Shown in pieces: positions 1 through 60,660 of a stretch of DNA of 60,660 nt (the stretch's first letter is position 1; each line of letters starts with the position of its first letter). Origin of the DNA: Acidobacteriota bacterium (GTDB taxonomy: Bacteria; Actinomycetota; Acidimicrobiia; Acidimicrobiales; RAAP-2); NCBI GenBank assembly GCA_028873575.1, contig JAGWHY010000006.1, forward strand, positions 1-60,660, written 5' to 3'. Under the pieces are notes generated by a model, which did not search any database, was not told the origin of the DNA, and saw only the letters and a list, made by a program, of their open reading frames with translations. Position numbers and translations under genes: made by a program.

Positions 1-349
1 GAACTTTGAAGATTCTCGTCGTCGGCGCGTGCACTTGGTCAATAAGTTGACCCCATTCGGGAATGCACATCGCCGCGCCCTGTTCGTTGGGTCGGATATC
101 GAGCAACGTGACGCTAAGCGAGTCGCCCGGTTCGGCACCGCGCACGGCGATGGGTCCGGTCGCGCTGTTCACCCGCGCGAGATCAAGCTTTTCGAGGGTG
201 TCGGCCTCACTCACGACTTGGCCGGTAAAGCAGTCCCAGGTCTCGATTTCCAGCACCGTCCCCGGCGCGACCGTCACCACCGGCTCACGGTCCGCGCTGA
301 AGGACCAGACGTGCTGGTCGCGATCGATTCGCAGTGGTGCGTCACTCAT
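1..349 (-). CDS. Acetamidase/formamidase family protein, N-terminal part
   Basis: The gene runs off the left edge; 116 codons are visible. It starts at an ATG (349) preceded by a GAAAGAGGAAC ribosome site. The visible residues contain the order typical of the FmdA/AmdA family: an early HVWSFS segment, a VAPGTVLEIETWDCF strand, then an N-S-A-T-G-P-I-A-V segment and GAEPGDSLSV. Members hydrolyse formamide, acetamide or related short amides to ammonia and the acid in the cytoplasm. The start lies 13 bases after the ABC importer operon and on the same strand, so it is probably cotranscribed; I infer that the importer may supply an amide or peptide. The active-site half is outside the window, so substrate cannot be judged. 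Confidence 0.85.
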   Translation of the reverse strand, partial: MSDAPLRIDRDQHVWSFSADREPVVTVAPGTVLEIETWDCFTGQVVSEADTLEKLDLARVNSATGPIAVRGAEPGDSLSVTLLDIRPNEQGAAMCIPEWGQLIDQVHAPTTRIFKV

Positions 350-362
350 GTGTTCCTCTTTC

Positions 363-1358
363 TTAGGCCGACGCCGTCGAGTGATTGCGCGGGTAGTGGC
401 ACGCGACGAAGCGTCCAGGGGTCAGTTCCACGAGCGGCGGCGCGACCTGCGCGCAGTGATCCGTCGCGAAGGGACAGCGCGTGCGAAAAGCGCAACCCGA
501 CGGTCGATTAAAGGGAGCCGGCACGTCACCACTGATGACGATGCGCTCACGAGGCGCCTGGGTACCGTCGTCAAGCTCGGGCGCGACCGACAACAAGGCC
601 TCGGTGTAGGGGTGGAGAGGGGCCGCGTAGAGATCGTCGGCGTTCGCGAGTTCCACGATCTCACCGAGGTACATCACCGCAACCCGGTCCGACACGTGTC
701 GGACGACGCCGAGGTCGTGCGCGATGAAGAGATACGTCAAACCGAGTCGTTCTTGCAGGTCGGCCATCAGATTAAGAACCTGCGCCTGTACCGACACGTC
801 GAGCGCGGACACGGGCTCGTCCGCGACCACCAGCGAGGGATTAAGCGACAGCGAGCGCGCGATGCCAATGCGCTGGCGTTGGCCACCTGAAAATTCGTGC
901 GGGTAGCGTTGAATCGACGCGGTGTCGAGGCCAACGAGTTCGAAAAGTTCGAGCACGCGCGCGCGAATCGCGCTCTCCGATCCGGTCTTGTTCACGCGCA
1001 TCGGTTCGGCCACGATGTCGCCCACTCGCCGTCGCGGATTCAGCGACGCGTAAGGATCTTGAAAGACGAGCTGCATCTGGCGTCGGTAGGGTCGCAGCTT
1101 TCGACGTGACAGCGTGGTGAGTTCGACGTCGTTAAAAGTCACCGAACCCGACGTCGGGGCCATGAGTTGCACCAGGCAGCGCGCGAGTGTCGACTTACCG
1201 CATCCCGATTCGCCGACGATGCCGAAGGTTTCACCTCGACGCACCTCAAACGAGACGTCGGCGACCGCTCGCATGGTCGCGCGCTGACGCAGCCCCGGCG
1301 AGCGGAGGGAGAACTCCTTCACGACGTTGGTCGCTCGGAGTAACACGTCGTCGCTCAC
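363..1358 (-). CDS. Peptide/nickel-type ABC transporter ATP-binding protein (OppF/DppF)
   Basis: Second ATPase of an Opp/Dpp importer, 331 aa. Walker [10 protein letters not shown] lies near residues 49–57, the Q-loop at about 100, the signature FSGGQRQR at 156–163 and Walker B LVVADEP at 176–182. The C-terminal oligopeptide extension carries a cysteine cluster ([10 protein letters not shown]...C...C) known from this family. An open frame continues upstream to 1469, but that extra stretch overlaps the previous gene and reads as low-complexity arginine. The GTG at 1358 overlaps the stop of the upstream ATPase gene as GTGA, a classic coupling, so I chose it. It couples ATP hydrolysis to solute import at the inner face of the membrane. 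Substrate unknown. Confidence 0.93.
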
Positions 1359-2374
1359 GCGCCCTCCCCGATCTCCAGGGTGCCCGCACGAAGGTGCACC
1401 TTTTGTTCGCTGCTCAACCAGCACGCGTCGAGGTGTCCGTCGCCGCGCAACACGGGTCGCTCGTCGCACTTTTCAAAACGGTGCACGCAACGTGGCGCGA
1501 AGGCGCAGCCCGTGGGCACGTTCAGCGGCGAGACCGGCGTGCCGGGAATGGTGGCGAGGCGCGAGCGCTTCGTCTCCACGCGCGGCACGGCCCCGAGCAG
1601 CCCCCAGGTGTAGGGGTGCTGGGGCGTGCGGATTACCGCCCGTCGATCGCCAATCTCCGCTGGTCGCCCCGCGTACATCACGACGACACGATCGGCCATC
1701 TCAGAAATGACGCCCATATCGTGAGTGATTAGGACAATCGACGAGTCGTAGGCGTCTTGCAACTTGCCCATCAGTTCAAGAATCTGTGCCTGCGTGGTGA
1801 CGTCGAGCGCCGTCGTGGGTTCGTCCGCGATGAGCAACTTGGGATTACACGACAGCGCCATCGCGATCACGACGCGTTGGCGCATGCCGCCCGAGAACTC
1901 GTGAGGAAATTGATCGACCCGACGATGGGGCTCGGGAATGCCAACCTCACCCAGGAGCTCAACCGCACGCTGACGGGCCTGGGCCTTCGTGACGTCTTGG
2001 TGCGCACGAATCTGCTCGGCGATCTGCCAACCAACCTTGTACACCGGCGTGAGCGCCGTCATGGGGTCCTGAAAGATCATGCCGATGTCGCGGCCTCGCA
2101 GCACGCGCATCTCACGATCAGCGAGTCCGAGGATCTCTCGACCCTCAAACCTCACACTGCCGGTCACGCTCACGTTGGGTTCACGCAGCAGTCCGAGCAT
2201 CGAGTACATCGACACGCTCTTGCCCGACCCGGACTCACCGACGATGCCCACTACTTCTTTGCGCCCGACGCTGAGCGAAAGTCCGTCGACGGCGTGCACC
2301 ACGCCTCCGCGCGTCGCGAAAGAGACGCGCAGGTCGTTGACCTCGAGAAGTGGTGTGGCGGTCACGTCAGGCAA
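1355..2374 (-). CDS. Peptide/nickel-type ABC transporter ATP-binding protein (OppD/DppD)
   Basis: First ATPase of the importer, 339 aa, the usual family length. Walker A GESGSGKS is at residues 46–53, the signature FSGGMRQR near 160–167, Walker B LLIADEP near 180–186, followed by the D-loop. The C-terminal domain has the [10 protein letters not shown] cysteine pattern common in oligopeptide ATPases. The start overlaps the end of the permease gene by 8 bases, and the stop overlaps the start of the next ATPase, so the pair is translationally coupled and probably forms an OppD–OppF heterodimer. Confidence 0.94.
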
Positions 2375-3335
2375 GTCGCACCCGCGGATCGAGAAATCCG
2401 TACGCCACGTCCACCACGGCGTTCGCGAGGACCACGAAAAACGCGCCGTACATGACGGTCCCCATGATGACCGGCAGGTCCAGATTCTGTAACGCCGTGT
2501 AGGTCAGCTGCCCCACGCCCGGCAAGCCGAACACGACCTCCGTCAGCAGCGCCGCGCCACCGATGAGTGAACCAAAGTCGAGGCCAAAGAGCGACACGAT
2601 GGAGATGAGCGAGCAGCGAAGCGCGTGGCGTAAGAGAATTCTCCGCTCAGACAGGCCCTTGGCCCGCGCCGTGCGAACGTAGTCCTCGTTCAACGCGTTC
2701 ACCAACTCCGCGCGCAAGACTCGCGCGTAGATGCCGGCGTACAGCGCGGCCAGCGTGAGCCAGGGAAAGAGGAGGTGCAACGCCCATTCGCCGGGATTTG
2801 ACGACAACGCGACGTAGCCCGAAGGAGGAACCCACGAGAAGATCGACGAATGCAGCTTGCTTTGGGTGATGAGGTTGACGACTTGGCCCAACCAATACGC
2901 GGGCACCGAGATGGCGGCGATGCCGAGAAACATAATGAGGGGGTCGATGAACTTTCCTCGATTGGCGGCCGCAATGACGCCACCCGCGACGCCGACCACC
3001 AACCAAATCACCGCCGCTCCCAGAACCAGTGACAGCGTCACCGGCGCGGCAGCTTCAATCTGCGGAATGACCTTGTCACCCACGTTGACGTACGAAGCGA
3101 GGTCTTGCTTGATGAAGAGGTGGTCCATCATCAGTCCGTAGCGAATCGGCAACGGTCGATCTAGTCCAAACTCGTGTTTCACCTGCGCGAGAACCTGCGG
3201 GGTCGCGCTGCGTCCCGCGATCCTCGCGGCGGGGTCGACACCCGGCGTCGCGAAGAAGATCAAGAACACCAAGATGGAGATGGAGAACATAACGAGAATC
3301 GCCGACACCAGACGACGCAGAATAAAGACAGCCAT
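2367..3335 (-). CDS. ABC transporter permease (DppB/OppB type)
   Basis: 322 aa integral membrane subunit. It begins with the family hallmark, an N-terminal hydrophobic helix (MAVFILRRLVSAILVMF...) followed by an extracytoplasmic segment rich in PG/DP and the F-G-L-D-x-P-L-P-x-R-Y-G motif. The EAA loop that contacts the ATPase is seen as Y-V-R-T-A-R-A-K-G-L-S-E-R-R near residues 235–250. About six membrane helices are evident. The gene follows the other permease without a gap (3336/3335). Together they form the translocation channel. Confidence 0.93.
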   Translation of the reverse strand: MAVFILRRLVSAILVMFSISILVFLIFFATPGVDPAARIAGRSATPQVLAQVKHEFGLDRPLPIRYGLMMDHLFIKQDLASYVNVGDKVIPQIEAAAPVTLSLVLGAAVIWLVVGVAGGVIAAANRGKFIDPLIMFLGIAAISVPAYWLGQVVNLITQSKLHSSIFSWVPPSGYVALSSNPGEWALHLLFPWLTLAALYAGIYARVLRAELVNALNEDYVRTARAKGLSERRILLRHALRCSLISIVSLFGLDFGSLIGGAALLTEVVFGLPGVGQLTYTALQNLDLPVIMGTVMYGAFFVVLANAVVDVAYGFLDPRVRLA

Positions 3336-4394
3336 TTAGATAGAGCCTCGCAATTTGGCCTTCGGGTCGAACGCGTCACGAGCACCGTCACCCAAAATGT
3401 TGAGTGACACGGCGGTAATCACGATCATGATGCCCGGCGCGAGCGCGACCCACGGTCGGGTGTAGAGCAGGCCCAGACCATCGTTGATGATCGTGCCCCA
3501 ACTCGCCGCGGGTGGTTGAACCCCGATGGAGAGGAACGACAACGCCGACTCGGTGAGCATGTCAAAGGCCACCATCAGTGGAAAGAAGACGATGATGCTC
3601 GGCGCCACGTTCGGCAAGATCTCTTTCCACAAGATCCGCAGGTCCGACGCCCCCGAACCCACTGCCGCTTGAATGAACTCGCGCTGGCGAAGTGACAGCA
3701 CGATACCGCGCAGTGGTCGCGCCACGTAGGGGACGAAGACCGCCGCGATGATGAAGATCGGCAGCAGCAGCGATCCGGGACCGACGTGCAGCGGCCCGAC
3801 GTTGAGGCCCGTCGTTAAGAGCACCACCGAGAGCGAGATCGCGAGTAGGTAAATCGGAAAGGCCCAGACGATGTCAAAGATTCGCGACAACACCCAGTCG
3901 ATGGGCCCGCCGAAGTAGCCGGCCGCGATGCCGAGAATCGCCGCCACGAGACAACACAGCAGGGCCGACGCCGAGCCAATGAGGAGGCTGTTGCGCCCGC
4001 CGTACAGCAGTCGGGCGAACACGTCGCGACCTTGGTTGTCCGCGCCCAGAAAATAGTGCTGCAGATTCCAGGTGGGGCCAATCGGCGTGACCCCAAAGCC
4101 CAGGCCCTGCGTGTTCGACTGCAGTACCTGCACCCGTTTGCCGTTAATCATCGTCGTACCTTGCAAGTTCGACGAGAAAGGGTTGACGTGCGCCACGCTG
4201 TGGGCGTACACCGGCGCGAGCAAGCAGATCGCCACCACGAACATCAACACGACGAGCCCGGCCATCGAGGCACGATTGCGCGCGAGCTGGCGTAACGAAG
4301 AGCGCCAGGGGCTTTCGGCTCCCCTGGCGCTCTTCGCCACGCTGGCGTCGACGGGCGACGCGGGCGTGGTGGCGTTCGTAACTACTTCACCCAA
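3336..4394 (-). CDS. ABC transporter permease (DppC/OppC type)
   Basis: 352 aa. Residues 1–30 are a cytoplasmic tail rich in Ser/Ala, then the OppC-type N-terminal segment (S-L-R-Q-L-A-R-N-R-A-S-M-A-G) leads into the first membrane helix. A long periplasmic stretch follows with F-L-G-A-D-N-Q-G-R-D-V-F, a signature of DppC/OppC proteins, and the EAA loop F-I-Q-A-A-V-G-S-G-A-S-D-L-R-I. Upstream it overlaps the binding-protein gene by 13 bases if the first ATG is used; a GTG at 4385 would almost remove the overlap. It is the partner of the 2367–3335 permease. Confidence 0.92.
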   Translation of the reverse strand: MGEVVTNATTPASPVDASVAKSARGAESPWRSSLRQLARNRASMAGLVVLMFVVAICLLAPVYAHSVAHVNPFSSNLQGTTMINGKRVQVLQSNTQGLGFGVTPIGPTWNLQHYFLGADNQGRDVFARLLYGGRNSLLIGSASALLCCLVAAILGIAAGYFGGPIDWVLSRIFDIVWAFPIYLLAISLSVVLLTTGLNVGPLHVGPGSLLLPIFIIAAVFVPYVARPLRGIVLSLRQREFIQAAVGSGASDLRILWKEILPNVAPSIIVFFPLMVAFDMLTESALSFLSIGVQPPAASWGTIINDGLGLLYTRPWVALAPGIMIVITAVSLNILGDGARDAFDPKAKLRGSI

Positions 4395-6094
4395 AGTTGA
4401 TCAACGTACATGTAGAACTGACGCGAGAACTGATAGTTACCGGTCTTGCTCGAGACGAAGTCAATCTGCTTAGGCGTAAACAGCGGCACCCACGGCGCGG
4501 CGGTGCCCATAATCTGCTGGTCGATCTGACCCCAAATCTTGTTCGCGCCATTCGGGTCCGAGATGCTCAGCGTTTCAGCCTTCGCCATTTTGGCGTCAAT
4601 CGCCTTGTTGCAGTAGCCGGCAATGTTGATGGAGTTGTCACTACCCGGGTGAAAGCCCTGGCAGCTCAAGAGCACCTTCAAAAAGTCCGACGCCGCGGGG
4701 TAGTCCTGGTACCACTGCGACAGGCTGATCTGCACCTTGTTCTTGGTGTTTTGGATGTAGTTGAACTGAATGTTCGCCGACAGCGGCTTGAGCGTCGCCT
4801 TGTAGCCAATGGAGTTCAACACGCTCTGCACGTACTGACCGACTGCCTCATTCACCGAGTCGTTGGTGACGACAATCGCGACGGACATCCCCGCCGTACC
4901 GGACTTCTTCACCAGCGCCTTGGCCTTCGCCAAGTCGGGTCCGTTGTAGGTCGAGCCCATTCCCTTGTTGTAGTCGCAGTAGTTGACGTGACCGGGGAAG
5001 CCGGGGGGAAGGATGGTGCAGACCGGTTGAGCCAACTTTGAACCACCGAAGAGTCGCACGGCCGCGTTCTTGTCAATGGCGTAGTTCAACGCTTCGCGGG
5101 CCATGTAGTTGTTGAACGGGGCCAGATTGGTGTTCATTGGGAGGTACCACACCGCGGTCAAGGGATTGACGTGCAACTGTGAGGCGTACTTCGTCGACAG
5201 CTCCGAGAGCCGGTCCGACGGCAGTGGATCAAAGACCCAGTTCGCTTGGCCGTTTTCCACCTGCGTCACTTCAGACTCCACCGTGTTACCGAAGATCATG
5301 TCGATCTCGTTGGGGTAACCCTGTGGCTGCGCGGCGGCGGACCACACTTTGAAGTACTTGTTGCGCACCAACGTCAATTGACGGTTGGGGTTGTACGACG
5401 AGAAGGCGTACGCGCCCGTGCCCGGAATGGGCGTCGTGCCCGCGTCCTTCGCGGGCGCGCTGGCTGGGAGAATTGAACCAAAGGGCACCGCCAATTGGTC
5501 GACGAACTCCGGGTCCGGTGAAGTCAGATTAATGACCACCTTGTTCGTCGCCGGATTGACGACCACACCCCCCGCGAGCGTGCAGGTCGCGGGCTTCGCG
5601 AGGCAGGCCGTAGCGCCAACGATTTGGTTGTACCACGTACCGGCGTTCGGGTTCGAAACTTTGAAGAGTCGCTGGAGCGACGCCTGCACGTCCTTCACCG
5701 TGACGGTCTGTCCGTTCGAGAACTTGACGCCCTTACGCAACGTGAAGGTGTAGGTCTTGCCACCGTTGGTAATAGTCGGCATTGCCGTCGCCAGGTCGGG
5801 CACGACGTCAAAGGACGCCGCGCCGCCCACCTTGCGAAACGCCAGGAGTCCGTCGTAGGTCGCCTGGTAGAGCTGCCAGTACTGCAAGGTGTAGTTCACC
5901 TGCGGATCGAGTGTGCCGCCGGCGGTCGAGGCGAGGAGCTTCAAGGTGCCACCCGCGTGACTTGGTTGATAGGTAAACGATGGTCCCGAAGAGGAGGACG
6001 CGCTCGACGGCACCGCAATCGCCACCGCGCCGAGAACCACACTGAGCGACGCGACCGTCACTCGAAGACGACGCCACGCACTGATTCGATTCAC
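4382..6094 (-). CDS. ABC transporter substrate-binding protein, family 5
   Basis: Secreted solute receptor of the importer, 570 aa. The GTG at 6094 has a strong GAAGGAGG site, so I prefer it over the longer frame from 6178. Residues 1–35 form a Sec signal peptide (Arg-rich n-region, VTVASLSVVLGAVAIAV core, A-S-S cleavage area). There is no lipobox cysteine, so unlike many Gram-positive receptors it is probably not a lipoprotein. SBP_bac_5 features follow: G-G-T-L-K-L early, the L-R-x-G-V-K-F-S-N-G-Q-x-V-T-V-K-D-V segment, and A-R-E-A-L-N-Y-A-I-D-K. It is the first gene of the five-gene importer operon. The family binds peptides, nickel or other small solutes; the ligand is not readable here. 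Confidence 0.92.
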   Translation of the reverse strand: MNRISAWRRLRVTVASLSVVLGAVAIAVPSSASSSSGPSFTYQPSHAGGTLKLLASTAGGTLDPQVNYTLQYWQLYQATYDGLLAFRKVGGAASFDVVPDLATAMPTITNGGKTYTFTLRKGVKFSNGQTVTVKDVQASLQRLFKVSNPNAGTWYNQIVGATACLAKPATCTLAGGVVVNPATNKVVINLTSPDPEFVDQLAVPFGSILPASAPAKDAGTTPIPGTGAYAFSSYNPNRQLTLVRNKYFKVWSAAAQPQGYPNEIDMIFGNTVESEVTQVENGQANWVFDPLPSDRLSELSTKYASQLHVNPLTAVWYLPMNTNLAPFNNYMAREALNYAIDKNAAVRLFGGSKLAQPVCTILPPGFPGHVNYCDYNKGMGSTYNGPDLAKAKALVKKSGTAGMSVAIVVTNDSVNEAVGQYVQSVLNSIGYKATLKPLSANIQFNYIQNTKNKVQISLSQWYQDYPAASDFLKVLLSCQGFHPGSDNSINIAGYCNKAIDAKMAKAETLSISDPNGANKIWGQIDQQIMGTAAPWVPLFTPKQIDFVSSKTGNYQFSRQFYMYVDQLWVK

Positions 6095-6357
6095 ACTGCC
6101 TCCTTCGCGCGACGCCCCGATGGCACCGCCGGACAACTTCCTGTCGGTGATTATTGTGCAGGACCTTCGCCAGCGCAAGCGACGAACTTCCGTCTGGTCA
6201 AGAATTCACTTCGACGAAACATCGTGGCACTTAGTTGCGGCGTCGTGGCGCCTTCGTCTTCGACGTGGTGAGGCTCGCCGTCGCGCGCCGCGAAGTGGAG
6301 CTAGTGGGCCAGCTCAGGGCGTCGACGAACATCCTCTAGGGTGGCCCGGGGGGCGAC
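6095..6357. promoter_or_regulatory. Divergent intergenic region between importer operon and SDR gene
   Basis: 263 bases with no convincing gene. It must hold the promoters for the minus-strand importer operon and the plus-strand SDR. A hairpin-like AT-richer patch (GTGATTATTGTGCAGG, about 6146–6161) lies upstream of the binding protein. I could not assign −35/−10 boxes with confidence. Confidence 0.4.
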
Positions 6358-7335
6358 GTGAAACTACTGATTGCGGGCGGTACGTCATTCATCGGACGAG
6401 CGCTAGCACTCGCGGCTCACGCGGCGGGTCACGACGTCGCGGTCATCAACCGAGGCGTCACGCCTAACGACCTACCGACCGGCATCGAACGTCTCGTCGG
6501 GGATCGTCGTGGCGATCTCTCCGCGTTGCACGGTCGCCACTTCGACGCGACGATCGACACCATCGCGTATCGCCCCGGTGACGTCGTCGCGCTGGCCAAC
6601 GCCCTTGAAGGTCGCGGTGGACACCACCTTCAGATCTCCTCGGTGTCCGCGTATCAGGCGCCCACCTTCGAGGGTCTCACCGAAGATCGTGGTGTTCTCG
6701 CGAGTTCCGAGCACGTCGATCTCGAAGGGCCGATAGACGCGAAGTCCTACGGGCCCTTAAAGGCCGCCTGCGAACGAGCGGCCGTGGCGACGTTCGACGA
6801 ACCACTCACGTTCATCCGGCCGACTTTTGTCGTCGGCGCCTACGACGCGACGTTGCGGTTTCCCTATTGGGTCGCCCGCCTTCGCCGGGGCGGCGACGTC
6901 GCGGTTCCCGGTCCGCGCAGTAACGCCCTGCAGTACGTCGACGCCCGCGACCTCGCGAACTTCACGTTGCGCTGCGTCGAACAGACCTTCACCGGCGCCT
7001 TTCACGTCGCCGGCCCTACGCCACCCGCGCGCTACGTTGATCTCGTCGAACGCGTGGCGCGCCACGTGGCGCCGGCCGGCACCCGGATCATTGAGGTTGA
7101 TCCGACGACCGTGCTCGACGCGAATCTCGCGGACCGGTTCCCGCTGTGGAGCGGACGTTCGAGCGAGACCCTTCTCGCGGTTGACCCCGCGAAGGCCTTG
7201 GCGCACGGTCTCATCTTGCGCCCGGTCGAGGAGAGCGTCGACGACGTCGTAGCGTGGTGGGGCGCGCGCGACTGGCCGAAGCATTGGCTCGGTGCCGTAG
7301 AAGAACGCGCCCTCCTGGCCAGTGTCGAAAGCTAA
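6358..7335 (+). CDS. NAD-dependent epimerase/dehydratase, extended SDR family
   Basis: 325 aa starting at GTG. The N-terminus carries the Rossmann motif G-G-T-S-F-I-G (residues 7–13), and the catalytic Y-x-x-x-K is seen as Y-G-P-L-K near 130, preceded by a serine-rich strand (Q-I-S-S-V-S-A-Y). Length and the loss of the usual sugar-binding signatures resemble the group often called 'SDR reductase, isoflavone-reductase/epimerase like'. Reaction and substrate cannot be told. It lies upstream of and on the same strand as the sigma factor, with a 50-base gap, so it may be a separate unit. Confidence 0.82.
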   Translation: MKLLIAGGTSFIGRALALAAHAAGHDVAVINRGVTPNDLPTGIERLVGDRRGDLSALHGRHFDATIDTIAYRPGDVVALANALEGRGGHHLQISSVSAYQAPTFEGLTEDRGVLASSEHVDLEGPIDAKSYGPLKAACERAAVATFDEPLTFIRPTFVVGAYDATLRFPYWVARLRRGGDVAVPGPRSNALQYVDARDLANFTLRCVEQTFTGAFHVAGPTPPARYVDLVERVARHVAPAGTRIIEVDPTTVLDANLADRFPLWSGRSSETLLAVDPAKALAHGLILRPVEESVDDVVAWWGARDWPKHWLGAVEERALLASVES

Positions 7336-7385
7336 ACCTCTTTAGCACCGTGTAATAGAGGTAGCGGACGAGACAGAGGGAAGGT

Positions 7386-7889
7386 ATGGCCCTTTCGAGA
7401 GAGGAGCACTTCGGTCGCCTCGTTCGCGAACTTAGCCCCGCCATTGGGGCCTACCTCGGTCGACGCCTCTACCCCCTTCCCCGCGGTGACCTCGATGACT
7501 TGGTCGAAGAGACGCTGACGGTCCTCTGGCGACGTCTGGCCGACGTTCCCCCCGACGCGGAGTTGCCCTGGGCACTCGGCGTCGCTCGCAATGTTTTACG
7601 CAACGCCCAGCGCGCCTACCGACGCCGGGAAAACTACGAGGGTCAACTCCGGGAGCGTGCCGCGGCGGCTTCGGCCGAAGACGTGTACCTGGCCGACGAG
7701 GGTATTCGTGACGCCCTCGCGCGACTGAGCGACGACGACCGCGAAATTCTTCTGCTGCACGCGTGGGATGGCCTCAACGCCGACGCGCTCGCGCGAACGC
7801 TCCTCATCTCCCCCAACGCCGCCGCCGTACGACTCAGTCGAGCTCAGTCCCGCTTCAAAGAACACCTCGCGGAGGTCATCGTTCCGTGA
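7386..7889 (+). CDS. RNA polymerase sigma factor, ECF-like
   Basis: 167 aa, typical for an ECF factor. Region 2 is seen as D-L-D-D-L-V-E-E-T-L-T-V-L-W followed by L-P-W-A-L-G-V-A-R-N-V-L-R-N (residues 35–75). Region 4 is L-S-D-D-D-R-E-I-L-L-L-H-A-W-D-G-L followed by a helix-turn-helix with S-P-N-A-A-A-V-R-L-S-R-A (115–155). It has a good GGGAAGG site before the ATG. The following gene encodes a one-pass membrane protein, the position usually taken by an anti-sigma factor. The upstream bases contain the interrupted inverted repeat CCTCT–N15–AGAGG (7338–7362), which may be an operator or a terminator of the SDR gene. Confidence 0.88.
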   Translation: MALSREEHFGRLVRELSPAIGAYLGRRLYPLPRGDLDDLVEETLTVLWRRLADVPPDAELPWALGVARNVLRNAQRAYRRRENYEGQLRERAAAASAEDVYLADEGIRDALARLSDDDREILLLHAWDGLNADALARTLLISPNAAAVRLSRAQSRFKEHLAEVIVP

Positions 7890-7899
7890 AAGTTTGCCC

Positions 7900-7910
7900 G
7901 TTCAATGAAC
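7900..7910. promoter_or_regulatory. Perfect short palindrome before the membrane-protein gene
   Basis: GTTCAATGAAC is an exact inverted repeat around a central A, 31 bases before the start of the membrane protein. It could be a small operator or chance. No known regulator is assigned. Confidence 0.3.
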
Positions 7911-7941
7911 AGATACCCAGTGAGATGACAGGGGAATTTCG

Positions 7942-9060
7942 ATGAGTGACGCCCTTACGCGACTCGCCGCCGCGGACCCGTACGCGCGGGCGTCGTACGC
8001 GCTCGACGTCGACCGGGTAGTCGACCGCGTGACCAGGGTCGCCCCACGCGAGAAAACACCGTGGCGTCGCTTTCAACTCCGCGTCAGTGCGGCGGTAGGT
8101 ACGTCAGCTCTCGTCACGCTCGGCGCGATTAGCGCCATACAGGGCGTGGGCTCCACCTTGCCCGTCTTGAACTTCGCGGCCGCCGTCACGCGCTCGGCGT
8201 TCACGACCACCGAGCCTTTCAAGTCCGCGGTTGTGGCCACTGGCTCGAACGTATCCACCGCGTACTTCCGAGCCAGTCCCACACTTTCTTCGGCACCCAC
8301 CCAAGGTGCCGCGTACCAACTGAACGCCCCGGCGATCCCCGGCGGCGAAGCCGCGCGACTCGCCTCGATCTTTGAGGTCCGTGGCCCCGTGCGCACGAAA
8401 TCGAACCACACCGTTTGGCGCGTCCGTGACGCGAGCGCTACGTGCACCTACTTCAACTTGGCACTCCCGTCGTGGCGTTACGCGCGATTCTCCAGCCCCA
8501 CCTCGGTCCCCGGCGCGTCATTCCGGTCAGTGCGCGCGCTCGAGACTAACGCCCGTGACCTCGCCAGTCGACTCGGGTACGGCTATCAACTGGGGTCACC
8601 TCGAGTGTCCTTCGCGACGTCGTCGGTACCCACGACACGCGTGAACTTTCCCGTCGTCGTCGGCGGGGTCGTGACGAATCTCACGCTCACTTTTAGCTAC
8701 GACGCGCGCGGCGTGCTCGTCGGCGCGTCGGGACCGGCCTTTCAGGTCGCGCGGACCTATCTCTATCCCCTCGTGAGTGCGCGCGGCGGGGTCGCGCGCC
8801 TCAACGCCGCAGGGCAGCTCACGCACCCGACTTCGTCGACGGGGGCCGCCGGTCTCGTGTCGTCAACTCACACCCTGCGACGCGTGACCCTCTCACTCGA
8901 GGCCGTGCGACTCCGTTCGGGCGCACTCTGGTTGGTGCCGATCTACACCTACGCCGGCGGGCCGCACGCGCGAAACCCCTCGTGGTCAGTCGTCGCGCTC
9001 GCGTCGCGTTACGCGCGTCACGTGACGGGCGTTAATCCCACTCCCCTGACGCAACGCTAA
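7942..9060 (+). CDS. Membrane-anchored protein of unknown function, sigma-factor partner candidate
   Basis: 372 aa; I do not recognise a family. Residues 1–48 are hydrophilic and cytoplasmic, with an A-A-D-P-Y-A segment that recalls small actinobacterial proteins placed after ECF genes. One membrane helix spans about 50–67 (S-A-A-V-G-T-S-A-L-V-T-L-G-A-I-S-A-I). The remaining 300 residues are outside, rich in Ser, Thr, Ala and Arg, with few cysteines. The zinc anti-sigma motif H-x-x-x-C-x-x-C is absent. It lies 52 bases after the sigma factor with an A-G-G-G-G-like ribosome site, so cotranscription is likely. An anti-sigma or signal-sensing role is inference from position and topology only. 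Confidence 0.75.
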   Translation: MSDALTRLAAADPYARASYALDVDRVVDRVTRVAPREKTPWRRFQLRVSAAVGTSALVTLGAISAIQGVGSTLPVLNFAAAVTRSAFTTTEPFKSAVVATGSNVSTAYFRASPTLSSAPTQGAAYQLNAPAIPGGEAARLASIFEVRGPVRTKSNHTVWRVRDASATCTYFNLALPSWRYARFSSPTSVPGASFRSVRALETNARDLASRLGYGYQLGSPRVSFATSSVPTTRVNFPVVVGGVVTNLTLTFSYDARGVLVGASGPAFQVARTYLYPLVSARGGVARLNAAGQLTHPTSSTGAAGLVSSTHTLRRVTLSLEAVRLRSGALWLVPIYTYAGGPHARNPSWSVVALASRYARHVTGVNPTPLTQR

Positions 9061-9064
9061 GCGG

Positions 9065-10663
9065 CTAACGCTGCTCGATGAGGTCCATGTACTCCTCGTC
9101 CCAGAGGTCGAAGTACTCCTCGGGCAACAAGACGGCGTGGGTCGGTTCCAGCGCCTCGACGAAGCCACGTTCGTGGCTGACCGCGACGAGCGTCCCCTTC
9201 CACTGACGCATCATCTCGCCCAGCGCCTCCACGCTCGCGGGATCGAGGTTGTTCGTCGGTTCGTCGAGCAACAAGAGATTCGCGTTCGACGACGCCAGAA
9301 TCGCGAGGGCCAGTTTCGCGCGCTCGCCTCCCGACAGCGTCGCGGGCATTTGGTGCGCGGCCTCACCCTTGAGACCAAACGCGCCCAACATCGAGCGCCG
9401 CGCCACTTCGGTGACGACCGTCGAGCCGTCGAGATTGCCGAGGACCGTCTTCGTGAAGTCCAGCTGTTCGTTCTCCTGCGCGAAGTACCCCACGCCGACG
9501 TTCGCGCCGAAACGAACTGAACCCGTGTCGGGTGTCTGCGTGCCGGCGAGGCAGCGCAGAAGGGAAGACTTTCCCGCGCCGTTGCGCCCGACGATCACAA
9601 TGCGGTCCCCGCGGCGCGTGATGAAGTTCGTGTCGCGCAACACCTCAACCGACCCGTAGCGCACGCTCAGGTGTTCCACCGTCATGGGCACGTCGCCACT
9701 GCGTGGCGGCTCGGGTAGGCGAAAGGTGACCTTGCGCTCTTTGCGCGTGACTTCGACGCGACTGTCCTCGAGCTTTTCGACGCGACGGTCGAGGACTTTG
9801 GCCAGTCGGGCGCGCTTGGCCGTCTGACCACGCATCGAGTCGGCCAACTTGGAGAGCTGATCGATCTTGGCGTCTTGCGTCGCGGCGACCTTTTCTTCGC
9901 TCAGGCGGCGTTCTTCTTCGAGCTGGAGGAACTTTGAGTAGTTCCCTTTGTACTCCCGCAACTGCCCGTCGCGCAGCGCGAGCACGCGGTCAATCGCCTT
10001 GTCGAGTAACGGTAGGTCGTGGCTGATTACGAGCACGGTGCCACGAAAACGCTCGAGCTCGTCAAAGAGCCAGCGTTTCGCCGCCTTGTCGAGGTGGTTG
10101 GTGGGCTCGTCGAGCACCATGGTTTCGGGTTGCTCGTAGAGCACCCGCATCAAGTCGACGCGACGACGCTGACCACCCGAGAGCGAACTCAGGTCCTCCA
10201 GGAGAAGCTCCTCTTCCAGTCCCAGGCCGTCCGCGAGGCGCGCGACTTCGGACTCGGCTTCGTACCCACCCTTCTCACGGAACTCCTCTTCGAGCGAAGT
10301 GAAACGTTCAATCGTCTCTTCGGTGGGATCCGCGGCGAGGGCCTGGCGAGCGTGCTGCATGTCGGCGTCGAGCACGTCCAAGCCCCGGGCGCTGAGCACG
10401 TGGCTGAGCCCAATGGGCTCCACGCCCAGTCCGCCCGGCACCGGCTCCTGGGGAAGGTGGCTCAGTGAGCCTTGGTGCGTCACCGTGCCGGCGACGCGCA
10501 AGTGCTCGGGGTGCGCGCCTAGCAGCACCGAAAGTAGCGTTGATTTACCGGCGCCGTTACGTCCGACGAGACCGACCTTCTCGCCGTTTCCGATGGTGAA
10601 CGAAACGGGATCGAGCAATCGCCGACCACCAATTTCTATTCCCAACTCGCGAACGATAATCAC
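9065..10663 (-). CDS. ABC-F family ATPase
   Basis: 532 aa soluble protein with two ABC domains and no membrane helices. Domain 1 has Walker A G-R-N-G-A-G-K-S-T (about 35–43) and signature L-S-G-G-Q-R-R-R; domain 2 has G-R-N-G-A-G-K-S-S and signature L-S-G-G-E-R-A-K. Between them lies a charged linker (E-E-E-R-R-L-S-E-E-K to the V-E-K-L-E-D-S-R block) that fits the P-site tRNA interaction motif of the family. Such proteins act on ribosomes, not in transport, and some protect against ribosome-targeting antibiotics; this one is not clearly of the resistance type. It starts with GTG directly after the CoA-transferase stop, so the pair is an operon. Confidence 0.92.
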   Translation of the reverse strand: MIIVRELGIEIGGRRLLDPVSFTIGNGEKVGLVGRNGAGKSTLLSVLLGAHPEHLRVAGTVTHQGSLSHLPQEPVPGGLGVEPIGLSHVLSARGLDVLDADMQHARQALAADPTEETIERFTSLEEEFREKGGYEAESEVARLADGLGLEEELLLEDLSSLSGGQRRRVDLMRVLYEQPETMVLDEPTNHLDKAAKRWLFDELERFRGTVLVISHDLPLLDKAIDRVLALRDGQLREYKGNYSKFLQLEEERRLSEEKVAATQDAKIDQLSKLADSMRGQTAKRARLAKVLDRRVEKLEDSRVEVTRKERKVTFRLPEPPRSGDVPMTVEHLSVRYGSVEVLRDTNFITRRGDRIVIVGRNGAGKSSLLRCLAGTQTPDTGSVRFGANVGVGYFAQENEQLDFTKTVLGNLDGSTVVTEVARRSMLGAFGLKGEAAHQMPATLSGGERAKLALAILASSNANLLLLDEPTNNLDPASVEALGEMMRQWKGTLVAVSHERGFVEALEPTHAVLLPEEYFDLWDEEYMDLIEQR

Positions 10664-11962
10664 CTAAACCCCGAGACGTTGGGCCGCGACGGTTAACTCG
10701 TCGCGAAACTGCGGGTGCGCGATGGCGATCATCGCCGCGGCTCGCTCCTTAACACTGCGACCACGCAGGTCCGCCGAGCCGTACTCGGTGACGATCACCC
10801 CCGCCAAGTGTCGCGGAGAGGTCACGACCGCGTCGGGCGCGATGCTCGCGACGACGCGACTTCGCAGTTCCCCGTTCACCAGGGCCGTGGACTGAAGGCA
10901 GATGAGCGACGTGTGTTCAAGCGAGAGACTCGTCCCTTCGACGAAGTCCATGTGTCCACCCACTCCGGAGTACTGGCGCGCGCCGAGTGTGTCGGCCACG
11001 ATCTGACCAAACAGGTCGACCTCGAGCGCCGAGTTGATGGACACCATCTTCGAGTTCTGCGCGATGACGTGCGGGTCGTTGGTGTAAAAGACGGGCGCCA
11101 CACCAACGGTCGGATTGTCGTCGATGAAGTCGTACATCGCTTGGGTGCCCGCGGCAAAGGTAATCACGGACACGCCTCGATTGATCGTTTTCTTGGAGTT
11201 ATTGACCTTACCCGCCGCGATGAGCTGGTAGAGCCCGTCGGTAAACATTTCCGAGTGAACCCCGTAGTCACCACCGTCACCTTGGACCAGCGCCTGGGCC
11301 ACCAGATTCGGCACCGCGCCGATCCCGGTCTGCAGCGTGGCGCCGTCGACGACGTAGCGGGCCGCGAACTCGGCGATTTTGGCGTCCTCGGGTGATCCGG
11401 GATCGTTCGGGAATACGGTGGGGTGCTCGTCGGTGTAAACCACCACGTCAATCTCGTCGAGGTGGAGAAAGTTCTCGTGGCCCTCGAGTGGGAGTGTTCG
11501 AGGAAAGTGCGGTGAGCACTCCACGATCAAGAGTCGATTAGGGTCGCGACCCGCACGCCGATGCTCCTCGAGGTGCGCCCCGTTGTAGAGCGAGAGACTG
11601 ACGCGCCCCTGAGCGTCGGGCATCGACGCGGGCGTGATCATCACTCGCGGCGCGAGGTGTTGAATTAAAAGGCCGTAGTGGCGAAAGTACGACGGGATGA
11701 ACTGCACGTCGCCCCCGCGCGCGACGTAGCCACGCTCGGCACCACCGTAGAAGCTCGCCCGGAGGTGCACGTGGGGATGAGTGAAGAGCTCGTAGTTGCC
11801 GAGCAGTAGCCCCCCACTCAACGTTAGGTCTTCCCAGTCGGTGCGCCTCGACAACGCGCGCAGCATCGCGGTCGGGGTCCCGGTAATAAGTCCGAGGCCA
11901 ATCGCGTCGCTCGGTCGGACGAGTGCGGCGGCTTCGTCGGCAGTCAATTCACGTGGAGACAT
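10664..11962 (-). CDS. Acetyl-CoA hydrolase/transferase family (4-hydroxybutyrate CoA-transferase like)
   Basis: 432 aa. Family marks include the glycine-rich T-G-I-G-A-V-P-N-L (CoA binding), the V-H-S-E-M-F-T-D-G segment containing the candidate catalytic Glu, and the C-terminal Y-S-G-V-G-G-H-M-D-F-V-E-G block. It moves CoA between acyl groups, most likely using a covalent glutamyl-CoA intermediate. Which acyl groups are used cannot be decided. It is first in a two-gene operon with the ABC-F gene; no functional link is known to me, so this could be accidental linkage. Confidence 0.9.
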   Translation of the reverse strand: MSPRELTADEAAALVRPSDAIGLGLITGTPTAMLRALSRRTDWEDLTLSGGLLLGNYELFTHPHVHLRASFYGGAERGYVARGGDVQFIPSYFRHYGLLIQHLAPRVMITPASMPDAQGRVSLSLYNGAHLEEHRRAGRDPNRLLIVECSPHFPRTLPLEGHENFLHLDEIDVVVYTDEHPTVFPNDPGSPEDAKIAEFAARYVVDGATLQTGIGAVPNLVAQALVQGDGGDYGVHSEMFTDGLYQLIAAGKVNNSKKTINRGVSVITFAAGTQAMYDFIDDNPTVGVAPVFYTNDPHVIAQNSKMVSINSALEVDLFGQIVADTLGARQYSGVGGHMDFVEGTSLSLEHTSLICLQSTALVNGELRSRVVASIAPDAVVTSPRHLAGVIVTEYGSADLRGRSVKERAAAMIAIAHPQFRDELTVAAQRLGV

Positions 11963-12006
11963 CGGTCTATTCTGCCTCAGGGTTCGTCCTGTGCCACGAT
12001 TAGGCG

Positions 12007-12660
12007 GTGGCAGAAACTCTTTTCGTCGACCTGTGGAGTGACGTCGTGTGTCCCTTTTGTGGACTCGGTCGCGCCCAGCTTGACGCGGCCATCACCTCGT
12101 TCGAGCACGGCTCCGCCGTCGTCGTTCGTCTTCACGCCTTCGAACTCGACCCTCGAGCGCACGACGCGAGCGACGTCTCCCTCGAGGAACTCATCGCCAA
12201 AAAGTACGGCCGCACCGTCGAGGAGATCCGCGCCCACCATCGCCGTCTCGAGGCGCAGGCGCGCGAGTACGGGTTCCGGTGGAACTTTGATCGTGCTCGG
12301 CCAGCCAATACGTTCGACGCCCACCGACTCATCGCCCTCGCCACAACGCAGGACCTCGGTGGGGCAATGATCAGTCGCCTGTTTCGCGCCTACTTTGAAG
12401 AGGGCCAATTCATTAGCGACCACGACGTTCTCACCGCGCTCGCCGCCGAGGTCGGGGTCGTCGGCGCGTCCGATCTGTGGACGAGCGACGACTTCGTTGA
12501 CGCGGTACGCCGCGACGAAGCGACGGCGACCGAGCTGGGACTCTCGGGCGTGCCGGCGTTCGTCGTCGACGAGAAGTTTCTTATTTCAGGCGCGCAGGGC
12601 GTCGAGGCTATCCGGGGAGTCCTCGAACGCGCGTGGGCGCGTCGCGAAGTCTCGTCCTAG
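12007..12660 (+). CDS. DsbA family oxidoreductase (FrnE-like)
   Basis: 217 aa starting at GTG (12007); no signal peptide is seen, so it is cytoplasmic. A thioredoxin-fold active site C-P-F-C is at residues 15–18 after the strand V-D-L-W-S-D-V-V. The helical insert and the late D-E-K-F-L-I-S-G-A-Q-G strand match FrnE-type DsbA proteins, known for thiol-disulfide exchange or related polyketide steps. The usual motif is C-P-W-C; Phe here is a small change. Its stop codon shares the CTAG (12657–12660) with the stop of gyrA on the other strand. Confidence 0.9.
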   Translation: MAETLFVDLWSDVVCPFCGLGRAQLDAAITSFEHGSAVVVRLHAFELDPRAHDASDVSLEELIAKKYGRTVEEIRAHHRRLEAQAREYGFRWNFDRARPANTFDAHRLIALATTQDLGGAMISRLFRAYFEEGQFISDHDVLTALAAEVGVVGASDLWTSDDFVDAVRRDEATATELGLSGVPAFVVDEKFLISGAQGVEAIRGVLERAWARREVSS

Positions 12661-15125
12661 TCACTCGGCACCACGGCCGCCGTCGCGACCTGGTGCCCCT
12701 CGTCGAGGTTCATCACCCGCACGCCCGTCGCGTCGCGTCCTTGCGACGAGACCTCGCGCACCGGCGTACGAATCAAAACCCCGCCGGTCGACGCGAGGAG
12801 TACTTCGTCGTCGAGGCGAACCATGAACGCCGCGACGACGAAGCCACGCGCCGCGGTGAGTTTGATCGCCCGCACGCCTTGGCCGCCACGCCCTTGACGG
12901 TTGAATCGCTCCGTCTTCACTCGCTTGCCAAAACCGGTGTCGGTCACGACGAAGAGGTCCGCGTCCTCGCGCACCACGTCGAGTGAAATCGCCCGGTCGT
13001 CGTCCTTCAGTCGGATCGCCCGCACGCCCGTCGCGTCGCGTCCCATCTCACGGACCTCGGCCTCGTTAAAGCGAATCGACATTCCTCGGAACGTCACGAC
13101 CATTAGGTCGTCGTGACCACTGGTGGGCACCACACGAACCACTTCGTCACCGTCGCGCAAGTTGATGGCAATCCAGCCTTCGCGGCGTGATTTGTCGTAC
13201 TCGCTCAACGCGGTTTTCTTAACCGTGCCGTTCTTGGTCGCGAAGACCAAGAACTTGTCAGCGGGGAAGTCGTCGGTCGCGATGATCGCCTGCACCGACT
13301 CGCCGGGCTGCAGGTTGAGCAGATTCACGACGGCCGTGCCCTTGGCGGTGCGATCCTTCATCGGTATCTCGTGGCCACGAAGCCGGAAAACCCGACCACG
13401 GTTGGAGAACATCAAGAGGTGCGCGAGCGAACTGGTGTGCAGGATCTGCTCGACCAGGTCCTCTTCTTTGAGCTTCGCCCCTTGAACGCCACGCCCACCA
13501 CGACCTTGCGTGCGAAAAGCGTCCGCCGCGACTGACTTCACGTAGCCGGCCTGGGTCATCGTGATCACGATTTCCTCATCTTCGATGAGATCCTCCACCC
13601 CCAGTTCGCCTGGGTCGTTCACGATCTGTGTGACGCGCGCTTCGGCGTACTTATCGCGAATGGCGGTGATTTCCTCAGCGATGACGCCGCGAAGCTTGAC
13701 GTCGCTCGCCAAAATTGACTGGAGTTCGGCAATTGTCTCGCGAAGCTTCGCCATCTCCTCGTCGAGCTCTCGACGACCAAGTCGCGTCAGGCGACCGAGT
13801 GTCATGTCCAAGATGTGGTTCGCCTGCTCCTCGGAGAAACTGAAGGGGGTGGCCATTAGCGACGCGCGCGCGGCGGCGCGGTCGTCACTCCCGCGAATCG
13901 TCGCGATGACCTGATCGAGCATGTCGATCGCCTTGAGCAAGCCCTCGACGATGTGGGCGCGCGCCTCGGCTTTGCGAAGTCGAAATTGCGTACGGCGCGT
14001 GACGACCTCTACCTGGTGGGCGATGTAGTGCGTCAGCGCTTGGGCGAGATTGAGCGTTCGCGGCACGCCGTCGACCAACGCGAGCATGTTGACCGCGAAC
14101 GTCGTCTGCAGAGTGGTGTTCTTGTAGAGCTTGTTCAACACCACGTTGGCGTTGGCGTCACGCTTAAGTCGAATGACCAGACGCGGCTGGCGCCCCGAAG
14201 AGTCATTCTGAACGGCCGTAATGCCGTCAAGTTCGCCCGCCTTTACCAAGTCGTGAATCTTTTCCTCAATCGCCTCCACGGAGACCTCGTACGGAAACTC
14301 GGTAACGACGATGCGCACGTCACGGTTCGTCTCTTCAATCTCGGCCACCGCGCGCGTCTTAATCGAGCCTCGACCAGTGCGGTAGGCGTCCAAAATTCCT
14401 TGGCGTCCGAGAATCTGAGCCCCGGTCGGAAAGTCCGGACCTTTGACAAACTTCATGAGATCGTCCGGCGTGGCTTCGGGGTTGGCCAACAGGTGCAACG
14501 TCGCGTCGATAACTTCGCCCAGATTGTGCGGCGGGATCTTGGTCGCCATTCCCACGGCGATTCCCTGGGATCCGTTAACCAACAGGTTGGGGTAGCGCGA
14601 GGGCAAAACAGTCGGTTGTTGGGTCGAGTTGTCGTAGTTCGGCTCGAAGTCCACCGTGTCTTCGTCAATCGAGTCGAGCATCTCCAGCGCGAGCGGGGCC
14701 AAGCGACACTCGGTGTAGCGCATGGCCGCGGCGCCTTCGTCAGGTCCGGTGCCGCCAAAGTTGCCGTGCCCACTGATGAGGGGGTGACGCATGGAGAAGT
14801 CCTGGACCATGCGAACCAGGGCGTCGTAAATAGCGCTGTCACCGTGCGGGTGATAGGTCCCCATGACCTCGCCCACGACTTTGGCGCACTTGGTGTGGGG
14901 TCGGTCAGGACGTAGACCTTGATCGAACATCGAGTAGAGGATTCGCCGATGAACTGGTTTGAGACCGTCGCGCACGTCCGGCAGTGCGCGCGAAACGATG
15001 ACCGACATGGAGTACTCCAAGAAGGAGCGCTCCATTTCGAGATTGATTTCAATGGGTTCGACGTAACCCAGGTCCTCTTCGTTGGGAGGGGGGCTGTCGT
15101 TCGAACTACTGGATTTACGTGCCAT
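12657..15125 (-). CDS. gyrA: DNA gyrase subunit A
   Basis: 822 aa; the subunit cuts and rejoins DNA to introduce negative supercoils with GyrB. The N-terminal helix, the H-P-H-G-D-S-A-I-Y-D region and the catalytic tyrosine in R-Y-T-E-C-R (about residues 140–145) are present. The Ser and Asp that usually change in quinolone resistance are wild-type. The GyrA box is seen as Q-G-R-G-G-R-G in the C-terminal wheel domain. No intein. It lies 14 bases after gyrB, in the standard actinobacterial order. The wheel repeats are rich in R-x-x-G-x-D-A-T-G-V copies. Confidence 0.97.
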   Translation of the reverse strand: MARKSSSSNDSPPPNEEDLGYVEPIEINLEMERSFLEYSMSVIVSRALPDVRDGLKPVHRRILYSMFDQGLRPDRPHTKCAKVVGEVMGTYHPHGDSAIYDALVRMVQDFSMRHPLISGHGNFGGTGPDEGAAAMRYTECRLAPLALEMLDSIDEDTVDFEPNYDNSTQQPTVLPSRYPNLLVNGSQGIAVGMATKIPPHNLGEVIDATLHLLANPEATPDDLMKFVKGPDFPTGAQILGRQGILDAYRTGRGSIKTRAVAEIEETNRDVRIVVTEFPYEVSVEAIEEKIHDLVKAGELDGITAVQNDSSGRQPRLVIRLKRDANANVVLNKLYKNTTLQTTFAVNMLALVDGVPRTLNLAQALTHYIAHQVEVVTRRTQFRLRKAEARAHIVEGLLKAIDMLDQVIATIRGSDDRAAARASLMATPFSFSEEQANHILDMTLGRLTRLGRRELDEEMAKLRETIAELQSILASDVKLRGVIAEEITAIRDKYAEARVTQIVNDPGELGVEDLIEDEEIVITMTQAGYVKSVAADAFRTQGRGGRGVQGAKLKEEDLVEQILHTSSLAHLLMFSNRGRVFRLRGHEIPMKDRTAKGTAVVNLLNLQPGESVQAIIATDDFPADKFLVFATKNGTVKKTALSEYDKSRREGWIAINLRDGDEVVRVVPTSGHDDLMVVTFRGMSIRFNEAEVREMGRDATGVRAIRLKDDDRAISLDVVREDADLFVVTDTGFGKRVKTERFNRQGRGGQGVRAIKLTAARGFVVAAFMVRLDDEVLLASTGGVLIRTPVREVSSQGRDATGVRVMNLDEGHQVATAAVVPSD

Positions 15126-15139
15126 ACGGGTCCCTGGTC

Positions 15140-17137
<1,998 letters not shown>

Positions 17138-17190
17138 TTATTCTACTCGACGTGCTGTCACGTCTAGCCCTTTGAGGTCGGCTCTTTGCC

Positions 17191-17511
17191 CTAAATTTCA
17201 GGGTTTTTCGTGGATCGGAGTTCAGTGCGCAACGACCGTGGCGCGCGCTCTTCGAGGTACGAAAAAATCATGAGCAGCGCGGGGGTTTCCTCACGAACTC
17301 GTTGCGCGAAGGCCCCCGAGGGAACGCTGATCACGAGGACGTCGCGATCAATTCGCTCGGGTCGACAGTGTTGCGCGAGCAGAGGGTCGGCGTCGCGTTG
17401 CCATCGATCGCGTAGCTCGTCAATGAGGCGTAAATCGACGCGTTTAATGCGTTGGGCGAGAGTGTTGAGAAGTTCATTCAACGGTGCGGGTTCGCGACGA
17501 GCGTGCGCCAT
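17191..17511 (-). CDS. DUF721/DciA-like protein
   Basis: 106 aa. It matches the small DUF721 proteins encoded between recF and gyrB in actinobacteria; the core L-N-x-L-L-x-x-L-A-Q-R at the N-terminus and a strand with V-L-V-I-S-V-P-S-G-A-F-A-Q-R-V are the usual features. DciA of this family loads the replicative helicase in bacteria without DnaC, and dnaB in this window has no dnaC neighbour. Its ATG overlaps the recF stop by one base (TAATG), so it is coupled to recF. Confidence 0.82.
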   Translation of the reverse strand: MAHARREPAPLNELLNTLAQRIKRVDLRLIDELRDRWQRDADPLLAQHCRPERIDRDVLVISVPSGAFAQRVREETPALLMIFSYLEERAPRSLRTELRSTKNPEI

Positions 17512-18590
17512 TAGTACCGTCGCGTGAGGTCGATAATTACTGCCGGGTTCATCGTGTGTGGCAGGGGTGACGCGGTCGTCACCAACGTCTGGCCCGCGGG
17601 AAGTAGTTGCAGCAAACGATCGCTACGGAGAGGGTCGAGTTCACTAAACACGTCGTCTAAGAGGAGGAGTGGATCAACGCCGCGCCACTGTTGAACTAAG
17701 TGATGGCCGCCTAATCGCAGCGCGAGCGCCGCCGATCGCTGTTCGCCTTGTGATGCCTGTCGACGAACGTCGCGACCGTCAAGGGTCACGCGTACGTCGT
17801 CGCGGTGCGGGCCAACGGTAGTGAAACCACGGTGGAGATCGTCACGCTCGCTCGCGGCGAGGGCGTCACTCAAGTCGCCACGCCACGACGGTTCGTAGGT
17901 GAGTTCGAGGCGGGCTGGGTGTTGGGAGAGTTCACGGTACAACGCGTCGGCAAGCGGCGCGAGACCTTCGAGAACCTTCATCCGCCAACTAATTAGTTCT
18001 TCAGATATCTCGCTAAATTCGCTCGTCCACACGCCAAGTTCTTCTTGTTGATGACCCAGCGGCGCGCGGCCCTCGAGCGTACGAAGGAGGGCGTTGCGTT
18101 GCGCGAGTACGCGGGCGTGGCGTTCGATGACTTCCCCCGTGGCGTGCTCGACGTCCGTCATCAAAGTCGTCAAAAAACTGCGTCGATGTTCAGGGCCAGC
18201 GCGAACAATGTCAATTCCCTCCGGAGTAAAGACGGTGAGCGGCAGTACGGCACCTAGATCGGCTCGCGACGATGGTCGTACTCCGTTGACGAGCATCTTC
18301 TTAGTCGTGTTCCGGGCGTTTCTCGTCAGCGTAAGGTCGATCTGTACGCGGCGCTCGCGTTGGAACAAGACGCCGTGAACCTCGGCGAGTGGTGCGGTGT
18401 TACGGATCAAATCACTGGCGGTCGTCGTGCGAAACGAGTTGGCAGTGGCTAACGTCGCAACGGCCTCAAGTACTGAGGTCTTCCCGGTCCCGTTTGCGGA
18501 AAGAAAGACCGTAACGGCGGTGGGGTCTGGTTCAATCCGGAGTTCCTCAAAGAGGCGAAAGTCACGGAGTTGGAGCTCGTGGAGTCCCAC
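17511..18590 (-). CDS. recF: DNA replication and repair protein RecF
   Basis: 359 aa SMC-like ATPase that binds single-strand gaps and helps RecA loading. Walker A is S-A-N-G-T-G-K-T (residues 31–38), and the signature with L-S-x-G-E-Q is seen in modified form as A-S-Q-G-E-Q-R-S, followed by Walker B L-L-L-L-D-D-V-F-S-E-L-D. Length is normal. It lies 12 bases after dnaN, so it belongs to the dnaA–dnaN–recF–DUF721–gyrB–gyrA transcription direction. Confidence 0.95.
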   Translation of the reverse strand: MGLHELQLRDFRLFEELRIEPDPTAVTVFLSANGTGKTSVLEAVATLATANSFRTTTASDLIRNTAPLAEVHGVLFQRERRVQIDLTLTRNARNTTKKMLVNGVRPSSRADLGAVLPLTVFTPEGIDIVRAGPEHRRSFLTTLMTDVEHATGEVIERHARVLAQRNALLRTLEGRAPLGHQQEELGVWTSEFSEISEELISWRMKVLEGLAPLADALYRELSQHPARLELTYEPSWRGDLSDALAASERDDLHRGFTTVGPHRDDVRVTLDGRDVRRQASQGEQRSAALALRLGGHHLVQQWRGVDPLLLLDDVFSELDPLRSDRLLQLLPAGQTLVTTASPLPHTMNPAVIIDLTRRY

Positions 18591-18602
18591 CCGATCCCCG
18601 AA

Positions 18603-19703
18603 CTACTGCACGCGAACGGGCATCAAGAGATAGCGAAACCGTAGGTCTTCGACACCGTGGACCATGGCTGGTCGAACCGAGTCGGACATCTCAAGAATGA
18701 CTTCATCGCCCGGTACCGCTTCCACGCCATCGATAAGAAAGTTGGGGTTGAACGCGATTGTGATTTCGTCACCGACGTAATCAGCGTCGACGTTGTCCTC
18801 TACGTCTCCTGCGTCGTGGCTTTGTGTTCGAATATCAACGCCGCGTTCATGCATCGTGAGTCGAACTGAGGACGTTGAGTCTTTAGCGAGGAGTTTGGCA
18901 CGCTTGAGCGAAGTGAGCAGCGTGTCTTTCGCGATCCGCAGCTGATTAGCGTAACTAGCCGGAATAAGTTGAAGCACTGATGGGTAGTTTCCGTCGATCA
19001 ATCGCGACGCGATTGAGGTGTTCCCCACCACAAAACAGATTTCGGCGTCCGACAACGCGACACCTATTTCGGCGTCAGCCGCGAGAGAACTCGCCGCGCG
19101 CTGGAGTTCTTGTAGGGCTCGCGCGGGTACCAGGAGATCTTGCGCGCCGCCCAACCCCTTGACCCCGGGTACGTCACGAACAGCGAGGCGATACGAGTCC
19201 GTAGCGATGAGGCGTAATTCCTGATTATCAGTGGTAAAGAGCACGCCGGTTAAGAGTGGTCGTGCGTCATCGCTCGCGGCCGCGCGCACAACTTGATTGA
19301 GTCCTTGAATTAAATCAAGAGCCGGGATCGTGGTGATGACACCGGAGATTGGGGGAAGGTTCGGGTAGTCCATAACAGCGAAAGTCCGGAGTGAGAATTT
19401 GGCTCGCCCGAGAGAAATCTCAACGTTTTCGTCACTACTCGCGACCGTCACTGCTCCAGCTTCGAGAGAGCGCACGGCGTCAACAATCAAGCGGGCGGGG
19501 ACGACGGTAGACCCGTCTTCAATACCAATGACGTCGACGGTCGTACGGGCAGTTATATCCAGATCGGTACCGGTGACGATGAGTTGGTTCCCACTCAAGT
19601 GCAAGAGAACACCTGAGGAGGCTCCAACCATGCGCGTCGCGACAACACGACTCGCGGCGGTGAGTGCTTCAACGAGGATGTCGCGTTCTGATCTGAACTT
19701 CAT
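18603..19703 (-). CDS. dnaN: DNA polymerase III sliding clamp
   Basis: 366 aa, three repeated clamp domains. The frame runs up to 19841 but the good start is the ATG at 19703 with CTAGGAAAGG before it. The sequence starts M-K-F-R-S-E-R-D-I-L-V-E-A-L, typical of actinobacterial clamps. The L-L-x-x-R-A-L-Q-E-L and L-M-P-V-R hydrophobic C-terminus are present. It forms the ring that tethers Pol III and binds peptides from many partners. The gap to dnaA (255 bases) carries DnaA-box-like sites. Confidence 0.95.
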   Translation of the reverse strand: MKFRSERDILVEALTAASRVVATRMVGASSGVLLHLSGNQLIVTGTDLDITARTTVDVIGIEDGSTVVPARLIVDAVRSLEAGAVTVASSDENVEISLGRAKFSLRTFAVMDYPNLPPISGVITTIPALDLIQGLNQVVRAAASDDARPLLTGVLFTTDNQELRLIATDSYRLAVRDVPGVKGLGGAQDLLVPARALQELQRAASSLAADAEIGVALSDAEICFVVGNTSIASRLIDGNYPSVLQLIPASYANQLRIAKDTLLTSLKRAKLLAKDSTSSVRLTMHERGVDIRTQSHDAGDVEDNVDADYVGDEITIAFNPNFLIDGVEAVPGDEVILEMSDSVRPAMVHGVEDLRFRYLLMPVRVQ

Positions 19704-19782
19704 AGGGCTACCTTTCCTAGGTACTGAGGATACGTGTGGTTTTCTATATAGAGAGGTGTTCGTAGTAGTAGGTCTGTGTGTT

Positions 19783-19949
19783 TGTGGAGAGCATTTCGAA
19801 ATCGCTGATGAGTACTGTTTTTTTAAACTCGCACAACCCACAAGACTGTGGAGAACTCTTTCAAGTTACAAGATTCAAGTTGTGTCTCATGTGGAGTACT
19901 CAGAGACAAACAACGAAGAAACCACAGACCCGCACGCGCCTTTCCCACA
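19783..19949. other. Candidate oriC: DnaA-box cluster in the dnaA–dnaN gap
   Basis: Sequences close to TTATCCACA occur as TGTGGAGAG (19783–19791), TGTGGAGAA (19847–19855), TGTGGAGTA (19890–19898) on the minus orientation and TTTCCCACA (19941–19949) on the plus. An AT-rich run with seven T lies at 19817–19825. Actinobacterial origins usually sit in this gap. The boxes are imperfect and no strong DNA-unwinding stretch is certain, so this is a candidate. Confidence 0.5.
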
Positions 19950-19958
19950 GATTTCGAA

Positions 19959-21308
19959 CTAGTTCTCCCCCTGCAACTTCTTCTTCAGCTGGTTGATCTG
20001 TGAAAGGAGATCTGGGTTTGACGCCAATTGATCTCGGATTTTCTCGACACCACTGATGACCGTGGTGTGATTTCTCCCGTCAAAGATGCGCGCAATCATC
20101 GGGTACGAGTAGTTATTTAAGAGATCTCGAATCAGGTACATCGCCACGTGACGTGCGTGAACGAGTGGGCGCAGCCGTTTAGAACCACGTACGTCATCGA
20201 CGCTGAGCCCGTAGAAGTCTGAAACCACCGAGAGAATTGCCTCCGGTCGCAAAATAACTTGTTCTTGACCCAGATTGGTGAGATGGGTCTTCGCGAGTTC
20301 AAGGGAAATGGGCTCCTGGCGAAGGTTCGCGAAAGCTCGCAGCATCGTGACCGATCCCTCTAACTCACGAATATTGTCTCGGACCCGGTGCGCGATCCAC
20401 TCCGCCACGTCATTGGGTAGGGCAATACCCTCACGTTCGGACTTTGATCGGAGGATCGCAATTCTTGTTTCGAGATCGGGTTGATCGATTTCCGTGACGA
20501 GACCCTGGAGGAGACGACTACGGAAACGCTCTTGCAATCCGGCTAGGTCGCGCGGCGAACGATCCGAGGTGAGAACAATCTGCTTACCCTCGCCATGTAA
20601 GGCGTTGTAGGTATGAAAAATCTCTTCATGAAAGGTCTCACCGCGTGTCTCCATGAACTGGATGTCGTCGATTAAGAGAACGTCGTTTTCGCGATAACGC
20701 TCATGGAGCGCCAACTGGGTGCGCGTTTGAATCGCGCGAATGAAGTCATTCAAAAATGTTTCGGTCGACACGTAGAGAACCTTGCGACCGGGATAGTTCT
20801 CTTGGACGTAGTTACCAATCGCGTGCAAGAGGTGCGTCTTTCCTAGTCCTGAGTTCCCGTAGATCATTAATGGGTTATAGGCCCGACCAGGAGTTTCCGC
20901 GACCGATTGCGCAGCCGCGAACGCCAGACGATTAGAGGAGCCCGGCACGAACGAATCAAAAGTCATTCGTGGATCAAGTCGAGCTGGTCGATCCACGCTG
21001 GCGGCGAAAGTGATCGCCGGCGCTGTGTTCGGTGGTTCGGGTTCAGAGAGCTCAGCCTCTTCTTTGGACACCGTGAGAGAGACAACAACATCACGGCCCA
21101 CGAGACGAGCTGCCTGTTCGGTGATGAAGGGGAGATAGCGCTGCTGGACTCGCAAAAGTTGAATCTGATTCGGCGCGCCAATGACGAGGGTGTCTTCGTG
21201 ATAATCCACAAGGTGAAGAGTGTTCAACCCAGCGGCCCACACTGCTTCAGAAGCGTTACTTCGTAAGGAGTCACGAAGCGCAGACCAAATGTCCTCCCCG
21301 CTTTGCAC
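19959..21308 (-). CDS. dnaA: Chromosomal replication initiator protein
   Basis: 449 aa initiator. I place the start at GTG 21308, with GGAGGAAAAC six bases away; an upstream ATG at 21344 would add 12 residues. Domain I is present (W-S-A-L-R-D-S-L), then a Pro/Glu-rich linker (85–105), AAA+ domain with Walker A G-N-S-G-L-G-K-T (151–158), Walker B V-L-L-I-D-D-I-Q-F, and the DNA-binding domain with the D-G-R-N-H-T-T-V signature. The promoter region contains a perfect DnaA box, which suggests autoregulation. Confidence 0.97.
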   Translation of the reverse strand: MQSGEDIWSALRDSLRSNASEAVWAAGLNTLHLVDYHEDTLVIGAPNQIQLLRVQQRYLPFITEQAARLVGRDVVVSLTVSKEEAELSEPEPPNTAPAITFAASVDRPARLDPRMTFDSFVPGSSNRLAFAAAQSVAETPGRAYNPLMIYGNSGLGKTHLLHAIGNYVQENYPGRKVLYVSTETFLNDFIRAIQTRTQLALHERYRENDVLLIDDIQFMETRGETFHEEIFHTYNALHGEGKQIVLTSDRSPRDLAGLQERFRSRLLQGLVTEIDQPDLETRIAILRSKSEREGIALPNDVAEWIAHRVRDNIRELEGSVTMLRAFANLRQEPISLELAKTHLTNLGQEQVILRPEAILSVVSDFYGLSVDDVRGSKRLRPLVHARHVAMYLIRDLLNNYSYPMIARIFDGRNHTTVISGVEKIRDQLASNPDLLSQINQLKKKLQGEN

Positions 21309-21336
21309 CGTTTTCCTCCACAGATCAATTTTGACA

Positions 21337-21345
21337 TTATCCACA
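21337..21345 (+). promoter_or_regulatory. Perfect DnaA box upstream of dnaA
   Basis: TTATCCACA matches the consensus exactly. On the dnaA strand it overlaps a possible −10 TAATGT (21340–21335), about 30 bases before the dnaA start. This fits autorepression by DnaA or an origin box in the dnaA–rpmH gap. Confidence 0.75.
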
Positions 21346-21516
21346 GGTGTTTTGGCCTACTTTCGACCCCGAAGCACCACGAGAATTGCCACCCTACACC
21401 TAATCGGCGAGGCCGGTCTTGGGGGTCGGTGTGTTGGGATAAGATTGTCCCCCAGAGCGCGCGTCTCCCCCGGGGAAGAAGTTCGACGTGAAGCCATTGT
21501 TTGAGATGAGGATGTT

Positions 21517-21651
21517 GTGAAGCGTACGTACCAACCAAATCAACGCAAAAGGGCGAAAACCCATGGTTTTCGTGCTCGCATGCGTACCCGTGCCGGTCGC
21601 GCCGTATTAAAGGCCCGCCGCGCCAAGGGACGTCATCGGTTAACGGTCTAG
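21517..21651 (+). CDS. rpmH: 50S ribosomal protein L34
   Basis: 44 aa, too short to be reported by most length filters. It reads [22 protein letters not shown] and ends H-R-L-T-V, the whole of bL34. It starts at GTG (21517) with GATGAGGATG before it and ends at TAG 21651, five bases before rnpA. A possible promoter is TTGGGG (21419–21424) and TAAGAT (21440–21445), with a somewhat short 15-base spacer. Confidence 0.96.
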
Positions 21652-21656
21652 TTCAA

Positions 21657-21986
21657 GTGCCCGGTCGGGTCAGTGCCCGACGGCAGTTCGCGCTGCTCGC
21701 TCGTTCAAAGACTCGGGGTCAGAGTGGTCCACTTCGCGTTAGCTACGCTCCGGATCCGACCGCGGGGTCGGAGATTGCCGTGGCTTTCGCGATCGGGCGA
21801 AAGGTAGGAAACGCCGTTGTCCGCAATCGCCTCCGCCGACAGTTACGCGCTCTGTTCGATAGTCTCTCCCCCGCGCCACAAGCCGGAATATACCTGATTA
21901 GGTGCAGTTTTGAAATCAACGCCCTTTCCTACGACGAGCTCGGCCAACACCTTGAGCGAGCCCTCAGTCGAGTCGCCCATGGCTAA
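21657..21986 (+). CDS. rnpA: Ribonuclease P protein component
   Basis: 109 aa basic protein that helps the RNase P RNA process tRNA 5′ ends. The conserved F-A-I-G-R-K-V-G-N-A-V-V-R-N-R-L-R-R-Q-L-R helix (residues 45–65) is complete. GTG start. Its end overlaps the yidD start by 8 bases. Confidence 0.94.
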   Translation: MPGRVSARRQFALLARSKTRGQSGPLRVSYAPDPTAGSEIAVAFAIGRKVGNAVVRNRLRRQLRALFDSLSPAPQAGIYLIRCSFEINALSYDELGQHLERALSRVAHG

Positions 21987-22230
21987 ACCCACGGCTTTCG
22001 CGCGAAGTCTGCTGTTTGTTATCCACTTCTACCAACAACTCACCTCGAACCGCGTCGCTCCTTGTCGGTTCTACCCCTCGTGTTCGCATTACGCCTACGA
22101 GGCCATCGAAGTACACGGCGCCGGCCGTGGTGGATGGTTGGCTCTTCGGCGGCTTTCGCGCTGTCGACCACTGGGGCCGCACGGCATTGATCTCGTTCCC
22201 GAGCCCCGAGAGACCAGGAGATCTCACTAA
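21979..22230 (+). CDS. yidD: Membrane protein insertion efficiency factor YidD
   Basis: 83 aa. The family core C-R-F-Y-P-S-C-S-H-Y-A-Y-E-A-I is present, followed by the R-R-L-S-R-C-R-P-L-G-P-H-G-x-D motif. The ATG at 21979 lies inside the rnpA end; the longer frame from 21910 only repeats rnpA sequence in another frame. It assists YidC at the membrane surface. Its stop overlaps the yidC start as TAATG. Confidence 0.93.
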   Translation: MAKPTAFARSLLFVIHFYQQLTSNRVAPCRFYPSCSHYAYEAIEVHGAGRGGWLALRRLSRCRPLGPHGIDLVPEPRETRRSH

Positions 22231-23162
22231 TGAGTTCCTTTATTCACGCCATCAGCACGATCTTTCATCCGATCTTTGCTTTCTTTGGCTTCCTATTGGC
22301 CTTCTTCTACAGCCTTATTCCAAATTACGCCGTCGCGATTGTTTTATTGACCGTGGTCATCATGGGCGCCTTGACCCCCTTCACGATCAAGAGCACCAAA
22401 TCGATGATGTCAATGCAAAAACTTCAGCCTGAAATAAAAAAATTGCAGGTGAAGTACAAGGGCCCGGAAAATCGACAGCTGCTCAACGATGAATTAATGA
22501 AGTTGTACCGCGAGGAAGGCGTGAATCCCCTCGGCGGCTGCCTACCACTACTTCTCCAGGCACCATTTCTATTTATTTTGTATAGTGTTATTAAAGGGCT
22601 TTCCTACACAAAACTCGTTAAGGGCGCCGTCGTCGCCGAACCGCGATACATTCCACACACCTCGAAGATGTACGAAAACCTGGTGCACTCCGGTGGGCAG
22701 ATCAAGGTATTCGGGATGGACCTCAGCTTGAAGTCCTTCAGTAGTCACGGCTCGTTCGCCGCCGCAATCCCCTTCTTCGTTTTCGTCGCCGTCGCGGTTG
22801 GCTTGCAGTACTTCCAGATGGCTCAGATGAATAATCGCAACAAGAAGAGCGGACAGACCATGCCGAGCCAGCAACAGGCGATGCAAAGGTTCCTTCCCAT
22901 CATCTTTGCCTACTTCTACCTCGTCATTCCCGCGGCCGTGGTTCTCTACATGATCGTGTCGACCATTATTCGAATTATCACCCAGGATTTGATGTTCCGA
23001 ACTGGCGTTTCGAATCCCATTAAGAACGGCGTCGAGCGCGTTTTGCCTCCGGCCGAAAAGAGCTCGGAGGCGTCTAAGAAGGCGCCGAATACCGAAACCA
23101 AACCCTCAACCCTCAAGGCGCAACCGCGTTCAAGGGCGAAGAAGAAGAGAAAGGCTCGCTAA
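22230..23162 (+). CDS. yidC: Membrane protein insertase YidC (Oxa1 type)
   Basis: 310 aa Oxa1-type insertase. The first membrane segment is at about 10–50, then the cytoplasmic hairpin Q-P-E-I-K-K-L-Q-x-K-Y-K, then G-C-L-P-L-L-L-Q-A-P-F-L and further helices near 185–205 and 225–250. The C-terminus is a Lys/Arg-rich tail (K-K-K-R-K-A-R) that may bind ribosomes. It inserts membrane proteins with or without Sec. It follows yidD with coupled start. Confidence 0.95.
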   Translation: MSSFIHAISTIFHPIFAFFGFLLAFFYSLIPNYAVAIVLLTVVIMGALTPFTIKSTKSMMSMQKLQPEIKKLQVKYKGPENRQLLNDELMKLYREEGVNPLGGCLPLLLQAPFLFILYSVIKGLSYTKLVKGAVVAEPRYIPHTSKMYENLVHSGGQIKVFGMDLSLKSFSSHGSFAAAIPFFVFVAVAVGLQYFQMAQMNNRNKKSGQTMPSQQQAMQRFLPIIFAYFYLVIPAAVVLYMIVSTIIRIITQDLMFRTGVSNPIKNGVERVLPPAEKSSEASKKAPNTETKPSTLKAQPRSRAKKKRKAR

Positions 23163-23165
23163 CCC

Positions 23166-24041
23166 ATGGACTGGGTAGAGACCACCGGAAAATCAATTGA
23201 TGAAGCAACTGACCGTGCCCTGGCGCACCTAGGCGTACACCGCGACGACGCAGAGATTGAAGTATTGGAAGAACCTAAAGCGGGCCTCTTCGGTCGCGTA
23301 AAGGGTGAGGCCAGAGTTCGCGCGCGCGTAATTCCCTCTAGCCCACGGCCGAAGCGCACTCGACGACCAGGTTCGCGCGACGATCGCGGCCGATCGAGCG
23401 AACCGCGCAGTCGCCAACGCAGTGAAAAGAAGAATCGGCCTCAGTCAGCGACGACCGAGTTAAAGGGAGCGACTGTGGACGTCCCAGGGTCGCGATCCGC
23501 GAATGCCCGACCAGAAAAGACCGAAAAGAAGGGCAGGAGCCCAAAGAAGGAGGAAGTAATGGCTGAAGGAATGACGCTCGCCGAGCAGGGGGCGGTGGCC
23601 AAGGAGTTTCTTCAGGGCCTCCTCGTCGCCATGGGTATTACCGCCGACGTCGGCGTCAAAGAGTTGGACGAAGAAACGGTTGAAGTAACCATTAACGCTG
23701 ATCCCCCGACGGAGCTCGGTGTGTTGGTTGGGCCCCGTGGCGCCACCCTCCAAGCCCTACAAGAGGTGACCCGTACCGTCGTCCAATCAAAGAGTGCGGC
23801 TCGAACCGATCGCATCCTGGTTGACGTGGCGCAATATCGTGAGCGGAGGGTCGCCGCCCTTGGTCGATTCGCCAGCCAGGTCGCGACGGAAGTCCTCGAG
23901 AGCGGTGAGGAGCGCGCATTGGAGCCGATGTCTGCCGCGGACCGCAAAGCGATTCACGACGCGCTCGCCGAAAATGGCCAAGTCGTAACTCGCTCCGAGG
24001 GTGAAGAACCTCGCCGATTTGTGGTCGTTGCTCCTGCATAA
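23166..24041 (+). CDS. khpB: KhpB/Jag RNA-binding protein
   Basis: 291 aa. The Jag_N domain is at 1–50 (the family motif A-L-x-x-L-G...E-V-L-E-E-P-K-x-G-L-F-G). A charged linker of about 75 residues follows, then a KH-type domain with V-G-P-R-G-A-T-L-Q-A-L-Q and a C-terminal R3H domain with the R-x-x-x-H pattern (R-K-A-I-H-D-A-L-A). It binds small RNAs or mRNA, together with KhpA, in Gram-positive bacteria. It starts 3 bases after yidC. Confidence 0.9.
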   Translation: MDWVETTGKSIDEATDRALAHLGVHRDDAEIEVLEEPKAGLFGRVKGEARVRARVIPSSPRPKRTRRPGSRDDRGRSSEPRSRQRSEKKNRPQSATTELKGATVDVPGSRSANARPEKTEKKGRSPKKEEVMAEGMTLAEQGAVAKEFLQGLLVAMGITADVGVKELDEETVEVTINADPPTELGVLVGPRGATLQALQEVTRTVVQSKSAARTDRILVDVAQYRERRVAALGRFASQVATEVLESGEERALEPMSAADRKAIHDALAENGQVVTRSEGEEPRRFVVVAPA

Positions 24042-24048
24042 TTACGTA

Positions 24049-24675
24049 ATGCAAAGTGAATGGTTGTCGCGCGCCCTCGAGGAATCGAGGGCGCGTGGCT
24101 TTTTAGGCCCATCTGATCTCAAGCCACACGTTGAGCACTCCCATGGCTTCGCCGATGTCTGGGAGAAGCGGTCTTCGGAGCCGCCAAAGAGATTCCTCGA
24201 CTTAGGGAGCGGCGGGGGACTTCCCGGTTTGGTTTTACTCGAACGTTGGTCCACCAAAGGCGTTCTGCTTGATTCAATGGAGCGACGTACTTCGTTTCTG
24301 GAAGAAGCACTTCGTCGGGAGGGTGCTCCTTCTGGTGGTCTGGTAGTAACGCAGCGGGCCGAGATTGCCGCTCGACAGACGGAACTTGAGGGGGAGTTCG
24401 ACCTTCTCACCGCGAGGTCCTTCGGTCCACCAGCACGTGTAGTCGAGTGCGGAAGTCGCTTCTTGCGACTAGGGGGCATTTTTATTGTGTCCGAACCTCC
24501 GGGACCTGAACAAGGATCAGGTCGATGGAACACTGACGTCTTGACGACACTGGGTCTTGAATTAGGCGAGTACGCACGCGAGAACTTTGGCTACCAGGTG
24601 ATTGTCAAAATCCGAGAGACCCCGGATGAATTTCCGAGGTCGTCGACCAGCATGAAGAAGCGGCCCCTCTTTTGA
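24049..24675 (+). CDS. rsmG: 16S rRNA (guanine527-N7)-methyltransferase RsmG
   Basis: 208 aa from the ATG at 24049, which lies after the khpB stop; a GTG at 24001 would overlap khpB by 41 bases and gives a less family-like N-terminus. The SAM-binding loop D-L-G-S-G-G-G-L-P-G-L (about 50–60) and the D-S-M-E-R-R motif are complete. It modifies G527 in 16S rRNA, and its loss is known to give low-level streptomycin resistance. The C-terminal half after F-I-V-S-E-P-P-G is rather divergent. Confidence 0.9.
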   Translation: MQSEWLSRALEESRARGFLGPSDLKPHVEHSHGFADVWEKRSSEPPKRFLDLGSGGGLPGLVLLERWSTKGVLLDSMERRTSFLEEALRREGAPSGGLVVTQRAEIAARQTELEGEFDLLTARSFGPPARVVECGSRFLRLGGIFIVSEPPGPEQGSGRWNTDVLTTLGLELGEYARENFGYQVIVKIRETPDEFPRSSTSMKKRPLF

Positions 24676-24691
24676 TGTTTCACGTGAAACA
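24676..24691. other. parS site 1
   Basis: TGTTTCACGTGAAACA, an exact match to the bacterial parS consensus. It starts next to the rsmG stop. ParB is expected to nucleate here and spread over the origin region. Confidence 0.93.
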
Positions 24692-24722
24692 GGGGGCGTT
24701 GGTCCACGGTGTGCTCTAACTT

Positions 24723-24738
24723 GGTTTCACGTGAAACA
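24723..24738. other. parS site 2
   Basis: GGTTTCACGTGAAACA, 15 of 16 matches to parS. The palindrome extends to TTGGTTT...AACAACCAA around it. It is 47 bases from site 1, centre to centre. Confidence 0.88.
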
Positions 24739-24808
24739 ACCAAAACGATGGGGAATTAACGCCACGCTGCGGCCTCATCGTTGCTCAGCGACTCCTAGGG
24801 GTAGGCAA

Positions 24809-24824
24809 TGTTTCACGTGAAACG
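24809..24824. other. parS site 3
   Basis: TGTTTCACGTGAAACG, 15 of 16 matches to parS. It is 86 bases from site 2 and about 90 bases before the parA start. Confidence 0.88.
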
Positions 24825-24910
24825 CTGGTACTTGACGGCTCCCCAAAAACCGAGTTGAATTGCAGTGGTTCGACGCAGTGTCGGTAAGTACCTAAGTCGG
24901 GAAGAGGCTC

Positions 24911-25684
24911 ATGGCGGACGCCACCACGATGAGGATTTTTGCTGTAGCCAATCAAAAAGGTGGCGTAGGCAAGACCACGACAACGACCTCTCTCGGGGCA
25001 GCATTGGCCGAACGGGGTAAGCGAGTTTTGGTCGTTGACCTTGATCCACAAGGAAATGCCACTACGGGCCTTGGTGTCGACGGCCGTCAATTCGAGCGCT
25101 CCGTTTACGACGTGCTGCTGAATGACGTCCCCATGGTGGATATCGTCGAACCCACTGGTTTCAATAACCTCTTCGTCGCGCCGGCGACCCTAGACCTTGC
25201 TGGGGTCGAACAAGAACTCACCTCCGTAATTTCTCGTGAACTACGCCTAAAGCGCGCGTTAGCCTCCGTGGAGGGTGACTTCGACTACGTCTTTATCGAC
25301 TGTCCACCATCTCTAGGACTCATCACCATAAACGCCTTCGCCGCAGCTACCGACATTATGGTGCCGGTACAAACAGAGTTCTACGCGCTTGAGGGCTTAA
25401 CGCAGCTCCAGCGAATAGTTGATCTGGTACAAAAGAACCTAAATCCGACGCTTCGTATTACCAAAGTTGTACTCACGATGTACGACTCAAGAAACACACT
25501 CTCTACCGACGTCGCGAAGGAAGTTCGGCGCCACTTCGAGATCGAACTTTGCAAAACCGTCATTCCGCGCACTGTTCGTCTGGCGGAGGCGCCGTCCTTC
25601 GGTCAGCCAATTACTGTTTTCGACCCATCATCCAAGGGCGCTAAGGCGTACCGCAACCTGGCAGAGGAGATTCTCAATGGCTAG
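24911..25684 (+). CDS. parA: Chromosome partitioning ATPase ParA
   Basis: 257 aa. The deviant Walker A K-G-G-V-G-K-T-T (16–23), the P-loop-associated V-D-L-D-P-Q-G-N-A-T-T-G and the C-P-P-S-L-G motif are present. It forms the nucleoid-bound gradient that moves ParB–parS complexes. It starts with ATG after GGAAGAGG. The last 8 bases overlap the start of parB. Confidence 0.96.
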   Translation: MADATTMRIFAVANQKGGVGKTTTTTSLGAALAERGKRVLVVDLDPQGNATTGLGVDGRQFERSVYDVLLNDVPMVDIVEPTGFNNLFVAPATLDLAGVEQELTSVISRELRLKRALASVEGDFDYVFIDCPPSLGLITINAFAAATDIMVPVQTEFYALEGLTQLQRIVDLVQKNLNPTLRITKVVLTMYDSRNTLSTDVAKEVRRHFEIELCKTVIPRTVRLAEAPSFGQPITVFDPSSKGAKAYRNLAEEILNG

Positions 25685-26603
25685 AAAGCCCGGACTCGGA
25701 AAGGGACTTGGAGCCCTTATTCCTGACAGCGAACCGCAGATTGCGGACGAGACGCCTTCAACGACTGCTGAAAGTGGTCCACTGCGTCGAGTCCCGATCG
25801 ATTCAATTCGTCCTAATCAGTTTCAGCCCCGAAAGGCCTTTAATGACGAAAGTCTGCAAACGCTCGCCGCGTCTGTTCGAGAACTCGGTGTGCTGCAACC
25901 TCTCATTGTTCGACCGATTGAAGGCGACGCCGAGCATTATGAGTTGATCGCGGGGGAGCGCCGTTGGCGCGCCGCGGCCCTTGCCGAACTAGAGACCGTG
26001 CCGGTTCTCTTGCAGCTCGACGTAAACGATCGACTCTCTCTCGAACAGGCCGTCGTTGAAAACCTTCATCGAGTCGACCTTCATCCGCTCGAAGAAGCGG
26101 CGGCGTATCAGCAACTGATTGACGAGTTTGACCTAACCCACGACCGGGTTGCTCAGCGAGTTGGCAAGAGTCGTGCTTATGTTACGAATACATTACGACT
26201 TCTTAATCTTGGCGAAGTCGCCCAAAGCGCCTTAGCGAACTCGCAGATCACCGCGGGTCACGCTCGAGCGTTGCTCGCCATCAGCGAGCCCGCCGCGCAA
26301 GCGACCTTGGTCGCGCGGGTTATCAAGAATGAACTTTCGGTCCGCGCTACGGAAGAGGCCGTTAAGGTCTTCCTAGAGCCCAAGGTGGAAACCACTCCCG
26401 AACAACCGGCCAAAGGAGTTACCGCAGGGCCGCGACTACGCCCGGTGCCCGACGCCTCCGTGGCTGAGCTGGAGAATCTCCTGGAGAACTATCTCGACAC
26501 CCGCGTGCACGTTGATCTAAAGGGGCGAAACGGTCGAATAATCATTGATTTTGCGGACTTGGACGACCTCGAGAGGCTCTATATCGCGATCTCGAAGCCC
26601 TGA
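25677..26603 (+). CDS. parB: Chromosome partitioning protein ParB
   Basis: 308 aa. The frame is open from 25467, but the first part overlaps parA and is not ParB-like; the family start M-A-R-K-P-G-L-G-K-G-L-G-A-L-I-P is the ATG at 25677. The CTPase/nuclease-like domain has E-L-I-A-G-E-R-R-W-R-A-A and E-N-L-H-R-x-D-L-x-P-L-E-E-A; the helix-turn-helix follows (R-V-G-K-S-R-A-Y-V-T-N). It binds the three parS sites upstream of parA. A weak terminator-like pair CCTCAA (26607) and TTGAGG (26633), followed by TTTT, lies just after the stop. Confidence 0.96.
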   Translation: MARKPGLGKGLGALIPDSEPQIADETPSTTAESGPLRRVPIDSIRPNQFQPRKAFNDESLQTLAASVRELGVLQPLIVRPIEGDAEHYELIAGERRWRAAALAELETVPVLLQLDVNDRLSLEQAVVENLHRVDLHPLEEAAAYQQLIDEFDLTHDRVAQRVGKSRAYVTNTLRLLNLGEVAQSALANSQITAGHARALLAISEPAAQATLVARVIKNELSVRATEEAVKVFLEPKVETTPEQPAKGVTAGPRLRPVPDASVAELENLLENYLDTRVHVDLKGRNGRIIIDFADLDDLERLYIAISKP

Positions 26604-26650
26604 ATCCCTCAACCTTCAACCTAACCTTCTCCTTGAGGTTTTCCCCAAGT

Positions 26651-26753
26651 TGTGGATGAAGTTGTGGGTTAATCGTCGAATTCGGCCAAAATTGGCGAAA
26701 AAGCCTACTATTACCGGAGTTTGGAAATTATTTTTTTCGATTGCTGTGGATAA
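26651..26753. other. DnaA-box-like cluster between parB and the cwlM-like gene
   Basis: TGTGGATGA (26651–26659), TGTGGGTTA (26663–26671) and an exact reverse box TGTGGATAA (26745–26753) lie within 103 bases. An AT-rich run with seven T (26731–26737) separates them. The last box is inside the end of the cwlM-like gene. It resembles origin or DnaA-titration sequence, but the function is unproven. Confidence 0.5.
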
Positions 26754-27669
26754 CTCGCGCGACGTTAGCCACGATTGCCGTGACAACTCCGTGACGAACC
26801 TGATCAGGTGTCTTGCCAAACTCAACGTGCAGGGTCGTCATCTGCGTTTCGCGTAGGACGGGCAGTGCCATTCCCGTAACTTCGACCCGGGGGGCGCTGG
26901 CGGAAGCCGCCAGGGTGGCCGCGATGGCGCTCGCGAGCTGCTCACCGCGTCGCGAGTGCGTGCGGTAGCCGGCCCAGTAGTGCAGGTGGATACCGGTGAG
27001 CGAATCTAGCGTCGCCAGTGACAAAACCAGCGCGACGCGGTGCTCGTTGGCAAAGGTCGCCACGTCGTGCGCGTTTGTGGCAGTCGACTGATGAACCTCG
27101 AAGTCCGTTCGAAGGGCGAGGGCTAGTTCACTCACGAGTGGATCATCGCCCCAGAGAACGATGACCTCACCGCCACTTTGTTCTTCGAGGTTTCGTGCGT
27201 CGGTGACCAATCGTCGTTCCGCGCCGCCACCGAGTCGCTCGAGGGCGTGGATGGTGGCGCGGGTGAGCGTGCCGCTGACCTCGAGGCCGGCGTTTTCCTG
27301 GAATTCTCGGACGGCGCGGTCAAGGAGTGGACCGAAGATTCCGTCGATTCTCCCGGGGTTAAAGCCCAGTTGGGCGAGGCGCACCTGTAACTGCGCCACG
27401 TCGTCGCCGCGCTGAAAGGGGAAACTCAAGAACAACAGTCGGTCGCCCAATTTCCAACCGGCTTCGATCAGCCGTTCCCAAGTGGTTTGGTCGACGACGC
27501 CGGTCAAGGGTAGGCCCCGCGTGCGCTGGAATCCTTCAACGACGGCGCGAGTGCGCGCACTAAAGACGTCCTCGTATGGAGTCGCGCCTAGCGAAAGCTG
27601 GGAGAGTCGACGGTGAAGTTCACCAACTGCCTCACCGGTGTCGCCTTCGGAGAGTGGGTGAAAGTCCAG
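26728..27669 (-). CDS. CwlM-like peptidoglycan-binding protein/amidase homologue
   Basis: The frame translates as two repeated peptidoglycan-binding modules and a C-terminal amidase-3-like domain. Module 2 contains D-D-V-A-Q-L-Q-V-R-L-A-Q-L-G-F-N-P-G-R-I-D-G-I-F-G. Module 1 lies upstream of the first TTG at 27507 and reads A-V-G-E-L-H-R-R-L-S...D-V-F-S-A-R-T-R-A-V. That module has no ATG, GTG or TTG in frame. A CTG at 27669, six bases after the trxA stop, is the best candidate start. Mycobacterial CwlM regulates MurA rather than cutting the wall; here the amidase metal residues cannot be confirmed. The neighbourhood parB–cwlM–trxA–trxB matches Mycobacterium. Confidence 0.8.
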   Translation of the reverse strand: MDFHPLSEGDTGEAVGELHRRLSQLSLGATPYEDVFSARTRAVVEGFQRTRGLPLTGVVDQTTWERLIEAGWKLGDRLLFLSFPFQRGDDVAQLQVRLAQLGFNPGRIDGIFGPLLDRAVREFQENAGLEVSGTLTRATIHALERLGGGAERRLVTDARNLEEQSGGEVIVLWGDDPLVSELALALRTDFEVHQSTATNAHDVATFANEHRVALVLSLATLDSLTGIHLHYWAGYRTHSRRGEQLASAIAATLAASASAPRVEVTGMALPVLRETQMTTLHVEFGKTPDQVRHGVVTAIVANVARVIHSNRKK

Positions 27670-27674
27670 GGCGC

Positions 27675-28001
27675 TTAGAGGCTCTGAGTGATCTCTTGGA
27701 GCAGCGCCCCCTTGGGCTTCGCACCAACCAGACGAGCAACCACCTCACCGTCCTTAAACAAAAGGAGGGTCGGAATACTCATCACCGAGAACTTGGTGGC
27801 CGTGGCAACGTTGACGTCAACGTCCAGCTTGCCGATAACGAACTTGTCGGACTGCTCTTGGGCGAGCTCTTCGAGGATCGGGGCGATCATTTTGCACGGT
27901 CCGCACCATTCGGCCCAAAAGTCCACCAAAATAGGCTTTTCGGACGATCCAACGACCTCGTCAAACGTCGCGTCGGTCAATGTGGTGATGTTGGCACTCA
28001 T
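27675..28001 (-). CDS. trxA: Thioredoxin
   Basis: 108 aa. The active site W-C-G-P-C is at residues 32–36 and the cis-proline loop is S-I-P-T. The protein reduces disulfides in the cytoplasm with electrons from TrxB, encoded 59 bases upstream on the same strand. Ribosome site AGGAGGT lies before the ATG. Confidence 0.97.
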
Positions 28002-28060
28002 GGCTACCTCCTGGGCACGCCGCGAACGGCGTTGTGTCTAACCACCCTAGCGACCTAGGG

Positions 28061-29017
28061 TCAAAGCCCTTGCGCTTCGAGCCAGCGCTCGGCGTCAATC
28101 GCCGCGATACAGCCCGATCCCGCCGAGGTGATCGCTTGGCGGTATACGTCGTCTTGCACGTCACCGGCGGCGAAGAGGCCCTCGATATTGGTGAACGAAC
28201 CGAGGCCGGTGCGCACGTAGCCGTTGGGTGCTAGGTCAACTTGACCCGTCACGAGCGAGGTGTTCGGCACGTGACCAATGGCCACGAAGACGCCGGTAAC
28301 GGGCAGTACGCGTTCGACGTTGCTCACCGTGTCTTTCACCAAGAGCCCCTCCACACGCGATTCGCCGAGCACCTCGACTACCTGAGTGTTCCAGGCGAAG
28401 CGAATCTTCTCGTTGGCGAAGGCGCGCTCCTGCATGATTTTCGACGCGCGCAGACTGTCGCGCCGGTGAATGACCGTGACGCTCGTCGCGAAGCGCGTGA
28501 GGAAGTTTGCTTCCTCGAGCGCGGAGTCACCACCGCCGACCACGGCGATATCTTGACCTCGAAAGAAGAAACCGTCGCACGTCGCGCAGGTCGAGAGACC
28601 GTGGCTTAAAAGTCGCTCCTCGCCCGGCACGTTCAGCATGAGCGACTGCGCGCCCGTGGCCAAAATGACCGCGTCCGCGGTGACGCCAGGTTCCTCACCG
28701 TCGCCACTTAACCACGCCCGAAATGGTCGCTGCGTCGCGTCGAGTTTGTGGACCTTGTCGACGCGCAGTTCGGCGCCGAAGCGCAGGGCCTGCGCGCGCA
28801 TGTTGGCCATGAGTTCTGGACCGGTGATGGCTTCTGGAAAACCGGGAAAGTTTTCGATATCCGTGGTCAGCATGAGCTGGCCCCCGGGTTGATCGCTGGT
28901 GGATGATGGTTCACCCTCGATCACGAGCGGGTTGAGCTGCGCGCGCGCGCTATAAATTGCCGCCGTAAGGCCGGCGGGCCCTGAACCGATGATGAGAACA
29001 CGGGTGTGCTGGGTCAT
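28061..29017 (-). CDS. trxB: Thioredoxin reductase
   Basis: 318 aa flavoenzyme that moves electrons from NADPH to thioredoxin. FAD motif G-S-G-P-A-G (11–16), redox cysteines C-A-T-C (144–147) and NADPH motif G-G-G-D-S-A-L-E-E are intact. The frame is open to 29107 but the ATG at 29017 has GAGGAAGT before it. That ATG overlaps the stop of the small membrane protein gene (TAATG), so the two are coupled. Confidence 0.97.
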
Positions 29018-29331
29018 TACTTCCTCAATTTGACGGGACGTCGACGACGCCAGATGACCAGTCCTGCCACCAGCGATAACGCGCCGATGATCAGGTAACT
29101 CAGCCATTCGTGACCGGCGAAGAGGTAGACGTTGAGTAGTCGTACCGCCCCGATGATGACCACGCTGATCAGGACCAACGAAACTAACAACAGTATAAAG
29201 CCGTACGCGATAAATCGTCCGGCGAGAAGAACCGGTCGCAGTACGCGATCGTGCACGACGTCAAGCGCGTGGTCAACCGCCCCGAGGAGCCGGTCAACTA
29301 CGTCGGGTTCGGGCACGTCGCTTTGGCTCAC
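29017..29331 (-). CDS. Small membrane protein of unknown function
   Basis: 104 aa. The first 40 residues are hydrophilic and acidic at the start. Two membrane segments (about 44–65 and 74–90) follow, then a basic end [10 protein letters not shown], so both termini are probably inside. I do not recognise the family. It is coupled to trxB by TAATG and follows the DegV gene by a 28-base gap, so it is part of the trx operon. Confidence 0.72.
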
Positions 29332-29359
29332 GCTACGAACTTACCCGGCGGACTCGGTT

Positions 29360-30205
29360 TCAGGCTTTTATCCAGGCGAGTCCGATGATGCCGGGCCCCC
29401 CGTGCGTGCCGACCACGGGCCCGATATTCGTTTCAATGACCGGTACCTCGGTCGCGATTGAGGCGATGAGTTGACGCACGGTAGCCACGTCCGCGTCTGA
29501 GCACGCGCCGTGCATGAGCGCGAGTCGACGCAAGGGTGCGTGCGCGGCACCCACTTGGGCGACGGCGGCCAGGGCCTTGGCGCGCGTACGTTGACGACCT
29601 GCTTCCGCGACGACGCCCCCCTTGAGTTCAACGAGCGGCTTGATCGAGAGCACTTGACCGAGGAGCGCTTTGGCGCCGCCGACTCGACCGCCCTTGATGA
29701 GGTGTTCGAGCGTGTCGAGCGTGGCGACGACTCCGACGTTGTCGAGCAGACCCCGCGCGCGAACCTCGAGTTCGTCGAGGGAGTCACCGGCGGCGGCTGC
29801 TTCGGCGACGTCGACGGCGAGGAGGCCCTGGGCCATGGACACCGCGAGCGTATCGATGACGGTGACGCGAATCGTCGAGGCGACGTTTTGCGCCGCGAGC
29901 GTCGCGGACTGGCACGTCGCCGAAAGTTGTGACGAGATGGTGAGGACAATCACGCCGTCGCAGTTGTCGTGCGCCGCCGCTTCGTACACGGCCTGGAACG
30001 CGCCCACCGACGGCGCGGAGGTCTCGGGGAGCTCTTTTGCGTTCTTGCAACGGGCCCAGAACTCCTGGGGTGAAAGGTCGCGGCGATCAACGAACTCCTC
30101 GGCACCAAAGCGGATGGAGAGTGGCACGACGGCGATGTTTAATCGTTCGACGACGTCGTCGGGTAGGTCGCAGGCACTGTCGGTAACTACGCGAATTCGA
30201 CTCAT
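29360..30205 (-). CDS. DegV family fatty-acid-binding protein
   Basis: 281 aa. The starting strand V-V-T-D-S-A-C-D-L-P is the DegV hallmark, and the later V-L-T-I-S-S-Q-L-S-A-T-C-Q-S-A and G-P-V-V-G-T-H-G-G-P-G motifs fit. DegV proteins bind one fatty acid and support fatty-acid kinase in Gram-positive bacteria. No FakA partner is seen nearby. It lies between the trx group and murJ. Confidence 0.92.
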   Translation of the reverse strand: MSRIRVVTDSACDLPDDVVERLNIAVVPLSIRFGAEEFVDRRDLSPQEFWARCKNAKELPETSAPSVGAFQAVYEAAAHDNCDGVIVLTISSQLSATCQSATLAAQNVASTIRVTVIDTLAVSMAQGLLAVDVAEAAAAGDSLDELEVRARGLLDNVGVVATLDTLEHLIKGGRVGGAKALLGQVLSIKPLVELKGGVVAEAGRQRTRAKALAAVAQVGAAHAPLRRLALMHGACSDADVATVRQLIASIATEVPVIETNIGPVVGTHGGPGIIGLAWIKA

Positions 30206-30223
30206 GAACTCCCCTTTGAACTC

Positions 30224-31819
30224 CTAGAGCCTTGCACCATTTCGACGTTGGCGCGCCGCGCGCCGCGCGAGCACCATCACCGAGAGTCCGTACGCGACCA
30301 CGCCGGCGCCGAGGGCGCTCATAAAGTGCGCGACGAGACCCGCGCCTCGACTCCAGGGCGCCGCGGCGTAGGTGGCGGCCATCGCCACCGTGGCGAACGC
30401 CGACCCCACGAACGAGCGCCGAACGTGCACCGACCACAGGCCCCCCAGGAGCGAGACGTGCAGCCGTCCGATCGCCACGACCGCCACCATCGCCGCGCCC
30501 GCGTACGCCAGCGAGACGCTGGCCGTGAGTCCGGCGAGCGAGTGTCGACCTAAAACCACGCACAGCGCGATGGTTAAGGCGTTTTGCAGCGCGTACAGAC
30601 CAAAGACGCTGCGGGCGCGCTGCATGGCCTGGAGCCCTCGAACGACGAGTTGAAAGACCGTAAATCCGGGTAGTCCGGCCGCGAGGATCGCGAGGACGAC
30701 GCCCGCCGAGAGCCGCCGCGACGCGTTGACGTGATTGAGCAGAATCGCGACGAGGGGCTGGGCGAGGATGACGAGTACGACGGTGCAGGGAATGATGATG
30801 ACGAGCGATTGGCGTAGGCCAAAGCGGAGTCGCTCCGTGAATCCGGCGAAGTCGGCGGCGGTCGCGAGGCGGGCGAGCTGCGGCGTGAGCGCACTCAACA
30901 CGGACACGACGACCACGGCGTACGGCATCTGCATGAACGACCAGCCGTAGGTGTACGCGCTCACCGGACCGCTTCCGCCAATGCCGAAGGCGAAGGCGAG
31001 GACCACGTAGAGCGACGCCTGATTCGCCAGCACGACGAGCAACGTCCAACTGCCTAATCGAGTGACGGCCTTCACCGCGGGATCGCGGAGATCAAGCCGC
31101 AGCGTCAAGCGCCAGAGGTCGCTGCGCGCGAGAGAGGGGAGGAGGAAGAGGAATTGGAGACCAACCCCCAATGAGGTACCGAGACCAAGGTAGAGAAGAT
31201 GGTGCGTGCCTTGCACACTCGACACGGTTGGGGAGGGGTCGACCAGGTGGAACCAGATCAAAACCGCGATACAGACGACGTTATTAACGACCGGCACCCA
31301 CGCCGCGACGCCGAAGCGGTGTCGAACGTTCAACAGTGCGGTGGCGATGCCGATCAGACCGTAGAAGAAGATCTGCGGCACGAACCATCGCAGTAGCTCG
31401 GTCGCGACGGCGCGTTGGCGCGTCAGCGTGACGTTCGTCGCGGTCGTTGACGAGTGCTGCAACCAGGTAAAACCGTGGATAATCGCGGGGGCGGCGACCC
31501 AGGCGAGCACCGAGGCGACGACCAGCACCAAGAGGGCTCCCGTGATGACGCTCGAGATCGATCGCCACGCGCGCCGCTCACCGTCGAGGGCGAGACGCTC
31601 GACGAAAACGGGGATGAAGGTGGCGCTCGCCACGCCGCCGAGGACGAGGTCGAAGAGCATGTTCGGGACGGTGTTCGCGAGGTTGAAGGCGTCGGCCAGC
31701 GGAGTAAATCCGAGGACCCAGGCGAGTACGAGCACGCGCAAGAGTCCGGTCAGCCGAGAGGCAAGCGTTCCGCCCGCGATGGACAGTACGCGTGCGCCGT
31801 GCGTGGTCTCCGTGCTCAC
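30224..31819 (-). CDS. murJ: Lipid II flippase MurJ (MviN family)
   Basis: 531 aa polytopic protein, about 14 membrane segments. The MviN motif near the N-terminus, S-R-x-x-G-L-L-R and A-D-A-F-N-L-A-N-x-x-P-N-M-L-F-D-L, is complete. It flips lipid II to the outer face for peptidoglycan synthesis. The frame is open to 31867, but the GTG at 31819 overlaps the previous stop as GTGA, so translation is coupled to the DUF6049 gene. No C-terminal kinase-like or FHA extension as in the mycobacterial protein. Confidence 0.92.
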   Translation of the reverse strand: MSTETTHGARVLSIAGGTLASRLTGLLRVLVLAWVLGFTPLADAFNLANTVPNMLFDLVLGGVASATFIPVFVERLALDGERRAWRSISSVITGALLVLVVASVLAWVAAPAIIHGFTWLQHSSTTATNVTLTRQRAVATELLRWFVPQIFFYGLIGIATALLNVRHRFGVAAWVPVVNNVVCIAVLIWFHLVDPSPTVSSVQGTHHLLYLGLGTSLGVGLQFLFLLPSLARSDLWRLTLRLDLRDPAVKAVTRLGSWTLLVVLANQASLYVVLAFAFGIGGSGPVSAYTYGWSFMQMPYAVVVVSVLSALTPQLARLATAADFAGFTERLRFGLRQSLVIIIPCTVVLVILAQPLVAILLNHVNASRRLSAGVVLAILAAGLPGFTVFQLVVRGLQAMQRARSVFGLYALQNALTIALCVVLGRHSLAGLTASVSLAYAGAAMVAVVAIGRLHVSLLGGLWSVHVRRSFVGSAFATVAMAATYAAAPWSRGAGLVAHFMSALGAGVVAYGLSVMVLARRAARQRRNGARL

Positions 31820-33771
31820 CGCGCGTGACGACCCTTGCTGCGTCGTCGATTCGTCCGATACCACCACAGTCCCAGGACGAGGAGCGAGGCGGCGCTTAAC
31901 ACGTAGCCGACGACGGACGTCCCGGCGATGCGCACTTGAATCGCGGCTCGCGCCAAGACGACTTGATCGTTGGGTGTGGTAACGACCACTTGTAACGTCA
32001 ACGAACTCCCCCGAGCGCCGTTGGTGGCGACGCGAATGGTGTTAGTGGGCGATTCCAAGCTCGTCGCCACGGCGTTGCCCTTGGCAAAAGTGAGGCGATC
32101 GGTGATGAGGTGAACGACGACGGTCACCGGATAGCCCGCGTGACTGATAACCGTGATTGGCAGGTTGGTCCCCGGTCCGGCCAAGGTGATAGTGCTGGGA
32201 TCGACCGAGAAGTTCTGGAGCTGCTGCGTGAAGAGGGCGTTCGCGCTCGAGAGGGCGGCCGCGCGTTCCGACGACGGTCCGACGATTTCGCTCTGCGCCA
32301 CCGCGACGCGTAACTCATTTCGTACGAGATCGGAGGAGATCGCCGGGACGTAGGAGTTCACCTCACCGATCAAAAGACTGAGCGCGCTGACGTTGCGCGA
32401 CGACCACCGCGGAGCGGGCGCCACGGGCGCGGGGGTACGTACGGCGGGTGAGCCGTTGGTCGCGATCAGCGACGAGCTGAACAGTGGGGGGAGCGACGAG
32501 AGCTGCGCGAAGGGGTCGCCCGCGAAACCCTGAAGGAAGTCGCGGACGAACACGGCGGCTACCGCGTTCACCGGCAACGTCACGACGACCGTCCGGGCGT
32601 CCGGCGCGTTGGGGGCTTCGAAATGCAGAAACGCCAACGTTGCCAGCGCGAGCGCCGCGCGGCGACCTGGTTCGATCGCGGTGTTGGCGCACAGCGCCGA
32701 AAGTGGTCCGTCGCTGGCGAGCGCGGTGAGTTTCGCGACGCCGGGTAAGCGAAAAGGCGCCCCCCAATTGAGGGTCTGCGAGGGAGGCGACGCGAGCGCG
32801 GATTCTGGCAGAACCACGTTGGTCACGCCGGCGCGCGTCAGGGCGCGCGCGGCGGCGGTCGTCACGCCTCCCGTGACGTAAAGGGGACCCGCGCCGTAAC
32901 GTCCGGTGAGCGACTGCAGCAGGCTGTCGGTGAGGTTGAGTTGCTCGTCAACTTGAGTCGTGAAACCGTTGGCGAGTAGTCCCGCAAAATCGATAGACGC
33001 CGGCGGCGCGTTGAGCACGAGGTGCTCGGGGCTCGCCAAAGTGTTGGTCAGCGCCTGTCGCAGAGGATTGGACGCGGGTGTGGCGGCGAGGTCGTTCAAA
33101 AGTCGGTAATCGAGCGCGAGCGCGAGAGGCGCGTTCTTCGCGCGGGCCAGCGTTTGAAGGACGGCCACGGCTCGGGCGGGGTTGTTGACGATTCGAGGTT
33201 CGGCGGTCGCGACGAGGGCCACGTGGAGCGGACGGACCACCGGTGAACGTTCGACGGCGAACAACGTCCACTCGGTACGCCACGCTCCGTTGAGGCGCAC
33301 GCGAAGTCGCAAGGGGTAGACGCCGTCGCACCCTGACGAGGCGCACGAAAGATGAAGGAGTGGTCGCGTCGAGGCGCAAGGGCCCGATGGCGACACGCGG
33401 TGACGCGTGTAGATGGTGATGACAAAAGTCGTCACCGACTTCGTCACGCAACCCAGGGGCACCGTTGACGTGTCGAGCGGCGCGGTTGACACGCCGTCGC
33501 CGTGCGCGACGGACTCGAGCGTCGCTCGATCGATCAGGGCCGGGTACACCGTCAACGAGAGTTCATTGGCCGTTGACGTGGTGTGGACGAGGCGCAGCGT
33601 GACGCGCAGGGTTCCGACGCCCTGACGAGGCAAGGTCGTCACGGCGCTCTGGTGGACCACGTGAAAGTTGGCGAAACCCGCGGCCGGCACTGAAGTGGGC
33701 CACGTCAGTGTCGCGAGGCTGAGAACTACAACGACGAGCGCCCGCCACCAGGAAGAAATGCGGTGGAACAT
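31816..33771 (-). CDS. DUF6049 family secreted/membrane protein
   Basis: 651 aa. A signal peptide (residues 1–32) is followed by a long extracytoplasmic part rich in Thr/Ala/Val with few cysteines, and one membrane helix near 620–640 ends in R-R-R-S-K-G-R-H-A-R. This architecture and its place just before murJ match the DUF6049 family of actinobacteria. Molecular role is unknown; co-occurrence with murJ suggests the cell envelope. It starts 60 bases from the divergent pcnA gene. Confidence 0.85.
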   Translation of the reverse strand: MFHRISSWWRALVVVVLSLATLTWPTSVPAAGFANFHVVHQSAVTTLPRQGVGTLRVTLRLVHTTSTANELSLTVYPALIDRATLESVAHGDGVSTAPLDTSTVPLGCVTKSVTTFVITIYTRHRVSPSGPCASTRPLLHLSCASSGCDGVYPLRLRVRLNGAWRTEWTLFAVERSPVVRPLHVALVATAEPRIVNNPARAVAVLQTLARAKNAPLALALDYRLLNDLAATPASNPLRQALTNTLASPEHLVLNAPPASIDFAGLLANGFTTQVDEQLNLTDSLLQSLTGRYGAGPLYVTGGVTTAAARALTRAGVTNVVLPESALASPPSQTLNWGAPFRLPGVAKLTALASDGPLSALCANTAIEPGRRAALALATLAFLHFEAPNAPDARTVVVTLPVNAVAAVFVRDFLQGFAGDPFAQLSSLPPLFSSSLIATNGSPAVRTPAPVAPAPRWSSRNVSALSLLIGEVNSYVPAISSDLVRNELRVAVAQSEIVGPSSERAAALSSANALFTQQLQNFSVDPSTITLAGPGTNLPITVISHAGYPVTVVVHLITDRLTFAKGNAVATSLESPTNTIRVATNGARGSSLTLQVVVTTPNDQVVLARAAIQVRIAGTSVVGYVLSAASLLVLGLWWYRTNRRRSKGRHAR

Positions 33772-33831
33772 GCACTCACAGGCTACTGTCGTACGACTTG
33801 CGCCCTAGGCGCCCACTACCCTTCTTTCGCA

Positions 33832-35250
33832 GTGACCTCCCTCGCCTCCGCCCCCGATCGTCTCAACGAACTCGCGATACTGTCGCGCGACGTGGCGCTC
33901 GCGTTCCACGGTGCCGGGTTCCAGCTCTACGCCGTAGGTGGCGCGGTGCGCGACGCTCTCTTAGACGTTCGCTCCCCCGGCGAGCGAGAGATTGACTTCA
34001 CGACGGACGCGCGACCCGACGACGTCGCCAGGCTGCTGAATCCGCTGTGCAGCGCCACCTGGGAGCAGGGCCGTACCTTTGGCACCTTGGGTGGCACGTT
34101 GCGCACGAACGGTCTGAAAGTAGAGATCACCACGTTTCGCTCCGAGGCGTACGTCGACCATTCGCGTAAGCCCGCCGTCGTCTGGGGCGACTCACTCCAA
34201 GCCGATCTCTCACGACGTGACTTCACGATCAACGCGCTCGCCCTCGACGTCGTGGCGCTCGCCGTGGAGACACCGGGCGTGCAGACGCTCTTCGATTACT
34301 TCGGTGGCTTCGCTGATCTTCACGAACGTCGATTGCGCACGCCCGTCGACCCGGAAATACTCTTTCGCGACGATCCGCTGCGGATGCTGCGCGCCGCGCG
34401 TTTCGCCGCGCGATTCGAACTGACGATCGATCCGGCACTCGAACGCGCCGCGACCACCATGGCGGCCCAGATCTCAAAGGTCTCGGCGGAACGGGTCCGT
34501 GGCGAAATCGATCTATTGATGGTGACCAAGCAGCCGTCGCTCGGACTCGATTTTCTGGTGCGCACCGGCCTCGCGGACGTCGTGCTGCCTGAGTTACCGA
34601 AGTTGCAACTCGAGCAAGATCCGATTCACCAGCACAAGGACGTTTTGAAACACACGTGGGCCGTCGTGGACAAGACCAGCCCCCAGTTGGTTTTGCGACT
34701 CGCCGCGCTCTTTCACGACGTGGGTAAACCCAACACCCGCGCTTTCAGCGAAGACGGCGTCACGTTTCGGTTCCACGAAGTGGTGGGCGCCAAGATGACC
34801 CGTAAACGAATGAGCGCGTTGAAGTACTCCCAGAACATGATCGACGACGTGTCGACGTTGGTCGAACTCCACCTGCGATTCCACACCTACAAGATGGGAT
34901 GGAGCGACAAGGCAGTTCGACGCTACGTTCGTGACGCCGGGCACTTGCTCGCGGAACTGAACGAACTGACGCGCTGTGACTGCACGACGCGCAACGCGCG
35001 TAAGGCGGCGACCCTCGCGAAGCGAATGGACGAACTCGAAGTGCGCATCGAAGAGGTCCGCGCGCACGAGGACCTCTCCAAACTCCGTCCGGCGCTCGAC
35101 GGCGTGGCGGTGATGGCGTTACTCAAGTTGCCGCCAGGTCCCGCCGTCGGTCGGGCGCTCGATTTCTTAATGGAGATTCGACTCGACGAGGGCGAAATCA
35201 CGACCGACGAGGCCGAGGCGCGCCTGCGCGCGTGGTGGGCGACGCAGTAA
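33832..35250 (+). CDS. pcnA: CCA tRNA nucleotidyltransferase
   Basis: 472 aa. The nucleotidyltransferase core has V-G-G-A-V-R-D and the metal site E-I-D-F-T-T-D-A-R-P, then R-R-D-F-T-I-N-A-L. The C-terminal HD domain has A-A-L-F-H-D-V-G-K-P. It adds or repairs CCA at tRNA 3′ ends. I use the GTG at 33832, because the earlier ATG at 33763 would run into the opposing DUF6049 start. No ribosome site is obvious, so the mRNA may be leaderless. Confidence 0.92.
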   Translation: MTSLASAPDRLNELAILSRDVALAFHGAGFQLYAVGGAVRDALLDVRSPGEREIDFTTDARPDDVARLLNPLCSATWEQGRTFGTLGGTLRTNGLKVEITTFRSEAYVDHSRKPAVVWGDSLQADLSRRDFTINALALDVVALAVETPGVQTLFDYFGGFADLHERRLRTPVDPEILFRDDPLRMLRAARFAARFELTIDPALERAATTMAAQISKVSAERVRGEIDLLMVTKQPSLGLDFLVRTGLADVVLPELPKLQLEQDPIHQHKDVLKHTWAVVDKTSPQLVLRLAALFHDVGKPNTRAFSEDGVTFRFHEVVGAKMTRKRMSALKYSQNMIDDVSTLVELHLRFHTYKMGWSDKAVRRYVRDAGHLLAELNELTRCDCTTRNARKAATLAKRMDELEVRIEEVRAHEDLSKLRPALDGVAVMALLKLPPGPAVGRALDFLMEIRLDEGEITTDEAEARLRAWWATQ

Positions 35251-35256
35251 CGAAAA

Positions 35257-35284
35257 ACGGCCCCCGTCGTGTGACGGGGGCCGT
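35257..35284 (-). terminator. Strong bidirectional hairpin terminator
   Basis: A perfect 12-base stem (ACGGCCCCCGTC and its complement) with a GTGT loop lies between the convergent pcnA and ino1 genes. In the minus direction the stem is followed by TTTTCG, so it is best read as the terminator of the padR–ino1 transcript; it can stop pcnA as well. Confidence 0.88.
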
Positions 35285-35298
35285 TCGTTCGTGACGGA

Positions 35299-36393
35299 CT
35301 ACGGCCAAACGGGGTTGTCGGCCCCGTCGTTGGCGAAGGACTCGACCATGTCGTGCGCCACGTCGTCGTGGAACTGAATGGGCGGTGACTTCATGAAGTA
35401 CGCCGACGGACCAATGATGGGTCCACCGATGCCGCGGTCGAGCGCCACCTTGGCGCACCGCACCGCGTCAATAATGACCCCGGCGGAGTTGGGCGAGTCC
35501 CAGACTTCGAGCTTGAGTTCGACGTTGAGCGGAACGTCACCGAAGTTGCGACCCTCCATGCGGATGTACGCCCACTTGCGGTCCAACAACCACGGTACGT
35601 GGTCGCTCGGGCCAATGTGGACGTCGCCCGGCGCCATCTTGGACAACTCGAGCTGCGACGTAACGGCTTGGGTCTTGGAGATCTTCTTGGACTCCAGGCG
35701 GTCGCGGTCCAACATGTTCTTAAAGTCCATGTTGCCGCCCACGTTGAGTTGATACGTGTGATCGAGGGTCAGGCCACGGTCCTCGAAGAGTCGCGAGAGC
35801 ACGCGGTGCACGATGGTGGCGCCTACCTGGCTCTTGATGTCGTCACCAATGATCGGCACCTTGGCGTCGGCGAACTTCTTGGCCCAGACGGGGTCGGACG
35901 CGATGAAGACCGGGATCGCGTTGACGAACGCCACGCCGGCGTCGATCGCGGCCTGCGCGTAGAAGCGCTGGGCGTCCTCGGAGCCCACCGGGAGGTACGA
36001 CACGAGCACCTGCGCGCGCGAGTCGCGTAGCGCCTGAACGACGTCGACCGGTTCGGCCGGTGACTCGTCGATGGCTTCGCGGTAGTACTTGTTTAAACCG
36101 TCCATCGTCGGACCACGGAGCACCGTGACGCCGAGCGACGGGACGTCCGCAAACTTGATGGTGTTGTTCTGACCACCGTCAATCGCCTTACCCAAGTCGT
36201 TGCCCACCTTGGTGGCGTCGACGTCGAAGGCGGCCACGAACTCAAGATCGCTGACGTGATACCCACCGAGGGTCACGTGCATCAGGCCAGGGACGTTGTC
36301 GCCGTCCTTGGCGTCCTTGTAGTAGGTGACGCCCTGGATGAGCGAACTGGCGCAGTTTCCGACGCCCGCAATGGCCACGCGAATCTTCTCCAT
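35299..36393 (-). CDS. ino1: Inositol-3-phosphate synthase
   Basis: 364 aa enzyme that turns glucose-6-phosphate into inositol-3-phosphate, the source of inositol for phosphatidylinositol and mycothiol in actinobacteria. The NAD motif G-V-G-N-C-A-S-S-L is at 10–18; the L-N-V-G-G-N-M-D-F segment and K-S-P-P-I-Q-F-H-D end are as in the mycobacterial enzyme. Length is normal. It lies 14 bases after padR. Confidence 0.95.
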
Positions 36394-36407
36394 GGCTCTC
36401 CTTTCGT

Positions 36408-37031
36408 TTACTTCGCCTCGCGGGCGAAGGTCTGTTGGTTATTACGTTCGGTGGACAGCAGGTTGTCTATCCACTCGAGATCAAGTTCGACGCCGCGCGC
36501 CGCGTGCTCCATGACGCCGCGCGCGTACGTGTCGAGTTCGTCATTACGCGCTCCAGCACGCACCTCGGCGAGCCGCTCGAGAAGGTCGGCGCGTCGGCGC
36601 TCAAGGAGGCGCACCCGCAAGGTCGGCGTGAGGTGCTTGGCGAGCGCCACGCGTAATGAGAAGTTCTTGCCGTCGTCCATCGTGGCGGGATCAGCGAGGA
36701 GCGCGCGAAACTCCTCGCGGCCGAGCTCGGTGATGCGGTACACCTTGCGGCCACGTCGGCCGAGGCCACTCGTCGCGCGCAAGGAACGAAGCGACGCGCG
36801 CTCGCCGGACAGCGAGCCGGTGGACAGTGACGTGACGCGCGGCGCGCTCGGGGTGACCGCCTCGACGAGGCCGTGGCGTTCGAATCGGGCTAACGCCGGG
36901 TAGATCGAGCCAAAGGACACGTTGGCCCACAGGCCGAGGCGATCACGCAGTTGGGTACGAATCTCGTAGCCGTGGTGATCGCGCTCCATGAGCAGTCCCA
37001 GGATGGCAATATCTAACACGTTGGCCATCAT
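36408..37031 (-). CDS. PadR family transcriptional regulator
   Basis: 207 aa. N-terminal winged-helix PadR fold (residues 1–80, with I-L-G-L-L...[10 protein letters not shown] and [18 protein letters not shown]) and a C-terminal coiled dimer helix (110–200). It is the neighbour of ino1 as in mycobacteria. A second ATG at 37028 is also possible. The upstream inverted repeat suggests autoregulation, and the short gap suggests control of ino1; the direction of that control is inference. Confidence 0.9.
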
Positions 37032-37049
37032 ATCACTTCGATATATCGA
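37030..37049. promoter_or_regulatory. PadR-type operator candidate
   Basis: ATATC–ACTTC–GATAT (37030–37044) is an exact inverted repeat with a five-base spacer, and the palindrome TCGATATATCGA (37038–37049) overlaps it. It covers the start region of the padR gene and lies in the gap to DUF5318. Confidence 0.6.
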
Positions 37050-37102
37050 GCGTGACGGTCCCTAACCCTACGCGTCACGCCCGGCCTGTAGTCTCACCCG
37101 TA

Positions 37103-37525
37103 ATGGAAAGACGATTTGCGTCCACCTCCGCCGACGGTGCCGTCGTTGAGTTCGGTCTTGTCCGCCGTGCCCTGCTGGCCAAACTGGCCTCGGGTGAGAT
37201 TCGTCGTGAGGACATCTGCGACGCACACCCCGAACTTCTCCGCGCGGCGAAAAACCTGGGCCGAGCCGCAGGTGAGCATTGCCCGGTCTGTGACGCCCAG
37301 GATCTCGTGGAGGTGACCTACGTCTTTGGTGCGCGACTGCCCTCCGGGGGGACGTGTCCCACGACACGGGCGGAACTGGCCAAGCTCGAGCGCCGCGAGG
37401 AGCCGGTGCAGTGCTACGCGGTCGAAGTCTGCACGGGTTGTCACTTCCATCACCTCGCGCGTAAGTGGGCGGCCGGTGGACGTCGACGTCGGGTAACGGT
37501 GTCGGCGAAGAACGCCTCACGATGA
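37103..37525 (+). CDS. DUF5318 protein
   Basis: 140 aa from the ATG at 37103. It has a V-E-F-G-L-V-R-R helix at the start, a C-P-V-C...L-V-E-V-T-Y-V-F-G block and late C-x-x-C-H-F-H-H metal-site candidates, so a zinc ribbon is likely. Function is unknown. Its stop overlaps the panB start (ATGA). Confidence 0.85.
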   Translation: MERRFASTSADGAVVEFGLVRRALLAKLASGEIRREDICDAHPELLRAAKNLGRAAGEHCPVCDAQDLVEVTYVFGARLPSGGTCPTTRAELAKLERREEPVQCYAVEVCTGCHFHHLARKWAAGGRRRRVTVSAKNASR

Positions 37526-38343
37526 CGCTGAGCGCACCGCAGATTCGTGCACGCAAGCGGCGCCACGGGGCGGCGCCCCTGGTAATGGTGACGGCCTACG
37601 ACGAGCCGGGCGCGCGCTTCGCCACGGCGGCGGGGGTCGATTTGATCTTGGTGGGCGACTCAGTAGCCAACGTGGTCTTGGGTCACGACGACACGCTCCA
37701 CGTCTCACTCGAGGCCATGTGCCACCACGTCCGGGCCGTCGCGGCCGCTCGCCCGGACGCGCACGTGGTTGGTGACATGCCTTGGATGAGCTATCACGCG
37801 GGCGTCGACGAAAGCGTAAAGAACGCGGCCGCCCTGATTCGCGCCGGCGCGAACAGCGTCAAGCTCGAGGGAGGTCGCGTGCGGCGAGACGTCGTGCGCG
37901 CGATCTTGGACGCGGAAATCCCCGTCATGGGTCACCTCGGACTCACGCCTCAGAGCGTTATGGCCTTTGGCGGCTTCAAAGTGCAGGCCAAGACGCGCGA
38001 AGCGGCTGCGGCATTGATCCTCGACGCAAAAGTCCTTCAAGACGAGGGCGTCTTCGCGCTCGTCGTCGAAGGCGTGCCGAGTCTGGTCGGTACGCAGTTA
38101 ACCGAGGCTCTAGAAATCCCGACGATCGGCATTGGGGCCGGCCCCGACACCGACGGCCAGGTGCTGGTGTTCCATGACTTGTTGGGCCTCGGAAATCGCA
38201 AGCCCGCGAAATTCGTACGTCAGTACGCCGATTTGGGCCCGTTGATCACTGGCGCGATTGCCCATTTCGCTGCCGACGTGCGCGAAGGCCGATTCCCCGG
38301 TCCCGACGAGGCCTACCCCAACCCCGAAGAGTTGACCCAGTAG
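37522..38343 (+). CDS. panB: Ketopantoate hydroxymethyltransferase
   Basis: 273 aa. The enzyme adds a formaldehyde unit from tetrahydrofolate to 2-oxoisovalerate in pantothenate synthesis. Motifs M-V-T-A-Y-D, V-G-D-S-V-A-N-V-V-L-G-H-D and G-H-L-G-L-T-P-Q-S are typical. The frame is open from 37465, but the ATG at 37522 is coupled to the previous stop. It lies before the ribosomal operon without a clear terminator in between. Confidence 0.95.
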   Translation: MTLSAPQIRARKRRHGAAPLVMVTAYDEPGARFATAAGVDLILVGDSVANVVLGHDDTLHVSLEAMCHHVRAVAAARPDAHVVGDMPWMSYHAGVDESVKNAAALIRAGANSVKLEGGRVRRDVVRAILDAEIPVMGHLGLTPQSVMAFGGFKVQAKTREAAAALILDAKVLQDEGVFALVVEGVPSLVGTQLTEALEIPTIGIGAGPDTDGQVLVFHDLLGLGNRKPAKFVRQYADLGPLITGAIAHFAADVREGRFPGPDEAYPNPEELTQ

Positions 38344-38362
38344 GGCGCGTTCGTCGACGCGG

Positions 38363-38368
38363 TAGACT
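38363..38368 (+). promoter_or_regulatory. Candidate −10 box of the rpsF operon
   Basis: TAGACT in the context GGTAGACTTG, about 100 bases before rpsF and just after the panB stop. No convincing −35 was seen, so this is tentative. Confidence 0.4.
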
Positions 38369-38372
38369 TGAA

Positions 38373-38465
38373 TTCCCACAAAAGTGGGGAAGTACAACGT
38401 CCCCTGCTCTGTCTTCCGCAGAGCCCGGCCTTCGGGTCTGGTCCAGAGGGAAAGGAAGGAAGCCC
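38373..38465 (+). promoter_or_regulatory. Structured rpsF leader with alternative hairpins
   Basis: Three stem-loops can form. Hairpin 1 is TTCCCAC–AAAA–GTGGGGA (38373–38390). Hairpin 2 is GCTCTG–loop–CAGAGC (38406–38424). In hairpin 3 the CAGA of hairpin 2 instead pairs with TCTG around CCCG–GCCTT–CGGG (38419–38440). Hairpins 2 and 3 exclude each other. rpsF leaders of many bacteria bind the S6:S18 complex for autoregulation; whether this is that motif is inference. The ribosome site GGAAGGA follows. Confidence 0.5.
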
Positions 38466-38786
38466 ATGAGGCCCTATGAAACCATGGTCGTGTTCGACAC
38501 GGCCGTCGACGCGCAGGCGATTCAAGTCGCCCTCGACCGCGCGCTCGAAACGATTCGCACCCACGGAGGAACTCCCGGTGCCATCGACCGTTGGGGGAAG
38601 CGTCCCTTGGCGTACGAGATCAACAAGCGTAAAGAGGGCTACTACGTCCTCGTGGAATTCGCGGGTGAGTCAGAGACCGTGGTCGAGCTCGACCGCATCT
38701 TGACTCTCTCCGACGAGGTTCTGCGCTTCAAGATCTTGCGTCGAGTTACGCGTACCGCACCCCGTCGCGCTCCGGCGTCGGCGTAG
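38466..38786 (+). CDS. rpsF: 30S ribosomal protein S6
   Basis: 106 aa, complete bS6. It begins M-R-P-Y-E-T-M-V-V-F-D and contains R-W-G-K-R-P-L-A-Y-E-I. It pairs with S18 in the 30S platform. First gene of a four-gene operon. Confidence 0.97.
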   Translation: MRPYETMVVFDTAVDAQAIQVALDRALETIRTHGGTPGAIDRWGKRPLAYEINKRKEGYYVLVEFAGESETVVELDRILTLSDEVLRFKILRRVTRTAPRRAPASA

Positions 38787-38813
38787 GTCCGGCGACCGAG
38801 CAAAGGAGCACTA

Positions 38814-39263
38814 ATGGCTGACAATTCCATCACCGTGGTCGGCAACGTGACGCGCGACCCCGAACTGAAGTTTCTCAATAGTGGGCAGGCGGCGCTACGC
38901 CTTTCCATCGCGGTCAACCGCCGCTGGCTGAACCGCCAGACCCAGGAGTGGGACGAGAAGGTCTCGTACTTCGAAGTCGCCGGCTACGGCCCCATGGCGG
39001 AGAACGCCGCTAACTCGCTGCAAAAGGGCACCCGCGTGATCGTCACCGGACGCCTAGAGCAGCGCAGCTGGGAGACGGAGAACGGTGACAAGCGTTCGAT
39101 CGTTGAGATCAACGCCGACGAGATTGCCCCGTCTTTGCGCTTCGCGACCGCCGTGGTCACGAAGACCCCGCGCCCCGAGGGGGGTTACCAATCCGGTGAC
39201 CGTCCCCAGAGTTCGCGCCCGACCGAAACCCCCACGTACGCCTTTGATGAGGAGCCCTTCTAA
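38814..39263 (+). CDS. ssb: Single-strand DNA-binding protein
   Basis: 149 aa. OB-fold residues 1–105 are typical (N[14 protein letters not shown]). The C-terminal tail ends in acidic E-E-P-F, the short form of the D-D-I-P-F-type tip that binds partner proteins; Pro/Ser-rich spacer precedes it. Its stop overlaps the rpsR start. Confidence 0.95.
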
Positions 39264-39721
39264 TGCCCCGTATTAATAACCCCAAACCGCCGAAGCGCGC
39301 GCCGAAAATTGACACGCGTCGCGGCGCCAAGAAGAAGCCGTGCTCGTTCTGCCAGCACGGTGTTGGCACGGTCGACTACAAGGATCTCGCGCAGTTGCGT
39401 AAGTACATCTCCGACCGCGGCAAGATTCGTGGTCGCAAGGTGTCGGGCAACTGTCAACAGCACCAGCGCGACGTGACCGACGCGATTAAGACGGCGCGCG
39501 AACTCGCGCTCTTGCCGTACACGCAGCGCACGGTGACCGAGCGTCGCGGTGGCCGCGGCGGTCGTGACGGTGGACGTGACGACCGTGGACGTGGTCCGCG
39601 TGCCGACCGTGACCGTGACGGTGACGCGACCACGACGAGCGACGCGGTGAGCGACGACGAGGTCATGGCGCTCGTCGGCGCGCCCGAGGGTGTCGACGCG
39701 ACCGAGGAGGAGAGCGAATGA
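39263..39721 (+). CDS. rpsR: 30S ribosomal protein S18 with long C-terminal extension
   Basis: 152 aa; usual S18 is 75–95 aa. Residues 25–90 are the normal core, with C-S-F-C and a further C and H that fit the zinc-type S18, and the [17 protein letters not shown] segment. From about residue 94 a tail begins: first Arg/Gly/Asp-rich ([13 protein letters not shown]), then acidic (D-D-E-V...E-E-E-S-E). The start is TAATG after ssb; the stop overlaps rplI as ATGA, so the extension is really translated in this frame. Such a tail was not expected from the family. Confidence 0.93.
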
Positions 39722-40164
39722 AGGTTCTCTTGAGAAGTGACGTTAAGGGTGTTGGCCGACGCGGCGACATCGTCGAGGTGAAGTCGGGCTACGCCCGTAA
39801 CTTCCTTTTGCCGAGCGGCGCCGCACTTTCGGCGAGCTCGTCAACGGAGCTCCAGGCGGCCGCGATGCGTCGTGCCCGAGACCTGCGTGACGCGAAGAGC
39901 CGCGAGGCGGCTCTGACGCAAAAGGGCGTCATCGAGTCGGCGAAGCTCACCATCGCGGCACGGGCCGGCACCAACGGTCGCCTCTTTGGTTCGGTGACCG
40001 AGAGCGACGTCGTGAACGCCTTGCGTAGCGCGACGAACATCTCCCTCGACCGCCACGCGGTGCACATGAGCGAGCACCTGAAGGAACTGGGGGCCGCGAC
40101 CGTCAGTGTCGATCTCTTCGACGGCGTTACGGCGACCGTCTCCATTGAGGTCATCGCGAAGTAG
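39718..40164 (+). CDS. rplI: 50S ribosomal protein L9
   Basis: 148 aa, complete bL9 with the N-terminal domain ([21 protein letters not shown]-x-G-Y-A-R-N) and a helical linker. Last gene of the operon, followed by a terminator. Confidence 0.97.
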
Positions 40165-40183
40165 AACGTCAGTTTGCAGGACC

Positions 40184-40211
40184 AACGGCCGGGGCGCACG
40201 CCCCGGCCGTT
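40184..40211 (+). terminator. Terminator of the rpsF–rplI operon
   Basis: An 11-base stem (AACGGCCGGGG and complement) with a short loop, followed by GTCGTTTTT. It lies 20 bases after the rplI stop. Confidence 0.88.
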
Positions 40212-40339
40212 GTCGTTTTTGGGTGTCGTGATGTCACAGCGGGCGGCGAGACTTTGGTTCAATGGAAGTTAGGCACAGGCATTTCCACACGATGAGCATC
40301 TTGTGGCGCACAAGCAAAATCGACAACCGTTGAGTACTT

Positions 40340-41701
40340 ATGACGCAGATTGAATCGGAACGCAGTCGCCAGGTCCCCGGACGAGTACCACCGAGCGCGA
40401 TCGAGGCCGAAGAGTCCCTTATTGGGGCGATGCTGCTCTCGCCCGAGGCGGTCTCAATCGCCTACGAAACGGTGCAGGCCGAGGACTTCTATCGACCATT
40501 GCACGGTCAGATCTACAGCGCCATTATTGCCCTCACGCACGCGGCCGAGCCGGTTGACTACGTCACGGTGCAAGCCAAGTTGCAAGAGCGCGGGTCGGGC
40601 GCGGTGGAACTAGGGGTCCTCTCCGCACTGCAACTCAACACACCCTCCGCGTCGAACGCGCAGCACTACGCCGAGATCGTGCGTGAGAAGGCGCAACAAC
40701 GTCGGTTGATTAGCGCCGCGGGCGAGATCGTCGACGACGCCTATCAGGCCACGGACGACGTGACGGCGCTGATTGACGAGGCGGAGCGCAAGATTAACGC
40801 CATCGGTGACAATCGAAAAATTGACTCCGTTTCGCCACTGCAACGCCTCCTCCTCGCCGAGGCCGACATCTTGGAACAACGCGGTGAGACTCGCGGTCAG
40901 TTCAACGGTCTGGAGACGGGTTACAAGTCACTTGACGCGATTTTGCAAGGACTTCAGCCAAGTTCGATGACGATCGTGGGCGCTCGTCCGGGTACCGGAA
41001 AGACGGCCTTCGCGCTCGGCATTCTGATTCACGTGGGCGCGGTGGTGGGCCGGCCGGCGCTTTTCTTTTCGCTGGAAATGAGCCGTCAAGAATTAGCGGA
41101 GCGCATTCTCGCCTCGACCGCGCGCATCGACTCGTCGAAGCTGCGCACCGGTGACCTCAACCAGCACGACTGGGACCGCGCGCACGACGCCTTCAGTCAG
41201 TTGCAATCGGCGAAGATTTTCATCGACGACAATCCAAGTCTGACCGTGATGGACGTGCGCGCGCGCGCCCGACGGATTAAGCAACAAAACGGTGACCTGG
41301 GCATCGTGATCGTGGACTATCTCCAACTCATGTCCTCGCGCGGGCGATCGGAGAATCGTCAAGTCGAGGTCGCCGAGATGAGTCGATCGCTCAAAATCTT
41401 GGCGCGCGAACTCGAGTGTCCCGTAGTGGCTCTGTCGCAGTTGTCGCGCAAGCTCGAGGACCGCGCCGACAAGCGTCCCATGATGTCGGACCTTCGTGAA
41501 TCGGGTTCGCTGGAGCAAGACGCCGACGTCGTGCTGTTTCTCTTTCGTCCGGAGATTTACGGCGAGGTGTCCAACGATCAGAAAGCGGACGCCGAGGTCA
41601 TCGTGGGTAAGAACCGTAACGGCCCCACGCGCACCGCTCACTTGACGTGGCGAGGGGAGTTCGCGCGCTTCGACAACGTGGCGGACGCGCGAACGATCTA
41701 G
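40340..41701 (+). CDS. dnaB: Replicative DNA helicase
   Basis: 453 aa, no intein. N-terminal domain with P-P-S-A-I-E-A-E-E-S-L-I-G-A-M-L; RecA-like domain with Walker A G-A-R-P-G-T-G-K-T (about 213–221), and late M-S-D-L-R-E-S-G-S-L-E-Q-D-A-D. It unwinds the fork ahead of the polymerase. Upstream 40212–40339 has no gene and probably a promoter. Confidence 0.96.
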   Translation: MTQIESERSRQVPGRVPPSAIEAEESLIGAMLLSPEAVSIAYETVQAEDFYRPLHGQIYSAIIALTHAAEPVDYVTVQAKLQERGSGAVELGVLSALQLNTPSASNAQHYAEIVREKAQQRRLISAAGEIVDDAYQATDDVTALIDEAERKINAIGDNRKIDSVSPLQRLLLAEADILEQRGETRGQFNGLETGYKSLDAILQGLQPSSMTIVGARPGTGKTAFALGILIHVGAVVGRPALFFSLEMSRQELAERILASTARIDSSKLRTGDLNQHDWDRAHDAFSQLQSAKIFIDDNPSLTVMDVRARARRIKQQNGDLGIVIVDYLQLMSSRGRSENRQVEVAEMSRSLKILARELECPVVALSQLSRKLEDRADKRPMMSDLRESGSLEQDADVVLFLFRPEIYGEVSNDQKADAEVIVGKNRNGPTRTAHLTWRGEFARFDNVADARTI

Positions 41702-41931
41702 GTCGCGCCGCGCGTTGCTTCCAGCGAGTTGTTCGATGTCGCGTCGGTCACCTTTACACCACGACCTGGATTCCGGGGGTCTCGTTCAAGTCACTACGGC
41801 TCGGTCGACGTCGACTGCAGTACTGCCCGGTGGGGCGGCACTGGTCGACGTGCGCCCGCGTCGACGTGAACACGCTGACCGCGGACGAACGCGACCGGGC
41901 GCGCGAGGTCCACGATGTTCGACTGCCCTAG
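41647..41931 (+). CDS. Small conserved protein of unknown function after dnaB
   Basis: The convincing part is residues 27–94 of this frame (about 41728–41931). It contains C-R-V-G-H-L-Y-T-T-T-W-I-P-G-V-S-F-K-S-L-R-L-G, Y-C-P-V-G-R-H-W-S and an L-T-A-D-E-R-D-R-A tail. It resembles a small actinobacterial family of about 70 aa with two C-containing motifs. No ATG, GTG or TTG lies at the expected start (position of GTT at 41728), so the only standard start in frame is a GTG inside the end of dnaB. Start or frame error is possible; the product may bind metal. Confidence 0.5.
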   Translation: MARGVRALRQRGGRANDLGRAARCFQRVVRCRVGHLYTTTWIPGVSFKSLRLGRRRLQYCPVGRHWSTCARVDVNTLTADERDRAREVHDVRLP

Positions 41932-41953
41932 CGAATGACGCGAGTCCCGTTCA

Positions 41954-42730
41954 CTATTTTGGCTGCATCCGAATGCCGGCGTCGACGCGAATTGATTCCG
42001 CGTTCATGTAGCTGTTAGCGAGAAGTTCGACGGCCATCGACGCGAACTCGTCGGCGAATCCCAGACGCTTGGGGAAGAGCACGCCCGCGCCGAGTCGGGC
42101 CTTGAACTCGTCGGAGGCGGGACCCGTGCCGTAGATTGGCGTGTCAATCAGTCCCGGCAGAATGCAGTTGGCGCGCACGCCAATGGCGGCGAGGTCGCGG
42201 GCGAGGGGCAACGTTAAACCGACGACGCCACCCTTGGACGATGAGTAGGCCACCTGACCAATCTGCCCGTCCTCGGCGGCGACGGACGCGGTGTTCACGA
42301 TCGCGCCACGCATGTTGTCGGCGTCGGGCGTGTTGTGGCTCATAGCCGTCGCGGCGAGTCGACAGACGTTGAACGTGCCAATCAGGTTGATTTCGATGAC
42401 TTTGCGGTAGAGGTCCAAGTCGTGCGCGGAGGCGTACTCGCCGTCCTTGCCAATGGTGCGCGTCGCCCAGCCAATGCCGGCGCAGTTGACGGCACTCCAG
42501 AGCGGAGCCATCGCCTTAGCCGCCTCAACGGCGGCGATGACTTGATCGGTGTTCGTCACGTCGCAGTGCACGTACGCACCACCAATCTCCTGCGCGATCA
42601 TGGCGCCGCGCTCGTCGTTTAAATCCGCGACGACGACCTTGACGCCGCGCGCGGCCAGCGCGCGTGCGGTCGATTCGCCCAGTCCGGAGGCGCCTCCGGT
42701 CACGACGGCTGAAGTGTTGTTGAGTTCCAT
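41954..42730 (-). CDS. SDR dehydrogenase (3-hydroxyacyl-CoA dehydrogenase type 2 like)
   Basis: 258 aa classical SDR. Rossmann motif T-G-G-A-S-G-L-G (11–18), catalytic Ser149, Tyr162 and Lys166 (Y-S-S-S-K). N-C-A-G strand and the L-P-G-L-I-D-T-P segment fit the type-2 hydroxyacyl-CoA group, which uses NAD. It probably works in fatty-acid or branched-chain breakdown; substrate not shown. Single gene, opposite to dnaB. Confidence 0.9.
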   Translation of the reverse strand: MELNNTSAVVTGGASGLGESTARALAARGVKVVVADLNDERGAMIAQEIGGAYVHCDVTNTDQVIAAVEAAKAMAPLWSAVNCAGIGWATRTIGKDGEYASAHDLDLYRKVIEINLIGTFNVCRLAATAMSHNTPDADNMRGAIVNTASVAAEDGQIGQVAYSSSKGGVVGLTLPLARDLAAIGVRANCILPGLIDTPIYGTGPASDEFKARLGAGVLFPKRLGFADEFASMAVELLANSYMNAESIRVDAGIRMQPK

Positions 42731-42923
42731 GGGGCTCCTGTCGTAGGTTCAGCGGCGTCGCTGAACATGCACAGAGTCAAGCAGACCGCGGGGGATGGGT
42801 GTGGCCGATTTCGCCGCCCCACGTCGAAAGCTCGGTCGTCGCGGTTCTGACCACGCGTGACGTACGTCTCGCCAAATCGATTGACGTGGTGCTCGTTCGC
42901 GCTGGCGCGCGTAGCCTCACTAC

Positions 42924-43964
42924 GTGACGTCGCTCTACGAAGTGTCCCGAGAAGAACTGAGCGCGCTGCTCGAAGGTCAGCCGCGATACCGCGTCGACCA
43001 GATCTGGCACGGGCTCTGGAATACGAACGAGACGCTGGCGACGCTTTCGACTATTCCCAAGGCTCTTCGCGCGTCGCTGTCGGCCCAGTTCCCTAGTTCG
43101 CTTCGTGTCGTTGATGAGGTCGCGAGCGACCAGGGCGCGACGCGTAAGTGGGTGCTGGAACTTCACGACGGCTCCACGATTGAGACCGTGCTGATGCACT
43201 ACGAGGATCGAGCGACGGTCTGCGTCTCGTCGCAAGCCGGTTGCGCCATGGGTTGCACCTTCTGCGCGACCGGTCAGGCTGGTTTTTCGCGACAGTTGCG
43301 TGTGGGGGAAGTCATCGAACAGGTGCTGTTCGCGGCCCGAGCGGCCGCGCCACGGCGATTGTCGAACGTGGTGTTCATGGGCATGGGCGAACCCCTCGCG
43401 AACTACCCCGTCACGGTGGAGGTTCTTCGCCGTCTTCAGGCGTATCGGGGGATGTCGGCGCGCCACCTGACGGTTTCGACGGTGGGTGTGGCACCGGCGA
43501 TTGAGCGATTGGCGAAAGAGGGTCTGCCGGTCACCCTCGCGGTGAGTTTGCACGCGGCGAACGACGAGACCCGCAATGAACTGGTGCCGCTGAATCGTCG
43601 GTATCCACTCGCGCGTCTCCACGAGGCGTGCGTGGTGTGGAACGAGACCACCAAACGACGGTTGAGTTTCGAGTGGGCGCTTATCGACGGCGTGAACGAC
43701 ACCCCGCGCGCGGCGCAGGAGTTGGCGGCGTACGCGAGCGGGCTCGCGGCGCACGTGAATCTGATCCCGCTCAATCCGACGCCCGGCTTTCTCGTGCGCG
43801 GTTCGACGGCCGAGCGCGTTCGAGACTTTCGCGACCATCTCGAAGCCTTGGGCGTCAACGTCACCGTGCGTCAGACGCGGGGTCGCTCGATCGCCGCGGC
43901 CTGTGGTCAGTTAGCGAACGTCGCGAAGGCCAAGCGCACGACCGTTCGTTTGCGCACTACCTAA
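42924..43964 (+). CDS. rlmN: 23S rRNA/tRNA adenine-C2 methyltransferase RlmN
   Basis: 346 aa radical SAM enzyme. The cluster C107-x-x-x-C111-x-x-C114 (C-A-M-G-C-T-F-C) and a late Cys in I-A-A-A-C-G-Q are present. The gene starts at GTG (42924). A long opposite-strand frame (42777–43838) covers it and is only a shadow. Its stop overlaps the MFS stop on the other strand by 4 bases. Confidence 0.95.
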   Translation: MTSLYEVSREELSALLEGQPRYRVDQIWHGLWNTNETLATLSTIPKALRASLSAQFPSSLRVVDEVASDQGATRKWVLELHDGSTIETVLMHYEDRATVCVSSQAGCAMGCTFCATGQAGFSRQLRVGEVIEQVLFAARAAAPRRLSNVVFMGMGEPLANYPVTVEVLRRLQAYRGMSARHLTVSTVGVAPAIERLAKEGLPVTLAVSLHAANDETRNELVPLNRRYPLARLHEACVVWNETTKRRLSFEWALIDGVNDTPRAAQELAAYASGLAAHVNLIPLNPTPGFLVRGSTAERVRDFRDHLEALGVNVTVRQTRGRSIAAACGQLANVAKAKRTTVRLRTT

Positions 43965-45187
43965 AGCTGGTCGCTTTCCCAGAAGTGGGGGTAGCGCCGT
44001 ACGAGGGCCAGTACGCCCACGACGCAAGCGACGCCGCCCGAGACGATGGAAAACGTCGTCGACGTGAGGTTGGCGACGACGCCGGACTCCACGTCGCCGA
44101 GTCGAGGGCCGCCCGTCACCACGGCGAGCTGGATGGATGAGACGCGGCTACGAAACTCGTCGGTGATCGCGTTTTGCAGCATGGTGTTGCGCAGCACGTT
44201 GGAAATGACGTCGGTCGCGCCCGCGACGGCGAGGCAACCGAGTCCCACCCAGACGACGTGCACGACTCCAAAGAGCGCCATCACCGCTCCCCAAGCCACG
44301 ACGGCGAGGACCACGAGTCGGCCGCGTCGCTTGACGCGCGCGATCCACCCCGTAAAGATCGCCATGACCAGCGCCCCCGCGCCCGGCGCCGCGTACAGCA
44401 GGCCCAGCACCCGCGGCCCCCCGTGATAGATCGTGAGCGCGACGGCGGGAAACAGAGCGCGCGGTAGTCCAAAGACCATCGCGTTGAGGTCGGCGAGATA
44501 CACCGCCTGCGCCGTGGCGTGGCGACGAACGTACCCGAAGCCCTCGGTGATGGCTTTGAAAAGTCGGGCGCCCGTGTGGGCGTGGGCTGGAGGAATGGGC
44601 GCCATGAAAAAGGTCGCGATCGCCAGTACGGCGAACGTCGCGGCGTCGATGAAGTAGCACGACGCGAGACCGAGGCTCGCGAGCAGTACGCCGGCCAGCG
44701 ACGGCCCCACGACGGTGGCGAGATTAACGATGACTTGATTCACCGAGTAGGCCGCGACGAGCTGGTCGGGCGCGACCAAGCTCGGAATCGCCGACGATCG
44801 AAGTGGTCCGGCGAAGCCGCCGACGCCGGCGGCGACCGCGGCGAGCACGAAGAGGGCGAGCAAGCTGGGGTTGGCGACGCGCGCGTTGGCGCCCAGCGCG
44901 AAACTCGCGGCAGCCAGGACCAATGAACTCAGCACGAGCAGCGTTCGGCGGTCGAAACGATCACCGAAGGCCCCACCCCAGAGCGATCCCGCGATAAGGA
45001 ACGGCAGTTGGAGCAAGCTCGCGAGGCCGACCAAAAGACTCGAGTGGCTTGCTTGGTAGATCTGGTACGGCACCGCGACCAACGTCAAGTTACTGCCAAG
45101 TAGTGACACAAATTGACCGCTAAAGAGCAATCGGAAATTGCGACTGGTTCGTAAGGGTGTCAGGTCGACGAGGAGCCGAGGCACCAC
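43961..45187 (-). CDS. MFS transporter (EntS-like exporter group)
   Basis: 408 aa with about 12 membrane segments. The start F-R-L-L-F-S-G-Q-F-V-S-L-L-G-S and the loop G-D-R-F-D-R-R-T-L are typical of the MFS_3/EntS group of exporters for siderophores or drugs. The substrate is unknown. It is divergent from pdhA with a 53-base gap. Confidence 0.88.
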   Translation of the reverse strand: MVPRLLVDLTPLRTSRNFRLLFSGQFVSLLGSNLTLVAVPYQIYQASHSSLLVGLASLLQLPFLIAGSLWGGAFGDRFDRRTLLVLSSLVLAAASFALGANARVANPSLLALFVLAAVAAGVGGFAGPLRSSAIPSLVAPDQLVAAYSVNQVIVNLATVVGPSLAGVLLASLGLASCYFIDAATFAVLAIATFFMAPIPPAHAHTGARLFKAITEGFGYVRRHATAQAVYLADLNAMVFGLPRALFPAVALTIYHGGPRVLGLLYAAPGAGALVMAIFTGWIARVKRRGRLVVLAVVAWGAVMALFGVVHVVWVGLGCLAVAGATDVISNVLRNTMLQNAITDEFRSRVSSIQLAVVTGGPRLGDVESGVVANLTSTTFSIVSGGVACVVGVLALVRRYPHFWESDQL

Positions 45188-45240
45188 CGAATGCTACGAG
45201 AGTAAGGTGACCAACGGGGGTTGTGGTCTAAGGAGAGTCG

Positions 45241-46308
45241 ATGATCGACGAAGAACTAGTCCAGTTACTGACGCCCGAAGGTGAGCGCGTCAGCCACCCG
45301 GAGTACGCCTCGACACTCAGTGGTGAAGAGATTCTGAGTTTCTACCGCGACATGGTGATTATTCGTCGATTGTGCAACGAGTCAACGTCGCTGCAACGTC
45401 AAGGTCAACTCGCGCTGTGGGCGCCCGTGCAAGGTCAAGAGGCCGCGCAGATTGGCGCGGGTCGCGCGCTCGCGCCGATGGACTTCACTTTCCCGACGTA
45501 CCGCGAGCACGGTATCGCGTGGTGTCGCGGCGTGCCCCCCGAGGACATGTTGCGCCTCTTTCGTGCGGTCAGTAACGGTGGTTGGGATCCTCAGAAGTAC
45601 CGCCACTCCGTGCCCACGATCGTGCTCGGCAACCAGGCGCTGCACGCGGTGGGTTACGCCATGGGCGTGCAACGTGACGGCGCCGAAGAAGCCGTCTTGA
45701 CGTTCTTCGGCGACGGGGCGTCGAGTCAGGGCGACGTCCTCGAGTCCTTTGTGTGGGCCGCGTCGTTTAACGCACCCATAGTCTTTTTTTGTCAGAACAA
45801 CCAGTGGGGCATCTCGACGCCGATGTCGACGCAGTCGAAGATTCCCCTCTATCACCGCGCCCACGGTTTTGGCTTTCCCGGTGTGCGCGTCGACGGTAAC
45901 GACGTGCTCGCGGTCTACGAAGTGACGAAGCGCGCGCTCGAGAGCGCGCGCGAAGGCGGCGGGCCCACCCTCATCGAGGCCTACACCTATCGCCTGGGCG
46001 CGCACACGACGTCGGACGACCCGACGCGCTACCGCATTGACGCTGAGGTTGAGGTTTGGAAGCACCGTGACCCCATCGAGCGCGTGAAATCACTTTTGGT
46101 GCGCGAATTCAAGATTAAGACCAGCGTCTTTGACGATCTCGCGGCGGAGGCGGAGGCGCTGGCGCTCAAACTGCGCGACGACGTGCTCGCGATGGATCGC
46201 CCCGACCCTCGTTCGATGTTCGAACACGCCTACGCCGCGCCGCATCCACTTATTGATGAGGGACTTCGCGACATGGTGGAGCTCGGCGTCGGTGGAGGTG
46301 CGCACTGA
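45241..46308 (+). CDS. pdhA: 2-oxoacid dehydrogenase E1 component, alpha subunit (pyruvate dehydrogenase type)
   Basis: 355 aa thiamine-diphosphate enzyme subunit. The ThDP motif G-D-G-A-S-S-Q-G-D to N-N-Q-W-G-I-S is complete (about 155–190). It decarboxylates pyruvate or a branched-chain 2-oxoacid; the sequence does not decide. ATG with AAGGAGA site. Stop overlaps the next start as TGATG. First gene of a three-gene operon. Confidence 0.93.
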   Translation: MIDEELVQLLTPEGERVSHPEYASTLSGEEILSFYRDMVIIRRLCNESTSLQRQGQLALWAPVQGQEAAQIGAGRALAPMDFTFPTYREHGIAWCRGVPPEDMLRLFRAVSNGGWDPQKYRHSVPTIVLGNQALHAVGYAMGVQRDGAEEAVLTFFGDGASSQGDVLESFVWAASFNAPIVFFCQNNQWGISTPMSTQSKIPLYHRAHGFGFPGVRVDGNDVLAVYEVTKRALESAREGGGPTLIEAYTYRLGAHTTSDDPTRYRIDAEVEVWKHRDPIERVKSLLVREFKIKTSVFDDLAAEAEALALKLRDDVLAMDRPDPRSMFEHAYAAPHPLIDEGLRDMVELGVGGGAH

Positions 46309-47294
46309 TGGCGACCCAGACCATGACGATGGCTAAGGCGCTGAACGAGGGACTTCGCGCCGCGATGGAGAAAAACAAGAAAGTGCTCATCATGGGCGAA
46401 GACGTCGGCAAGCTCGGCGGCGTTTTTCGCATCACCGACGGACTACAAAAGGACTTCGGTGAGGACCGCGTTATCGACGCGCCGCTCGCCGAGTCGGCGA
46501 TTGTGGGTACCGCGGTCGGTCTCGCGATTCGCGGGTACCGCACCGTGTGCGAAATTCAGTTCGACGGTTTCGTGTACCCGGCGTTCGACCAGATCGTCTC
46601 GCAGGTCGCCAAGCTGCGTAAGCGTTCCGACGGCGTGTACACGATGGGTCTGGTCATTCGCATCCCCTTCCAGGGAGGCATCGGCGCGATTGAGCACCAC
46701 TCGGAGAGTCCCGAGGCCTACTTCGCGCACACCGCGGGTCTACGCGTGGTGTCGTGTTCGACGCCCAACGACGCGTACTGGATGATCCAGCAGTCCATCG
46801 AACACGACGATCCGATCATTTTCTGCGAGCCGAAGAGTCGCTACTGGGAGAAGGGCGAGGTCAACCTCGACCAACCCCCGAACGGGCTCTTTGACGCGGT
46901 CGTTCGACGTGAGGGAACCGACGTCACCGTGGTGGGTTACGGCTCCACCGTCAAGACGGCGCTGCGCGCGGCGGACACCGCCGCGCAAGAGGGCCTGTCA
47001 CTCGAGGTGATCGACGCCCGCTCGCTGGCGCCCCTCGACCTCGAAACCATGGCGGCGTCGCTCACGAAAACGGGGCGGCTCGTGGTGGTGCAAGAAGCAC
47101 CGCACACGGCGTCGGTTGGTTCGGAAATCGTCGCCGCGCTGAGTGAACGTTGTTTCTATTCGTTACGCGCCCCGGGCGTACGAGTGAGTGGTTACCACGT
47201 GCCGTATCCGCCGACGCGCATCGAAGAGGACTATCGACCGAGCGTCGACCGCGTGCTCGACGCCGTCGACCGAGTGATGGGATTTGACAGTTGA
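46308..47294 (+). CDS. pdhB: 2-oxoacid dehydrogenase E1 component, beta subunit
   Basis: 328 aa. Typical strands M-G-E-D-V-G-K-L-G-G-V-F, F-D-G-F-V-Y-P-A-F-D-Q-I and G-G-I-G-A-I-E-H-H-S are present. With PdhA it forms the E1 heterotetramer. Its TGA overlaps the TTG start of the E2 gene as TTGA. Confidence 0.95.
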   Translation: MATQTMTMAKALNEGLRAAMEKNKKVLIMGEDVGKLGGVFRITDGLQKDFGEDRVIDAPLAESAIVGTAVGLAIRGYRTVCEIQFDGFVYPAFDQIVSQVAKLRKRSDGVYTMGLVIRIPFQGGIGAIEHHSESPEAYFAHTAGLRVVSCSTPNDAYWMIQQSIEHDDPIIFCEPKSRYWEKGEVNLDQPPNGLFDAVVRREGTDVTVVGYGSTVKTALRAADTAAQEGLSLEVIDARSLAPLDLETMAASLTKTGRLVVVQEAPHTASVGSEIVAALSERCFYSLRAPGVRVSGYHVPYPPTRIEEDYRPSVDRVLDAVDRVMGFDS

Positions 47295-48652
47295 GTGAAC
47301 AGGTCTTTCTCCTGCCCGACGTGGGCGAAGGCCTCGTCGAGGCCGAAATCGTGGCGTGGAAAGTGAACGTCGGCGACGTCGTGACGTTGAACCAGCCGTT
47401 GGTCGACATTGAAACGGCCAAGGCGACCGTGGAGCTGCCGAGTCCCTACGCGGGCACGGTCGTCACGCTGCACGGCAACGTTGGCGACGTGATGGAGGTC
47501 CACAAGCCCCTCATCACCTTCGAGGTGGGCGGTGTCGCCTCCAGTGCGACTACGGTCGCCGCTGACGCACCACCAATTTCGACTCCCAGTGTCGAAAAGC
47601 GCGAAGCGGTGCTCGTCGGTTACGGGGTGACGAACGAAGAGGGCGTCGCGACGCGAACGCGTCGCCGCCAAGGTACGAGCGCGCGGGTGATTCCCCCAAC
47701 CTCCAGCGCGCCCGTCGCCGCGACGGCGCCGCGCTCCACCCCGCCTGTGCGTCTGTACGCGAAGCAGCACGGACTCGATATCGCGACGTTGACCGGCACC
47801 GGGCGTGATGGTCTCGTGACGCGTCACGACGTCGACCAGGCCCTGAGCGGCGCGCCGGCCACCAGCCCCGTTCGCGTCGTGGCAGTGCCGACGGGTCCGA
47901 CGTCGACGTCGCGTTTTGTGGGTCGCGACCTGGAGCCGTGGGCGACGGGGCCAAAGGAGGAGCGTTTCGCCGTCAAGGGCGTTCTTCGCTCGATGGCCGA
48001 CGCGATGACCCAGAGCGCGTTCAGCGCGCCGCACGCGGCGGTGTGGATGCGCGTCGACGTCACGCGAACGATGGAACTCCTGACGTCGCTCAAGGGGCGA
48101 CCCGCGCTAGGTGCGACCAAACTTTCGCCGTTGACGATCGTGGCCCTGGCCTTTTGTGACGCGGCGCGACACTACCCGGGGATTAACTCGAGTTTCGACG
48201 CGGCGAACGGTGAGGTCGTCGTGCGTCGACGGGTGAACTTGGGTATCGCCGCGGACACGCCGCGGGGATTAATCGTGCCCAATATCAAAGACGCGGATCA
48301 ACTCGACCTCGTCGCCATGGCGCAAGCGCAGGCCGTCCTCGTGGAGAAGGCGCGCGCGGGCACGACGACGCCCAACGAGATGATCGGCACCACCTTGACG
48401 ATCACCAACGTGGGCCCCTTCGGGGTCGACGCCGCGATGCCGATTCTGCCGCCCGGAACGGGCGCGATTCTGGCCGTGGGTCGTTTCGCGAAGGCGCCGT
48501 GGGTGGTTGACGACGAGGTCGTCGTGCGCTACGTGACGGAACTCGCGATGTCGTTTGATCACCGCCAAGTCGACGGCGCGTTAGCGTCGCGCGTGCTGGC
48601 GCACGTCGCCCGATTCCTCGAGGATCCGGCGGCCGCGCTGCTAGTTGGCTAG
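47291..48652 (+). CDS. pdhC: 2-oxoacid dehydrogenase E2 component (dihydrolipoyl acyltransferase)
   Basis: 453 aa, TTG start coupled to pdhB. A lipoyl domain with lipoyl lysine K44 in D-I-E-T-A-K-A (1–78); a peripheral subunit-binding domain with P-P-V-R-L-Y-A-K-Q-H-G-L-D (about 152–190); and a catalytic domain ending S-F-D-H-R-Q-V-D-G with the active-site H-x-x-x-D-G. One lipoyl domain only. No E3 follows, so E3 must come from another locus. Confidence 0.93.
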   Translation: MSEQVFLLPDVGEGLVEAEIVAWKVNVGDVVTLNQPLVDIETAKATVELPSPYAGTVVTLHGNVGDVMEVHKPLITFEVGGVASSATTVAADAPPISTPSVEKREAVLVGYGVTNEEGVATRTRRRQGTSARVIPPTSSAPVAATAPRSTPPVRLYAKQHGLDIATLTGTGRDGLVTRHDVDQALSGAPATSPVRVVAVPTGPTSTSRFVGRDLEPWATGPKEERFAVKGVLRSMADAMTQSAFSAPHAAVWMRVDVTRTMELLTSLKGRPALGATKLSPLTIVALAFCDAARHYPGINSSFDAANGEVVVRRRVNLGIAADTPRGLIVPNIKDADQLDLVAMAQAQAVLVEKARAGTTTPNEMIGTTLTITNVGPFGVDAAMPILPPGTGAILAVGRFAKAPWVVDDEVVVRYVTELAMSFDHRQVDGALASRVLAHVARFLEDPAAALLVG

Positions 48653-49102
48653 GCCCTTGGCCTTTAACGTGGTGAGCGCGCGATCGGCGTGCGCGTTCAT
48701 ATTGAGTTCATTGTGGATGACGTCGAGAATTTGACGGTCGCGGTCAATGACGAAGGTCGTGCGCTTGACCTTGAACAGGTCGAGCGGTCGCTTCACGCCG
48801 TAGAGTTTCGCGACGGCGCCGGCCGGGTCCGCTAAGAGCGTGAAGTCGAGGGCGTTGCGGGAGGCGAATTCGCGCTGGCGCGAGACGGAGTCCATCGAGA
48901 TGCCGACGCGCTGTGCGCCGACGGCGGCGAACTCGCTGCCGAGATCTCGGAAGTAGCAGGTCTCCTTGGTGCAGCCACTGGTCATCGCGGCTGGGTAGAA
49001 AAACAGGACGACTGGTCCGGCCGCCAGGGTCTGGCTGAGCGACACCTGCTCGCCGTCTTGATTCTCCAAGGTGAAATCGGGGGCGAGGTCTCCGGGGCGC
49101 AC
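48641..49102 (-). CDS. bcp: Peroxiredoxin, Bcp family
   Basis: 153 aa thioredoxin-fold peroxidase. Peroxidatic Cys44 and resolving Cys49 are in S-G-C-T-K-E-T-C, the 2-Cys Bcp pattern. It removes hydrogen or organic peroxides with thioredoxin. Its 3′ end overlaps that of pdhC by 12 bases, opposite strand. Confidence 0.93.
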   Translation of the reverse strand: MRPGDLAPDFTLENQDGEQVSLSQTLAAGPVVLFFYPAAMTSGCTKETCYFRDLGSEFAAVGAQRVGISMDSVSRQREFASRNALDFTLLADPAGAVAKLYGVKRPLDLFKVKRTTFVIDRDRQILDVIHNELNMNAHADRALTTLKAKGLAN

Positions 49103-49111
49103 GCCCCCACC

Positions 49112-49822
49112 CTAAAGGTCGAGACGGAATCCGACGCCTCGGATGGTGTGCAGGTGAACCGGGGTCGCCGGGTCGTCTTCAATCTTCTGGCGGAGGCGCT
49201 TGACGTGGGTATCGAGGGTTCGCGAGTCCGACAGTTCGAGCCCCCACCACAGCGTGTCGAGGCAAGTTTCGCGCGTCACAACTTGGCCGAGGCGTGTGGC
49301 CAGTAGCGCCAAGAGATCAAACTCCTTGCGACTAAGTGTGATTTCACGACCACGTTTAGTGAGCGTGCGGCGCATGAGGTCGAGTCGAAGGTCGCCGAAG
49401 TTGACCACCTCATCGTCGGTCTCGGACGTCGGTCGGCGCAAGACGGCCCGAATGCGCGCGACGAGTTCACGCAGGCGAAAAGGCTTGGTGACGTAGTCAG
49501 CGGCGCCTATCTCGAGACCGAGCACGACGTCGAGCTCGCTGCTACGCGCGCTGACCATGATCACTGGCGTCGGTGACGAGGCGCGGAGTTCACGGCAGTA
49601 GTCGACGCCCGAGCCGTCGGGCAGCATCACGTCGAGCAGGACGAGGTCGGGACTTCGAGTGTTCATGAGGTGTCGGGCTTCGGCAATGTTGGTGGCACCG
49701 ATGACGTCAAAACCTTCGACGCTCAACCCGACGCTGAGCGCGTCTTGGTAACTGGCCTCGTCTTCGACGACGAGAATAACGCTTCGACGTTCGGCGACTT
49801 GACTCACGTCACGCGCGCCCAA
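49112..49822 (-). CDS. OmpR/PhoB-type response regulator, no histidine kinase nearby
   Basis: 236 aa. Receiver domain with acidic E-D-E (20–22), phosphorylation Asp64 and Lys113; winged-helix domain with S-R-K-E-F-D-L-L and the R-T-L-D-T-H-V-K-R-L-R-Q recognition part. It starts with TTG without a clear ribosome site; GTG at 49807 is an alternative. It resembles RegX3/PhoP regulators. No kinase gene is next to it, so its stimulus is unknown. Confidence 0.9.
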   Translation of the reverse strand: MGARDVSQVAERRSVILVVEDEASYQDALSVGLSVEGFDVIGATNIAEARHLMNTRSPDLVLLDVMLPDGSGVDYCRELRASSPTPVIMVSARSSELDVVLGLEIGAADYVTKPFRLRELVARIRAVLRRPTSETDDEVVNFGDLRLDLMRRTLTKRGREITLSRKEFDLLALLATRLGQVVTRETCLDTLWWGLELSDSRTLDTHVKRLRQKIEDDPATPVHLHTIRGVGFRLDL

Positions 49823-49845
49823 GCAAATCGTGGGGCGGCACGTCA

Positions 49846-49874
49846 GCGCGCTCGACGGGAGGGATCGAGCGCGC
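49846..49874. terminator. GC-rich hairpin, possible terminator
   Basis: A 10-base stem (GCGCGCTCGA and complement) with loop CGGGAGGGA, between the repeat-protein gene and the regulator gene. There is no T-run, so it may work as a weak terminator or RNA structure. Confidence 0.45.
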
Positions 49875-49966
49875 GAGTGCCACGAAGGTGAAGTTAGGGG
49901 GAGAGGGTTATCTAAAGGTGACGAGCGTGATATCGCCAGGTGTGCGCGAGATGAAACCTCGCGAGG

Positions 49967-51415
49967 TCAGGGTGCGGTAAGCGTGAAACCCTGGTAGTTG
50001 GTCGCTTGGTCGAGGTAGGAGCCAATGGCCGAACAGGTCGTCGACGTCGTGCAGACCAGCCCGTAAAGTCCACCGGCGACTCCCACGTTCGTGGCGCCCG
50101 CGGGCAAGGTCACTCGAGTCCCACGGAGCCACGTTCCGTTCGTCTGCGTGACGGTCATCGCCTGATAGTTCCCGTTGGCGTCGAGGTAGGCCGCGCCAGC
50201 GCGACACGACCCCTTGACGGGACAGGTCACCGCCACCACGCCGCCGTTTTTACCCGCCTGGGTAGCTCCCGCCGGAAGCGCGACGGATGACGCGCGCTGC
50301 CACGTGCCGTTGACTTCGTTGACGAGGAGGCCCTGATAGTCACCTCGTTGATCGCGGTACTGGCCCCCCACGGCGCAGTTGCCCGCCGAGGCGCACGACA
50401 CCTCACTAAAGCCGTAGAAGAAAATCTGGGGATTGGCCGCGGCGTCGACGGGGGCGACCAGTTCACGCCCCCGCTGCCACGTGCCGTTGACCTCGTTGAC
50501 GACGAGCCCTTCGACGGTGCCCGCCACGGTGTTGTAGACCCCGACGCTGACGCAGTTACCGGCGCTCGTGCAGGTGAGTCCCGAAAGCGCCGCGCCGGCG
50601 TAGGCACTGGCGTTACCCGGGAGTGCGAGGGCCTGCCCGTGTTGCCAGGTGCCGTTGATCTCGTTGACGACGAGCGCCTGGGTCACGTTGTCGTGATTGA
50701 CGTACGAGCCAGTGGCGACGCAGTTGCCGGCGCTCGAGCACGAGAGTTGCGTGAGCGACACGAGAGAGTTCACGTTGGCGTCACTCGGCAACGTCAGCGG
50801 CGTCGCGCGCTGCCACGTGCCACTGACTTCTCGAGCCGCGAGCGCCAAGGTGTGCGGCGCCGCCGCGCCGTCGAGGTACGTACCGACGGCGTCGCAGTTG
50901 CCGGCACTCGCGCAGGCGACGGCCCGTAGGAGAGCGTTGGACTCCGAGGCCGGCGCGTCCGAAGGCAGGGCAATGGCGACCGGCGTCGACCAATGATTCG
51001 CGCTCGACGACGCGGCGAACGGCACGACGTTGCCGGCGGCGGTTTGGTAGTTCCCGACGAGGGCGCACGAACCGGGTGCCGGGCACGACGCGCCGTACAC
51101 CGAAAGACCGGCGTTCGTCGCCGCGTTGGTGGGCGACCCGAGCACGGCGGCGCCACGCCACGCACCGTTGATTTCGCTCACGGTGACGGTGTGCACGACG
51201 CCGTTTTGGGTGAGGTACGGGCCGCTGGCCACGCAGTTACCCCCGCGGGCGCAGGCCAACGTTGAAAACTGACCTTGGTAGAAGCCGGTCCCCCCGACCG
51301 GCAACGTCACGATTTTCGCGTTCGTCCACGAGAGCGTGGCCGCGACGGCCAGACTTGAGACCAGCGCACCGACGAGTGAGAGGGGCAACAACACCCAAAG
51401 TCGTCTTTTCATCAC
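49967..51415 (-). CDS. Secreted repeat protein, likely eight-bladed propeller
   Basis: 482 aa. A signal peptide of about 26 residues (ending A-V-A-A) is followed by seven complete repeats of 55–60 residues and a C-terminal half-repeat. Each repeat has a C-x-x-x-G-x-C or C-x-S-A-G-N-C start, V-G-x-Y, a V-V-N-E-V-N-G-T-W-Q-R-G strand and an A-L-P-A/V block. The residues after the signal (T-L-S-W-T-N-A-K-I-V-T-L-P) supply the missing second half of the last repeat, so the ends may close a ring. Two cysteines per repeat suggest disulfides. Good ribosome site and −10 TATACT (51463–51458). Function unknown. Confidence 0.8.
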   Translation of the reverse strand: MMKRRLWVLLPLSLVGALVSSLAVAATLSWTNAKIVTLPVGGTGFYQGQFSTLACARGGNCVASGPYLTQNGVVHTVTVSEINGAWRGAAVLGSPTNAATNAGLSVYGASCPAPGSCALVGNYQTAAGNVVPFAASSSANHWSTPVAIALPSDAPASESNALLRAVACASAGNCDAVGTYLDGAAAPHTLALAAREVSGTWQRATPLTLPSDANVNSLVSLTQLSCSSAGNCVATGSYVNHDNVTQALVVNEINGTWQHGQALALPGNASAYAGAALSGLTCTSAGNCVSVGVYNTVAGTVEGLVVNEVNGTWQRGRELVAPVDAAANPQIFFYGFSEVSCASAGNCAVGGQYRDQRGDYQGLLVNEVNGTWQRASSVALPAGATQAGKNGGVVAVTCPVKGSCRAGAAYLDANGNYQAMTVTQTNGTWLRGTRVTLPAGATNVGVAGGLYGLVCTTSTTCSAIGSYLDQATNYQGFTLTAP

Positions 51416-51457
51416 TCTCCTGAACGCGCGAAGGCCGCGGTGATCTCTCCGAGAGTC

Positions 51458-51463
51458 AGTATA
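51458..51463 (-). promoter_or_regulatory. Candidate −10 of the repeat-protein gene
   Basis: TATACT on the minus strand, 43 bases before the start and inside the gap to the neighbour gene. The −35 is not clear. Confidence 0.4.
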
Positions 51464-51471
51464 AGAAAGCG

Positions 51472-51876
51472 TTAGCGCGAAGAGGCGTCGGCTCGGGGGG
51501 CTGGCAACTTCGCGAGTCGCGTCGGAATCATCGTGTTTTCGTTAATCCAGTAGCTCGCGCACACGCGGTGATAACCGTCGGCAATGACGAGCGGGAGTCC
51601 GCGCGTCGCGTCGCCGCGCACCAAAAGGACTGGTGAGAGTCGTCGGCCGGATTTCACTTTGTCGAGGTCGTGGCGCACGTGAACGTTGTCGCGTTCCAAG
51701 AGTTCGAGGTTGCTCGCGCGCAGGAGGTCTTTTGCCGCAAAGTACAGGGTCGTGGCGACGCGGAGCTGCGCGACAATCGTCGAGACGTCGCGGGGTCGCA
51801 ACACGAGGCTGAGGTAGTGGGCGGCGGCCGGAAAATCGTGTTCTTCCGGTTCGTCGAGCCAGTGGCTAACGTCCAC
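51472..51876 (-). CDS. Small conserved protein with ParB/sulfiredoxin-like strand
   Basis: 134 aa, GTG start. E-E-H-D-F-P-A-A, K-D-L-L-R-A-S-x-L-x-L-L-x-x-D-N-V-H-V and I-A-D-G-Y-H-R-V-C-A-S-Y are notable; the D-G-Y-H-R motif recalls ParB-N/sulfiredoxin folds with a nucleotide-binding role. A 33-residue frame with an ATG at 51964 ends inside this gene in another frame (about 51865), so an upstream start joined by a frameshift is possible. No function assigned. Confidence 0.7.
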   Translation of the reverse strand: MDVSHWLDEPEEHDFPAAAHYLSLVLRPRDVSTIVAQLRVATTLYFAAKDLLRASNLELLERDNVHVRHDLDKVKSGRRLSPVLLVRGDATRGLPLVIADGYHRVCASYWINENTMIPTRLAKLPAPRADASSR

Positions 51877-52031
51877 GCGTGGTGTCCCTTGCGTGCCGCA
51901 CGTCGAGCATCGTCGGGGTGGTGAGGCCCTCGTCGGCGAGCGCGCGTGAACGGCCAGTACTCATGGACTAACCCTAACGACGCGACGCGTGCCGCGCGAG
52001 GGCGGCGAAATTACTTTGACACAATGGAGGC

Positions 52032-52658
52032 GTGACGTCTCCCTTTCCGACGATCGCGAACCCCTTGGTTCTCGCCGGCGAAGGAGTGCGACTGCGACCG
52101 GTGACGCTCGCCGACGTCGCGTCCGTGGCCGCGGCCAGCTCGGGTGATCGCGCCAGTTACGGCTTTACGAACGTCCCGCACGACGAGCGGAGCGCTCGAC
52201 GCTACGTTGAGAACCTTGTCGCCGAGCGCCTCTCGGGAACCTCGTACTCCTTCGTTATCGAAGATGGCCGTCGTCACGAGGTGGTGGGAATGACTCGTTA
52301 CCTCACGCTTCGTTGGTGGTTCGCGCGCGAGGCACCCGACGCCGTCGAGATTGGTGGTACCTGGCTCGCGGCGCGCGCGCAGCGCACGGGTGTGAACACG
52401 GCGGCGAAGAGACTTATGCTGTCGCACGCGTTCGACGAGTGGGGCGTCGCGCGGGTTGATTTTAAGACTGACGCGCGTAATGACCAGTCCCGCCGCGCCC
52501 TCGAACGGCTCGGGGCGTCGTTCGAGGGTGTCCTGCACTCGTGGCAACCCTCCGCTCGAAACGACGAGCAGGGGCTCCCTCGAGACTCCGCCATGTACGC
52601 CGTCGTGCGCGAGCACTGGCCCGAGGTCCGCGCGCGACTCGACAATCGTCGCTACTAG
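52032..52658 (+). CDS. GNAT family acetyltransferase (RimJ/RimL-like)
   Basis: 208 aa, GTG start after GGAGGC. Motifs L-R-P-V-T-L-A-D, E-I-G-G-T-W-L, and K-T-D-A-R-N-D-Q-S-R-R-A-L-E-R-L-G-A are those of RimJ/RimL-type N-acetyltransferases. It may acetylate an amine of a protein or small molecule; not decided. It lies alone before the SGNH gene. Confidence 0.88.
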   Translation: MTSPFPTIANPLVLAGEGVRLRPVTLADVASVAAASSGDRASYGFTNVPHDERSARRYVENLVAERLSGTSYSFVIEDGRRHEVVGMTRYLTLRWWFAREAPDAVEIGGTWLAARAQRTGVNTAAKRLMLSHAFDEWGVARVDFKTDARNDQSRRALERLGASFEGVLHSWQPSARNDEQGLPRDSAMYAVVREHWPEVRARLDNRRY

Positions 52659-52793
52659 AGAACGCCCCATTCATTCTCAAGAAGTTTTGAGAATTTACGC
52701 GACGACGTGACGGAAGTCTTCGGCGTAAAGTTGGCGGGGCGGTCGCCGCGTTCGGTGGCTCAACTCGCGCCCAAGACTTCTCGAAGGTGGATC

Positions 52794-53717
52794 GTGTCGC
52801 GATACCTCAAACTGCTCGCCTTCATGGTGAGCGTCACGCTGTTGATTGGCGTTGGCTTCGCCGCGGGGAAGAAGAGTGGCGCCGACTCGGCGCCCACGAG
52901 CACGAACGGACCCTTCTACCTGGTCGTCGGGGCGTCGTCGTCACTCGGGATTCAACCGAGTGGTGTCCCGTCGCAAAACAGTCGACGTACGCAAGACGGC
53001 TACGCCAACGACGTCGTCGCCCTTGAGCAGCGCCAGCACGTCGACTTTCAGCTCGACCAGATCGGTTGCCCGGGTGAGACCGCTGAGTCAATGCTCAACA
53101 CGTCGGTGGCCGACCACTGCTACACCCTTCCCGCGACGCAACTCACCACCGCCCTGCACTTTCTTCAAGCGAACCACGACCGGGCGGGATTAGTGACGAT
53201 TGACCTCGGCTTTAACGATCTTCGGCCGTGCCTGACTGGCGCGACCGTGGACGAAAACTGCGTCACGCGTGGTTTGGCGTACGTGCAGAACGACTTGCCC
53301 AAGGTCCTCGCGCAACTCACGGCCGCCGCGGGTCCTCACGTGCACTTCGTGGGCTTTAACTACGAAGACCCGTTTTTGGCGCACTACCTTGAGGGTCCCG
53401 TCAGCGTGGCGAACGCGCAAGAGACGCTGACGGACATGGGGCGACTGAATCAGATTCTCCAAGCGGTCTACGGGCGCGCGCACGTGAGCGTGGCGAACAT
53501 CGCGGGAATGTTTCAGTCGGCGAACGCGTCGCGCGTGCAAATCCCGAACGTGGGTTTAGTGCCGCTCAACGTCCGATTCGCGTGTCTGTACACCTGGATG
53601 TGCCAGCCTTCGCCCTTCGGCCCGGACGATCACCCTAATAACCCTGGTTACATGTTGATCGCCGAGGCGATCGTGAAGACCCTCCCGGGCGCGTGGCGCA
53701 TCGCCGTCGTTCATTAG
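52794..53717 (+). CDS. Secreted SGNH/GDSL-type hydrolase
   Basis: 307 aa from the GTG at 52794, with AAGGTGG before it. A short signal/anchor helix (5–25) then a Ser/Thr linker. Block I is G-A-S-S-S-L-G (46–52, candidate Ser48), block III is D-L-G-F-N-D (G-x-N-D) and block V is D-D-H-P-N-N-P-G-Y, so Ser, Asn, Asp and His positions are present. Two cysteine pairs (G-C-P-G...D-H-C, R-P-C...E-N-C) may form disulfides. It probably hydrolyses esters outside the cell; substrate unknown. Confidence 0.82.
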   Translation: MSRYLKLLAFMVSVTLLIGVGFAAGKKSGADSAPTSTNGPFYLVVGASSSLGIQPSGVPSQNSRRTQDGYANDVVALEQRQHVDFQLDQIGCPGETAESMLNTSVADHCYTLPATQLTTALHFLQANHDRAGLVTIDLGFNDLRPCLTGATVDENCVTRGLAYVQNDLPKVLAQLTAAAGPHVHFVGFNYEDPFLAHYLEGPVSVANAQETLTDMGRLNQILQAVYGRAHVSVANIAGMFQSANASRVQIPNVGLVPLNVRFACLYTWMCQPSPFGPDDHPNNPGYMLIAEAIVKTLPGAWRIAVVH

Positions 53718-53739
53718 ATCAACGCCGCGTGCCGTGTGC

Positions 53740-54366
53740 TTAGTTGGATTCGGGCGGTAGTGGCCGTCCAATCCCCGACGCCAGCATGATTGAATTAGGG
53801 ATCTTAAGAACGCCCTCGGTCGTGCGCACGGTCACGTAGGTGAGGCCAATGCCCAAGACCAGCGCGTCCACGTTGCCGACGACGCCCGAGCGCACGCGAA
53901 TCGTGTCACCGACGACGAAGGGTCGCGCGAAGAGTAGGACGACGGACGCGAAGATGTTGCCCAGGCTCTGTTGCGCGGCGATGCCGAGGACGACACCGGC
54001 CAGTCCCGCGCCGATGAGGAGATGCTGCAACGACACCCCGAGTACGCCGAAGAGGGCGAAGACGAGAACGACGTAGCCAACACCGGAGATCAGCAGTCGG
54101 AGTGACGCGCCGGTGCCCGGGCTGTACTGGAGCGTGACGACGTGGCCCAGCGCGTGGGCGAGCCGGCGAATGGCGAACCCGCCCGCGAGGAGCAAGATAA
54201 ACGCGCAGCCCCAGGCGATTACCTTTTGGTGGGGCGCGGAGTTCGAGACCTTGCCCATCGTTCGCCCGACACCAATGGCCGCGAAGGCGATCAATCCGGC
54301 GGCGGCACCCCCGAACCAGTCGCGACGAAGTCGCGCCTTCGCGTGTGAGTGTTCAAAGCCGGTCAT
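53740..54366 (-). CDS. Short MscS-type mechanosensitive channel
   Basis: 208 aa from the ATG at 54366. Three or four membrane segments; the pore helix with G-I-A-A-Q-Q-S-L-G-N-I-F-A-S and the β-domain start R-P-F-V-V-G-D-T-I-R-V are typical. The C-terminal α/β cage of full-length MscS is missing, and the protein ends soon after the β-domain. It may still open under osmotic stress. Confidence 0.82.
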   Translation of the reverse strand: MTGFEHSHAKARLRRDWFGGAAAGLIAFAAIGVGRTMGKVSNSAPHQKVIAWGCAFILLLAGGFAIRRLAHALGHVVTLQYSPGTGASLRLLISGVGYVVLVFALFGVLGVSLQHLLIGAGLAGVVLGIAAQQSLGNIFASVVLLFARPFVVGDTIRVRSGVVGNVDALVLGIGLTYVTVRTTEGVLKIPNSIMLASGIGRPLPPESN

Positions 54367-54482
54367 GGAACCCCACTGTATAGAGGTGGTCAACCAAGGT
54401 TCGACGCGCCGCGTGGCGACAATCGAAAGATGGCCGACGCGAGGGCCAACCAGTTACGTCGTGACGGGTAACCCTCGGTGCT

Positions 54483-55454
54483 TTAGCGAAAGCCGCTCAC
54501 CCAGTGGGGGCGGTAGGGCTTCTCGAGCATCGCGATTTCGTCGTCACTGAGTTCGAGATCAGTGGCGGCGACGGCGTCGGCGAGATGGTGCGCCTTGGTC
54601 GCGCCCACGATCGGACTCGTGACGACGGGATTCTTGAGGACCCACGCCAAGGCGATCTGGGCGGGCGTGACGCCGCGCTGCGCGGCGAGTTGGAGGACGG
54701 CCTCGACGACGGGCCGGTCGATGTCGTGGTAGAGACTGCGCCCGAATTCGTCGAGCTCGGATCGGTTCGTGGCCTCGTCCCACGGTCGCGTCAGTCGGCC
54801 GCGCGCGAGGGGGCTCCACGGAATAACGCCCACCCCTTGATCCGCGCAGAGGGGAAGCATCTCGCGCTCTTCTTCGCGGTACAACAGGTTGTAGTAGTTC
54901 TGCATGCTCACGAATTTCGTCCACCCGTTCGCGTCGGCGAGGTAGAGCGCCTTCGTGAACTGCCAGGCGTGCATGGACGACGCGCCGAGGTAGCGAACTT
55001 TGCCGGCCTTGACGACGTCGTGCAACGCCTCGAGAGTTTCCTCGATGGGTACGTTGTAGTCCCACCGATGGATTTGGTAGAGATCGATGTAGTCGGTGCC
55101 GAGGCGGCGCAGACTGTTGTCAACCTCGCTCAGAATCGCCTTGCGCGATAGACCTTCGCCATTGGGGCCGGGTCGCATGCGACCGTGGACCTTGGTCGCG
55201 ATCACGACGTCGTCGCGCGAGGTCATCGACAGCAGGGTCTGGCCGGTGATTTCCTCGCTACTACCGGCCGAGTACACGTTGGCGGTGTCGAAGAAGTTAA
55301 TGCCCGCGTCGAGGGCTTGACGAAAGAACGGCACGGCGGCGTCCTTGTCGAGTGACCACGGCTGGTTGCCGCGCGACGGCTCGCCGTAACTCATGCAGCC
55401 CAAGCAAATCTTGGAGACTTGCAGTCCGGTATTGCCTAACGTGACGTAGTCCAT
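54483..55454 (-). CDS. Aldo/keto reductase
   Basis: 323 aa. The NADPH-dependent family tetrad is complete: Asp56, Tyr61, Lys88 and His128. The loop C-L-G-C-M-S-Y-G near the start and W-S-P-L-A-R-G-R-L-T later are usual. It resembles the YdhF/IolS type. Aldehyde or ketone substrate not known. Confidence 0.92.
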   Translation of the reverse strand: MDYVTLGNTGLQVSKICLGCMSYGEPSRGNQPWSLDKDAAVPFFRQALDAGINFFDTANVYSAGSSEEITGQTLLSMTSRDDVVIATKVHGRMRPGPNGEGLSRKAILSEVDNSLRRLGTDYIDLYQIHRWDYNVPIEETLEALHDVVKAGKVRYLGASSMHAWQFTKALYLADANGWTKFVSMQNYYNLLYREEEREMLPLCADQGVGVIPWSPLARGRLTRPWDEATNRSELDEFGRSLYHDIDRPVVEAVLQLAAQRGVTPAQIALAWVLKNPVVTSPIVGATKAHHLADAVAATDLELSDDEIAMLEKPYRPHWVSGFR

Positions 55455-55499
55455 GAAGGCACTCTACTGAGCGGACGATAAAGCGTCGCGTCCGTGGAT

Positions 55500-55775
55500 C
55501 TATCCGTGGGGTGGTTCGCGAAGTATCGCGAGTTGACGTTGGTACTCGTCCGCGCTCAATTCGCCGCGCGCGAAACGCTCTTGCAAGATCACGAGGGCAC
55601 TTGACGCCGGACCCGCGACTGGACCCGGCGACGGCGCGACGTGAGCGGTCGCGGGGGGACGTCGAAGGATTATGACGAGTGCTACGCCCAACGCGATGAG
55701 CACGGCAATCAACATCACGGCCATCACGAGAAGTCCGGGTCCCGGATACGCACGACTCTGCCAGTCGAACCCCAC
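55500..55775 (-). CDS. SHOCT domain membrane protein
   Basis: 91 aa. One membrane helix (about 14–37) then a Pro/Ala linker and a C-terminal SHOCT helix-pair (L-Q-E-R-F-A-R-G-E-L-S-A-D-E-Y-Q-R-Q-L). Such domains serve as oligomerisation modules. No function assigned. Confidence 0.82.
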   Translation of the reverse strand: MGFDWQSRAYPGPGLLVMAVMLIAVLIALGVALVIILRRPPATAHVAPSPGPVAGPASSALVILQERFARGELSADEYQRQLAILREPPHG

Positions 55776-55929
55776 GACGATCTCCTCTGCGGTCGCGAAT
55801 GCCCTACGTCAGTAGGTCTACCCGCGAGGGTCATCGACGGCTCAGGGTCCAAAGTCACTTTGGGCCGCCACGAGAAAGAACGCGATCATCACCGACGCGA
55901 GATCGCGCCACGCAACATGCGCTCAACAG

Positions 55930-55966
55930 CCCTCCCCCGGTGATCGTGACGATCGCCGGGGGAGGG
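55930..55966. terminator. Terminator-like hairpin after katG
   Basis: A long stem of 16 bases (CCCTCCCCCGG... and GCCGGGGGAGGG) with a 5-base loop lies just after the katG stop, minus strand. No T-run follows. It probably ends the furA–katG transcript. The rest of 55776–55973 shows no gene. Confidence 0.65.
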
Positions 55967-55973
55967 AACGTCG

Positions 55974-58202
<2,229 letters not shown>

Positions 58203-58235
58203 TTACGTTCGTCGACCGGATTCGTGGCGTGATGT

Positions 58236-58727
58236 TCACGCGAGACGAGCCTCTCGTGCATCGGCGTCGCGTCGCCGACGAGCCGGCGAGTCAAAGGCCG
58301 TGGGCGCGCGACCTTCGCTGACGCACGAGGGGCAGCGGCCCCAGTAGACGACCTCGGCTTCGTCAATCTCGAAACCTTGATCGTCGGCGGCCGTCAAACA
58401 GGGAACGTCACCGACCGCGCAGTCGACGTCCACGAGACGTCCGCAGGCGCGACAGATTAAGTGGTGATGATTGTCGTTCACGCGCGTCTCGTACCGAGCG
58501 GGCGAGCCCACCGGTTGAATACGGCGCAGCGCGCCCTTTTCGACGAGGACGCTGAGGGCGTCGTACACCGCCTGGCGTGAGATGGTGCCGAGGTCGGCTT
58601 CCGCGACCTCGACGACGTCGTCGGCCGTCAAGTGCGGGCGACGCGAAACCGCTCGCCACACCGAGAGACGTTGCGCCGTTGCCTGAACGCCGAGGTCGCG
58701 CAGGTAGTCGGCGGGGTTGTTGGTCAC
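58236..58727 (-). CDS. furA: Fur family regulator FurA
   Basis: 163 aa from the GTG at 58727, which has no ribosome site and follows a −10 like GATAGT, so a leaderless transcript is plausible as in mycobacteria. The helix-turn-helix ([11 protein letters not shown] and [10 protein letters not shown]) and metal region [11 protein letters not shown] and C-P-S-C are complete. It represses katG and itself in relatives; peroxide or iron relieves repression. Confidence 0.92.
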
Positions 58728-58760
58728 GATTCTTGACACTATCAAATACTTGACTGAGTC
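58728..58760 (-). promoter_or_regulatory. furA promoter/operator region
   Basis: On the plus strand the AT-rich block has two TTGAC copies, TTGACAC (58733–58739) and TTGACTG (58750–58756), 17 bases apart, and the palindrome GACTGAGTC (58752–58760). It lies directly upstream of the furA start, the place where FurA binds in mycobacteria. The exact box is not defined. Confidence 0.5.
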
Positions 58761-58881
58761 TAAAAGATTGTCGGCTCCCACGCGTTCGCTCTCGCGCCGG
58801 TTACGGAGGAGTCCGTAGGCTCCTACGACGTAGGACGTGGCGTCGAGTGGCGCTCCCCCACGACGAAAGAAGAGGTCTTCC

Positions 58882-60030
58882 GTGAATCCAATTCCCGCGA
58901 CGAGCCGTCAATTGCGTTCCACTGTTGATGACGGGGGCACCCTCACGCTTTCGCTCGTTGAGGTGCCGATCGGCGAACTCGGCGACGACGAGGTTCTGCT
59001 CAAGGTGGAGGCGGCACCGATCAATCCTTCCGACTTGGGGCTCCTCTTGGCCGGCGCGGACGTCGCGTCGGCGAAGTTGGTCGCGGCGAATGGCGCGCCC
59101 GAAGTGGTCATGACGATCGAACCCGGGATTCTGCGCGCGCTCGGCGGACGACTGAACGCGTCGATGCCCGTCGGCAACGAAGGCGCCGGAACCGTTGTCG
59201 CGACGGGCTCGAGCGCGCACGCGCGAGCGCTGCTCGGTCGTACCGTGAGCGTGGCGGGCGGCGCGATGTACGCCGAGTACCGCGTGGTCGACGCTAGTCA
59301 GTGTCTCGTGTTGCCCGAAGGTACGCCCGCGCGTCTCGGCGCGTCGTCTTTCGTCAATCCTCTCACCGCGCTCGGCATGGTCGCGACCATGCGCCGCGAG
59401 GGTCACACCGCGCTGGTGCACACGGCCGCGGCGTCGAACTTGGGGCAGATGTTGGTCCGGCTGTGCGCGAGTGAGGGCGTACCCCTCGTGAACGTGGTGC
59501 GACGCCCCGAACAGGCGGCGCTGCTACGCGGTCTCGGGGCGCAGTACGTGTGCGACTCGAGTTCAGGGAACTTCATGAGTGAGCTCATTGACGCGGTGAA
59601 GGCAACCTCGGCCACGCTGGCCTTTGACGCGACGGGCGGGGGAAACTTGGCGAGTCAGATTCTGACCGCCATGGAAGTGGCGGCCAGCGCGTCGGCCGCT
59701 TCCTACAGTCGCTACGGATCAACGACTCATAAGCAGGTCTACATCTACGGCGGGCTTGACCGCAGCCCCACCACCTTGACGCGAAGCTTTGGCTTCGCGT
59801 GGGGTGTTGGGGGATGGCTGCTGACCCCGTTCTTGCAACAGATTGGTCCCGAGGGCTTCGCGGCACTTCGTCAACGGGTCGCCGAGGAATTGACGACGAC
59901 CTTCGCGAGTTCCTACAGCCGAGAGATCTCGCTCGAGCAAGCGCTCGATCCCGAGGTCATCGCCTCGTACGCGCGTCAAGCAACGGGCGAGAAGTACCTC
60001 GTCGCGCCGCACGCGTCGTCGTTGACGTAA
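58882..60030 (+). CDS. Zinc-type alcohol dehydrogenase/quinone oxidoreductase family protein
   Basis: 382 aa MDR-family protein, GTG start with GAAGAGG. Groups: N-terminal GroES-like half with A-A-P-I-N-P-S-D (near 47) and G-N-E-G-A-G-T-V, then a Rossmann half with A-A-A-S-N-L-G-Q-M. The zinc Cys/His ligands of true alcohol dehydrogenases are missing, so it is likely a quinone-reductase type. Substrate unknown. Confidence 0.88.
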
Positions 60031-60108
60031 CCGCTTAATCCGAGTCGCGGACGTCACGCGACGACGTTGACTTATGTGGCGCGAGGACCCTGTGCGTAGA
60101 GTGAATCG

Positions 60109-60660
60109 GTGCCGGAACTCGACCTCTCTCGATTAACCCTCGAGCAGGCGGCGTCCGCGTTGGCACGTCGCGATTTTTCGCCGGTGGATCTACTGGAGGC
60201 GACGTTGCGTCGCGTTGACGCGACCGAGCCCACCGTCAACGCACTGGTGAGCGTGCTGAGAGATTCGGCGCGAGAGACTGCGCGACAAGCTGACCTGGAA
60301 ATCGCCGCTGGTCGCTACCGCGGACCACTCCACGGCATTCCCCTGGCGGTTAAGGATCTCTTTGACGTCGTGGGAAGTCCGACGACGGCCTCGTCGAAAG
60401 TTCGACCCGATTACTACCCGGAGCGCGACGCGCACGTGATCGCACTTTTGAATGCGGCCGGCGCGATCCCCGTGGCGAAGGCCCACACGCACGAGTTCGC
60501 CTACGGGGGCATTACCCCTCAATCCCATAATCCTTGGGACGTGACGCGCATTACGGGTGGCTCGAGTGGTGGTTCGGCCGCCGCGGTCGCGACGGGTGAG
60601 GCCCTCTTCGCCTTGGGCACCGACACGGCGGGTTCGATTCGCATTCCGTCGTCGTGCTGC
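60109..60660 (+). CDS. Amidase signature family protein, N-terminal part
   Basis: 184 codons, cut by the right edge. The GTG at 60109 begins [10 protein letters not shown]. The catalytic Lys region P-L-A-V-K-D and the signature [12 protein letters not shown], with G-T-D-T-A-G-S-I-R, are present, so the Ser–Ser–Lys triad should be intact. It resembles GatA-like amidases; an amide hydrolase or an aminotransferase subunit cannot be separated here. A long opposite-strand frame (60190–60528) is a shadow. Confidence 0.9.

Follow-up and report, generated by a model that had tools for sequence, protein, structure and literature searches.

An exported actinobacterial protein predicted to form an eight-bladed propeller of cysteine-paired blades

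The window (the whole stretch of 60,660 nucleotides that was analysed) carries on its minus strand a gene for a protein of about 481 residues which, judged by its AlphaFold2 model, is almost certainly an eight-bladed β-propeller. The shape of the ring is known; the blade family is absent from the family libraries searched (Pfam and NCBIfam), and the lineage has reused this blade in many proteins.

Gene, repeat units and predicted ring

The open reading frame occupies exactly 49967..51415 on the minus strand and comprises 482 codons when read from GTG. An ATG codon directly follows the GTG and has AGGAG just upstream, so that the protein probably starts at 51412. Its N-terminus reads by eye as a Sec-type signal peptide (KRR, a hydrophobic stretch and A-V-A before ATLSW) with no visible lipobox, in keeping with the original prediction of a secreted protein; export via Sec appears highly likely on this reading. 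The G+C content of the gene is 0.671 (0.622 for the window). A promoter and terminator scan of positions 49800-51900 found none (shuffled sequence yields 0.1 and 1.9). The features are as follows:

49112..49822, minus strand: response regulator gene (PF00072, PF00486), syntenic neighbour
49967..51412, minus strand: propeller gene, read from the more probable ATG start (with GTG at 51415 as the alternative)
51341..51412, minus strand: putative Sec-type signal peptide, read by eye
51272..51340, minus strand: N-terminal half-unit (SW...AKIVTLP), outer strand completing blade 8
51104..51271, minus strand: unit 1, residues 49-104
50933..51103, minus strand: unit 2, residues 105-161
50759..50932, minus strand: unit 3, residues 162-219
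50591..50758, minus strand: unit 4, residues 220-275
50414..50590, minus strand: unit 5, residues 276-334
50243..50413, minus strand: unit 6, residues 335-391
50072..50242, minus strand: unit 7, residues 392-448
49970..50071, minus strand: unit 8, strands A-C only, residues 449-482

The protein contains eight C-x5-C pairs, which start at residues 55, 111, 168, 226, 282, 341, 398 and 455 (spacings of 56, 57, 58, 56, 59, 57 and 57 residues) and account for all 16 of its cysteines. Pairwise alignment of the units gives a mean score of 85 (range 39–141; 28 pairs, with the short eighth unit included), whereas 500 shuffled pairs average 23 and reach at most 44, so that the weakest true pair (39) falls within the shuffled range. 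Units 1–7 share a mean identity of 34% (21–46%). The two ends complement each other: 29 residues from residue 26 to the first cysteine and 27 from the first cysteine of the last unit to the end add up to 56, the length of one unit. Each of the eight tryptophans of the mature protein lies 25–28 residues ahead of a Cys pair, including Trp30, which is in register 25 residues ahead of the first; the last unit has no tryptophan. These observations agree with the original description of repeats of 55–60 residues, each with a Cys pair, arranged as seven full copies plus terminal halves forming an eighth that the N-terminal Trp strand completes. The G-T-W motif which it ascribed to every repeat is less regular, being exact in five of the seven full units and replaced by G-A-W in unit 1 and N-H-W in unit 2.

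The AlphaFold2 model, computed from five sequences (the window protein and four related loci, from Acidimicrobiales and Acidimicrobiaceae metagenome-assembled genomes), has a pLDDT of 87.7 and a pTM of 0.88. It shows 24 long strands as eight groups of three together with short outer strands, in a predicted ring of radial blades closed by strands of both termini. Prediction without the alignment gave lower values (pLDDT 62.5, pTM 0.66) with the strand order nearly unchanged. The first eight VIA-align matches span the whole model (Z 27.1–24.0, 316–324 residues, 2.9–3.2 Å), the best with Z 27.1 over 324 residues. Their chain titles name TBLR1/TBL1XR1, Cdc4 (1nex_B, third, Z 25.9), ODA16, Rsa4 and a pre-60S particle chain. 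Cdc4 is an eight-bladed WD40 propeller, and we take the other chains to be eight-bladed as well. One passage of a TBL1XR1 review gives no eight-blade count for TBL1XR1 itself (PMC10859502). Below these ranks are CylK and PLL-type lectins (Z 20–23). The first rows of a Foldseek search are PLL lectins and enzymes, with poor superposition (rmsd 7.6–19.6 Å among the matches listed). The structure prediction, which had been named as a check, thus returned an eight-fold ring and not a different fold, and a circularly closed eight-bladed propeller, as first proposed, is what it depicts.

In this model a blade would consist of three long strands, A, B and C, and a short strand D, the N-terminal strand completing the blade that the C-terminal A-B-C strands begin. 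The cysteines of blade 1 (model residues 30 and 36) are on strands A (27-32) and B (35-44). The pair of each unit would face across the A-B hairpin, and disulfides in the units are very probable; eight of them would staple the inner hairpins of the ring. In the C-D turn, the tryptophan and the acidic residue at the fifth position ahead of it may act as a core clamp, as in Asp-box propellers. Two candidate helpers of disulfide formation, VKOR and Thioredoxin_4, were looked for in the draft genome that contains the window (96.55% complete) and neither was found; VKOR is present in 34 of 41 genomes of the genus.

Orthologs, paralogs and genomic neighbourhood

Orthologs were defined as matches at E below 1e-90, a definition with which the neighbourhood agrees where compared. 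They occur in 31 of 37 genomes of the genus, in one case (G022) split over two contigs, and the window's genome has a single copy. At E up to 0.001 there are matches in 38 of 61 genomes overall, and a profile of 11 proteins matches in 47 of 296 genomes of the class and 13 of 396 of the phylum, two sets that overlap. Eight Cys pairs are found in 29 of the 31 proteins from ortholog loci; L009 and L011 have nine, the extra pair lying upstream of the units. All 16 cysteines are conserved in 30/30 aligned orthologs and are also invariant in 11 orthologs and paralogs. The N-terminal tryptophan is in register in 20/31 ortholog-locus proteins, and none (0/31) has a tryptophan after the last unit.

A hand-picked sample of 20 stretches provided 21 paralogous proteins with 24 runs of Cys-paired units. 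Run lengths were 8 (11 runs), 7 (six), 14 (two), 16 (two), 6 (two, one of them cut by the end of the stretch) and 9 (one, with one spacing of 82), so that 21 of 24 are 7, 8 or a doubling. Unit counts by HMM are lower by at least one in several of these paralogs (13 instead of 14 in L044, 15 instead of 16 in L037). From their sequence, these runs would also form rings. Among eight proteins whose tails were scanned, two have fn3 domains, one He_PIG and one Big_3_5. In two proteins (L046:3-4445, minus strand; L045:1718-6001, plus strand) the Cys-paired units form two or three distinct runs of 6-7, separated by other domains that look fibronectin-like by eye. Three others (L036:617-2680, plus; L044:328-3807, minus; L054:923-3307, minus) have C-terminal tails in which GYW...DGG..FGDA repeats can be recognised by eye; these have no Pfam match at cut-off and are perhaps a second propeller.

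A mobile or viral origin was rejected. A one-protein query, sensitive to close relatives only, found no relative in viral contigs, and tblastn (E 1e-5) found none in plasmids and phages. The Foldseek search did include many viral propellers, whose 8–20% identity among the matches listed indicates likeness in fold only.

Downstream of the propeller gene and on the same strand lie the response regulator gene and then a peroxiredoxin gene (PF00578). Beyond these, on the plus strand, are genes that look by eye like components of a dehydrogenase complex, and the block is kept by synteny. The compared loci show regulator, peroxiredoxin and dehydrogenase-type genes instead of the specific envelope system that had been raised as a possible partner, nor was an uptake or surface system noticed next to the propeller gene there. 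The gap between propeller and regulator genes is long in nine loci: seven contain by eye one kind of opposite-strand gene, identified as PF03069 in the one tested (L060), while L056 retains a remnant of that kind of gene and L064 has a TnpB-type gene. Since genes intervene in several loci, the arrangement reflects synteny rather than a fixed operon, and an operon with a two-component system, also considered, is weakened.

Several of these neighbours can be described further. The intervening gene of L060 (8203-9192, minus strand) belongs to the acetamidase/formamidase family, and genes of this type are likewise recognised by eye in L002, L003, L004, L057, L058 and L059. That of L064 (8246-9811, minus strand) is of TnpB/OrfB type (PF01385, PF07282, PF12323). 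In the window, a gene adjoining that of the propeller (51472-51876, minus strand) encodes a protein of 134 residues without a Pfam match, present in 7 of 24 related loci, and besides the peroxiredoxin gene the window carries a peroxidase-family gene (PF00141; 55977-58202, minus strand).

Family libraries and the link to Asp-box propellers

With the propeller protein as query, every Pfam and NCBIfam model stays below its cut-off; Pfam, NCBIfam and PHROGs gave short weak matches at most, or none. The nearest miss was Pfam CDGP (PF24238), which scored 24.1 bits where 24.3 are required and covered 22 residues at one blade junction. It was discounted, as was DM9 (14.9 bits, cut-off 26.2), because each matches a single junction. 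The best matches of a sequence search of the PDB were tryptases, at E 0.14 or worse, and a profile search produced two matches (E 0.075 and 2.3). No WD40 model and no BNR model (PF14870 or other) is among the Pfam matches at E up to 10, a list from which the HMMER filters drop most weak matches; a search of the window's genome with PF14870 found nothing at E up to 0.001. Titles and abstract openings of the literature contain no description of the blade family, subscription journals being mostly outside the scope of this search. Thus the original statement that the repeat matches no nameable family stands as far as models at their cut-offs are concerned, and no clear match to a known family emerged, but a chain of steps through intermediates connects the blade with Asp-box propellers.

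The steps are provided by comparison of blade profiles. Those of the window family match the blades of proteins with a W-N-G-T-W motif (L090 and L092) at 98.1%, the latter match those of a Ycf48-like protein (L101) at 93.2%, and L101 matches BNR blades at 93.3%. The window family against L101 gives 46.6%, and direct comparison with BNR blades fails for both the window family (0.5%) and the W-N-G-T-W proteins (2.8%). The blades of L101 (n = 6) and of five BNR proteins (n = 22) were excised by Asp-box-like patterns and those of L090/L092 (n = 15) by W-[ND]-G patterns; because blades were cut out by motif, these matches owe something to selection, while the Pfam match of L101 does not. L101 reaches 60.4 bits with PF14870 (PSII_BNR; cut-off 27) and 53.2 bits with the NCBI Ycf48 model, far under its cut-off of 326. 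This protein (L101:541-3849, plus strand), which forms a bridge between the two propeller groups, has Cys pairs, DGGxxW motifs and TIG domains. The repeat HMM gives it 19.6 bits, a small margin over the top score (16.4) among 168 control sequences, shuffled or reversed. That the family descends directly from Asp-box blades was considered and is borne out neither by this score nor by the direct profile comparison (0.5%).

The Asp-box motif S-x-D-x-G-x-x-W and its relaxed form are absent from the propeller protein. An excerpt of PMC2716378 places the Asp-box between the third and fourth strand of a blade, and at the corresponding site, after strand C, six of the seven full units have G-x-W (unit 2 has N-H-W). 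The orthologs have a Glu five residues before this tryptophan (W-5) in the seven full units, at residues 81, 137, 196, 252, 308, 367 and 424, each kept in 20–26 of 30; the window protein has Ser at 137 and Gln at 424. In our reading, the blade family is an offshoot of Asp-box propellers stapled by cysteines, alike in fold and in this turn, and not a member by motif or by model.

Putative function and comparison with known propellers

The ring may serve outside the cell as a rigid platform to which a ligand or partner, either a glycan or a protein, binds, most likely at the side of blades 6–8. Mean conservation calculated without Cys and Trp is 0.613, 0.615 and 0.590 for units 6, 7 and 8 and 0.517–0.570 for units 1–5. 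The block of units 6–8 ranks 10th of 427 circular blocks with a margin of 0.063, for a sector picked post hoc. Y360, N390, Y417, Y451 and Y474, in loops or inner strands, are kept there, and the Tyr at offset 19 is found in 27/30, 30/30 and 30/30 orthologs in units 6, 7 and 8. The B-C and D-A loops form the top face, the functional side of the known Asp-box structures covered in an excerpt of PMC2716378. D-A loop conservation is highest before unit 5 (0.68; 0.62–0.63 before units 6–8), and B-C loop conservation is 0.61 in unit 4, 0.62 in unit 7 and 0.54 in units 6 and 8. Since the loops before unit 5 and in unit 4 are equally or more conserved, the case for units 6–8 rests mainly on strands A and B. 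We give a binding platform, rather than a spacer, an enzyme or a sensor, a probability of about 0.5, lowered from 0.55 because of this mixed loop conservation.

The positions conserved in at least 27 of 30 orthologs (only Gly, Cys, Tyr, Ala, Pro, Trp, Leu, Phe, Ser, Val, Gln and Asn) are mostly fold residues, as expected for a structural or adhesive surface element, in which the ring would serve as a stable spacer or matrix component and have no specific ligand pocket; the joining of units to fn3 and Ig-like domains in paralogs is also consistent with this. Such an element nevertheless appears less likely than a binding platform, as conservation is uneven round the ring and peaks at units 6–8, which a mere spacer would not need, even if the margin is small. 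Many Asp-box propellers are extracellular enzymes (glycosidases, lyases or sialidase-like), and the Foldseek list includes PL25 ulvan lyase, sialidases and L-rhamnose-glucuronate lyase. Some charged positions are fairly conserved, the best being D412 and E196 (26/30), followed by position 240 (Asp in 25/30, Asn in the window protein). However, no position with Asp, Glu, His, Arg or Lys is conserved in as many as 27/30 of the aligned orthologs, which speaks against catalysis without proving its absence, and the W-5 Glu recurs once per unit, a pattern expected of structural residues. A sialidase requires an Arg triad and a Glu/Tyr pair, according to an excerpt of PMC5349852. The protein is probably not an enzyme, and catalysis appears clearly less plausible than a spacer role. 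Least probable is a sensor input in which the exported ring would pass an outside signal via a kinase to the neighbouring response regulator: in 23 of 24 other loci (two genomes occur twice) this gene does share the strand of the ring gene and lie downstream of it, but opposite-strand genes separate it from the ring gene in the nine long-gap loci, the whole block is syntenic, so that the link may be positional only, and no kinase was noticed beside the propeller gene.

More tentatively than the platform itself, we can imagine that a Cys-stapled branch of the Asp-box group radiated in Acidimicrobiia and some other actinobacteria as exported 7- or 8-blade rings, single or doubled, forming a recognition repertoire, of which the window gene would be a conserved, syntenic core member with its binding side at blades 6–8. 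The blade would supply a family for exported proteins to which neither Pfam nor NCBIfam assigns one here and would suggest how disulfides can replace the Asp-box clamp. Its runs of varied length, built of one blade type, are a natural set for asking what fixes blade number. The larger picture is unchanged, since amplification of propellers from single blades is already known and is well described in the part of PMC9218822 consulted; the mean unit identity of 34% in the window ring is under the 60% mark given there for highly repetitive propellers.

Among known propellers, the Asp-box group (BNR, Ycf48/PSII_BNR, sortilin) shares with the window protein an acidic residue at W-5 before Thr-Trp in the C-D turn: the Asp of SxDxGxTW occupies this position and the window family has Glu there, while Thr-Trp agrees. 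The window protein differs in lacking SxDxGxTW and in having a Cys pair in every blade. Eight-bladed WD40 proteins have in common with it the blade number and closure by an N-terminal strand, both features described for Cdc4 in a source excerpt, and fill the first eight VIA-align ranks (Z 24–27). They show only 5–10% identity at these ranks, and the window protein, unlike them, is exported and Cys-paired. PLL/PHL lectins are likewise bacterial propellers (VIA-align Z 19.5–20.1, with PLL3 first in Foldseek). They have seven blades, compared with eight units here, and gave no match in the PDB sequence searches. PLL lectins bind sugars between their blades. Cysteines of PLL/PHL lectins join monomers, according to an excerpt of PMC6943638. 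Plasmodium CyRPA is described in part of PMC5349852 as a sialidase-type propeller without sialidase activity and with a disulfide in each of five blades; it is set apart by this description, being eukaryotic and six-bladed, with one Asp-box and a first blade without a disulfide, from the bacterial ring of eight Cys-paired units.
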